Positions 1 to 43,936 of a stretch of DNA of 43,936 bases are shown piece by piece. A program made the translations under genes and the position numbers. Numbering within the stretch: the stretch's first letter is position 1; every line of letters starts with the position of its first letter. Source of the stretch: an uncultured Rubrobacteraceae bacterium (GTDB lineage Bacteria; Actinomycetota; Rubrobacteria; Rubrobacterales; Rubrobacteraceae); contig CADCVH010000030.1 in the NCBI GenBank assembly GCA_902806085.1, positions 1-43,936 on the forward strand, given 5' to 3'. The notes under the pieces are model-generated. The model searched no databases, was not told the origin of the DNA, and saw nothing but the letters and a program-made list of their open reading frames with translations.

Positions 1-140
1 AGGCATAGCCGAGAAGGCATAGCCGAGAAGGCATAGCCGAGAAGGCATAGCCGAGAAGGCATAGCCGAGAAGGCATAGCCGAGAAGGCATAGCCGAGAAG
101 GCATAGCCGAGAAGGCATAGCCGAGAAGGCATAGCCGAGA
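1..140. repeat. 14-bp tandem repeat array, ten exact copies
   Basis: The unit AGGCATAGCCGAGA is repeated ten times without a mismatch and is already running at the first base, so the array probably extends upstream of the window. Because 14 is not a multiple of 3, every frame cycles through the same 42-base period. On the plus strand each frame meets TAG. On the minus strand all three frames stay open, giving a 14-residue peptide period (SRLCLLGYAFSAMP). No gene can be assigned to it from what is visible. Perfect copies suggest recent expansion. Confidence 0.95.
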
Positions 141-255
141 ACGGCGGCCCCCGCGCCGGGGGGGTCGAGGACCGGGGCGGCGAACGACGAAGGGGCCGGG
201 AGCGCTGTAGCCCCGGTCCCTCTACGCTAATCGCCCTCCCGGACCTTTCGAGGGC
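141..255. other. Non-coding GC-rich stretch with hairpins
   Basis: Between the repeat array and the Gln-rich gene there is no supported gene. Two GC-rich self-complementary segments are visible, CCCCC-gcgcc-GGGGG near 148-162 and CCGGG...CCCGG near 195-217. The second lies just beyond the 3' end of the minus-strand gene and could help end its transcript, but neither is followed by a convincing T run. Confidence 0.4.
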
Positions 256-822
256 TTACGAACCGCTCCTTATCTTGCGGTCCAGGGGCTCCAAAACCGT
301 GTCGCGGTTCTTGGTGCGCTCCTCGTAGTCGCGCACCATCCGGAGCTCCTCGGTGGAGAGGCCGCCGATGCGCCTGGAGATGTCCTCTACGGTCAGATCG
401 TCGTAGTTCTGAATCGGGAACCCGGAGTCTTGCAAACCCTTCTGGGCGTAGGAGAGGGGTATGTTGAAGAGCTGCGAGTAGGTGCCTATGACCTCCTGGG
501 TCATCTGCTGGAAGGCCTGTTGCTGCTGCTGGGCCTGCTGCTGGAAAGACTGCCGCTGCTGCTGGGCCTGCTCCATCCACTGCTGGGCCGTTTGCTGGAG
601 GGTTTCTCGCTGCTGCTCGGCCTGGCCCGAAAGGTAGGAGCCGGGCGTGTTGAGGAGTTGCATGTAGGTGTTCATCAACTCCTGGGTCATCTGCTGGGAG
701 TTTTGCTGCTGCCTCTGGATCTGCTCGGAGAGGGTCCGCAGCATGCCGAGCCACTCCTGCTGGGCCTGCTCGGGGGCCTGCTCGGGCGCCCGCTCCAGGT
801 TCGCCATCCTTCTCTCGGTCAC
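256..822 (-). CDS. Gln-rich coiled-coil, phasin-like protein
   Basis: This 188-residue protein has no signal peptide or membrane segment. Residues 12-130 are extremely rich in Gln and predicted helical. They contain an internal duplication: QQMTQELMNTYMQLLN (from 43) and QQMTQEVIGTYSQLFN (from 105), 62 residues apart. The tail, about 138-186 (YDDLTVEDISRRIGGLS, then RDYEERTKNRDTVLE), resembles the short actinobacterial C-terminal domain I know as DUF8129. Amphipathic Q-rich helices with a TPGSY-type turn recall phasins that coat polyester granules, but this is inference. The GTG start is chosen because AGGAGG lies 4 bases upstream. An ATG six codons inside, preceded by AGAAGG, is the alternative. 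Confidence 0.8.
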   Translation of the reverse strand: MTERRMANLERAPEQAPEQAQQEWLGMLRTLSEQIQRQQQNSQQMTQELMNTYMQLLNTPGSYLSGQAEQQRETLQQTAQQWMEQAQQQRQSFQQQAQQQQQAFQQMTQEVIGTYSQLFNIPLSYAQKGLQDSGFPIQNYDDLTVEDISRRIGGLSTEELRMVRDYEERTKNRDTVLEPLDRKIRSGS

Positions 823-913
823 GGTTCCTCCTTGTCGAGGTCCTCCATTTGGGACCCTTGCGTACCCGATCCGGGGCCTTCGGAATCAGGACCGACGCGC
901 CTGACGGCCGGGA

Positions 914-1417
914 TCATCCCCCGAAACCGTAAGCCCCAACCCTCCCCCACGGTCCCCCAAAGTACCGCCACAGGAGCAGGCCCTCCGCCCCGACCTCGAA
1001 CGGCGAGAACGAGCCTTCCAGGCGGCGGTGCAGCGCGCGCGCCTCTTCGGGCGGGACCTTGTTCTGGACCGTCACGTGGGGACGGAAGCCTTTGCGATCC
1101 TGGGCGCCGAGCCAGGCCCACCACCCGTCGGCGAGCTTTTTCCTTACGGTCGGAAGCGCCGGAGATTCGAGCCTGTAGCCCACGCCGCGGCCCATGAAGA
1201 CGAGGCCGGTGGCGATCAAGGAGAAGGGCTCCTGCCCGCGGCAGAAGTCTTGCAGGGCCTCGACGATCTCTCCCTCCCGGTCGCCGGGTAGTTTGTGGAA
1301 GAGGGTGAGGTGGGCGGGGATGAAGTTGCGCTCTCTCGGGAAGTGCTCCTCGCGCAGGCGGTCGAACCTCTCTTGCGAGGGGTCGTCCATCTTGAGCGTC
1401 AGGATCAGGGGTTCCAT
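914..1417 (-). CDS. 2'-5' RNA ligase family (2H phosphoesterase)
   Basis: The 167-residue protein carries the two signature histidine motifs of the 2H phosphoesterase superfamily, HLTL at residue 36 and HVTV at residue 114, about 78 residues apart as expected for the two-lobed fold. Family members act on 2',3'-cyclic phosphates or 2'-5' linkages in RNA or small nucleotides. The substrate here cannot be told. The size is normal for bacterial stand-alone members. It diverges from the lipoprotein gene at 1518. A possible -10 (TAGAAT) lies in the shared upstream region on the minus strand. Confidence 0.88.
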   Translation of the reverse strand: MEPLILTLKMDDPSQERFDRLREEHFPRERNFIPAHLTLFHKLPGDREGEIVEALQDFCRGQEPFSLIATGLVFMGRGVGYRLESPALPTVRKKLADGWWAWLGAQDRKGFRPHVTVQNKVPPEEARALHRRLEGSFSPFEVGAEGLLLWRYFGGPWGRVGAYGFGG

Positions 1418-1493
1418 CCGTAAACGGTCCTCTCTCGCGGAAAGGTTTGCCAGAGAATTCTATGCTCCCCCGTCGGCAGGGGCCGGGTTAGGC

Positions 1494-1508
1494 CTTACAT
1501 CGTGTAAG
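1494..1508. promoter_or_regulatory. Perfect inverted repeat, candidate operator
   Basis: CTTACA-TCG-TGTAAG is a perfect 6-bp inverted repeat with a 3-bp centre. It sits between two divergent genes and overlaps the likely -10 (TAAGCT, 1505-1510) of the lipoprotein gene, whose ATG begins 8 bases after that hexamer. The position suits a repressor site. The cognate regulator is not identifiable in the window. Confidence 0.45.
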
Positions 1509-1517
1509 CTCTGCGCG

Positions 1518-4054
<2,537 letters not shown>

Positions 4055-4114
4055 GGCGGTCGTCCTCCCCCACCGTGCCCCGAAACAAGACCCCGGGAGC
4101 CGGACGCCAGGGCG

Positions 4115-5707
4115 CTACAGCGGCGGCCTCGACGTTTGCCTGGGGAACTTGGACCAGGCGCCCGCGAGGTGCATCAACAGCTCGTTCTGGAGGCGCTCCC
4201 TCGTTTCGAGGTGCGCGGGGTCTTCGTATAGGTTGTCGAACTCGTCCGGGTCGTTGCGCAGGTCGTAGAGTTCTCCTTTGGCCTCGTCCACGCGGGAAGT
4301 CGCGCCGGCGGCGGTGCCGGGGGTGTAGGTGACGAGCTTCCAGTCGCGTTCGCGCCACATGTAGGCGGGGGCCTTCTCTTTGGGCTCGTAGCCGGTGCCG
4401 TGCATCTCGCAGAAGGCGCCGGAGCGGGTGGGCGCGGCGAGCAGGCTGCGGCCGGGAAGCTCCGGCGGCTTGGACCCGCCTGAGACGGAGAGGAGGGTCG
4501 GCAGGACGTCCACGAGCTCCGCGTGGCGGTCGTCGGTGGTACCGCGGAGGTGGGCCGGGACGCCGGCCCCGGCCAAGATCATGGGCACCCGCACGCTCGG
4601 GTCGTAGAGGCAATATTTGGAGAAGCGGTGGCGGTCGCCGAGCATCTCGCCGTGGTCGGAGACGAAGATCACGAAGGTGTTCTCCGCCTCGCCCGTCTCC
4701 TCGAGCCTGTCCAGTACCCGGCCGAGCTGCTCGTCGGCGTAGGTGCAGAGGGCGTAGTAGCGCAGGGTGGTCCGCCGGCGCTCCTGTTCCGTGGTCGAGG
4801 CGATCCATTCCTCCCACTGCCACGGGTCGGCGTGGCCGGAGAGGTCGGTGCCAGGCGGCGGTTTGGTGGGCGGCGGCATGTCGTCCACTTCGTAGAGGTC
4901 CTCGTAGCCGGGCGGGACGTTGAAGGAGGCGTGGGGGAAGTCGAAGGAGAGGTAGAGGAAGAAGGGGCGGTCCTCGTCTCTGTCGTTCTCCAGAAAGTCC
5001 AGGGCCTCGTCCGTGAGCCAGGCCTCGGTGTGCTTGTTTGGGGGGACGGAGCTCGTGAGGCCCTTGTAGCCCCCGATGGTCTCGCCGGAGCCGAACGGGC
5101 GGCGCTCGGCTTCGAGGGCGGCGAAGGCGTCCGGGAGCTCGTCGCCCATCTGGACCGCGCCGGGCTCGACGCGTCCGGGCTCGTCGGTGTTGCGCATGGC
5201 GCGGACCTCGAAGCCGCGCCTGGATGGTTCCGCCTCGGCGTTCGGGGCGAGCCTCTCCCCCATGTACCAGTGGGTCTTGCCGAAGCCTGCCGTCTGGTAG
5301 CCGGCGTCGAGAAGACGCTGGGCGATGACGGGGGCTGGGAGGTCCTCGTCGGTCGGGATCATCTGCGCGTTGTGCCTCACGCCGACCTGCGAAGGATAGA
5401 GGCCCGTCATCATGGAGTAGCGGCTCGGCACGCACATCGGCGCGTTGCACACGGCCTGCGTGAACCGGACGCCGCGCGCCGCGAGGCGGTCCAGGTTCGG
5501 CGTCTTGACCAGGGGATCGACGCTGCCCATGGCGTCGAAGCGGTGCTGGTCGGTCATCAGGAACAGGATGTTCGGCCCGCTGGAGGCGGGGGCCTTCTCC
5601 CCCCCACAGCCGGCGAGACCCAGGGCGTAGGCCCCGGCGAGCAGGCCGCCTGAGGCCCTCAGGAAGCCCCGCCGCGTCAGAACGCGGCCGGCGCCGGGGT
5701 CAGCCAC
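4115..5707 (-). CDS. Tat-exported lipoprotein sulfatase
   Basis: This 530-residue type I sulfatase would hydrolyse sulfate esters on the outer face of the membrane. It begins with a twin-arginine signal (TRRGFLRASG, residues 11-20) followed by a lipobox ending at Cys34. The catalytic CVPSR motif starts at Cys92, the residue oxidised to formylglycine. Metal ligands are provided by D53 in the N-terminal LMTDQ strand and by the SDHGEMLGD motif further on. A genuine formylglycine-generating enzyme lies 4 kb away (9,657). The GTG start overlaps the stop of the upstream glycosyltransferase gene by 8 bp, so the two are co-transcribed and probably translationally coupled. The substrate is unknown; glycan or choline sulfate are both possible. 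Confidence 0.93.
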   Translation of the reverse strand: MADPGAGRVLTRRGFLRASGGLLAGAYALGLAGCGGEKAPASSGPNILFLMTDQHRFDAMGSVDPLVKTPNLDRLAARGVRFTQAVCNAPMCVPSRYSMMTGLYPSQVGVRHNAQMIPTDEDLPAPVIAQRLLDAGYQTAGFGKTHWYMGERLAPNAEAEPSRRGFEVRAMRNTDEPGRVEPGAVQMGDELPDAFAALEAERRPFGSGETIGGYKGLTSSVPPNKHTEAWLTDEALDFLENDRDEDRPFFLYLSFDFPHASFNVPPGYEDLYEVDDMPPPTKPPPGTDLSGHADPWQWEEWIASTTEQERRRTTLRYYALCTYADEQLGRVLDRLEETGEAENTFVIFVSDHGEMLGDRHRFSKYCLYDPSVRVPMILAGAGVPAHLRGTTDDRHAELVDVLPTLLSVSGGSKPPELPGRSLLAAPTRSGAFCEMHGTGYEPKEKAPAYMWRERDWKLVTYTPGTAAGATSRVDEAKGELYDLRNDPDEFDNLYEDPAHLETRERLQNELLMHLAGAWSKFPRQTSRPPL

Positions 5708-7217
5708 GTTCGTCCCCGGGGCGGCCTCTGGGCGCGTTTTCCGCCCCTCCCTCTACGCGGAACTCGGCGACCCAGGACCTGTAGAACGGTTTGTAGCCGA
5801 CGAGGTCGAACTCCGTCTTGAGCCTGGAGACGAGCTCCGGGGTCGGTTGCTTGTGGGACATGAAGTAGAAGACCTCGCGGTAGCCGTCCTCCTCCACCCG
5901 GTCCATGAGGGCGGGGAAGTCTTTCGCGGTGCACGCGTCGACGTCGCGTCTCACGTCCGGCACCCGGTCGTTGAGGTAGTAGTCCAGGCGGGCGTCGATG
6001 TCGCAGCGGACGAGGAGGGTTCGCGGGGTCTCGTTCTCGTTGATAAAGGCGGCGGCGGCCCGGAGCTGCTCCTTGTTCGGCTCGGAGTAGTAGCCCAGGG
6101 TGACGAAGAGGTTGAAGAGGCACGCGGCGGCGAACCCGAGCGCCAGCGACCACTGGAGGACCGGGCCGAAAGTCCTGCCCGGAGGCGCCGAGGTGATCCC
6201 GCGGGCGACCAGGAGGTAGGCGGCCGGCAGGGAGACGAGCAGGTTCTTGTGCGTCAGCAGTTGGACCGAGGACTGGGAGAGCGCGTAGCCGACGAGGAAC
6301 GGGCCCACAAACCAGGCCAGGAGCAGCAGGCCCGGCGGGACAGTTCTGTCCCGCTTCTCGCGGGGTCCCCGGAAGAAGCCCCAGGCCCGGACCAGAAGCA
6401 GGGCGAAGAACGCGCAGGCGGCGAGGGTGAGGATTTCCGAGCGTCCGAAGATGAACAGGGCGTATTTGGGGAATACCGAGAGGGTCGCCTCCCCGATCCA
6501 GGCCCCCTGGGCCGTGCTGTTGCGCACCTGGTAGGCCATGCCGGGCAGCCACAGGACGTAGGCCAAGGAGATCGGAACGTAGATCAGGGCGACCCCGAGA
6601 ACGGCGCGGTACGCCAGGAAGGCAAGCGCCGCGCCCTGGAGGGAGATCAGGAGCGCCCCGAAGTAGTGGACGTAGGCGCACAGTACGGCGGCCACGACGT
6701 AGACGGCCGTTTCGGCCACGGGGAGCCTGCCTTCCTCGCGCAGGCCGCGCATGACGCCCCACCAGAGGTAGGCGGTGACGATGGAGAGCAGGATCAGGAT
6801 CGAGTATGAGCGGGTCTCCTGGCTGAAGTAGACGCCCGCCCAGGAGACCGCCACGAGCAGGGCGGCGATGAGCCCCTCGCGCCCCGAGTAGATCCGGCGC
6901 CCCAGCAGGTATATCGCGGGTATGCAGAGCCACCCGGCGATGGCCGACGGCAGCCTCAGGGCCCACTCCGAATCCCCGAATACCCTCTGGGCGAAGTGAA
7001 GGATCACGAAGTACCCCGGCGGGTGTATGTCCTCCCGCACGTTCGAGACGACCTGCCCCACCCCGTCGGCGCGGCTGAAGTACCAGCTCGCGAGCTCGTC
7101 GCTCCACAGCGACTGGATGCCGAGCCCGTAGAAACGCAGCGCCCCGCCGAGGACCATGATCGCCCCGAGCGCCAGATACGCCCGATTCCTGCGCAGAACC
7201 GCGGGGGCGTCGGACAC
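5700..7217 (-). CDS. GT39-type membrane glycosyltransferase
   Basis: This 505-residue integral membrane protein has about ten or more hydrophobic segments. The first loop carries the Asp-Glu pair of the PMT/ArnT-like GT-C fold (SLWSDELASW, D40-E41), followed by EDIHPPGYF (62-70), a second hallmark of the family. Such enzymes move a sugar from a polyprenyl phosphate carrier to an acceptor outside the membrane. It precedes and overlaps the sulfatase gene by 8 bp, which links it to surface glycan handling. No Shine-Dalgarno is obvious before its GTG; a TATATT hexamer on the minus strand lies about 45 bases upstream. Confidence 0.85.
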   Translation of the reverse strand: MSDAPAVLRRNRAYLALGAIMVLGGALRFYGLGIQSLWSDELASWYFSRADGVGQVVSNVREDIHPPGYFVILHFAQRVFGDSEWALRLPSAIAGWLCIPAIYLLGRRIYSGREGLIAALLVAVSWAGVYFSQETRSYSILILLSIVTAYLWWGVMRGLREEGRLPVAETAVYVVAAVLCAYVHYFGALLISLQGAALAFLAYRAVLGVALIYVPISLAYVLWLPGMAYQVRNSTAQGAWIGEATLSVFPKYALFIFGRSEILTLAACAFFALLLVRAWGFFRGPREKRDRTVPPGLLLLAWFVGPFLVGYALSQSSVQLLTHKNLLVSLPAAYLLVARGITSAPPGRTFGPVLQWSLALGFAAACLFNLFVTLGYYSEPNKEQLRAAAAFINENETPRTLLVRCDIDARLDYYLNDRVPDVRRDVDACTAKDFPALMDRVEEDGYREVFYFMSHKQPTPELVSRLKTEFDLVGYKPFYRSWVAEFRVEGGAENAPRGRPGDERG

Positions 7218-7486
7218 TTAGGGCCGCGCCCCCGGGGTCCGAAGATCGCGGGAAATGGCGAATATAAGACGACCACCGTGGCTCTCTGATGTTCGGGGCT
7301 GCAACTCTTCCGTGCTCCATACCTCGTGGACGTGCATCGGCGCGGACCCGGCGCGGCCCGCGGCCGGTAGGATGTTAGCGCGATCGTGGCAACGCTATGT
7401 AAACGTTCGGTAAAATCCCTTTCGGAGAGTTCTGTGGTGTTGGTAAGCTGCTGCGGTGCGACGGCTGAGGGACACGGGGACCGGGC
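7218..7486. promoter_or_regulatory. Divergent promoter region of the glycan genes
   Basis: This 269-bp gap separates two head-to-head membrane genes. On the minus strand TATATT (plus 7261-7266) could serve the GT39 operon. On the plus strand TAAAAT (7411-7416) could serve the 7,487 gene with a leader of about 70 bases. The -35 boxes are poor, so both assignments are tentative. No small gene is supported. Confidence 0.35.
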
Positions 7487-9643
7487 GTGCTCTCTGACCT
7501 GATCCTGGCCCTCCCGGTCGCGGTGCTCGTCGGCGTGGCCCCGGGCTACTTCTGGGCGCGATGCCTCTCCCCAAACACCGGATCGGCCGAACGGTTCGCC
7601 TGGTCGGCGGCCCTATCCCTGAGCCTGGTACCGGTCGCCGCCTTTTTGCTCGCGAGGCTGCTGGGAGGTGGCGTCACGCTGCCCATAGCCGTCGCCGCGC
7701 CCCTGATCGTGCTCGGCCTGGGCGCCGCCGCCTCCGCCCGCTTCGGCCCGTCGAAGGGGGGAGACGAGCCCCTCCTCGCCCCGCTGAGGGGGATGCCCGT
7801 CCCGGCCCTAGCACCGGTCGTCGTCGCGTTCGCGCTCGTCGCGGCCTCCGTCCTCCTAGACCCGCGGGGATTCTGGCTCGCCGGGGCGTGCGAGGGCTGG
7901 CCCACGGGCACCTGCCGGGCCGCGGGAGAGGCGCAGCGGTTCGTGCTGCCCGTCGCCCTGCTCCTGGTCGGGGCCGGGGCGGCGCACCTGGTCTTCTCCC
8001 GGCGCAACCACCGGGAGAGCGGGGAAGCCGGCGACCCGGAGACCGCGGGGCTATCCGGCGATTTTTCCGGGGCAAGGTTCCTGCTGCCGGCGGTGCTGTT
8101 GCTCGCGCTGGCGCGGGGGTACGTCGGGCCGGTGCTGCACGATTGGCCTTTCGTCAGGGGCCTCGACCACTACTCCCACGCCGTTATGACGGACATGATG
8201 TTGGCGCGGGGGGACACGGGCTCGTACCTGGTCTACCCCCCGGGGTTCCACGTCTTTACCGCCTGCGTCTCGCGCCTAACGGGTTTGGAACCGCTGGAGA
8301 TCTTCCCCGTCCTTGGGCCCGCCCTGATGGTGCTTCCGGCCCTGGCCCTCTACGCGCTGGGGGCCGGGCTCTGGGGCCGGATCTACGGCGTGGCCGCGAC
8401 GTTTTTCTCGGTGCTCGCGGGCGGGACATACTACTTCTTCAACGACGCCATGTACCCGAACCAGGTCGCCTCCCAGTTCCTGATGGTCCTCGCCGTCGTC
8501 GCCCTGGTGAGGATCTACGCCGCGCCCACCGCTCGCGACGGCCTTCTCCTCGCCGTAGTCGGCTCCGCGGTCGTCTTCTACCACCAGGTCTCCGGGCTGT
8601 ACCTGGCGCTGCTGCTCGCGGTGGTCGGCGTCCTCTTCGTCCCGTACCTGCTCCTCGGCCGCCACAGGCGGACCGGGCTCGTCCTGCTCGCCTCGCTGGC
8701 CCTGACCGCCCTCCTCTCCGTGGCCTACGCCTGGGACACCTACGATCTCGGGGGCGAGATCCTGGGCCTGCTCGGCGACTCCGACGCAGAAGGCGCAACC
8801 GCGGAGATCGGCACCGTCTTCGGTTCCCAGCCGGCCTACGACCTTGGGACCCTGATCGGGGCGATTCTCTCCCAGCCCGTCGCCTGGCTGGGCCTGCTCG
8901 GCGCCGTCCTGCTTCTCGCCGACCGGGCAAGAATCCCGGGCGTCCCGGAGATACTGGTACGGGCCACGCTGCTCGCGTGGGCCCTGGTCCTCTTCGCCGG
9001 CAGCCGGACCCCCCTCAGCGGGTTCCCCCAACGCTTCGGCCGGGACCTCGCCGTCCCGCTCTCCCTTCTCGCGGCCCTCGCGTTCGTCGTCCTCCTCGCG
9101 ACGCTGCTCAAGGGGCGGGGTTCGGGGCTGGGGGTCTTCGCGGGCTCCCTGGCCGTGATCCTCGCCGTCTCGCTCGTGGGCCTGCGCGGGGCGCAGAGCT
9201 TCGACCAGGCTGCGTCCGAAAGCCCCCACCTGCTGATGTCCCCGGGCATCGCCGAGGCCGGCGCGTGGCTCGCCGGGCACAACGGGGGCGGCAACGTGAT
9301 GGTCAGCCCGCAGGAGAACCAGGTGCCGAGCCGCATGATGCTCGCCATGGGCCACTACGACGCGCTCCAGTCCTACCCCGAGAGCGGCATCCGGGACCCC
9401 AGGCACATGCCGCCTTCGGGCCCGGAACCGCTCCTGGATACCCTCTGGGTCATGTACCACCCGGCGGGCGAGAAGACGCAAGTCCTCCTCCAAAAACACG
9501 ACGTGCGGTACGTCGTCCTGTACAAAAAGATGCCGGACCGTCCGGTCACGCCTTTCTGGAGGATCTTCAAACCGCGGCCGGACCTCTACGAGAACGTCTT
9601 CGAGAACGAGGCCGTCCTGATCGTGGCGCCCCGTCCGGCCTGA
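7487..9643 (+). CDS. Large polytopic membrane protein, GT-C-like
   Basis: The 718 residues include roughly 15 to 18 hydrophobic segments, beginning at the very N terminus ([17 protein letters not shown]), and end in a soluble domain of about 140 residues after position 575. The first large loop contains [11 protein letters not shown] and [10 protein letters not shown], an arrangement like the catalytic loop and PPG motif of GT-C glycosyltransferases. I infer a lipid-linked sugar transferase or a related surface-glycan protein, but do not recognise a characterised family. The GTG start and N-terminal helix fit. The FGE gene follows after 13 bases, so the two may share a transcript. Confidence 0.7.
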
Positions 9644-9656
9644 TAACCTCTCGAAC

Positions 9657-10637
9657 GTGAACGAGGGAAGGAAGCCCGCGGCGCACGCAACAGAGAGCAT
9701 CCGCTCGTGCTGCGCCCCCGCCAGGTCTCCCGCGGAAACCTCCGGGGATTCCGGTCAGACGGGAGAGACGCGTCCGACCCCTGGGATGGTCGGGCTCCCC
9801 GGCGGCGAGTTCCTCATGGGCACGGACGACGGCAAGGGCTTCCCGCAGGACGGCGAGGGGCCCGTCCGCAAGGTCCGGCTCTCCCCCTTCTCAATCTCCC
9901 CCCACGCGACGACGAACGCCGAGTTCTCCGGGTTCGTCGAGGCGACCGGCTACAGGACGGAGGCGGAAGAGTTCGGCTGGTCCTTCGTCTTCTACGGTTT
10001 CTTGCCGGCGGCGGGGGTAAAGATAAAGGGCATGGTCGGCGCCGCCCCCTGGTGGAGGGGTGTCGAGGGCGCGTTCTGGCGGGAACCGGAGGGACCGGGC
10101 TCCGGTTTGGAAGGCCGCGCGGACCATCCCGTCGTCCACGTTTCGCACAACGACGCCCTGGCCTACTGCGCCTGGGCAGGCGTGCGGCTCCCGACGGAGG
10201 CCGAGTGGGAGTACGCCGCCAGGGGCGGCCTGAAGGGGCGCCGCTTCCCCTGGGGCAACACCCTCACCCCCAACCGCGAGCACCGCTGCAACATCTGGCA
10301 GGGCGAGTTCCCCGCCCGCAACACCACCGAGGACGGCTACCGGGGCACCTGCCCGGTGGACGCCTTCCCGCCCAACGGCTTCGGCCTCTTCAACGTCTCA
10401 GGCAACGTGTGGGAGTGGTGCTCCGACTGGTTCAGCGCGACCGCCCACAGAGACGGCGGCAAAGCCCCGCGGGGGGATCCCGCAGGCCCGCCATCGGGAA
10501 CGGCCAGGGTCATCCGGGGCGGCTCTTACCTCTGCCACAGGTCGTACTGTAACCGCTACCGGGTCGCCGCGCGCTCCTCCAACACCCCGGACTCCTCCAC
10601 AGGCAACACGGGCTTCCGCTGCGCCGCCGACGGGTAG
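9657..10637 (+). CDS. Formylglycine-generating enzyme (sulfatase activator)
   Basis: FGE oxidises the Cys of the CxPxR motif in type I sulfatases to formylglycine using oxygen and copper. The 326-residue protein has the complete fold: GGEFLMG near 48, [19 protein letters not shown] at about 160, [26 protein letters not shown], and the terminal [15 protein letters not shown]. Its Cys293 and Cys298 are the copper-binding, catalytic pair. The retained C-x4-C pair separates it from EgtB-like and other FGE-fold proteins that lack it. The N-terminal 45 residues, including a CCAPAR motif, also occur in related proteins as far as I recall. The likely client is the sulfatase at 4,115. A TAACCT hexamer ends 7 bases before the GTG, so an independent leaderless start is possible. 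Confidence 0.95.
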
Positions 10638-10815
10638 GTATTGGGTTTTGAGGCATAAGGCTTTAGGCAACTAAGGTTTTAGGTAACGCAACTAAGGCCG
10701 CCAACCGTCTCTACAACGGGGTTCGCGGGTATCGGTTCTCTACACGGATAAGTGGTCGTCCGAAAAGCGAAAAAGCAACCCGGAACCCAATACCTCAAAA
10801 CCTAGAACCTCAAAG
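10637..10815. repeat. Inverted-repeat intergenic element (copy A)
   Basis: GGTATTGGGTT at 10637-10647 is perfectly complementary to AACCCAATACC at 10784-10794. The right arm continues into CCTCAAAACC and CCTAGAACCTCAAAG (to 10815), matching GGTTTTGAGG in the left arm. The right arm shares the motif CCTAGAAC-TCAAA with a second element at 35,990-36,105. The element fills the convergent gap between the FGE and permease genes and overlaps the FGE stop. It has no coding capacity and looks like a small dispersed repeat or a decayed miniature element. Confidence 0.6.
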
Positions 10816-10893
10816 CCTTGCGCCTCCGAGTACCTCGACCTGGCAGATTATCCTCCCGTCGAGTTGGCGGCTCGAAGTAATCAAAAGTCGCTG

Positions 10894-12312
10894 TCATTCG
10901 CGTTCGGCCAGGTTCGCGCCGATGCGGCGGGCGAGGCCGGGGACGAAGAGGACGGTGCCGAGGCCGACGAGCAGCCAGGCCCCCACGACGTACGGGAAGA
11001 GGTTGAAGGGGAAGTCCGGCGTCGGGAAGACGTTCCTGTAGAGGACGTAGAGGAGCACGGCGAGCCCGACGAGCGGGAAGACCGCCTCCCAGGTCGGGAC
11101 CCTGCGGCTGGTGAAGAGGAACCTGAGGGCGCCGACGTTGGTGACGACGTAGGCGACGAGCAGGCTCAGGACCCCGATGGTGGCGGGGTAGAAGAAGGCG
11201 TTGACCGCTGAGACGCCGCCTATCCTCAAGATCACGAAGGACACGGTGCCAACGGCCATGACGACCGCCAGGGCGTTGGCCGGGGCCCCCGTGCGGGCCG
11301 AGGTCTCGCCCAGACGGCGGGAGAGAAACCCGTCGCGGCAGAGGGCGAAGAGCATCCGGGAGCCCGCCGTGGCCGTACCGAGGGCGCTCGCGAAGGCGCT
11401 GACCATGACGCCGAAGTTGATGGCGACGGCCATCCCCGGCCCGATAAAGCCCGTGGACAGTTCGCCCAAGGGGGAGGAAGAGCCGGCGAAGCGCTCCGGG
11501 CCGCCGTTGCCGACGCCGAAGCCCAAAGTTTGGGCGAGCATGACGACGACGTAGAAGAGGCCCATGGTCAGGACGGCGGCGGCGATGGCGCGGGGGATGT
11601 TGCGGCGGGGGTTGTCCGTCTCCTCGCCGAGGGAGGCCGCTCCCTCGAAGCCCGCGAAGGCGAGCAGGCCGAAGACCGTGGCGAGGCCGACCGTCCCGAA
11701 GTCCACCCCGCCGGGGAGGGTAAAGGCGGAGAGGGTGAACTGTTGGCCCTCGGGGGCGGTGCCGCCGAAGAGGCGGGCGAAGATCACGGCGACGAGGACC
11801 AGGATCAGGGCGACGGTGAGGCCCTCCATCGTGAGCAGCGCCCGCGTCACCACCCGGACGTCCCCGTAGGCCAGAAGCCAGATGAGCGCCGCCGCCACGA
11901 GGGAGATGATGACCCAGTCGATCCCGGGCAGGCCGGCGGACGCCAGGAACTCCTGGCCGAAGAGCCCGACCTCGGCCGTCGACCCGGCCGTGAAGCACAG
12001 GTACGTCCCGAGCAGCGCCCACCCGGAGAAGAACCCGGCCCGCGGCCCCAGGGTGGCCCCCGAGAGCGCGTAGACGGATCCCGCGTGGCTGAAGTACGAC
12101 GTCAGGCGGATAAAGGCGTACGAGACGAACAGGATGCCCACCGCGGCGAGCGCGAACACGAGCGGCACCGCCCGGCCCACCAGCCCGGCCGTCGCCGTGC
12201 CGTTCAGGGCCATCGCGGCACCCGGGGCCATGATCGCGATCGAGAGCGCGACCGCCTCCCAGAACCGCAACTCGCGCCTCAGGCCGCCCCGCCTCCCCGT
12301 CCCCTCCGTCAC
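10894..12312 (-). CDS. APC-superfamily amino acid permease
   Basis: This 472-residue permease has about 12 to 14 membrane segments and no long soluble domain. The first helix (FWEAVALSIAIMAPGAAMALNG) carries the helix-breaking Gly/Pro pattern of the APC fold, and FGLLAFAGFEGAASLGEET is the usual helix 6 substrate-binding region with the following acidic loop. It probably imports an amino acid or polyamine by cation symport. The substrate is not evident. The GTG start is supported by GAGGAGG eight bases upstream. The small gene at 12,352 lies just upstream on the same strand and may be co-transcribed. Confidence 0.9.
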   Translation of the reverse strand: MTEGTGRRGGLRRELRFWEAVALSIAIMAPGAAMALNGTATAGLVGRAVPLVFALAAVGILFVSYAFIRLTSYFSHAGSVYALSGATLGPRAGFFSGWALLGTYLCFTAGSTAEVGLFGQEFLASAGLPGIDWVIISLVAAALIWLLAYGDVRVVTRALLTMEGLTVALILVLVAVIFARLFGGTAPEGQQFTLSAFTLPGGVDFGTVGLATVFGLLAFAGFEGAASLGEETDNPRRNIPRAIAAAVLTMGLFYVVVMLAQTLGFGVGNGGPERFAGSSSPLGELSTGFIGPGMAVAINFGVMVSAFASALGTATAGSRMLFALCRDGFLSRRLGETSARTGAPANALAVVMAVGTVSFVILRIGGVSAVNAFFYPATIGVLSLLVAYVVTNVGALRFLFTSRRVPTWEAVFPLVGLAVLLYVLYRNVFPTPDFPFNLFPYVVGAWLLVGLGTVLFVPGLARRIGANLAERE

Positions 12313-12351
12313 CCAACCGCCTCCTCGTTTCGCGGGCCGTCTCTTCTGGTC

Positions 12352-12558
12352 CTACGCTTCGCTCTCGCTGGCGCGTTCGCGGGCGCGTTCTATGTACTTC
12401 TCGGCGGCCTCCGGGTTGTTGTAGCTGAGGACGCCGCCGGTCATGGGGTTGTTGATCTCGTAGTGCCCCCCGGCCTCGTGGTCGACGATGACGGGATAGT
12501 AGCGCTCGCCCACCTTCTTTATCCCGTACTCCGTGGCCTTCTTGTTCCCCTCGCCCAC
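12352..12558 (-). CDS. Small hypothetical protein
   Basis: A 68-residue soluble, charged protein (MGEGNKKATEYGIKKVGERY, then EINNPMTGGVLSYNNPEAAEKYIE). The frame is open further upstream, but the GTG start is fixed by an exact AGGAGG four bases before it, and the residues beyond do not look like protein. The central part could be a small beta sheet (YYPVIVDHEAGGHYEI), followed by a helix. I do not recognise a family. It lies about 40 bases upstream of the permease on the same strand. Confidence 0.65.
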   Translation of the reverse strand: MGEGNKKATEYGIKKVGERYYPVIVDHEAGGHYEINNPMTGGVLSYNNPEAAEKYIERARERASESEA

Positions 12559-12744
12559 GTAGCCTCCTCTGGTCGCGTGGGCGACTACTATAAGCCCTTC
12601 TGGAGGATCCCACGCGGCCACCCCAAGACGCGGGCCGAGGCCCCGGTTTGAATCGGGCGCGTAGCTGGTAGGGTCATGGTTGGTAGTGCAAGCTCCAGGC
12701 CGGTGTCGCGGGTCCTGCGTCCCGCCGGCGTGAGAGGAGAAGGC

Positions 12745-13035
12745 ATGATCACGGTGACCGAAGAAGCCAGGGAGCTCTTCCTGAGCGTCGAGCACCCGGA
12801 GGGGACCATCCTGCGCCTCGACCCGGTGACGGACGAGAGCACCGGGGAGACCCAGATCGGGCTCTCCGCCGGCGAACCGCAAGGCGACGACCAGGTCGTC
12901 GAGCACGACGGCGTGAGCCTCCTGCACATCGCCGGCCCGGTCAGCGAGGCCCTGGACGGCAGCACCCTGAACCTGGTGGACACCCCCGAAGGCCCGGCCA
13001 TAGGCCTCTCCACCCCAGGCGAAAGCCCGAACTAG
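12745..13035 (+). CDS. HesB/IscA-fold protein without cysteines
   Basis: The 96 residues follow the pattern of the HesB/IscA fold: MITVTEEARELFL at the start, an IGLSAGEPQGDDQVVEHDGV hairpin, then the segment around LDGSTLNLVDTPEGPAIGLS. The family normally has three conserved Cys for iron-sulfur binding; here there is no Cys at all, so cluster carriage is unlikely. Its role is unknown. The ATG start, preceded by GAGGAGAAGG, is preferred over an open-frame start 69 bases upstream because the fold begins exactly there. Confidence 0.75.
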   Translation: MITVTEEARELFLSVEHPEGTILRLDPVTDESTGETQIGLSAGEPQGDDQVVEHDGVSLLHIAGPVSEALDGSTLNLVDTPEGPAIGLSTPGESPN

Positions 13036-13096
13036 AGACCGGCGACCCCGAGCCTCTCGAAGCCCGGTACGACGCGCGACTCCGGCCGGCGACGGT

Positions 13097-13567
13097 TCAA
13101 GACAACTCCCTCCGGAAGACGACCTTCTCCCTTCCGTCCCCGTCGTAGTCGGAATGGACGCCCACGCCGTCGTTCTCGCGGTCGCCCTCTAATATCTCGA
13201 AGCCCATCCGTCCGTGAAAGGCGATGGACCCTTTGTTGACCGGGGAGGTGATGGCCCGCACCGAGCGGCACCCGCGGCTGCGGGCCTCCTCGAAGAACCT
13301 TTCGTACAGCCCGCGCCCGAGCCCGACCGACCTGTGATCCGGGTGGACCCCCACGAAGTGGACGTAGGCCTCATCGGCGGGGCTTCCGACGATACCAACC
13401 AGGAAGGCGACGAGCTCCCCGTTCTCCTCTACCGCGAAGCTCGTTTCCGGGAAGAGCCGGAAGAAGAGGCGCGGCAGCTTGTCCGCGACCGGGCGCCCGC
13501 CCCACCACGCATCGACGACGGCGGTGACGGTCGCGTGATCCGACTCGCGCAGCTCCCTGAACCTCAT
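13097..13567 (-). CDS. GNAT-family N-acetyltransferase
   Basis: A 156-residue single-domain GNAT enzyme that would transfer an acetyl group from acetyl-CoA to an amine. The acetyl-CoA-binding motif reads VGVHPDHRSVGLGRGLYERF (Q/RxxGxG/A as RSVGLG) near residues 73-92, preceded by the usual beta strands and followed by the IAFHGRMGFEI segment typical of strand 6-7. The acceptor is unknown. It is the last gene of a minus-strand run that begins with clpP, separated from the previous gene by 58 bases. Confidence 0.88.
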   Translation of the reverse strand: MRFRELRESDHATVTAVVDAWWGGRPVADKLPRLFFRLFPETSFAVEENGELVAFLVGIVGSPADEAYVHFVGVHPDHRSVGLGRGLYERFFEEARSRGCRSVRAITSPVNKGSIAFHGRMGFEILEGDRENDGVGVHSDYDGDGREKVVFRRELS

Positions 13568-13625
13568 CGCGCGCAGTTTACAGGCGGGGCCCGAGGGCCG
13601 CCCGGGGGCCGTTCGCGGACCGTCT

Positions 13626-14030
13626 CTAGACGGTCTGTGTAAGCGCGGCGACCTCGGCGGGGTCGAGGGGCTCGCGGCGCGAGGTTCCGAGGGTCACGCG
13701 GCGGACAAAGCCGGCGCCCACGAGCCTCGGGCTGTAGGAGGGGAAGGTGTGTAGAAAGAATTTGCCGGGGCCGCGGCGGAGGGCGGGGCGGTGTTCGATC
13801 CAGAGCATCGGGCGTTCGAGGTCGGGCATGCCGTCGGGGAAGTGGTCCCGTATGACCTCGGCGGCCAGAAAGCCGGTCGTCTCCTTCGTGACGGCGCCCC
13901 CGACCTCGGGAAGCGCCTCGCACACCACCACGGGCGCGTCGCCTTCGGCGCCTTTGTAGACCCGGATCCAGCAGGAAGAGCCGAGCCCGTAGCCGGTCCG
14001 GTGGTGCATGTACTCGTGCGTGAGGTTCAT
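13626..14030 (-). CDS. Hypothetical protein
   Basis: A 134-residue protein of unknown family, with no signal peptide or membrane segment. It begins MNLTHEYMHHRTGYGLGSSC and contains an extended region (CWIRVYKGAEGDAPVVVCEA) suggesting a beta-rich N-terminal half, then PMLWIEHRP and a C-terminal part rich in Arg. The ATG is preceded by GGGGGAGAG. It follows the epimerase gene by 30 bases on the same strand and is probably co-transcribed. Confidence 0.65.
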   Translation of the reverse strand: MNLTHEYMHHRTGYGLGSSCWIRVYKGAEGDAPVVVCEALPEVGGAVTKETTGFLAAEVIRDHFPDGMPDLERPMLWIEHRPALRRGPGKFFLHTFPSYSPRLVGAGFVRRVTLGTSRREPLDPAEVAALTQTV

Positions 14031-14060
14031 CCCGCCTCGCTCTCCCCCATCCTCGTACCC

Positions 14061-15053
14061 TTACAGGGTGGCCCCTCGCCAGCCCCGAAGCAACTCCCGT
14101 TCCCGATCCCGCGGTATACCGCCCCCCATCTCTGGCGGCCCTTCTCTGTGGGCGTCCCAGGCGAGCGTGTCGCGAACGGTCTCGGCGAGCGGCCGGAACT
14201 CCAGGCCCGCCGCGACCGCCCTGCCCACGTCGGCGGCGAGTATGCCCGCCATCTCCTTCGGGACCCAGAACGGCAACCCCTCCCACGGCTCCACACCCGC
14301 CTCGAGGAGGAACTTCTCGGACGGCCAGGTGAATCGGGCTTCGCTACCGGCCGCGTCCCGGATGCCTTCCAGCATCCCGCGCATGGTGAGCCTGCGGTCG
14401 GGCCCCGTGGCGTTGTACGTGCCGGTGCTGCGCCCTTCCGTCATGCGGATCGTCCAATCCGCCAGGTCGCGCGCGTCTATTAATTGCACCTGCTGGTCTG
14501 GGTCCCCGGGGGCCAGGACCTCTCCCCCCTCCGCCACCCGGCGGCACCAGTAGCGGAAACGGTTCGTGTAATCGTGGGGGCCGACGATCATGCCCGGACG
14601 GATCACGAGCGCCCGCCCCGGCATCGCCCACTCCGCCGCCCGCTCGCACCCGACTTTCAAACCCCCGTAGAGCTCCCAATCCAACTCCTCGGGTTCGGGG
14701 TCGGGCGGATCCAGGACCGGCGCGTCTTCGTCGAAGCCGTGCCGGCCGAAGTCCCCGTAGACGGAGATGCTGGAGACGAAGGCGTAGTGCCCCACTACGT
14801 CTGCCAACAGCCCCGCAGAAGCCCGCACCTCGCGAGGCAGGTTGCCGCTCGTGTCGATGGCCGCGTCCCAGCCCCGCCCGCCCAACGCGGAGAGGTCTCC
14901 CCCGCGCTCGCCCCGCAACTCCTCGACCTCAGTGAACATCCCCGGCCCGCTGACACCCCTGTTGAAGAGCGTGACGCGGTGCCCGCGTTCGAGCGCCGCG
15001 TCTACCAGGTGACGCCCGAGGAACCTCGTGCCGCCCAGGATCAGGAGGTCCAC
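14061..15053 (-). CDS. NAD-dependent epimerase/dehydratase (atypical SDR)
   Basis: A 330-residue extended or atypical short-chain dehydrogenase. The nucleotide-binding loop is GGTRFLG (residues 7-13), followed by the HRVTLFNRG strand that selects the cofactor. The catalytic Tyr and Lys are seen in LYGGLKVGCE, and VIRPGMIVGPHDYTNRF forms the substrate region. Related proteins act on nucleotide sugars or bind RNA in plants; the true substrate is unknown. Its GTG start abuts the TAG of the metallophosphoesterase gene with no gap, so translation is probably coupled. Confidence 0.88.
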   Translation of the reverse strand: MDLLILGGTRFLGRHLVDAALERGHRVTLFNRGVSGPGMFTEVEELRGERGGDLSALGGRGWDAAIDTSGNLPREVRASAGLLADVVGHYAFVSSISVYGDFGRHGFDEDAPVLDPPDPEPEELDWELYGGLKVGCERAAEWAMPGRALVIRPGMIVGPHDYTNRFRYWCRRVAEGGEVLAPGDPDQQVQLIDARDLADWTIRMTEGRSTGTYNATGPDRRLTMRGMLEGIRDAAGSEARFTWPSEKFLLEAGVEPWEGLPFWVPKEMAGILAADVGRAVAAGLEFRPLAETVRDTLAWDAHREGPPEMGGGIPRDRERELLRGWRGATL

Positions 15054-15659
15054 CTAGTTCTCCCCCCAGAAGCCGGCCCACCACTCCGCGTGCGGCATCC
15101 CGCTGTCCAGGGCTTCGCGCCGGATCCTCGCCGCGTCGAGCGGCAGCCGGCGCAACTCCACCGCCAGGCGTCCATCCTCGAGATCGACGAGCGCGTACTC
15201 CGCCACCGGCGGGTTCAGCCCGACGCTGCCCGGGTTGATCAGCGTCGTCCCTGCGTGCCGCCTCACGAATTGCTCGTGCGTGTGACCGCCGGCCATCACG
15301 GCGGCCTCGTGTTCGGAGAGCATACCGGCCAACTCCTCTTCCGGGGTCGTAGCGACGATGGTGTCGTCGAACGAGCGCGGCGAGCCGTGGAAGCACAGGA
15401 GCGTGCGGTCGGAACCGAGGGAAAGCTCCAGCGTCGGCCGCAACAGATCGTCGTCCGCGTTTCCCATGACGACCGGGCACCCGACCCCGCGCAGGCGCCC
15501 GACGGTCTCGCGCGGCCGGGGGCCGGTGGCCGCCGCGTCGCCGAGGCACAGGACGTGGTCAGGCCGTTCGCGTTCGAGGTCGGCCAGCACGGTTTCCAGC
15601 GCGAGCAGGTTGCCGTGGAGGTCGGAGATCAGGGCGACACACACGGGCGCTTCCTTCAC
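15054..15659 (-). CDS. Metallophosphoesterase, YfcE/MJ0936-like
   Basis: A 201-residue calcineurin-like phosphoesterase. Metal ligands are clear: D13 and H15 in ISDLHGN, D41 in LCLGDAAATGP, N67 in MGNADDD (usually GNHD), a His in CFHGSP, and two His in GGHTHEQF. Small members of this family hydrolyse phosphodiesters or act as phosphatases. The GTG start follows GGAGG at five bases. It lies 35 bases after clpP on the same strand and abuts the epimerase gene. Confidence 0.9.
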   Translation of the reverse strand: MKEAPVCVALISDLHGNLLALETVLADLERERPDHVLCLGDAAATGPRPRETVGRLRGVGCPVVMGNADDDLLRPTLELSLGSDRTLLCFHGSPRSFDDTIVATTPEEELAGMLSEHEAAVMAGGHTHEQFVRRHAGTTLINPGSVGLNPPVAEYALVDLEDGRLAVELRRLPLDAARIRREALDSGMPHAEWWAGFWGEN

Positions 15660-15694
15660 GGGCGCCTCCTTCCGTCGGCCCCGGTCCCTGCCCG

Positions 15695-16315
15695 CTACCC
15701 CCCGACGGCCTCGCCGGGACGGGTGACGACCTGATCGATTACGCCGTATTCCACGGCCTCCTGGGGGCTCAAGATGTAGTCGCGGTCGGTGTCGCGCTCG
15801 ATCTTCTCGAACGGCTGGCCCGTCGCCTGCGCCATGATCTCGTTGATCCTGCGCTTGGTGAAGACGATCTCCTTGGCGTGAATCTCCACGTCGGAGGCCT
15901 GCCCCCCGATGCCGCCCTGGATGGCCGGCTGGTGGAGCAATATCCTCGTGTTCGGCAACGCGCTCCTCTTGCCCTTCGTCCCCGCCGCGAGAAGAAAAGC
16001 CCCGGCCGAAGCCGCCATCCCGAGCGCCGTAGTCGCCACGTCCGCGTTGACGAAACGCATGGTGTCGTACATCGCGAGCATCGCGGATATGCTCCCACCG
16101 GGCGAGTTTATGTAGATGTTTATGTCCTGCTCGGGGTCCTCGGAATCCAGGTGCAAGAGCTGCGCCATGACCACGTTCGCGACCTGATCGTCCACCGGTG
16201 TTCCCAGGAAGATGATCCTGTCCTTCAACAGCCGCGAGTAGATGTCCATCGTCCGCTCGCCGCGAGGGCTCTGCTCCGTGACGTAAGGGATTACCAACCT
16301 CGGGTCGGAACTCAT
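15695..16315 (-). CDS. clpP: ATP-dependent Clp protease proteolytic subunit
   Basis: ClpP forms the barrel-shaped peptidase that degrades unfolded proteins delivered by ClpX, ClpC or ClpA. The 206 residues contain the full triad: Ser103 in GMAASAGA, His128 in LLHQP, and Asp175 in ERDTDRD. The oligomer-contact region [16 protein letters not shown] is intact. Length is normal and no insertion is seen. ClpX is not adjacent, which is common when a genome has several clpP copies. It heads the minus-strand run of 16,315 to 13,097. Confidence 0.97.
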
Positions 16316-16346
16316 CGTGATGCCCGCCTCTCTTTCGCCTTCGGGC

Positions 16347-16404
16347 TATACTTGCGAGAGAGTAACACCGATGCAGTGTTTATGCAAGTTTTTTGCAGTG
16401 TTTT
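16347..16404 (+). promoter_or_regulatory. XRE gene promoter with three phased 11-bp repeats
   Basis: A TATACT -10 at 16347-16352 is followed by three direct repeats spaced exactly 11 bp: TGCAGTGTTT (16372), TGCAAGTTTT (16383) and TGCAGTGTTT (16394). One repeat per helical turn on the same DNA face is a classic cooperative binding array. It sits between the predicted transcription start and the ribosome site (GGAGG at 16405-16409) of the XRE gene, so self-repression by roadblock is likely. The array also lies upstream of divergent clpP. Confidence 0.6.
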
Positions 16405-16418
16405 GGAGGTAAGGGGTA

Positions 16419-16691
16419 TTGGAGCCGGATCGTTTGCGGGTGCTCAGGTTGCGGGCGGTGATGAGCCAGGAGCAGTTGGCGGACAGGAGCGGGGTGGCGC
16501 GGGACACGATCTCCAAGTTGGAGACGGGCCAGCGCCGGGCTTACCCGTCCACGATCCGCAAGCTCGCCCTCGGCCTGGAGGTCAAGCCGCAGATGCTCAT
16601 GGGGGGTGTGGAGTACCTGGATGAAGGGCCCGTGGAAGAGGTTGAGGAGGTCCCGGAGAAGGCCAACCCCGACAGGAAGATCGGGTTCTAG
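16419..16691 (+). CDS. XRE-family helix-turn-helix regulator
   Basis: This 90-residue DNA-binding protein has one Cro/CI-type HTH at about residues 6-60 (LRVLRLRAVMSQEQLADRSG, then VARDTISKLETGQRRAYPST), followed by an acidic tail (EGPVEEVEEVPE). There is no sensor or protease domain, so it is a minimal repressor. It starts at TTG with GGAGG nine bases upstream. The three phased repeats just before it are the probable operator. Its 3' end overlaps the start of the FemAB-like gene by about 70 bp in another frame. Confidence 0.85.
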   Translation: MEPDRLRVLRLRAVMSQEQLADRSGVARDTISKLETGQRRAYPSTIRKLALGLEVKPQMLMGGVEYLDEGPVEEVEEVPEKANPDRKIGF

Positions 16692-17847
16692 AACCATCTC
16701 CGCCGCAGGCACGATCCGCGTCGGGCTCATCGACGCCGTAGAGAGGGTGGGCGAGGCGGCCTGGCGTGCGCTGGAGCCGCCGGACTTCCCGTTCTTCGAC
16801 TACGAGTTCCTCGACGCCCTGGAGAAGTCGGGTAGCGTGGGCCCGGGTACCGGCTGGTCGCCCGTCCACCTCGTCTGCGAGATGGACGGGGAGCTCGTGG
16901 GCGCCATGCCCCTCTACCTCAAGACCGACTCCTACGGGGAGTACGTCTTCGACTGGGAGTGGGCGCACGCCTACCACGAGCACGGCGTCCCCTACTACCC
17001 GAAGCTGGTGGCCGCCGTCCCGTTCACGCCGGCGACGGGTCCCAAGGTGCTCGTCGGCCCCGGCGCGGACCGGGGGGCCGTGACTGACGCGCTGCTCGAC
17101 GCGGCGCGGGAGGTCGGCGAGGAGAACCGGGCCAGCTCCACGCACGCGCTCTTCGTGCCGGAGGGGGACGTGGGCGAGTTCGAGAGGCGCGGGTTCGCGG
17201 TGCGTCATTCGCTGCAGTTCCACTGGCGCAACCGGGGCCACGGGTCGTTCGACGATTACCTCGGGGCGCTCACGAGCAAGCGCCGGCGTCAGATCTCACG
17301 CGAGCGCCGCCAGCTCGCCGAGGAGAACCTCACGATAGAGCGCCTGACGGGCGAGACGCTGGAGCCGGTCCACGCGGACATGATGTACCGCTTCTACACC
17401 TCCACCTCCGACAGGAAGTGGGGTTCCCCGTACCTCAACAGGGCGTTCTTCCGCGAGGTCTTCCGGACGATGAAGGACCGCCTGCTATTCGTGCTCGCCC
17501 GCGACGAGGCGGGGAGGCCCATAGCGGGCACCATCAACTTCTACAAAGGCGCCGCCCTCTTCGGCCGCCACTGGGGCGCCGTCGAGGACCGCCGGAACCT
17601 CCACTTCGAGCTCTGCTACTACCAGACCATAGAGTTCGCCATCGAGCGGGGGATGAAGCTCTTCGAGGCGGGGGCCCAGGGCGAGCACAAGCTCGCGCGC
17701 GGCTTCCTCCCGACCCTCACCCGTAGCGCGCACGAGCTCCGGCATCCGGCCTTCAGGCGCGCCATCGGGCGCTTCGTCGAAGAGGAGAAGGAGTACCTCG
17801 ACCGGGCCGTCGAGGAGTACTCCAGGCACGACCCGTACAAGGGTTAG
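16621..17847 (+). CDS. FemAB/GNAT-like acyltransferase (COG3146 type)
   Basis: A 408-residue protein whose conserved part begins near IRVGLIDAVERVGEAAWRAL. It contains PFFDYEFLDALEKSGSVGPG, WAHAYHEHGVPYYPKL, the SKRRRQISRERRQL basic helix and GQ-free AGAQGEHKLARGF, the pattern of the FemAB-like family PF04339. Members resemble peptidyltransferases that add amino acids to peptidoglycan precursors, but none is well characterised. No start codon lies just before the conserved region. The ATG at 16621 inside the XRE gene has GGAG seven bases upstream and is preferred over GTG 16606; the first 25 residues then look poorly conserved. The overlap implies coupling with the regulator. Confidence 0.82.
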   Translation: MKGPWKRLRRSRRRPTPTGRSGSRTISAAGTIRVGLIDAVERVGEAAWRALEPPDFPFFDYEFLDALEKSGSVGPGTGWSPVHLVCEMDGELVGAMPLYLKTDSYGEYVFDWEWAHAYHEHGVPYYPKLVAAVPFTPATGPKVLVGPGADRGAVTDALLDAAREVGEENRASSTHALFVPEGDVGEFERRGFAVRHSLQFHWRNRGHGSFDDYLGALTSKRRRQISRERRQLAEENLTIERLTGETLEPVHADMMYRFYTSTSDRKWGSPYLNRAFFREVFRTMKDRLLFVLARDEAGRPIAGTINFYKGAALFGRHWGAVEDRRNLHFELCYYQTIEFAIERGMKLFEAGAQGEHKLARGFLPTLTRSAHELRHPAFRRAIGRFVEEEKEYLDRAVEEYSRHDPYKG

Positions 17848-17908
17848 CCCCGCGGAGGGGGCGGGAGCCCGTCCGCGAAGGTATCGCGGTTCAGTTGGGA
17901 TGTTGGCG

Positions 17909-18376
17909 CTACTGGCGGTCGCGGGTCAGGGCGGCGTAGATCAGGCCCCACACCGCCCCGTAGACGGCGTGGTCGATGGCGGGGAGCAAGACTTTGGGGC
18001 TCCGCTGCTCCCACGGGGGCGAGTGGACGCCCGCCAGCGGCAGCCAGCTCGACCACCCGGCGCCCCAGGCGAGTATCCCCAGCGAAGAGCCGACGGCCGC
18101 CTCCTCGCCCATCCCCCCGCTCTCCCGGCGCAAGAGGCCGAAGGCGGCCCCGGTGCTGATGCCGTAGGCGACGTGCGCGGTCGCGGCCAGGACCCGCCGG
18201 GTGTTGGGAGAGAAGCCCTCCGGGGCGACGAGCTCCTCGACCCGGTCCACTACCTGCGTCGGGGCGGTGTCGAAGACCAACCCCGCCCTCCTCCAGGCCG
18301 CGCGCAGCCCGGACAAGACGAGCGTGCCCCCGGCCCCGCCGAGCGCCCCCGTCAAGATCCTGCTTTTCGCGTCCAT
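17909..18376 (-). CDS. Small membrane protein of unknown function
   Basis: A 155-residue protein with about four hydrophobic segments, including ILTGALGGAGGTLVLSGL near the start, ATAHVAYGISTGAAFGLL in the middle and HAVYGAVWGLIYAAL at the end. The His and Gly in HAVYG and HVAYG recall inner-membrane proteins of the YagU/DUF1440 type, but I am not sure. It converges on the FemAB-like gene, with a 61-base gap holding a weak CGCGaaggtatCGCG hairpin. Confidence 0.65.
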   Translation of the reverse strand: MDAKSRILTGALGGAGGTLVLSGLRAAWRRAGLVFDTAPTQVVDRVEELVAPEGFSPNTRRVLAATAHVAYGISTGAAFGLLRRESGGMGEEAAVGSSLGILAWGAGWSSWLPLAGVHSPPWEQRSPKVLLPAIDHAVYGAVWGLIYAALTRDRQ

Positions 18377-18465
18377 GCGGCGTCCTTCCTCGTGTGCCGG
18401 GCGGCCTCAAACCGGGTTGTACCCCGATGCGGGGTTTCCCAAAGACGAGGACGCCCCGTTCCGGG

Positions 18466-19389
18466 CTACTCCTTGCGGTAGGGCTTGCCGATGGCGGCGG
18501 GGGCGATGGCGCGTCCGCCGAAGACGGCGAGGGCCACGATGGTGAGCACGTAGGGGATCATTTGCAGAAACTCGTTGGGTATGACCTCCTGGGGGGCGCT
18601 GAAGGTGACGGCCAGGGCGAAGCCGAACAGCAGGGCCGCCCCCGTGGCGCCTATGGGGTTCCACCGGCCGAATATGAGGGCCGCCAGCGCGATAAACCCC
18701 CTACCGTTGGTCATCCCCTCGGTAAAGGCCGAGAGAATGCCCATCGAGAGGTATATCCCGCCCAAAGATGCCAGGAGCCCCGAGAGCGCGACGCCGTAGT
18801 AGCGCATCCTGCCCACGCTGACGCCTGCCGTGTCGACCGCCTCGGGCGACTCGCCCGTCGCCCGCAGCCTGAGCCCGAAGGGCGTCCGGAAGAGCACGAA
18901 AAACGTGACGGGGACCATCACGTACATCAGGTAGACGAGGACGCTCTGGGAGAAGAGGGCGGGGCCCACGACCGGGATGCCGCTCAGGAGTGGTATCGGG
19001 ACCTCGCCGAAGCCCTCGACGCGCGGGGAGGTCCCACCGGAGCCGAAGATCGAGACCATCAAAAAGCCCGTTCCGCCCAGGGCCAGCAGGTTGATGGCGG
19101 TGCCGGAGATGATCTGGTCGGCCTCGAACGTGACGCACATGAGCGCGTGGATCAGGGCGAAGATGAGGCCCGCCGCGAGCGCGAAGCCCAGGGCCACCAC
19201 CGCGCTGCCGGAGAGGAACGCCCCAACCACGCCGGCGAAGGCGCTTATGAGCATGAGGCCTTCCAGGCCGATGTTGACCACCCCGCTCCTCTCGCTGAAC
19301 ATGCCGCCCAGGGCCGCGAAAACGAGCGGCGTGGCGTTTCGGATCGTCGAGGCGAGAAGTTGGCCCGGGGCGCCGAAGATCTCGTCCAC
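18466..19389 (-). CDS. Nucleoside ABC transporter permease (second)
   Basis: A 307-residue permease with eight to ten membrane helices of the BPD_transp_2 family (FSERSGVVNIGLEGLMLISA is the diagnostic stretch shared with guanosine and general nucleoside importers). It would form a heterodimeric channel with the permease encoded just before it. The GTG start shares one base with the TAG of that gene (TAGTG), so translation is coupled. It is the last gene of the operon. Confidence 0.92.
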   Translation of the reverse strand: MDEIFGAPGQLLASTIRNATPLVFAALGGMFSERSGVVNIGLEGLMLISAFAGVVGAFLSGSAVVALGFALAAGLIFALIHALMCVTFEADQIISGTAINLLALGGTGFLMVSIFGSGGTSPRVEGFGEVPIPLLSGIPVVGPALFSQSVLVYLMYVMVPVTFFVLFRTPFGLRLRATGESPEAVDTAGVSVGRMRYYGVALSGLLASLGGIYLSMGILSAFTEGMTNGRGFIALAALIFGRWNPIGATGAALLFGFALAVTFSAPQEVIPNEFLQMIPYVLTIVALAVFGGRAIAPAAIGKPYRKE

Positions 19390-20477
19390 TACTGTCCCAA
19401 CCCTTTCTCCAGGCGCGCGCCGGCCAGGGCGCGGGCGCGCTTGCCGAGCAGGAGCTCCACGAGCTTGGTGGCGGTAACGAGCAGCAGGATCACCGCGAGC
19501 AGCACGTTGGTCAACTGCAACGGCACATCCGTCGAGAACTGCATCTCCTGCGCCCCCGAGGCGAGCCCGCCGAAGAGCAGGGCGCCGAGTACCACCCCGG
19601 CCGGGTGGTTGCGCCCGAGCAGCGCCACCCCGATGCCGTTGAAGCCCAGGTTGGTGACGAACGGTACCGTCATCTTGCCGTAGACGCCCAAGACCTCCAC
19701 GCCGCCGCCGACGGCGGCGAAGGCCCCGCCTATGGCGAGGGCGAGGACGGTGTTGATCCCGATGCCCATGCCGGCGTAGTTCGCGGCGCCCGGCGAGAGG
19801 CCGACCGCCCGGATCTGGAACCCCCTCCTGGTCCTCCACAAGAGCAGGTACGCCACCACCGCCGCGAGCAGCGCGAGCAGGAACCCGTAGTTCGCCCGCC
19901 CGAGGCCCAGCCCGATAAACGGGATGCGGGCCGCGAAGTCTATGGCGTCGGTGCCGGGGACGAGCCCTTCTGTCCTCAAGGGTTTGAGCGCCAGGTAGGT
20001 CGCCAGGTTGATGCCTATATAGTTCAGCATGATCGTGGTGATGACCTCGTGCGCCCCGAAGCGGGCCTTGAGAACCCCCGGTATCGCGCCCCACAGAAAA
20101 CCCGTGACCACGCAGGCCAGCAACACCAGCGGTATCGAGAGGGCGCCGAGGGAGGCCAGGGTCACCCCGAGCCAGGCGGCGGTGATGGCGCCGATGTAGA
20201 GCTGGCCCTCGCCCCCGATGTTGAAGAGCCCGGCCCGGAAGGCGACGGCGACGGCGAGGCCGGTGAAGATCAGGGGCGTCGCCCCGAGCAGCGTCCTGCC
20301 TATGGCGGTCGGGGACCCGACCGCCCCCCGCACGAGCGCCGAGTAGGCCGTCAGCGGGTTGTTGCCGGTCGCCAGCACGATGAACGCCCCGAGCACGAAG
20401 GAGATGGCAATGGCGATGAGGGGGAAGACGAGGGCGCCCCCCGCGTCCACGAGCGCCCGGCGCAGCCTGGCGCTCAA
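19389..20477 (-). CDS. Nucleoside ABC transporter permease (first)
   Basis: A 362-residue BPD_transp_2 permease. FRAGLFNIGGEGQLYIGAITA near residue 85 is the conserved nucleoside-permease motif, and GAHEVITTIMLNYIG is the likely coupling-helix region contacting the ATPase. The frame is open far upstream, but the TTG start is chosen because it overlaps the ATPase stop (TTGA) and is preceded by GGGGAGAAGG, and because the first helix follows at once. It is the larger partner of the permease at 18,466. Confidence 0.9.
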   Translation of the reverse strand: MSARLRRALVDAGGALVFPLIAIAISFVLGAFIVLATGNNPLTAYSALVRGAVGSPTAIGRTLLGATPLIFTGLAVAVAFRAGLFNIGGEGQLYIGAITAAWLGVTLASLGALSIPLVLLACVVTGFLWGAIPGVLKARFGAHEVITTIMLNYIGINLATYLALKPLRTEGLVPGTDAIDFAARIPFIGLGLGRANYGFLLALLAAVVAYLLLWRTRRGFQIRAVGLSPGAANYAGMGIGINTVLALAIGGAFAAVGGGVEVLGVYGKMTVPFVTNLGFNGIGVALLGRNHPAGVVLGALLFGGLASGAQEMQFSTDVPLQLTNVLLAVILLLVTATKLVELLLGKRARALAGARLEKGLGQ

Positions 20478-22036
20478 GCGCCCTTCTCCCCGCCCGTCCG
20501 CCCGGCCATCAGCAGGCCGAGCTCCTCGTCGGTCGCGTCGGGGCCGACCTCGCCGACGATCCTCCCGTCGTAGATGACCGCTATGCGGTCCGAGAGCGAG
20601 CGGACCTCTTCGAGCTCCAGGGAGATGAGCAGGATCGCCTTGCCCTGGGAGCGCTGCTCGAGGAGCTGGCGGTGGATGAACTCGATGGCGCCCACGTCCA
20701 CGCCGCGGGTCGGCTGGGCGGCGATGATGACGCCGGGGTCCCCGGAGAGCTCGCGGGCGAGCACGGCCTTCTGCTGGTTGCCGCCGGAGAGGGAGCCCGC
20801 CCTCGCGTCGGGGTCGGGCGGGCGCACGTCGTAGGCGCGCAGGGCCTCCGCGGCCCGGCGGCGCATGGCCTTCGGGAAGATCCAACCCCACTTGGAGAAC
20901 GGGGCCTCGTCGTAGGTCTTTAGCGCGTTGTTCTCCGAGAGGGAGAAGTCCTGCACGAGCCCCTTGGTCCCCCGGTCCTCGGGAACGTAGGCGAGGCCCC
21001 GCTCCTGGCGCCCGTTCGCCCCGACCCTTGTGACGTCCTCGCCGTCGAGGCGCACCACGCCGGACTCGGCGGGTCGGGTCCCGGCGAGCGCCTCGGCGAG
21101 CTCCGTCTGGCCGTTGCCGTCCACGCCGGCCACGCCCAGGATCTCCCCTCCCCGAACCTCGAGGCCGATCTCGTCCACAGCCTTCGCCCCGGCGCCGGAG
21201 CGGACCACCAGCCCCTCGGCCGAGAGGCGCGCCTCCCCGACCTTGGCCTCCGTCTTCTCGACGCGCAGGAGCACCTCGCGGCCGACCATGAGGCGGGCGA
21301 GCGCCCCCTCGTCCGTCCCGGCGGCCTCGACCGTCTCGACCACCTTGCCGTCGCGGATGATGGTGATGCGGTCCGAGATACCGAGGAGCTCGCCGAGCTT
21401 GTGGGTTATGAGGATGATGGAGAGGCCGTCGGCGACGAGCTCTTTGAGGACGGAGAAGAGGTCCTCGGTCTCCTGGGGGGTGAGGACGGCGGTCGGCTCG
21501 TCGAGGACGAGGATACGGGCCTTGCGGTAGAGGGTCTTGAGGATCTCGACCCGCTGCTGCTCGCCCACGGAGAGGTCGGCCACCCGCGTCCTCGGGTTGA
21601 CGCGCAGGCCGTAGCGTTCCGAGAGCTCTTCGGTGTCCCTGATCGCCCTCGCCAAATCCAGGGTGGCGCCCTTGCGGGGCTCGGCGCCGAGGACGATGTT
21701 CTCCGCGACGGTGAGGGCCGGAATCAGGGTGAAGTGCTGGTGGACCATCCCGATGCCGCGGGAGACCGCGTCCTTGGGGTCTTTGATCTCCGCCCGCTCC
21801 CCGTCCACGATGACCTCGCCCTCGTCGGGCGAGTAGAGGCCGTAGAGGATCTTCATCAGGGTGGACTTGCCGGCCCCGTTCTCGCCCAGGAGGCCCAGGA
21901 TCTCACCCCGCCCGAGCGTGATCGAGACGCCGTCGTTCGCCCTTACCGGCCCGAACGTCTTAGTGACGCCCCGCATCTCCAGCACGACCGGGGCCCCCAC
22001 CCCGGCCGTGCCCCCCCTTGTGCGCTCCTCCGTCAA
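20474..22036 (-). CDS. Nucleoside ABC transporter ATP-binding protein
   Basis: A 520-residue fusion of two ABC domains, as in sugar and nucleoside importers. The first domain has a complete Walker A (GENGAGKST, residues 51-59), the signature LSVGEQQRVE and Walker B ILVLDEPTAVLT. The second has the degenerate Walker A GVDGNGQTE, signature LSGGNQQKAV and AAQPTRGVD, so it probably binds but does not efficiently hydrolyse ATP. The TTG start is 15 bases after the lipoprotein stop. It powers the two permeases that follow. Confidence 0.95.
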   Translation of the reverse strand: MTEERTRGGTAGVGAPVVLEMRGVTKTFGPVRANDGVSITLGRGEILGLLGENGAGKSTLMKILYGLYSPDEGEVIVDGERAEIKDPKDAVSRGIGMVHQHFTLIPALTVAENIVLGAEPRKGATLDLARAIRDTEELSERYGLRVNPRTRVADLSVGEQQRVEILKTLYRKARILVLDEPTAVLTPQETEDLFSVLKELVADGLSIILITHKLGELLGISDRITIIRDGKVVETVEAAGTDEGALARLMVGREVLLRVEKTEAKVGEARLSAEGLVVRSGAGAKAVDEIGLEVRGGEILGVAGVDGNGQTELAEALAGTRPAESGVVRLDGEDVTRVGANGRQERGLAYVPEDRGTKGLVQDFSLSENNALKTYDEAPFSKWGWIFPKAMRRRAAEALRAYDVRPPDPDARAGSLSGGNQQKAVLARELSGDPGVIIAAQPTRGVDVGAIEFIHRQLLEQRSQGKAILLISLELEEVRSLSDRIAVIYDGRIVGEVGPDATDEELGLLMAGRTGGEKGA

Positions 22037-22051
22037 CCCCGGTTCCCCCGA

Positions 22052-23113
22052 CTACTGCTGCGGCACGTCGGGGACCTTGATGTCGCCGTTTATGATGCCC
22101 TTCTGGGCGCTGTCCACCTCGTCCTTGGCGTTCTGCGGCACGTCGCCGTCGAAGCGGCGGAACGGCGCCAGGCTCAGGCCCTTCTCCTTCAGGCCGAGGT
22201 CGATGACCTCGCCGCCGGGGAAGCTGCCGTCGTTGGCGTCGCTGATGGCCTGGTAGACCGCGTTGTCCACGCGCTTGACGACCGAGGTCAGGATGGGGGC
22301 GTCGGGGACCAGCTTGCCCTGGTCGGAGTCCACGCCGATGGCGAAGGCTTTCTGCTCCTTGGCCGCGTCGAAGAGGCCAGCGCCCGTGGCGCCGGAGGCG
22401 TGGTAGATGATGTCGGCGCCGTCGTTGATCTGCTGCAGCGAGATCTCCTTGCCCCTCGCCGGGTCGTTGAACGCGTCGGGCGTCGACCCGGCGTACTGCA
22501 CGAGCACCTCGCAGTCCGAACACACGGACTCCACGCCGGCCTCGTAGCCGGCCTGGAACTTGCCTATAAGCTCGGACTCCTGCCCGCCGAGAAAGCCGAC
22601 GACCTTGTCGCCCGGGGTGGTGTACTGCGTCTTCTCCTGGGTCATGAGGCCCGCGACCACGCCGGCGAGGTAGCTGCCCTCCTGCTCCCTGAAGACCAGG
22701 CTCGCCGCGTTCTTGGGCTCGACCACGGAGTCCACGATGGCGAAGTTGGTGTCGGGGTACTGCGGGGCGATCTCGTTGACCGCGTCGGTCATGAGGAACC
22801 CGACGGCGAACACGGGGTCGTACCCCTGGTCGGCGAGCTGGGTGAGGTTGTTGACGTAGTCCGTCGCGGCGCTCGACTCCAGGGTCTCGGTCTCCGCGTT
22901 GAACTCTTTCTTGGCCCTCTGCAACCCGGCGTAGGCCGAATCGTTGAAGCTCTGGTCGCCGAGGCCGCCGATGTCTAGCACCAGCGCCGGGCGCACGTCC
23001 GAGCCACCGCCGCCGCCTCCACCGCCGCCCTGGCCACCGCCCCCTCCACCGCAGCCCACCGCGACCAGCGACAGGACCAGGGCCAGCGAGATCGAGCCCA
23101 CTCTGGTACGCAT
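22052..23113 (-). CDS. BMP-family nucleoside-binding lipoprotein
   Basis: A 353-residue solute-binding lipoprotein that captures purine nucleosides outside the membrane for the ABC importer. The signal ends in a lipobox with Cys21, followed by a Gly-rich linker. The BMP fold shows LVLDIGGLGDQSFNDSAYAGL, DPVFAVGFLMTDAVNEIA, FREQEGSYLAGVVAGL and IIYHASGATGAGLFDAA. FNDSA and the GSYLAG motif form the nucleoside pocket in PnrA/BmpA. The ATG start has GGGAGG a few bases upstream. First gene of the four-gene operon. Confidence 0.95.
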   Translation of the reverse strand: MRTRVGSISLALVLSLVAVGCGGGGGGQGGGGGGGGGSDVRPALVLDIGGLGDQSFNDSAYAGLQRAKKEFNAETETLESSAATDYVNNLTQLADQGYDPVFAVGFLMTDAVNEIAPQYPDTNFAIVDSVVEPKNAASLVFREQEGSYLAGVVAGLMTQEKTQYTTPGDKVVGFLGGQESELIGKFQAGYEAGVESVCSDCEVLVQYAGSTPDAFNDPARGKEISLQQINDGADIIYHASGATGAGLFDAAKEQKAFAIGVDSDQGKLVPDAPILTSVVKRVDNAVYQAISDANDGSFPGGEVIDLGLKEKGLSLAPFRRFDGDVPQNAKDEVDSAQKGIINGDIKVPDVPQQ

Positions 23114-23298
23114 AGGACCTCCCTTTTTGCGATTTGCGAACCGCCCCCGCGCGCAACCCGCCGGGCGTCCGGTCTTACGTGACAGATCGTTACCCGGCAT
23201 CATATAGAGTCGGGACCACCCGCGCAAAGGAGGCAAGGGAGGCCGCGACCCCTGGGGGCCGCCAGACGAGCCCGGGCCCCGCGTTCGTCCTCCGGGGC

Positions 23299-23496
23299 CT
23301 ACTGCAACAGCTTCTTGAGGTTCTCTTCGAGGTAGTCGGCGGTGACGGGGCCTTCGGGGGCGTATGCCACGGCCTCCTTGCAGAGGTGGTAGAGGGCCAG
23401 GGTGCGGGTCGGGGTCAGCCGGCGGCTTCCGGCCTGCTCCAGGACGAGCCGCATAAGCTCCAGGGCGACCTCGGCCTCGCTCTTCTGTGGCTCCAC
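23299..23496 (-). CDS. Small helical hypothetical protein
   Basis: A 65-residue acidic, all-helical protein (SEAEVALELMRLVLEQAG, then LYHLCKEAV and ADYLEENLKKLLQ). I do not recognise a family. The GTG start has GAGGAG upstream and an exact TATAAT -10 (plus 23529-23534) lies on its strand about 33 bases before it, which makes it a credible gene despite its length. It diverges from the DUF2225 gene. Confidence 0.7.
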   Translation of the reverse strand: MEPQKSEAEVALELMRLVLEQAGSRRLTPTRTLALYHLCKEAVAYAPEGPVTADYLEENLKKLLQ

Positions 23497-23528
23497 GCGC
23501 GCGTCTCCTCACCCTCGTTTGCGGGGGG

Positions 23529-23534
23529 ATTATA
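23529..23534 (-). promoter_or_regulatory. Consensus -10 box of the 65-residue gene
   Basis: On the minus strand this reads TATAAT. A possible -35 (TACCAT or TTTACC) lies 18 to 20 bases further upstream. The resulting leader of about 27 bases contains the GAGGAG ribosome site. Confidence 0.55.
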
Positions 23535-23621
23535 TCGGCCCGATGCGGCGCTATGGTAAACTTCCGGGCGCTTTGATCTTACCTGGCGGCCCTAGAACGG
23601 ACCCGGACACCACGATTGATG

Positions 23622-24314
23622 ATGCATGCGAAGGGGGCGGCGCCCGTGGGTAGGTCGGGCCCGAACCAAGTCACCTGCCCGGTCTGCGGGTACGCCTTCC
23701 GGGCCACCCACGTCGGCACCTACGTCACCGTCGGCAGGGAGTCGGACCTCTGCCCCAAGATCCCGGGACGCCCCTCAGACGGCGCGCGCCTGATTCGGAA
23801 CGGCATAACGATGTGCCCGGCCTGCTCCTTCGCCGCCGGCGAGGACTTCGGCGACCTCTACCTCTCCTTCGACGAGCGCTACGACGTGGAAGCCCGCCTG
23901 GAGGAGGACGGCCTGCTCAGGGTCTTCCGGTCGAACTCGCCGCCCTGGCTCGCCTTTCACGCCGCCGAAATCTGCGGCAAGGCCCGCGGCTTCAGGTCCC
24001 GCGACCTCGGCGACCTCTGCCTGCGCGCCTCCTGGGTCTGCCGCAAGGAGCGCGAGCGCCCCTTCGAGAGCACCTTCCAACTGAGGGCCGTCCGCCACTT
24101 CATACGCTCCCTCCAGGACGAGAACCTCGTCGGCCGCGAGCTCTCCGTAACCACCTACCTCGTGGGCGAGCTCAACCGCCGCCTCGGCAACCACCGCGAG
24201 GCCCTCAACTGGTACGTCAACGCCGGCCGCACCACCGAGGGAGATCCCCGCGTCGCCTGGCTCGACCGGCTCATAGACAAGCAGAGAAAGCTGGCCGAGG
24301 AGCAGGCAGCGTAG
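23622..24314 (+). CDS. DUF2225 family zinc-ribbon protein
   Basis: A 230-residue protein of the DUF2225 family. It begins with a treble-clef or zinc-ribbon made of CPVCGYAF near residue 18 and CPACSFAAGEDFG near residue 64, and continues as an all-helical, TPR-like domain (YLVGELNRRLGNHREALNWY). The function is unknown; members are widespread in Firmicutes and Actinobacteria. The start is uncertain: TTG 23616, ATG 23619 and ATG 23622 are consecutive, and GTG 23646 just before the zinc ribbon is also possible. Confidence 0.8.
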   Translation: MHAKGAAPVGRSGPNQVTCPVCGYAFRATHVGTYVTVGRESDLCPKIPGRPSDGARLIRNGITMCPACSFAAGEDFGDLYLSFDERYDVEARLEEDGLLRVFRSNSPPWLAFHAAEICGKARGFRSRDLGDLCLRASWVCRKERERPFESTFQLRAVRHFIRSLQDENLVGRELSVTTYLVGELNRRLGNHREALNWYVNAGRTTEGDPRVAWLDRLIDKQRKLAEEQAA

Positions 24315-24379
24315 CAGCCTAACGGAGGGGATCGCGGTTTTCCTAGCGCCCCGAAATGGAGTTACGGCTCTCTGATCTT

Positions 24380-25243
24380 CTAGAGTTCGGCGCGTTCGAA
24401 CCTGCGCAGGGCGAGCAGGACGAACAGCACGGACCAGAGCGCCGTGGCGGGGAGGGAGATCAGGCCGTAAGCGGGGATCTCGCCCCGTGTCACCAGGTAG
24501 TACCCGGATTGGAAGAACAGCCACGGGAAGGCCGCCGTCAGCCAGGGCGCGTAGTTGGCGATCATGAACCCCCCGACCATGAACCCGAACACGCTCCCGG
24601 CCAGCGGCCCCCGGCTCTCGAAGAACGTGCCGAGCAGCAACGACAGCGCGAGGTAGAAGAGCAAGCCCAGGGCGAGTATCGCGAGGCCCCCGACGAAGAG
24701 CAACGGCGGCGGGGGCCGCGTGGAGATGATCGTCATCAGGCCGTAGAACACCAGGGCCGGGAAGAGCAGCGTGACCGTCAGGAGCCACCGGAAGTGCACC
24801 GCAAGCTTGGCCAGGACGAACGCCCTGCGCGACGCGGGCTTGCTCAGGACCCAGGCTGCGGTCCCCAGCTGTTTCTCGCCTATGATCGCGCCTTGCGTCT
24901 TCGCGACCACGGCTATCACCGAGGCCACAGACCCCAGAACGAAGAACATCAGGGCGCCCGCGTCGTTTATGTCCTTGGGGGTGTACCCCGGCTCCATCTC
25001 GCCCCGGATGTAGGCCACCGCCGCGGAGATCAGCGCCACTATGAACATCCAGATCGCGGCGTGCGCCACCAGCGACGGACCCACGGCCCACTCGCCGTTC
25101 TCCTTGCCGACGAGGTTCCGAAAACCGCCAGGAGGACCCCCGACCGGCTCCAGGACGGCCCGCTCCTCTGGTTTCTCCGTGCTCTTCCCGGCGCTCCCGC
25201 GGTCGTTCGGCCCTAGCGCCTCTTCTCTAGATTTCACCGCCAC
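24380..25243 (-). CDS. ABC-2 type transporter permease
   Basis: A 287-residue protein with six hydrophobic segments after a soluble N-terminal 55 residues, in the pattern of ABC-2 exporter permeases (NuLL-type, with GEKQLGTAAWVLSKPASRRAF as the cytoplasmic loop contacting the ATPase). It probably exports a lipid, peptide or drug with the ATPase encoded upstream; the substrate is unknown. Its GTG start overlaps the ATPase stop by 17 bases. Confidence 0.85.
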   Translation of the reverse strand: MAVKSREEALGPNDRGSAGKSTEKPEERAVLEPVGGPPGGFRNLVGKENGEWAVGPSLVAHAAIWMFIVALISAAVAYIRGEMEPGYTPKDINDAGALMFFVLGSVASVIAVVAKTQGAIIGEKQLGTAAWVLSKPASRRAFVLAKLAVHFRWLLTVTLLFPALVFYGLMTIISTRPPPPLLFVGGLAILALGLLFYLALSLLLGTFFESRGPLAGSVFGFMVGGFMIANYAPWLTAAFPWLFFQSGYYLVTRGEIPAYGLISLPATALWSVLFVLLALRRFERAEL

Positions 25244-26267
25244 CGCCCTTCTCGATCAGGTCGAAGAAGGCCTCTTCGAGGCTCTGCCGTTTGCGGCCGA
25301 AGCCGGTGACCTTCACGCCCCGGGTCCCCAGAACCAACCGCAGGAGGTTCTCTTCGGCGGCGGACCGGTCGGTCGTCCCCACGATCCAGCGGCGCTCCCC
25401 GCCCGGCCCCGAGGATTCGTCGAGCGAGGAGACCCAGCCTTGCGAGCGGACGCGCGTCCGCGCTTGCTCCAGCACGGCCCCGGATTCGCCCCGAAGGTCC
25501 AGTTCGTAGATGGCGACCCCGGCCCCGCCGATCGTCAAGAGTTCATCTATCGGGGCCTGCGCGAGGAGCCTGCCGCGATCGAGGATCGCCACCGAGTCGG
25601 AGACGCGCTGGACGTCGTCGAGGATATGGGTGGAGTAGAAGATCGTCGTGTTCTGCTCGTCGCGCAGCCGCGCCATGATCTCCAGCACGTCCCGGCGGCC
25701 CATCGGATCCAGCGAGGCGGCGGGTTCGTCCAGGATCAACAACTCCGGGTCGTTTATCTGGGCCTGCGCGAGCCCCAGCCGCTGCCGTTCTCCACCGGAG
25801 AAGCCCCCGATCCTGCGGTCCGCCCGGTCCGAGAGCCCGACCAGCGAGAGCGACTCGTCGACGCGCCGTTCGATGGCCGACTCCGGGCCGGAGTAGAAGA
25901 ATCGCGCCACGAACCGCAGCGTCTCCCGCGCCGTCATGTGGCCGTAGTAGCGCGGGTCCTGGGCGAGGTAGCCGACCCTTCTGCGGATCTGGAAGTTCTC
26001 GGAGACTATGTCGTTGCCGAAGACGGAGCCGGAGCCGGAGGTCGGACGGGCGAGCCCCAGCAACAGCTTCATGGCCGTGGTCTTTCCCGCCCCGTTCGGC
26101 CCCAGAAAACCGAAGATCGAACTCTTCGAAACGCTGAGGTCGAGCGCCTTCAAAGCCGCCACGTGGCCGTAGGTCTTGGTGAGTCCCCTGGTCTCTATGA
26201 CGGCGGGCGCCCCCCCACCGCCGCGATACGCTCCGAGAGCGGGCCTGTCGTCTTTGGGAGTCATCAT
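25227..26267 (-). CDS. ABC transporter ATP-binding protein (exporter)
   Basis: A 346-residue ATPase with one ABC domain at about residues 22-250: Walker A GPNGAGKT (56-63), Q loop in LAQDPRYYG, signature FSGGERQRLG, Walker B LLILDEPAASLD and the switch His in YSTHILDD. The 100-residue C-terminal extension resembles the regulatory tail of ABC-2 exporters. The ATG start is chosen at a tandem ATGATG; a TTG nine bases upstream is possible. No good ribosome site is visible, and a TAGACT hexamer ends 10 bases upstream of the ATG, so the leader is very short. Confidence 0.92.
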   Translation of the reverse strand: MMTPKDDRPALGAYRGGGGAPAVIETRGLTKTYGHVAALKALDLSVSKSSIFGFLGPNGAGKTTAMKLLLGLARPTSGSGSVFGNDIVSENFQIRRRVGYLAQDPRYYGHMTARETLRFVARFFYSGPESAIERRVDESLSLVGLSDRADRRIGGFSGGERQRLGLAQAQINDPELLILDEPAASLDPMGRRDVLEIMARLRDEQNTTIFYSTHILDDVQRVSDSVAILDRGRLLAQAPIDELLTIGGAGVAIYELDLRGESGAVLEQARTRVRSQGWVSSLDESSGPGGERRWIVGTTDRSAAEENLLRLVLGTRGVKVTGFGRKRQSLEEAFFDLIEKGGGGEI

Positions 26268-26276
26268 AGACGGCAA

Positions 26277-26850
26277 GAGTCTATCGCAGCAGGCATCGGC
26301 CGCGCCGTAAACCCGTTACCTGCGCGACTCATGAGGGTTTCGCGGCGTCGAGGATAACTGCTGACGGGGTGAACGTAGTCGAGGCGGAAGCCGAGGCGGA
26401 AGCGTGACGCGGAGTTTTCTTGCGTCTTCGAGGGGGCTCGGCCAGGGCGTTGAACCCTTCCGGGTCTCGCGTGAAGGCGCGAACGCCGAAGAAGGCGCGA
26501 ACGCCGAAACCGGCCGCCGGCAGGGGCCGCGGCGAGACCCCGCCTTGCTTACCCGTGGCCCCGGTCACGGGGACAGGGTGGTTACTGGTGCGCGGTTGGT
26601 TAATCGGTCCGCGGCTCCTTTCGGTTCGTGGCATCTTCGAGCTGGTTTTCGTGCCCCGTCGCGGAACCTCGGGGCGGAACTCTAGCGGGTACGGTGGCCT
26701 GGTTCTCGGCGTCCTTTCTCCCCTTCGTGAATCTCTCAAGCCGAGGCTCTACCAGCCCGCCGTACCGTGGCAAGTCCAAGCACTTGCCTTACGTTTCGGC
26801 AGGGCATAAGATTCATCCCATCGCGCAAACCGGGTACCCGAAGGTGGTGC
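26277..26850. other. Gene-poor decaying region
   Basis: This 574-bp stretch between two divergent units holds no complete gene that I can support. It contains the NmrA-like relic listed separately, a 12-bp near-tandem repeat (GAGGCGGAAGCC at about 26380) and a segment with several palindromic GC-rich patches around 26640-26700. The PH-like gene begins at its right end. Confidence 0.6.
26440..26580 (-). pseudogene. NmrA-like NAD(P)-binding relic
   Basis: Read on the minus strand the segment gives PVPVTGATGKQGG, PAAGFGVRAF, then TRDPEGFNALAE. This is the start of an NmrA-family Rossmann protein, which normally runs VTGATGxQGGAVARALLAAGFxVRALTRDPE. The phrase FGVRAF is duplicated by an exact 18-bp tandem repeat. 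After NALAE the resemblance ends and no downstream Rossmann motif follows. Only about 45 residues of an expected 280 to 300 remain, so it is a fossil and not a functional gene. Confidence 0.6.
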
Positions 26851-27273
26851 ATGTCCTCTAGCTTTATGAGCCTGCCGTTCTGGATACCACGCGGCCTCGG
26901 CGTGGTGGACGGCATCGCCAGGGTTTGCGAGTCGGAGCTGGTGCTCGAGTTTGAGGTCAAAGAGAGCATGTTCAGGATAGGCACTAGGGAAGTCGTCCTC
27001 CCTTTCGAAGAGATAGAGTCCGTCGCCTTCAAGAGGCGGGGCCTGCTCAGGAACACGCTGCTCTTCAGCACCAGGCGGCTGCACCCGGCCAGCAGCGTTC
27101 CCGGCAGCCGGGCCGGCCAGTTCGCGCTCTACGTCACGCGGGAGCACAAGAACAAGGCCAGAGAGGTCGAGTCCCTTCTGGCCTACGGCCTGGCCCGCAG
27201 AGACCTGAGCGGCATGAGGGACTCGCTGGCCCCACGGCGCAGGAACCTCCGTCTGCCCGAAGACATAACGTAG
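26851..27273 (+). CDS. Hypothetical protein, possible PH-like fold
   Basis: A 140-residue protein with a small hydrophobic start (SLPFWIPRGLGVVDGIARV) followed by alternating strands: ELVLEFEVKESMFRIGTREV, VLPFEEIESVAFKRR, and FALYVTREHKNKAREVESLL, a final helix. The strand order with IGTREVVLPFEEIESV is reminiscent of bacterial PH domains, but I cannot confirm this. The start is the ATG preceded by GAAGGTGG; the frame is open further upstream without protein-like sequence. The methyltransferase gene follows after 9 bases. Confidence 0.65.
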   Translation: MSSSFMSLPFWIPRGLGVVDGIARVCESELVLEFEVKESMFRIGTREVVLPFEEIESVAFKRRGLLRNTLLFSTRRLHPASSVPGSRAGQFALYVTREHKNKAREVESLLAYGLARRDLSGMRDSLAPRRRNLRLPEDIT

Positions 27274-27282
27274 GAAGCCACG

Positions 27283-27938
27283 ATGCCAGCGGGAGCCAGC
27301 CCGCCCCCGGGCATCCCAGAGAGGACGAAGCGCACCACACGCAGACGCGCAGGCTGCTGGAGCGGGCCTATCTGGAGGCCGGAGATCCGCGCGGGGGCTC
27401 CGGCCTCCGGGGAGACGAAGCCCGCTGGCAACGCGGGAGAAGACCCATCGCCGCCGCCATAGACCGCGACGGCACCTGTCTCGACGTCGGCTGCGCCAAC
27501 GGGCTCTTGATGGAAAGCCTCGCCGATTGGACCGGAGAGGACGGGTTTCGGATCGAGCCATACGGCCTCGACCCGATCCCCTCTTTAGCCGTCCTCGCCC
27601 GAGAACGACTGCCACGGTGGGCTGACCGAATCTTTGTCGGCAACGTCATGGCCTGGAGACCACCTTTCCGCTTCGACTTCGTGCGTACCGAGCTCGAATA
27701 CGTCCCCCGGCACCGCCAACCGAACGTGATCGAGTACCTGCTAAACGAGTACCTCGTCCCCGGCGGACGCTTGATCGTCTGCTCCTACGGCAGCTCCAGC
27801 CGTCCCCAACCGAAGACCGAACCCGTTGGTGAGATCCTGCGCGACTGGAACTACGAAGTCGTCGGCGGAGCCGAAGCCGCCGACACGAACGGCGTCGTTA
27901 TAACCCGCGTCGCCTGGATCGACCGTCCCCCAAACTGA
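27283..27938 (+). CDS. Class I SAM methyltransferase, apparent 5' frameshift
   Basis: The body reads as one frame from about 27312 on: HTQTRRLLERAYLEAGDPRG, the SAM motif LDVGCANGLLMESL, FVGNVMAWRP, FDFVRTELEYVP and YLVPGGRLIVCSYG. That frame has no ATG, GTG or TTG until TTG 27507, which would delete the SAM motif. An ATG at 27283 with AGGAAG upstream lies in the neighbouring frame. One missing base between 27283 and about 27315, for instance in the GCCCCCGGG run, would join them into a protein of about 218 residues. It is either a real frameshift mutation or a sequencing error. The substrate is unknown. Confidence 0.7.
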
Positions 27939-27942
27939 ACCG

Positions 27943-28776
27943 CTACTCGACCGTCCGCGCCACGACCTCGGCTCCGGCCTGCTTGTCGGGCACCCAGTAG
28001 GAGATGCCTTCTATGTACTGCGGCGTCCCTGGGTAGAGCTCGGCCTCCTCGATGCCTGAGAGGCGGGTCCTTATGGCGAAGCGGGCTGCCCCAAGCGGGT
28101 TCATGTTCGTGTCTATGTTGCGCCAGGTGGCCCGGGCCGTGGCGGGCAGGCGGAGGAGGTTCGAGGGGGAGGTGGATTCCTGCGCCAACTCCCGCAGGAA
28201 CTTCTGCTGGCGGCCGATGCGGCCTATGTCGGCGGTCGGGCCGCCCCGGTAGCGGACGTAGGCCAGGGCTTGGAGGCCGTCCAGCTCGCGGGTGCCGGCC
28301 GGGATGGAGACCCGTTGGCCTTCGATGCCGACTTTTATCGGCTCTTCGACCTCGACGGTTATGCCGCCCATGGCGTCCACTATGTCCTTTACGCCGCCGA
28401 AGTTCACGACCACGTAGTTGCCGACGGGGACGCCGGTGAGGTTCTCGACCGTCGCGACGGTGAGCTCCGGGCCGCCGGCGGCGAAGGCGGCGTTGATCTT
28501 GTCTTCTCCCACGCCGGGGATGTCCACGAGCGTGTCGCGTGGCACGGCCAGCATCCCCCCGCCCGCCTTGGTCACCACGATGGTGTCCGCTCGTGAGGCC
28601 CCGCCGGCGGACGCGTCGCTGCCCAACAACACCGCGCGCTGCCCCCCGAAGGGGAGGACGAGGTAGGCCAGCAGGAGCAACAATATCACGAGCACGGCGA
28701 GCAGCACCGGCCGCAGGATGCCGCCCCGACGTTTGCCCTCCACCCCGCGTCCCGCCTTGAAGACCTTCATGCTCAT
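27943..28776 (-). CDS. LytR-CpsA-Psr (LCP) family protein
   Basis: A 277-residue membrane-anchored LCP enzyme, a family that attaches polymers such as teichoic acids or arabinogalactan to peptidoglycan from polyprenyl-linked precursors. Residues about 18-45 form one membrane helix (PVLLAVLVILLLLLAYLVLP). The LCP domain follows: ADTIVVTKAGGGMLAVPRDT, KINAAFAAGG, NYVVVNFGGVKDIVDAMGG and YVRYRGGPTADIGRIGRQQK, with the Arg and Asp residues that bind pyrophosphate. The ATG at 28776 is taken, with AGAAGAG upstream; a second ATG is two codons inside. It diverges from the two-TM gene. Confidence 0.9.
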   Translation of the reverse strand: MSMKVFKAGRGVEGKRRGGILRPVLLAVLVILLLLLAYLVLPFGGQRAVLLGSDASAGGASRADTIVVTKAGGGMLAVPRDTLVDIPGVGEDKINAAFAAGGPELTVATVENLTGVPVGNYVVVNFGGVKDIVDAMGGITVEVEEPIKVGIEGQRVSIPAGTRELDGLQALAYVRYRGGPTADIGRIGRQQKFLRELAQESTSPSNLLRLPATARATWRNIDTNMNPLGAARFAIRTRLSGIEEAELYPGTPQYIEGISYWVPDKQAGAEVVARTVE

Positions 28777-28824
28777 GGGATCTCTTCTACCACACACGCT
28801 CGCGCCATCAACGGGGCTGCGGCC

Positions 28825-28840
28825 GGGTGATATTTCACCC
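28825..28840. promoter_or_regulatory. Perfect inverted repeat between divergent genes
   Basis: GGGTGA-TATT-TCACCC is a perfect 6-bp inverted repeat in the 100-bp gap between the LCP gene and the 28,877 gene. It lies about 24 bp upstream of the -10 of the latter, near its -35 position, and would suit an operator affecting both directions. Confidence 0.45.
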
Positions 28841-28863
28841 AGCTTCGGGGCCCGGCGTGCGGG

Positions 28864-28869
28864 TATACT
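28864..28869 (+). promoter_or_regulatory. -10 box of the two-TM gene, leaderless
   Basis: TATACT ends 7 bases before the GTG at 28877 and one base before a GTG at 28871. No Shine-Dalgarno precedes either codon, so the mRNA should begin at or next to the start codon. The -35 is poor. Confidence 0.6.
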
Positions 28870-28876
28870 GGTGAGC

Positions 28877-29707
28877 GTGGAGGAGCTCAAGACAGCGTCG
28901 TTCGGGCTCGAAGAAGAGCGGGTAGCCTGGGAGGGCCTGGCCGCGTCTTGCGCCGGGCCGATCCGGCGCCTCGGGGCTTTCTCTCTCGTCGGCTTCGTCT
29001 TTTTCGTCGCGGCGACCACCGCGGTGGTCCTCTTCTACAACCTTTTCGGCGCCCGCTACGCCGATGGCGTCGCCGTTGCGGTGCCGCGGGGGGCGTTCTA
29101 CACGACCATGCTCCTGGGCCTGGCGCTCGCCGTCGGCGGTTACCTGGCCTGGCTCTTCAAAAGCCTGCACTCTTTCAGGGGGTTCCGACGCGTGCTCCTC
29201 GGGGGCGGGGTCGACCCGGAGCGCCCGACCGCCGAAGGCCTCAAGGCCTACTCGGACGAGCAACTCCTGGAGCTGCGCTCCCGCTACGAGCGGATGCCCG
29301 CGGGAAAGCTCAGGGACCGCCTCGAGCGTACCTTCGGCTTCCACAAGGACGACTCCTTCTCGCTGGGACCCTTGAGCGTCCTGCCCGGCACCTTCGAGAT
29401 GGGTTCCTTGAGGATGGAGTGGGAGACGCAGGGGATCCTGCGCTCCGGCGAGCCTATGCCGCCCATCGGCTGGTGGACCGAGGGACGGCGCCGCCTCCTG
29501 CCCCGCAAGCCGAACGAAGTCCGCAAGCTCGTCTACACCCTCCGCTACACCGACGCCTCCGTGCGCGAGCTCAAGCGCCGCTACGGCTACCGGACCGAGC
29601 GCTGGCACGCGACCGTCCCTGAAGGAAAGCTCTTCGACGCCGTCCGCGACCTTGAGACCTCCCAACGCATCCACGTCGCCCTCGGCCGTCGCTCGCTCGT
29701 CTCTTAA
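28877..29707 (+). CDS. Two-TM protein of unknown function
   Basis: A 276-residue protein. A short acidic N terminus is followed by two membrane helices (LGAFSLVGFVFFVAATTAVV near 31-50 and FYTTMLLGLALAVGGYLAWL at about 72-92), then 180 soluble residues rich in Arg (SLHSFRGFRRVLLGGG, AYSDEQLLELRSRYERM and RKLVYTLRYTDASVRELKRR). I do not recognise the family. The GTG start is chosen from the -10 position; the open frame upstream extends into the promoter and is not protein-like. Confidence 0.7.
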   Translation: MEELKTASFGLEEERVAWEGLAASCAGPIRRLGAFSLVGFVFFVAATTAVVLFYNLFGARYADGVAVAVPRGAFYTTMLLGLALAVGGYLAWLFKSLHSFRGFRRVLLGGGVDPERPTAEGLKAYSDEQLLELRSRYERMPAGKLRDRLERTFGFHKDDSFSLGPLSVLPGTFEMGSLRMEWETQGILRSGEPMPPIGWWTEGRRRLLPRKPNEVRKLVYTLRYTDASVRELKRRYGYRTERWHATVPEGKLFDAVRDLETSQRIHVALGRRSLVS

Positions 29708-29715
29708 GCAACACG

Positions 29716-29731
29716 ACCCCTCCCGGGGGCT
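29716..29731 (+). terminator. Possible weak terminator hairpin
   Basis: CCCC-tcccg-GGGG followed by CTTT lies just after the stop of the two-TM gene. The stem is short and the T run is only three bases, so this is tentative. Confidence 0.3.
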
Positions 29732-29789
29732 TTCGGCTCGAGATGCCGTGGAAGGGTGTTTCGGGCGCGACCCCGGGTTGGGGTGCTGC

Positions 29790-29795
29790 TAGAGT
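29790..29795 (+). promoter_or_regulatory. Extended -10 of the ybdK-like gene, leaderless
   Basis: TGCTAGAGT is an extended -10 (TGn followed by TAGAGT). The ATG at 29802 is the seventh base after it and no ribosome site is present. The -35 region is not recognisable, as expected for an extended -10. Confidence 0.55.
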
Positions 29796-29801
29796 AGGCA
29801 G

Positions 29802-30914
29802 ATGGAAGACGCTTTCGGCGCCGGGCCGCCGTATACGGTTGGGGTCGAGGAGGAGTTCCAGCTCGTCGACCCGGCATCGCGCGCGCTGGTCCCGGCCGTA
29901 GACCGGGTGGTCGCCGCCGGCAACGGCACGAACCTCGTCACCTCGGAGCTCTCGCGGTCCTGCGTGGAGATGGTCTCGCCGGTCTTCGGGACGGCCGCGG
30001 GGCTCGCGAAGCGGCTACCCGAACTGCGCCGGGAGGTGGCCGGGATGGCGCGGGACGGGGGGGTCGAGATCGTCGCGGCGGGCACGCACCCTTTTTCGGA
30101 CCCCACCGGGCAGCCGCTCGCGGGTGGCGCCCACAACGCCCGCATAGAGGAGGAGATGGGCTGGGTGGCCCGGACGCAGGCGATCTACGGCTTGCACGTC
30201 CACGTCGCCGTGCCCGACGGGGAGGCGGCCGTCCGGGCCGTGGGCGCGCTCGCCCGGCGGGTACCGCTTCTCGTGGCGCTCTCGGCCAACTCGCCGTTCT
30301 GGCGCGGGTCGGACACCCGCCTTGCCTCGACCCGCGTCAAAATCTTCGAGATGTTCCCCCGCTCGGGCCTCCCGCCCGCCTTCCGCGACTGGGAAGACTT
30401 CGTCCGGCACGTCGAGACCCTCGTCGCCTCCGGCAGCATCCCCGATTACTCCTGGTGCTGGTGGGACGCCAGGCCCCACCTCCGGTTCGGCACGGTCGAG
30501 CTCCGCGCCCCCGACGTCCAGACGGACGCCTCCCACACCGCCGCCCTCGTCGCCCTCGTCCAATGCCTCGTAGCGGGCGCCGACGGCCGCGCGCCGGAAG
30601 ACCCGCTCTTCATCGCCGAGAACAAGTGGCGGGCGGTCCGTCACGGCATGGACGCCACCTTCTACGACTTCGCCGCCGGGGAGTCAATGCCCGCCCGGTC
30701 CCTGGCCCGCGAACTGGTAGAGGAACTGCGCCCGATCTCGCAGGACCTCCGCTGCGAGGCCGAGCTCGAGGGCGCGTTGGAGATCGTGGCCCGCGGCAAC
30801 GGGGCCGAGCTCCAACGCGCGGCGTTCGAGAAGGACGGTTCGCTAGAGGGTCTCGTGGGCCACCTATCCGACGCCACCGTATCCCGGCAGGGGCGCCCCC
30901 ACCGGAGCCGTTAG
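29802..30914 (+). CDS. ybdK: YbdK-type carboxylate-amine ligase (GCS2 family)
   Basis: A 370-residue member of glutamate-cysteine ligase family 2. It forms an amide bond from a carboxylate and an amine using ATP. Signature segments are YTVGVEEEFQLVDP near residue 11 (metal and ATP binding), ELSRSCVEMVSP, YGLHVHVAVPDGEAAVRA and LRFGTVELRAPDVQT. Family members make gamma-glutamyl-cysteine poorly in E. coli, and relatives act in mycothiol-era or ergothioneine-like pathways, so the physiological substrate is open. It converges on the antiporter gene and the two stop codons overlap by 3 bp. Confidence 0.88.
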   Translation: MEDAFGAGPPYTVGVEEEFQLVDPASRALVPAVDRVVAAGNGTNLVTSELSRSCVEMVSPVFGTAAGLAKRLPELRREVAGMARDGGVEIVAAGTHPFSDPTGQPLAGGAHNARIEEEMGWVARTQAIYGLHVHVAVPDGEAAVRAVGALARRVPLLVALSANSPFWRGSDTRLASTRVKIFEMFPRSGLPPAFRDWEDFVRHVETLVASGSIPDYSWCWWDARPHLRFGTVELRAPDVQTDASHTAALVALVQCLVAGADGRAPEDPLFIAENKWRAVRHGMDATFYDFAAGESMPARSLARELVEELRPISQDLRCEAELEGALEIVARGNGAELQRAAFEKDGSLEGLVGHLSDATVSRQGRPHRSR

Positions 30915-32503
30915 CCGCCGATTCGGGACTCTTCGAGGTCGAGGTCGCGTTCGATGCGGCGCATGGTCTCGGGGCTGATCTCGCCCCCGTCGCGCATGCG
31001 GATGATGGCCTCCCGCTCGGCCTCTATAAGGTCCCGCCGCCAGCCGCGCCAGGCGGCGGACCTCTCGGCGTACTCGTCGGTCATGCCACCGGCCTCGATG
31101 CCGGCCTCGTAGCGCCGAATGCGGTCCTCGTAGTACTCGCGCATGCCCTGCTCGTTGCCCGGGGGGAGCTCGTTCTCCGCCCGGATCCGCCCCAGCCGCT
31201 CCAGGGCCGCGCGGGAGCCCTGGAGGCGGGCCTGAAGCTCCGCGATCCTGGCGGCCTCCCCGTCCTCCCTGAGGCCGAGCGCCTTTATGAGGAAGGGCAG
31301 GGTCAGCCCCTGCAAGACGAGCGTCGCGAGGATCACGGCGAAGGTAAGAAAGAGGACCAGGTCGCGGCCGACGAGCGGGTCCCCGTCCGCGGTGTTCAGG
31401 GGCACGGTGAGGGCCGCCGCCAAAGAGACGGCGCCCCGCATCCCGCTCCAGCTCATCACCAGGTACTCCCGCCACGTGCCGCGCAGGTACCTGCTGCGGA
31501 AGAGCCGGTCGAAGACAGGGTGAAGGTAGGGCACCGTGAAGAAGAAGGCCAGGCGCGCCCCCAGCACCACCAGGTAGATCAGGACGGCGTAGAACAGCAG
31601 CTTCGCCACCGGGTACTCATCCAGCGTCCCGAGGATGGCCGGGAGTTGCTGTCCGAGCAGGACGAAGAGCAGCGCCTCCAGGACGAAGATCAGGACGCCC
31701 CAGAACGCGAGGGCCTGGATGCGCGTGGAGGCGTTGGAGAAGAGCCTGGGCGACCTCCACCCTTGGGCGAGACCGTAGGTGACCACGGCGAGGATGCCAG
31801 AGACGTGCAGGATCTCCTCCGCGAGGATGTAGACGCCGTAGGGGATCAGGACGGAGAAGGTGATCTGGATCGAGGCGTCCTCCAGGCGGCTCCACAGGGG
31901 CAGGATGGTCAAGGCCAGGACGAGGCCGACGAGGATGCCGCCGCCGGCGACGAGCAGGAAGTCGAGGCCGGCGCCGATGGGCGAGAAGGCCGCCGCCCCC
32001 GAGGCGACCCCCACGGCCAGCCGGAACGCCACGAGGCCCGAGCCGTCGTTTATGAGGCTCTCGCCCCCCACGACCGTGCCCACACGCTCCGGCACCCCGA
32101 GGCGCCGGAAGATCGCCTCCGCCGCAACCGGGTCCGTCGGCGAGAGGATCGCCCCGAGCACGAAAGCCAGCGGCCACGACAGCCCGACGACGAAGTGGGC
32201 CGCCGCGGCGACTGCGAAGATAGTCGCGAGCACGAGGCCTATAGCCAGCAGCGAGATCGCCCTGAGGTGGGCGCGCAGATCCAGCGGCGAGGAGAAGAAG
32301 CCAGCCGAGTTCAGGAGCGGCGGCAGAAAGACCACGAAGATCACCTCGGGCGGTATCTCGACCGTCGGCAGCCCCGGCGTGAAACCGAGCGCGAGCCCCC
32401 CGAGCACCAGGAAGATCGGGTACGGGATCCGAACCACGCGGGCCAATTGCGCCAGCAACGCCGCCGCCCCGAGCAGGAAGATGAGCGATTCGATCTGGTC
32501 CAT
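30911..32503 (-). CDS. Na+/H+ antiporter, CPA1/NhaP type
   Basis: A 530-residue cation/proton antiporter with about 12 membrane helices in residues 1-415. The transport site is the SPTDPVAAEAIFRRLG segment (helix 5, with TDPVA and the Asp near residue 124), followed by GGESLINDGSGLVAF, the usual Asn-Asp motif of CPA1 members. The last 110 residues are a charged, helical cytoplasmic tail (REYYEDRIRRYEAGIEAG), probably regulatory. It would help pH and sodium homeostasis. It starts at ATG 32503. Confidence 0.93.
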   Translation of the reverse strand: MDQIESLIFLLGAAALLAQLARVVRIPYPIFLVLGGLALGFTPGLPTVEIPPEVIFVVFLPPLLNSAGFFSSPLDLRAHLRAISLLAIGLVLATIFAVAAAAHFVVGLSWPLAFVLGAILSPTDPVAAEAIFRRLGVPERVGTVVGGESLINDGSGLVAFRLAVGVASGAAAFSPIGAGLDFLLVAGGGILVGLVLALTILPLWSRLEDASIQITFSVLIPYGVYILAEEILHVSGILAVVTYGLAQGWRSPRLFSNASTRIQALAFWGVLIFVLEALLFVLLGQQLPAILGTLDEYPVAKLLFYAVLIYLVVLGARLAFFFTVPYLHPVFDRLFRSRYLRGTWREYLVMSWSGMRGAVSLAAALTVPLNTADGDPLVGRDLVLFLTFAVILATLVLQGLTLPFLIKALGLREDGEAARIAELQARLQGSRAALERLGRIRAENELPPGNEQGMREYYEDRIRRYEAGIEAGGMTDEYAERSAAWRGWRRDLIEAEREAIIRMRDGGEISPETMRRIERDLDLEESRIGG

Positions 32504-32609
32504 GCATTCTCTCTAGACGCCCGCGGTACTCTCCGGGAGGCATCTTACAGTACGCCCCGCCACCGGCAATCCGCCACGCGCTCCCGGGCAGAACAGGCCG
32601 CGGAACCGC

Positions 32610-32615
32610 TATACT
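32610..32615 (+). promoter_or_regulatory. -10 box of the SLC13 carrier gene
   Basis: TATACT, preceded by C, gives an expected start near 32622 and a leader of about 40 bases. The leader holds GGGAGGG six bases before the TTG start at 32662, so this gene, unlike its neighbours, uses a conventional ribosome site. Confidence 0.5.
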
Positions 32616-32661
32616 GCGCCGCAGGATAGGGAAGCATGTTTCGTGCGAGGGAGGGAACATT

Positions 32662-34263
32662 TTGGCCGAAGGAGTGAGGCCCGGGGGCACCTACAAGACG
32701 CTAGACGAGCAGAGGGAAGTCCTCAGCCCGGCGGAGGTGCGCTTCGAGAAGGCGCGCCAGACGATTGGCCTCATTCTGGGGCCTATCGCCTTCCTGATCA
32801 TGTTGCTCCTGCCGCTGCCGATCGAGCCGAACCAGCAGAAGCTGGCGGCCATCCTCGTCTTCACCATCGTCTACTGGCTCTCCGAGGCCATCCCGATCCC
32901 GGCGACGGCGGTGCTGGCTCTGGCGCTGTGCGTGCTCTTCAACGTGCCGGGCGTCGGCCCGAACGCGGACGACTCCCCAGGCGACGTGGTCTACGGGTCC
33001 TTCGCCTCGGACACCATCTTCCTCTTTATAGGGGCGTTCATCATCGCCCGGGCCATGACCGTCCACGGCCTCGACCGCCGGTTCGCCTTCCGGATACTCT
33101 CTTTGCCCGGCGTCGCGAAGTCCACCTACGGGGTGATCATCGCCTTCGGCGCGATAGCGGCCCTGCTCTCGGCGGTAATCTCAAACACCACCACCGCCGC
33201 CATGCTGCTCCCGATCGGGCTCGGCATGATGGGGGCGCTTAGCGGGCTCGTCAAGGACCAGTCGGACACGGACGCGGACATCAGCCGCCTGCGCTTCGGC
33301 ACGGCGCTTATGCTCATGATCTCCTACGCCGCGGGCGTCGGCGGCCTGCTGACGCCCATCGGCACCCCGCCGAACCTCATCGGCATCGGCTTTATCGAGG
33401 AGGCGACCGACATTCGCATCACCTTCTTCGACTGGGTGCTCACGGCGGCCCCGATAGTGCTGCTGATGTTCCTGGCCCTGTGCACGATCCTCATCCTGCT
33501 GAACAAGCCCGAGATACGCCGCATCTCCGGCGCCGAGGAGTACGTGGCCGAGGAGCGCGGCAAGCTCGGCTCGGTCTCCCGCGGGGAGCGCAACACCCTG
33601 ATCGTCTTCTTCGTCGCCGTCGCCCTCTGGATGCTGCCGGGCGTGCTCGCCCTCCCGTTTATCGCCGGCGAGGAATCGAGCCTCTACGCCGTCGTGAGCT
33701 CGCGCCTCGACGAGGGGACGGTCGCGATCATCGCGGCGGTGCTGCTCTTCCTGCTGCCCATCAACTGGTCCGAGCGGCGCTTCACCCTCAACTGGAACGA
33801 GGCGGCCCGCATAGACTGGGGGACCGTGATCCTCTTCGGCTGCGGCATCGTGCTCGGCACCCTGCTCTCGGAGACCGGCCTCGCGGAGGTGATGGGCACC
33901 GGCATCGCCGACACCTTCGGGTTCACGAGCCTGGTCCTCGTCTCCGCCGTCTCGGCCATCATCGCCATCCTCATCTCCGAGACGACCTCGAACACCGCCA
34001 GCGCCACCATCGTCGTGCCGATCGTAATCCCCATAGCCCAGGCCGCGGGCCTCGACCCCCTGATACCGGCGCTCGCCGCCGTCTTCGGGGCGTCTTTCGG
34101 GTTCATGATGCCGGTCTCCACCCCGCAGAACGCCGTCGTCTACGGCTCTGGCATGATCCCGATAACCAAGATGGTCCGCTCAGGGATAGTCTTCGACATC
34201 ATCGGCCTCATCCTGATAGTCCTCCTGATCCCGATAATGGCCGGCATCTTCCTGGCGGGGTAA
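32662..34263 (+). CDS. SLC13/DASS-family anion:Na+ symporter
   Basis: A 533-residue carrier with about 11 membrane helices, of the divalent-anion:Na+ symporter family that takes up dicarboxylates, citrate, phosphate or sulfate. Both SNT-type motifs are present: ISNTTTAAMLLP in the first half and SETTSNTASATIVVPI in the second, together with LLTPIGTPPNLIGIG and FMMPVSTPQNAVVYGSG, the Na+ and substrate loops. Substrate specificity cannot be read from this. It starts at TTG with a good Shine-Dalgarno. Confidence 0.92.
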   Translation: MAEGVRPGGTYKTLDEQREVLSPAEVRFEKARQTIGLILGPIAFLIMLLLPLPIEPNQQKLAAILVFTIVYWLSEAIPIPATAVLALALCVLFNVPGVGPNADDSPGDVVYGSFASDTIFLFIGAFIIARAMTVHGLDRRFAFRILSLPGVAKSTYGVIIAFGAIAALLSAVISNTTTAAMLLPIGLGMMGALSGLVKDQSDTDADISRLRFGTALMLMISYAAGVGGLLTPIGTPPNLIGIGFIEEATDIRITFFDWVLTAAPIVLLMFLALCTILILLNKPEIRRISGAEEYVAEERGKLGSVSRGERNTLIVFFVAVALWMLPGVLALPFIAGEESSLYAVVSSRLDEGTVAIIAAVLLFLLPINWSERRFTLNWNEAARIDWGTVILFGCGIVLGTLLSETGLAEVMGTGIADTFGFTSLVLVSAVSAIIAILISETTSNTASATIVVPIVIPIAQAAGLDPLIPALAAVFGASFGFMMPVSTPQNAVVYGSGMIPITKMVRSGIVFDIIGLILIVLLIPIMAGIFLAG

Positions 34264-34272
34264 TACCCATCC

Positions 34273-34301
34273 CTGAGACGAGCGTCCCCGGCGGGTAAGA
34301 T
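34273..34301 (+). promoter_or_regulatory. Promoter of the PhoD-like gene, leaderless
   Basis: CTGAGA (34273-34278) and TAAGAT (34296-34301) are 17 bp apart. The ATG at 34308 is the seventh base after the -10 and there is no ribosome site, which is the same geometry as ligA. Confidence 0.6.
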
Positions 34302-34307
34302 GGCCGG

Positions 34308-35981
34308 ATGACACCAAAGCTCATCCTCGGACCCCTCCTGCGCTACGCCGGCGAGACGGACGCCACGATCTGGGTGGAGACGGACGCGCCCTGCGAGGTG
34401 GAGGTGACGGCGGACGGCCTCCCCCACCGCTCCCCCACCTTCACCGTCGAGGGCCACCACTACGCCCTCGTCCGCGTCACCGGCCTGCACCCCGCCTCCT
34501 TCTACGAGTACTCGGTCGGCCTGGACGGCGAGACGGTCTGGCCGGAGGCCAACCCGGACTTCCCGCCATCCACCATAAAGACCACGGGCTCGGACGGGGA
34601 GCTGCTCCTGGCCTACGGCTCCTGCCGCGTCGCCGTGCCGCACGAGCCGCCGTACACGTTGGGGCGCGGTACCGTCAGGCGCGGCGGCCTGGGCGGCCAG
34701 CGCTACGAGCGCGACGCCCTCTTCGCCCTGGCCCACGAGATGATGGACGGCCCCAGGGACGGCTGGCCCGACGCCCTGCTGATGCTCGGGGACCAGATCT
34801 ACGCGGACGAGCCCTCCCCCGGGACGCTTGACTTTATCCGCTCCCGCCGCGACCCGGAGGACCCTCCGGGCGTGGCGGACTTCGAGGAGTACACCCGCCT
34901 CTACCGGGACGCCTGGGGCCACCCGACCATGCGCTGGCTGCTCTCGACCGTCCCCTCGGCCATGATCTTCGACGACCACGACGTCCACGACGACTGGAAC
35001 ACCTCGAAGGCCTGGGTGGATATGATACGGGCCAAACCCTGGTGGGACGAGCGTATCGTCGGGGCTTTTTCTTCGTACTGGATCTACCAGCACCTCGGCA
35101 ACCTCTCCCCCGAGGATCTGGAAGACAACGACCTCTTCCACCGCGTCCGCGAGGCGGACGACCCCACCCGCGTCCTGCGCGAGTTCGCCTACAAGGCCGA
35201 CCGGCAGGTGGAGGGGACGCGCTGGAGCTTCCACCGCGACTTCGGCAATGTCCGCCTGATAGTCGCCGACTCCCGCGCCGGACGCGTCCTCACGCCGGGT
35301 AAACGCTCCATGCTGGACGCGCGGGAGTGGGAGTGGCTCCGCGAGATGGCCACGGGCGACTTCGACCACCTCCTCCTCGGCACCTCGATGCCCTTCCTCC
35401 TCTCCCGCGGCTTCCACCACCTCGAAGCCGCGAGCGAGGCGATCTGCGACGGCGCTTTGGGCCGCCCGGCGGCAAGGTTCGGCGAGTTCCTGCGCCAGCA
35501 CGTCGACCTCGAACACTGGCCCGCCTTCCACGCCTCCTTCACGGACCTGGCCTCACTCCTCCGATCCGTCGCAGCCGGCGAACGCTCGAGCGGCGAGGCC
35601 CCGGCCTCCGTGGTCGTCCTCTCCGGCGACGTCCACCACGGCTACCTCGCCGAGGCCAAGTTCGACGACGTCACCCACAACCCCGTCTACCAGGCCGTCG
35701 GCTCCCCTTTGCGCAACCCTCTGGGCACCCCAGAACGCCTCTTTATGCGCGCCGGATGGTCGGGGCCGGTGGAGAGGTTCGGCAAGTGGCTCGCCCGCCT
35801 CTCCGGCGTCACCGAACCGCCCATCCGCTGGCGCCTGTCCCACAAAACCCCCTGGTTCGACAACCACATCTCCACCATAAAGCTCCGCGACCGCCACGCC
35901 GTCCTCAAGGTCGAGAAAACGACCCCCGAAGACGCCGGAGAGCCGCACCTGGAGACGATCCTGGAACACGAACTTGCCTAG
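34308..35981 (+). CDS. PhoD-like alkaline phosphatase/phosphodiesterase
   Basis: A 557-residue metallophosphatase. The N-terminal 90 residues form a fibronectin-like or PhoD N domain (LRYAGETDATIWVETDAPCE, YALVRVTGLHPASFYEYSV). The catalytic core follows with MLGDQIYADE, FDDHDVHDDWNTS and VVLSGDVHHGYLAE, giving the metal ligands of the PhoD family. There is no signal peptide, unlike classical Tat-exported PhoD, so it probably acts in the cytoplasm. The physiological substrate is unknown. The gene is monocistronic by appearance, ending in a repeat element. Confidence 0.87.
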   Translation: MTPKLILGPLLRYAGETDATIWVETDAPCEVEVTADGLPHRSPTFTVEGHHYALVRVTGLHPASFYEYSVGLDGETVWPEANPDFPPSTIKTTGSDGELLLAYGSCRVAVPHEPPYTLGRGTVRRGGLGGQRYERDALFALAHEMMDGPRDGWPDALLMLGDQIYADEPSPGTLDFIRSRRDPEDPPGVADFEEYTRLYRDAWGHPTMRWLLSTVPSAMIFDDHDVHDDWNTSKAWVDMIRAKPWWDERIVGAFSSYWIYQHLGNLSPEDLEDNDLFHRVREADDPTRVLREFAYKADRQVEGTRWSFHRDFGNVRLIVADSRAGRVLTPGKRSMLDAREWEWLREMATGDFDHLLLGTSMPFLLSRGFHHLEAASEAICDGALGRPAARFGEFLRQHVDLEHWPAFHASFTDLASLLRSVAAGERSSGEAPASVVVLSGDVHHGYLAEAKFDDVTHNPVYQAVGSPLRNPLGTPERLFMRAGWSGPVERFGKWLARLSGVTEPPIRWRLSHKTPWFDNHISTIKLRDRHAVLKVEKTTPEDAGEPHLETILEHELA

Positions 35982-35989
35982 AGGCACGA

Positions 35990-36105
35990 GTTTTGAGGTT
36001 CTAGGCTCCGAGGAAGACCGCTTCAGCGACGCTGGTCGGCGCAATCGCCTCTACCAGAAGCCAGGTAAACGAAGACCTAGAATCCCGAACCTAGAACTTC
36101 AAAAC
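35990..36105. repeat. Inverted-repeat intergenic element (copy B)
   Basis: GTTTTGAGGTTCTAGG at 35990-36005 is complementary to CCTAGAACTTCAAAAC at 36090-36105, 16 bp with one G-U-compatible mismatch. The motif CCTAGAAC-TCAAA is shared with the right arm of copy A at 10,803. The interior 84 bases differ between copies and hold no gene. It lies between the PhoD-like gene and the cupin gene, whose ribosome site begins about 5 bases after it. Confidence 0.65.
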
Positions 36106-36123
36106 CCAACGAAAGGGAGCCCC

Positions 36124-36522
36124 TTGAGGATCATAACCCCGCAAGATTTCCAGACGCAACGCGCCCCCGACGACTGGGTCACCGGCGCGGTCTGGATGGA
36201 CCGCTCGCCCGCCGGCCCGTCCCCGGACGCGGGCGTCTTCCGGGTCTTCTTCGAGCCGGGCGCGCGGACGAACTGGCACACGCACCCCGAGGGCCAGGTC
36301 CTGTTCATCGTCAGCGGGACCTGCCGCGTCGGCAAGGAGAACGAGCCGCCCGTCGACGTCGATGCCGGGAGCGTCGTCTACTTCGCGCCGAACGAGAAAC
36401 ACTGGCACGGCGCCAACCCCGACTCCTACATGGTCCACGCCGCCGTCAACCCCGCCGCCAACAGCAACGGCGGCACCGACTGGCTCGAAACCGTCACCGA
36501 CACGCAGTACGCCAACACCTGA
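36124..36522 (+). CDS. Cupin-domain protein
   Basis: A 132-residue single cupin. The first motif NWHTHPEGQVLFIVSG gives His52, His54 and Gln58, and the second EKHWHGANPD gives His93 and His95, with Gly-rich turns between, so a bound metal is likely. Such small cupins act as oxygenases, isomerases or hydroxynitrile-lyase relatives, and the reaction here is unknown. The TTG start has AAAGGGAG upstream. The frame is open further upstream through repeat copy B but that part is not protein-like. Confidence 0.82.
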   Translation: MRIITPQDFQTQRAPDDWVTGAVWMDRSPAGPSPDAGVFRVFFEPGARTNWHTHPEGQVLFIVSGTCRVGKENEPPVDVDAGSVVYFAPNEKHWHGANPDSYMVHAAVNPAANSNGGTDWLETVTDTQYANT

Positions 36523-36553
36523 CCCGAACGCCGTCCCGCTCCGGCGTCCCCTA

Positions 36554-36576
36554 TTTAGTTGACAAAAACAACTATA
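36554..36576. promoter_or_regulatory. MarR-type palindromic operator over the -35
   Basis: TAGTTG-acaaaaa-CAACTA (36556-36574) is a perfect 6-bp inverted repeat with a 7-bp AT-rich centre, matching the familiar TAGTTGN7CAACTA pattern of MarR-family sites. It contains the TTGACA -35 hexamer (36559-36564). The -10 GATTAT (36582-36587) follows at 17 bp. A MarR dimer bound here would block the promoter of its own gene, so negative autoregulation is expected. Confidence 0.75.
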
Positions 36577-36611
36577 TAGGAGATTATGGTGGGGGCGTCG
36601 GGAGGTAACGG

Positions 36612-37541
36612 GTGCAGGACGGGCGGTTGGAAGTGCGGGTGGGCGAGCTTCGGCGGTTCAACCGCTTCTTTACGCGCAGGATCGGTGTCTTGAGGGAGGG
36701 GCTGTTGCGCAGCCCCTACTCGCTCGCGGAGGCGCGGGTGTTATTCGAGGTGGCGAACGGGGAGGGGTTGACCGCTTCCGACCTGGTGCGGGATCTCGGC
36801 CTGGACCCCGGTTACCTCAGCCGCATCCTCGCCCGGTTCGAGGCGCGCGGCCTTCTGGAGAGGGTCCCATCTGGGGCTGATGGTCGGCGGCGTCTGTTGC
36901 GGCTGACGACCGCGGGAGAAGAGGCCTTCTCCCAGCTAGACCGCCGCTCGCGGGAAGAGGTGGCCGGGATGCTCGGAGGCATCCCGGAGAAAGACCAACG
37001 CAGGCTGCTCGACGCGACGCGGACCATCCGGGACGTCCTGGGCGGGGACACCGCCCCTCCCGAACCGTTCCTCCTGCGACGGCCGCGACCGGGCGACATG
37101 GGGTGGGTGGTGCAGCGCCACGGCGAGTTGTACTCCCGGGAGTACGGTTGGGACGTCCGTTTCGAGGCCCTCGTCGCGCGCATCGTCGCGGACTTCGTAG
37201 ATGGCCATGACCCGGAGAGGGAGCGCTGCTGGATCGCCGAGACGAACGGCAACAACGCTGGCTGCGTCTTTGTCGTCAGGGAGAGCGACGAGGTCGCAAA
37301 GCTCAGGCTTCTACTCGTGGAGCCCGGCGCGCGCGGGACGGGTTTGGGCTCCCGCCTCGTCGGAGAATGCGTCAGCTTCGCCCGCGACCGCGGCTACGAC
37401 AAGCTCGTGCTGTGGACCAATAACGTGCTCCATTCAGCCCGGCGCATCTACGAAGAGCAGGGCTTCAAGCTGGTAGATGAAGAACATCACCACAGCTTCG
37501 GCGCGGATCTCGTCGGCCAGAACTGGGAACTAGAACTGTAG
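36612..37541 (+). CDS. MarR regulator-GNAT acetyltransferase fusion
   Basis: A 309-residue two-domain protein. Residues 1-140 are a MarR winged helix (FNRFFTRRIGVLREGLLRSP, TASDLVRDLGLDPGYLSRIL and the wing SGADGRRRLLRLT). Residues 150-309 are a GNAT acetyltransferase with the acetyl-CoA motif VEPGARGTGLGSRLVGE and the final WTNNVLHSARRIYEEQGF strand-helix. A known domain arrangement, probably coupling DNA binding to a small-molecule acetylation state. The GTG start has GGGAGG six bases upstream. The operator at 36,554 implies self-control. Confidence 0.92.
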   Translation: MQDGRLEVRVGELRRFNRFFTRRIGVLREGLLRSPYSLAEARVLFEVANGEGLTASDLVRDLGLDPGYLSRILARFEARGLLERVPSGADGRRRLLRLTTAGEEAFSQLDRRSREEVAGMLGGIPEKDQRRLLDATRTIRDVLGGDTAPPEPFLLRRPRPGDMGWVVQRHGELYSREYGWDVRFEALVARIVADFVDGHDPERERCWIAETNGNNAGCVFVVRESDEVAKLRLLLVEPGARGTGLGSRLVGECVSFARDRGYDKLVLWTNNVLHSARRIYEEQGFKLVDEEHHHSFGADLVGQNWELEL

Positions 37542-37551
37542 TCGTTGGCTA

Positions 37552-37592
37552 CCAGGCATCAGCCTCACTTTCCACTGAAAGCCGATGCCTGG
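37552..37592. terminator. Nested hairpin between convergent genes
   Basis: CCAGGCATC (37552-37560) pairs with GATGCCTGG (37584-37592), and the loop holds a second hairpin CTTTC-cact-GAAAG (37568-37581). The gap lies between two genes ending toward each other, so a bidirectional terminator is likely. There is no T run on either strand, so a small dispersed element is the alternative. Confidence 0.5.
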
Positions 37593-37605
37593 CACCTGAA
37601 GCCTT

Positions 37606-38661
37606 CTAGACTTTGTCCTCCGGCTGCGGGGCGCTCTCGCCGCTGGCGAAGCTGAAGTAGGCTTCGGGGTCGTCGGCGCTGATCCTGCCGGCCTTTATGA
37701 GCGAGAAGCGGAAGGCGAGCCCGCCGGCCAGCACGAGCAGCGAGGAGAGGATGCTCTTCCCGCGCGTCTCTTTGCCGGAGAAGAGCAGGGCGGCCGGGGC
37801 GGCGATGCCGGAGAGCAGGGCGCCCCCGACGAACAGCGGGGCCACCGACTTCGAGAAGAGGGGCTTGCCCCACCGGCTCATCCGGACCAGCGACGCGGCG
37901 ATAAGCCCGGCCTCGATGACGATCGTCGCCTTCTCCGCGCGGTGCAGGGCGCGCAGGGTCTTCGCCTCGCCGGAGTGGGTCAGGTGCAGCACGAGCGAGA
38001 GCCACGAGAGGGCCGTCGAGAGGCCCGAGGCGAGGAACGTCGGGGCCATCAGCGCCCAGTTGCGGGCCCAGATCGGGACGGAGGTGGCGCTTATGAGGTT
38101 GCCGGTGTTGAAGCCGACGAAGAGGCCGAAAGGCAGCGTAAGCACGGAGAGCAGGCGTTCGGGTATAAGCTTGAGAAGCAGCCGCGAGAGGACGTTGCGG
38201 CCGAGCAGGCCGTCGCTGGCGGCCTGACGCGCGGCGAGCAGCCCGCCGAGGTTGCCGAACATGAGCAGCGACCAACTCTGGGTGCTCATCGGGGAGCGCA
38301 GCTTGAGGATGCGCATCATGTTGTAGAAGCGCTCGGGTCGGCCGAGGTCCCAGATCAGGAAGATGGGGCTCAGGATCATGGTGACGAGCACGGTGTAGCG
38401 GCTGGCCCGCTTGAGGGCGGCGTCCTCGTGGCCGAGCAGTTGGGCCACCGTGGAGAACAGGTGCGTACCGGCGCCGATGCCCCCGATCCAGAAATAGACC
38501 GGGATCTGCCACGTCCAGTGCGCGTGCTTTATCGGCGGGATGCCGTAGTAGTGCTTGTCTTCCCTCTTCGCGTCGGTCTCTGGGTGGTGGGAGGTTTCGG
38601 GCCGCCCGTTACCCACGTGGCCGTTGCTCTGCGACAGGTCCTGCCTCGTGGCGTCAGACAT
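37606..38661 (-). CDS. nrfD: NrfD-type membrane subunit of formate dehydrogenase
   Basis: A 351-residue polytopic protein with about nine membrane helices after a soluble N terminus of about 50 residues. It matches the NrfD/PsrC family, which anchors molybdoenzymes and passes electrons to quinones: WTWQIPVYFWIGGIGAGTHL is the characteristic first helix with the conserved Gly-Gly-X-X-Ala/Gly run, and WDLGRPERFYNMMRI follows. It probably takes electrons from the ferredoxin subunit. The ATG start with AGGGGAAG upstream is preferred over a TTG five codons before. It overlaps the VOC gene stop by 8 bases. Confidence 0.88.
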   Translation of the reverse strand: MSDATRQDLSQSNGHVGNGRPETSHHPETDAKREDKHYYGIPPIKHAHWTWQIPVYFWIGGIGAGTHLFSTVAQLLGHEDAALKRASRYTVLVTMILSPIFLIWDLGRPERFYNMMRILKLRSPMSTQSWSLLMFGNLGGLLAARQAASDGLLGRNVLSRLLLKLIPERLLSVLTLPFGLFVGFNTGNLISATSVPIWARNWALMAPTFLASGLSTALSWLSLVLHLTHSGEAKTLRALHRAEKATIVIEAGLIAASLVRMSRWGKPLFSKSVAPLFVGGALLSGIAAPAALLFSGKETRGKSILSSLLVLAGGLAFRFSLIKAGRISADDPEAYFSFASGESAPQPEDKV

Positions 38662-39094
38662 CTCTTCCCCTCTCAAGGTCCGTCTCGTGGGTCGCTTTTT
38701 CGCGTTCGCCGAGGTGCTGCGAGAAGCGCAGCAGGTAGCCGTCGGGGTCCCGGACCAGGAACTCGCGCGAGCCGGTGACGGTACCGCCCGTGTCGCGCCA
38801 CACGTCCTGGACCCCGCGGTAGAGCGGGTACTCCGAGCAGACCAGGCCGTCCCTCAGCAGGCCCGCGTCGGAGCACTCTATCTGGAGGTTGATCCCCCTG
38901 CCGTAAGGCTTCTCGAGCCCGGCCGCGTTCCACGCGTCCTGGTGGAACTCCTCCAGCATCAACTGCGCGCCCTCGAAGTCCATGTAGGCGAAGGCGGCCT
39001 CATCGGAGCGGGAGAACACGACCTCGAAGCCGAGCTTCTCCGTGTAGAAGGCGAGGCTCTCGGTGAAGTCCGAGACCGTGAGCTCCGGAACCAT
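38654..39094 (-). CDS. VOC-family (glyoxalase/bleomycin resistance) protein
   Basis: A 146-residue vicinal-oxygen-chelate protein. It begins with the usual strand MVPELTVSDFTESLAFYTEKLGFEVVF and ends with GSREFLVRDPDGYLLRFSQ, the beta-alpha-beta-beta-beta pattern repeated twice. The conserved Glu in LMLEEFHQDAW and the Asp/Glu in the last repeat suggest a possible metal site. Members include glyoxalases and dioxygenases. It sits inside the formate dehydrogenase operon between the iron-sulfur and membrane subunits, an unusual place, and its role there is unknown. The ATG at 39094 is preceded by GGAG. Confidence 0.82.
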   Translation of the reverse strand: MVPELTVSDFTESLAFYTEKLGFEVVFSRSDEAAFAYMDFEGAQLMLEEFHQDAWNAAGLEKPYGRGINLQIECSDAGLLRDGLVCSEYPLYRGVQDVWRDTGGTVTGSREFLVRDPDGYLLRFSQHLGEREKATHETDLERGRDV

Positions 39095-39123
39095 CCTGCC
39101 CCACTCCAAGTCCCTACGAACCC

Positions 39124-39960
39124 CTAATCCCTGAACGCCAGCGCGACTACCGCCCCGAGGACGCCGGCCGCGACCGCGCCCGCGATCACGCCGCCCTTGA
39201 CCTTCTCCTGGGGCAGGTACGGGTGCTTGGGCAGGTTGTAGGTCTCCGGCTCGTCCATGAGGATGAACTTGGAGTGGTTGCCCTCGATGCCGCCGGTCCC
39301 GCCGACCTCGGGCGTTCCCCAGACGTACGCCTGGGTGTAGCCCTTGTCGTGGAGCTGCTGCACCCGCTCCTCGGCCAACTCCTTGAGGTCTTCGACGTCG
39401 CCGAACATGATGGAGTTCGTCGGGCAGGCCTTGGCGCACGCGGGCTCCAGGCCGTCTATCTGGCGATCGTAGCAGAGGGTGCACTTGAAGGCGCGGCCGT
39501 CGTTCGGGACCTGGGTAATGACGCCGTAGGGGCAGGCCGGGACGCAGTAGCCGCAGCCGTTGCAGATGTCCGGCTGGATGTAGACGTTGTCGAACTCGTT
39601 GCGGATGATCGAGCCGGTCGGGCACGCCTGCTGGCAGGGTGCGGCCACGCAATGCTTGCACACGTCGCTCATGAAAGCCCAGCGCCCCAACGCGTCGAGC
39701 TCCGCCCCGCCGGGGAGCGGCTCGGTCACGTCCTCGGCGAGGGCGACGAGGTCGACGTCGCCGGTGAGGCGCCTCTTCTTCGGGTTCTCTATAAAGGCTA
39801 CGTGGCGCCAGGTGGTGCCGGAGAGTTGCTTGGTGTTGTCGTAGGAGTCGCCGGTGAACTCGTAGCCGTCGGCGGGGAGCTGGTTCCACTGCTTGCAGGC
39901 CACCTCGCAGGCCTTGCAGCCGATGCAGACCGTGGTGTCGGTCAGGAATCCCGTTGCCAT
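39124..39960 (-). CDS. fdhB: Formate dehydrogenase iron-sulfur subunit
   Basis: A 278-residue electron-transfer subunit with four Cys clusters that would bind four [4Fe-4S] centres: VCIGCKACEVACKQ (from Cys12), CKHCVAAPCQQACP, CNGCGYCVPACPYG and the CTLCYDRQIDGLEPACAKAC group. The last 22 residues form one membrane helix (GGVIAGAVAAGVLGAVVALAF) that anchors it. It carries electrons from the catalytic subunit to the NrfD protein. It starts 3 bases after the 122-residue gene. Confidence 0.95.
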   Translation of the reverse strand: MATGFLTDTTVCIGCKACEVACKQWNQLPADGYEFTGDSYDNTKQLSGTTWRHVAFIENPKKRRLTGDVDLVALAEDVTEPLPGGAELDALGRWAFMSDVCKHCVAAPCQQACPTGSIIRNEFDNVYIQPDICNGCGYCVPACPYGVITQVPNDGRAFKCTLCYDRQIDGLEPACAKACPTNSIMFGDVEDLKELAEERVQQLHDKGYTQAYVWGTPEVGGTGGIEGNHSKFILMDEPETYNLPKHPYLPQEKVKGGVIAGAVAAGVLGAVVALAFRD

Positions 39961-39962
39961 CT

Positions 39963-40331
39963 CTACTTCCCTTCCAGGATTTTGCGCCGGACCTCCGCCA
40001 CGGGGGCCGCCGGATCGCTGCTGACACGGTACAACCTGTGCCCGAGGGCGACGCGCTGCTCCCGGTACACCCTGTCCACCATCCCCGTCCCCATGTTGTA
40101 GTAGACGCCCGGCTCGAGGACCTTCGCGCTTCTTACGGGCTTGAGACGCTTTTTGGCCATCGCGGGGTTGTTCGCGAGGTACTGGCCGAGTTCCATGAGG
40201 TCCTGGGTAATGGCCTCCCGCCTCGTGCCCTCGGCGAGCCAGGTCTCGCTCGCGGTGTCCCCCGGGGAGACGCGCGTGCCCCTGGGGGTCCGCACGCCTC
40301 CAGCCTCCCGGGAATCCCTGTAGTCGGTCAC
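39963..40331 (-). CDS. Uncharacterised protein of the formate dehydrogenase operon
   Basis: A 122-residue soluble protein that I do not recognise. Its N-terminal third is polar and probably disordered. The middle is helical (EGTRREAITQDLMELGQYLA) and the C-terminal half contains KKRLKPVRSAKVLEPGVYYNMG. It has no Cys, so it is not an iron-sulfur protein. The GTG start overlaps the catalytic-subunit stop by 4 bases (GTGA), and the ferredoxin gene follows 3 bases later. This tight coupling implies a role in assembling or holding the complex. Confidence 0.7.
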   Translation of the reverse strand: MTDYRDSREAGGVRTPRGTRVSPGDTASETWLAEGTRREAITQDLMELGQYLANNPAMAKKRLKPVRSAKVLEPGVYYNMGTGMVDRVYREQRVALGHRLYRVSSDPAAPVAEVRRKILEGK

Positions 40332-43300
40332 ACCCTGCCCGCTTCCAGGTTGGCGGTGAAGGCCTTGGCCTCGTGGATGGCGACGTTCGCCTCCAGGGCG
40401 ACCGGCATCAGGTTGTTCACCACGTCGCCCTTGACGATGCCGTTGGGGCCCCAGTGGTAGGGGAGGCCGATGGTGTGGATCTTGCGTCCGTCCATGTTGT
40501 AGACGGGTATGCGGTCAGTGACCAGTGCCCGGCAGTGGACCTTGCCGCGGCTCGTGGAGACGGTGACGAAGTCCGCGTTCTCGACGCCCACCTCGCCGGC
40601 CAGCGTCGGGCTGATCTCGCAGAACAGCTCCGGCTGGAGCTCCGAGAGCCACGGCAGCCAGCGGCTCATCGCCCCGCTCGTGTGGTGCTCGGTGAGCCTG
40701 TAGGTGGTCACCACGTGCGGGTAGCGGGGGTCCATCGGCTTGTTGTACGGGTTGTCCGGCCGGTCGAAGAGCCTGGCGGTCGGGGTGTACTGGACCTTGT
40801 CGTAGAGCAGGTTCGGTACCGGCGACTCGACGGGCTCGTAGTGGATGGGGAGCGGCCCGTCCTTGAGGCCGACGGGCGCGAAGAGCCAGCCCTTCCCGTC
40901 GCCCTGCATGATGAAGGGCCCGTCGCCCGGGATGGCGTCCACCCCTTTCGCGTCGTTCTCCGGTCGGTAGTCCGGCCGCTTGTCGGCCTGGAAGTCCGGG
41001 ATGTCGAGGCCGGTCCACTTTCCTTGCTCCTCGTCCCACCAGACGAACTTCTTCCTCTCGCTCCAGGGCTTGCCCTCAGGGTCGGCGGAGGCGCGGTTGT
41101 AGAGGACGCGGCGGTTGGCCGGCCACGCCCAGCCCCACTCGGTGGCGGCGTTGGGCTGCTCGGTCCAGGGCTTGCGGCGGCGGGCCTGGTTCACGCCGTC
41201 CTTGTAGACGCCGGAGTAGATCCAACCCCCACACGCCGTCGAACCGTCGTCCTTGAGCGCGGCGAAGCCGGCCACCGGAGAGCCGTCGGCGACGTTGTAG
41301 CCGTTGACCTCTTTGGTGATGCTCTCGATGTTGGGCTCGTCGTACTCGCCCTCGACGGGGTAGTCCCAGGTCATCGCCTGGATGAGGCCGTCCCGCTCGT
41401 CGGTCGAGTCCTTGTAGAGCTCCTTGATCCTGCGCCCCAGGTGGTAGACGAACCAGGCGTCGCTCCTCGCGTCGTCCGGCGGCTCGACGGCCTTGTCGTG
41501 CCACTGGAGCATGCGCTGGGTCTGGGTGAAGGAGCCGTCTTTCTCGGCGACGAGGGCCGCCGGGATAAAGAAGACCTCCGTTCCGCACTCCTCGGGCTTT
41601 ACGCCGTCCATCTTCCAGGCGGTGGCGGTCTCTATCTCGTAGGCGTCCACCACGACGAGCCAGTCGAGCGCCCGCAGGGCGTCGCGGGCGAGGTTGGCGT
41701 GCGGTCCCCCGACGGCGAAGTTCTGGCCGAAGTTGAAGGCGCCCTTCACCTCGCGGTCTTTCATCGCCATGATCGAGGGGTAGTAGGAGTGGTCCCCGTT
41801 TATGCGCGGGAAACGGTCGAAGAGCGCGCCGTCCTCCGCGTCGAAGGCCTCACCGTACCAGGCCTTCATCAGGCTCGTGGCGTACTTGGGAAAGTTGGCG
41901 AGCCAGCCGCTGCTGGCCGTCCCGTCCTCGATGTAGTCCCGCCAGGTGTCGTGGTCCTTGTTGGCGTCGGGCATGCCGAGGTAGCCGGGCAGGATGTTGT
42001 AGAGCGTCGCTATGTCCGTCGAGCCCTGGATGGTGGCGTGGCCGCGCAGGGCCATGATGCCGCCGCCGGGGCGGCCTATGTTGCCGAGCAGGAGCTGCAG
42101 GATGGCGGCCGTCCGGATGAGCTGGACGCCCTTTGAGTGCTGGGTCCAGCCGACGGAGTAGACGAGTGCTGTGGTCTTCTCGCGCCCGGAGTTCTCCGTG
42201 ATGAGCTCGGCGACCTTCTGGAAGGCCTCCCTCGGCGTGCCGCAGACCTTCTCGACCATCTCCGGGGTGTACTTGGCGAAGTGGCGCTTGAGGATCTGGA
42301 AGACGCAGCGCTCGTGCTGGAGCGTCATGTCCGTCGGGCGCGGCTGGTCGGGGGCCGTCTCGCTCTGCCCGCCGGCCTCGCCGACGATGCGCCCCTGGCT
42401 CCCGCCGACGGCGGCGTAGTCTATCGGCTGGCCCTCGTAACGCCACGTCGACGGGTCGTACTGGGTCTTCTCCTCGTCCCACCCGGAGAAGAGGCCCGTC
42501 GCCCCCGCGTCCTCGAACTCCTCGGTGACGATCGTCGCCGCGTTCGTGTAGGCCTTGACGTACTCCTCGAAATACTCCTCGTTCTGCAAGACGTAGTTGA
42601 TGAGGCCGCCGAGGAACGCTATGTCCGTGCCCGGGCGGATCGGGGCGTAGACGTCGCACAACGCGCTCGTGCGGGTGAAGCGGGGGTCGACGTGGATAAG
42701 CTTGGCCCCGTTCTTCTCCTTGGCGATCATGGGATGGCGGAACCCGACCGGGTGCGCCTCGGCCATGTTCGAGCCTTCTATAAGGATGCAGTCGGAGTTC
42801 TGGAGGTCCTGCAGGGAGGTGGTGGCGCCGCCCCTACCGTACGTGATGCCCAGACCGGGCACCGTGGAGGAGTGTCATATGCGCGCCTGGTTCGTTATTC
42901 GCGTAAAGCCCATCGAGTGGAAGAGCTTGGTTATGAGGTAGTTCTCCTCGTTGTCTATCGTGGCCCCGCCTATGGAGGAGACCGCTTGCGAGCGGCGGAG
43001 CTTCTTGCCCCCCTCGTCGTCCTCCTCCCAGTTCTCGTCGCGCGCCTCCTTCATGCGCGCGGCGATCATGTCGAGCGCCTCCTCGAGCGAGAGGTCCTCC
43101 CACTCGCCGGAGTACGGGCGCCTGTAGCGGACCTTCGTCCAGCGGTACGGCGAGTTGTGCAGGCCGAAGGTGGCCGAGCCCTTGGGGCAGAGGGTGCCCG
43201 CGTTTACCGGGCTATCCGGGTTGCCCTCGATGTCTATGATGCGGCCGTCGCGGTGGTAGACGAGGGTGGAGCAGCCGACCGCGCAGTACGGGCAGACGCT

Positions 43301-43441
43301 CACCGCCTTCTTCACGCCGTCGTCGGAGATGCGCGAGCGGATGTTGCGGGTCGCCGGGCTTACCGGGTGTTCGACCGTCGTTCCGACGTGGTTCCGGATC
43401 TTCTTCCAGAGCCCGTCCTTCTCCGTGAGCTTGAGAAACAT
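40328..43441 (-). CDS. fdhA: Selenocysteine formate dehydrogenase catalytic subunit
   Basis: A 1037-residue molybdenum or tungsten bis-pyranopterin enzyme that oxidises formate to CO2. One [4Fe-4S] cluster is bound by Cys50, 53, 57 and 85 (CPYCAVGC, LCPKG). At residue 189 the frame has TGA (plus 42875-42877) in NQARI-U-HSSTVPGLG, the position where the active-site Sec or Cys ligand stands in this family. Both flanking halves are in the same frame and fully match the family, and a bacterial SECIS hairpin follows. The C-terminal 130 residues are the pterin dinucleotide-binding domain. No twin-arginine signal is seen, so the enzyme probably stays in the cytoplasm. Start: ATG 43441 with AGAGGAG upstream; a GTG nine codons before is possible. 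Confidence 0.93.
42845..42877 (-). promoter_or_regulatory. Bacterial SECIS element and recoded TGA
   Basis: On the minus strand TGA (42877-42875) is followed after 11 bases by GGTGCCC-GGTCT-GGGCATC (plus 42863-42845). That is a 7-bp stem with one G-U pair and a GGTCT loop. E. coli fdhF has the same 11-base spacing and a GGUCU-containing loop in its SECIS. It would bind SelB carrying selenocysteyl-tRNA and recode the UGA. Confidence 0.88.
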
Positions 43442-43813
43442 TCCCCGCTCCTCTCTGATTCCTGACAACCTCCGGGGCTACCACGAAGCCGTTCGGAAGA
43501 TCGACCTCTCCCCTCATATGCCCCACATCGTATGCTCCCCCCATTCTAGCGCGGTGAAACCGACTACGGAACACCCTCTTTTCGGGAGGGACCGCACGCT
43601 CGCCCATCCGGCGGGCCAGATGCGTTGTGCGAGATCCGGGCATCTGCTACGGTGTCGAATTATCCGGCGAATCGACTGCTGGGGGAAAGGGAAAGGAGGT
43701 CGTCTAGAGGCAGGAACCCCCGTCGCTGGCGGAGGGTTTTGGCGACGCGCCAGAAGGGCGCTTACATACGGCGATGCAAGTAGACGCGATTCTCTAGACA
43801 GGAGTTTTGGCTG
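43442..43813. promoter_or_regulatory. Divergent control region of the C1 oxidation genes
   Basis: This 372-bp gap separates formate and formaldehyde dehydrogenase genes. No gene or tRNA is supported. A perfect 7-bp inverted repeat CAGATGC...GCATCTG is at 43617-43646, and a G/C hairpin followed by TTTT (ACCCCC...GAGGGTTTT, about 43708-43735) lies upstream of the formaldehyde dehydrogenase gene. The latter could be an attenuator or leader terminator. No clear -10 was found on either strand. Confidence 0.4.
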
Positions 43814-43936
43814 ATGGCCGACAACAGGATAGTGGTCTACAAGGGTCCCGGCGAGGTGGCGGTGGAGAACGCCGAGTACCCGAAGCTCGAGGTGCCCCAA
43901 GAAGTGGCGAGCGCCATGGGGATGGGCCGGGCCGCC
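43814..43936 (+). CDS. Glutathione-independent formaldehyde dehydrogenase, partial
   Basis: The first 41 residues of a gene cut by the window end: MADNRIVVYKGPGEVAVENA, then YPKLEVPQEVASAMGMG. This matches the N terminus of the zinc-dependent, NAD-linked formaldehyde dehydrogenase of the Pseudomonas putida type, which oxidises formaldehyde to formate without glutathione. The zinc and NAD sites lie beyond the window. The ATG is preceded by AGGAG at ten bases. It diverges from the formate dehydrogenase operon, so its product would feed that enzyme. Confidence 0.8.
   Translation, partial: MADNRIVVYKGPGEVAVENAEYPKLEVPQEVASAMGMGRAA

Follow-up and report, generated by a model that had tools for sequence, protein, structure and literature searches.

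In the window, by which we mean the whole 43,936-nt stretch of DNA analysed here, the in-frame UGA of a formate dehydrogenase alpha gene (fdhA) is very probably read as selenocysteine (Sec), with a small RNA hairpin as the guide. The sequence itself, its conservation, covariation at the RNA level and complete decoding machinery in the genome make up the observations. Taken as a whole, our best explanation is that hairpin-guided decoding of UGA would yield a formate dehydrogenase with Sec at residue 189, which would oxidise formate and pass the electrons to quinone; we give it a probability of about 97%. An earlier, sequence-only reading had proposed a selenoprotein here, and the proposal is supported by a TGA column shared by 66 of 66 aligned TGA-bearing genes, by hairpin covariation and by the machinery of the host.

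A TGA at the metal-ligand site of fdhA

Two minus-strand ORFs, 43468-42875 (197 aa from the first start) and 42862-40328 (844 aa), share one frame and are parted by the TGA at 42877-42875 alone. Reading through from the ATG at 43441 gives a product of 1037 residues, in which the TGA is codon 189, equivalent to residue 198 of P0001, whose start lies 9 codons earlier. The sequence-only reading had described a single frame split solely by TGA in an NQARI context, followed by an 11-base gap, a 7-bp stem and a GGTCT loop; we confirmed each of these elements, and the interval 42845-42877 that it assigned to the TGA plus hairpin is correct. It had also predicted that automated calling would split the gene, which is what a mechanical ORF finder did. 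The full context is NQARI-TGA-HSSTVPGLGITYGRGG.

The fdhA product scores 1518 bits against NCBIfam NF041513 (formate_DH_Act, cut-off 1400) and 989 bits against TIGR01553 (formate dehydrogenase-N alpha, cut-off 814). It contains the Pfam domains Molybdop_Fe4S4, Molybdopterin and Molydop_binding (dinucleotide-binding), a full-length formate dehydrogenase alpha architecture that continues in frame across the TGA. Among solved structures its top relatives are formate dehydrogenase alpha chains named 'selenocysteine-containing'. The residue facing the TGA in 6sdr_A is a modified X (Sec), shown as C in other entries of that protein, and four homologues (L087, L103, L104 and L105) have Cys in this position. 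By these alignments the TGA is the metal-ligand Sec/Cys site, as had been proposed.

Conservation and covariation of the hairpin

The TGA column is identical in 66/66 aligned TGA-bearing genes from many genera, with flanks and frame intact. Relatives were also checked for a sense codon with decayed flanks, the pattern that the sequence-only reading had set against itself, and decay was seen in none of those aligned. TGA-bearing matches reach down to ~51% identity and include Rubrobacter marinus (L099), many Brevibacterium and members of Chloroflexota, Eremiobacterota and Occallatibacter; in an order-level search the TGA is present in every match that covers the site at full length. Extra stops in two genomes, a TAG in G024 and a second TGA in G037, fall 5' of the start codon, where they do no harm.

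The hairpin stem starts exactly 11 bases 3' of the TGA, after CACTCCTCCAC, and the loop 18 nt after the TGA. Its sequence is GGTGCCC-GGTCT-GGGCATC, with one G-U among the stem pairs. Measured against a bacterial SECIS model (PMC13188914), all four computable features agree: an apical loop of 5 nt with G as its first base (GGUCU), an upper stem of 7 bp (range 4-16 bp), a UGA-to-apical-loop distance of 18 nt (range 16-37 nt) and a minimum free energy of -12.3 kcal/mol for the 29-nt hairpin (threshold -7.5 kcal/mol or lower). For 45 nt the predicted energy is -14.7 kcal/mol. Such folding is ordinary for GC-rich DNA: the 50 nt from the TGA have a z-score of -0.98, with 33 of 200 shuffles equally good, and this score, not being significant, was dropped as evidence. 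An Rfam search of the window gave zero matches. What argues against chance is therefore the comparison with relatives.

The six core pairs were scored in 58 distinct sequences with the TGA and form in 58, 58, 57, 58, 58 and 58 of them; the seventh, at the base of the stem, forms in only 43. Two core pairs consist wholly of silent third-codon positions, and both covary. The wobble pair between Val codon +5 and Gly codon +9 occurs as G-C, C-G and T-A, and that between Pro or Ser codon +6 and Leu codon +8 as C-G, G-C, T-A and T-G. As a control that keeps relatedness we used 5452 other third-position pairs, 1-6 codons apart, from the same 66-gene codon alignment; a single pair reached 98% pairing or more with two Watson-Crick types, and no pair did so with three. 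All TGA-bearing relatives examined have GGUYU or AGUYU as the apical loop. The loop codon is GGT in 50/71 and AGT in 21/71, whereas elsewhere in these genes GGT makes up 12% of Gly codons and AGT 4% of Ser codons; in the window's own fdhA the shares are only 3% and 0%. Comparison with relatives is thus decisive in indicating a real hairpin, where folding energy could not be, and the hairpin is by these signs very probably a bacterial SECIS element, predicted to bind SelB.

The codon directly 5' of the Sec TGA (window 42878-42880) is ATA in 42/71 relatives, ATT in 23/71 and ATC in only 5/71. ATA accounts for 12% of Ile codons elsewhere in the relatives' genes and for 25% in the window's own fdhA. 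Its excess before the TGA may reflect a 5' context preference for Sec decoding. A second, shorter gene resembling formate dehydrogenase (~35% identical) is also found in several relatives; it too has an in-frame TGA and frequently lies near the first, for example G022:C12:2680-3774 (L110), G011:C4:2770296 and G016:C49:247160. A search of the window's genome did not reveal this shorter gene.

Decoding machinery, Cys homologues and rival explanations

The host had been expected to carry selA, selB, selC and selD, and all four were found in its genome (4.41 Mb in 133 contigs, 100% complete by tool estimate). The selA gene, within L014:6874-8688 (PF03841, 407 bits), overlaps selB at L014:8681-10537 (contig C130), which encodes GTPase and winged-helix domains. 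A 90-nt tRNA-Sec gene (selC) with anticodon UCA follows 0.6 kb beyond selB, at C130:11158-11247 (64 bits against an Rfam cut-off of 47). The selD gene is on contig C74 (TIGR00476, 354 bits against a cut-off of 125). With SelB, tRNA-Sec, SelA and SelD together in one genome, the Sec-decoding trait is present; FdhD, the formate dehydrogenase sulfurtransferase, is encoded as well. The selD gene (L111, G000:C74, 3934-5358, minus strand) has an in-frame TGA of its own, at the known Sec/Cys site in the motif KAG-U-GSK. Selenophosphate synthetase SelD is probably a selenoprotein too, bringing the host's likely selenoprotein genes to at least two. Directly after the tRNA-Sec gene lies a MoaC-like molybdenum cofactor gene, recognised by eye (L014 11438-11893); Sec and molybdenum cofactor genes therefore stand side by side on L014.

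Our sample of the phylum comprised 246 genomes, 74 with a TGA-bearing match over the site and 4 with a match lacking TGA; one of the latter, G197 (L108), gives no alignment at the residue, so three of four are readable. Cys-type homologues occur in Plantactinospora alkalitolerans (L087, TGC), G074 (L103, TGC), G066 (L104, TGT) and G257 (L105, TGC). Their loop codon is GGC or GGG, not GGT, in all four, and the loop is lost. Alignment of Cys-type homologues had been suggested by the sequence-only reading, and the readable ones proved to be without the loop, with SelB not detected in three of the four, namely the three that the comparison covered (G074, G066 and G257). SelB was found in 69/74 TGA genomes versus 0/4 non-TGA genomes (Fisher P = 9e-5, kinship ignored), and the five TGA genomes in which it was not detected are all fragmented drafts of 130-470 contigs. 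In the genus g47, TGA and SelB occur together in G107 and G127, and G074 has Cys with SelB not detected; by gene content this is a within-genus Sec-to-Cys switch accompanied by missing machinery. Overall, SelB was found in 151/246 sampled Actinomycetota genomes and in 20/22 Rubrobacteraceae of that sample. Judged by SelB, Sec decoding is common in the phylum and near-universal in the family, and the earlier remark that Sec use is patchy in Actinobacteria overstated its rarity.

These data bear on several other ways to explain the TGA. The two ORFs returned by the mechanical finder are what a pseudogene would also give, its TGA being a sequencing error or a recent nonsense mutation, but a TGA kept in 66 genes of many genera, between intact flanks and in an intact frame, effectively refutes such an origin; the hairpin's silent sites covary besides, and we consider the chance of it vanishingly small. 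Two separate genes were likewise rejected. It could be argued that the protein motif alone accounts for the conserved bases after the TGA and that the hairpin is no SECIS, given that UHSSTVPGLG is strongly conserved as a protein motif and that the folding energy is ordinary. Covariation of the paired silent positions, a rare codon (GGT or AGT) fixed at the loop, and GGC or GGG at that place in Cys homologues with similar protein sequence all speak against this, which makes it extremely unlikely.

Altered Sec decoding is known in some Actinobacteria, the Geodermatophilaceae having a tRNA-Sec with anticodon CUA (PMC5330540), and a selenium-free reading is accordingly conceivable here, in which a suppressor tRNA would insert Cys or some other amino acid at UGA. 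We regard this as very unlikely: the genome holds a tRNA-Sec with anticodon UCA above the Rfam cut-off alongside selA, selB and selD, and selD too bears TGA at its own Sec/Cys site. Selenocysteine decoding of the fdhA UGA is thus the reading we retain.

For this reading we infer the actual insertion of Sec, the metal involved, the flow of substrate and the route of the electrons as follows. The gene product would be the catalytic subunit of a formate dehydrogenase that depends on molybdenum or tungsten, with Sec189 as the residue that binds the metal. SelA would make Sec-tRNA(UCA) from Ser-tRNA with selenophosphate supplied by SelD, and SelB, bound both to Sec-tRNA and to the mRNA hairpin whose first base lies 11 nt beyond UGA, would bring about insertion of Sec where translation would otherwise terminate. 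The enzyme would oxidise formate, the source of which is probably the divergently encoded formaldehyde dehydrogenase, and electrons would run from alpha through the Fe-S beta subunit and the NrfD-like membrane subunit to the quinone pool. Gene content and protein families make likely this pathway, in which formaldehyde is converted by way of formate to CO2 and quinone receives the electrons.

Gene cluster and comparison with known systems

The cluster runs in the order alpha, 122-aa ORF, Fe-S beta, VOC/glyoxalase-like ORF and NrfD-like membrane subunit (Table 1). The 122-aa ORF is unmatched in Pfam and NCBIfam; counterparts with 43-90% identity occur at 32 Rubrobacteraceae loci and were not found in other relatives, and its product is possibly a new small formate dehydrogenase subunit or assembly factor. 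The fdhB product scores 167.7 bits against TIGR01582 (FDH-beta), under the cut-off of 334.7, and has by eye a single C-terminal hydrophobic segment; almost all relatives have the gene close to fdhA. In R. marinus beta is followed directly by the NrfD-like gene. The window's NrfD-like ORF is 62-64% identical to this R. marinus gene directly 3' of fdhB, which itself matches NrfD models weakly, below cut-off, and the protein is likely a quinone-reducing third subunit. A search with PF01292 for a cytochrome b gamma subunit gave one weak match on a different contig; it was set aside, the NrfD-like gene in the window being the likely third subunit. The 41 residues of the divergent gene are 71% identical to the start of an R. 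marinus gene that scores 704 bits against TIGR02819.

Table 1. Features of the fdhA region, in window coordinates.
Feature	Coordinates	Strand	Basis or detail
fdhA, predicted selenocysteine-containing formate dehydrogenase alpha (catalytic) subunit, 1037 residues	40328..43441	-	ATG 43441, stop TGA 40330-40328
Predicted Sec codon TGA, codon 189 of fdhA	42875..42877	-	Column identity in relatives, 6sdr_A alignment
Predicted bacterial SECIS hairpin	42845..42863	-	7-bp stem 42863-42857 with 42851-42845, loop GGUCU 42856-42852
122-aa ORF between alpha and beta genes	39963..40331	-	Overlaps alpha stop
fdhB, Fe-S (4Fe-4S) beta subunit	39124..39960	-	Fer4_11 above cut-off
VOC/glyoxalase-like ORF between beta and NrfD-like genes	38654-39094	-	
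NrfD/PsrC-like membrane subunit	37606..38661	-	R. marinus counterpart
Glutathione-independent formaldehyde dehydrogenase gene start, divergent	43814..43936	+	Cut by contig end

A family model for the protein already exists at NCBI (NF041513), and the gene is of a well-known kind in this bacterial family, so the finding is an ordinary one and none of our results overturns existing knowledge. It adds a well supported case of selenocysteine decoding in Rubrobacteraceae, in an enzyme that annotation treating TGA as stop would split. The relatives contribute unusually clear silent-site covariation, exposing an RNA element within a coding region, as well as the within-genus switch described above.

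Five selenoproteins were reported in 2006 for Rubrobacter xylanophilus, of the same family as the host and a different species, in a selenoproteome study that found FdhA in 67/75 Sec-using bacteria (PMC1794560). A Rubrobacter tRNA-Sec was reported in 2017 (PMC5330540). In Actinomycetospora chiangmaiensis, a related actinobacterium with Sec-formate dehydrogenases, removal of formate was reported in 2020 to depend on selenium (PMC7176365). Like A. chiangmaiensis FDH1 and other NF041513 FdhA proteins, the host alpha subunit has a length of ~1040-1090 residues and a predicted Sec at the metal site, and both systems have beta and a third subunit in the cluster and SelA, SelB and SelD in the genome (PMC7176365). 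Unlike FDH1, the host has the extra 122-aa ORF between alpha and beta, and its selA and selB are on another contig.

The best solved relatives of the host alpha subunit are the tungsten/selenocysteine FdhAB structures (PDB 6sdr, 8cm4 and others; ~725-732 bits). The host residue aligns with the modified Sec of FdhAB (6sdr), where the motif is QARI-U-HSPTVP; unlike FdhAB, a membrane subunit gene follows in the host cluster. By eye, no twin-arginine signal is apparent at the N terminus of the host alpha subunit.

The likeness to E. coli fdhF (FDH-H) drawn by the sequence-only reading held in part. GGUCUG stands at the identical distance of 18 nt from UGA, in the same UGA-CAC context, but the hairpins are not identical: in the predicted E. 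coli fold a U bulges from the stem and an A-U pair closes a GGUC loop, while the host stem is continuous. For E. coli SelB the bulged U is of importance. A joint reading, in which SelB recognises a SECIS lacking the bulged U, ATA is preferred before UGA, and a family-specific 122-aa protein, perhaps a small subunit or assembly factor, is translated between alpha and beta, is tentative and in our view rather doubtful. Unlike fdhF, the host protein belongs to the larger FdnG-like subfamily.
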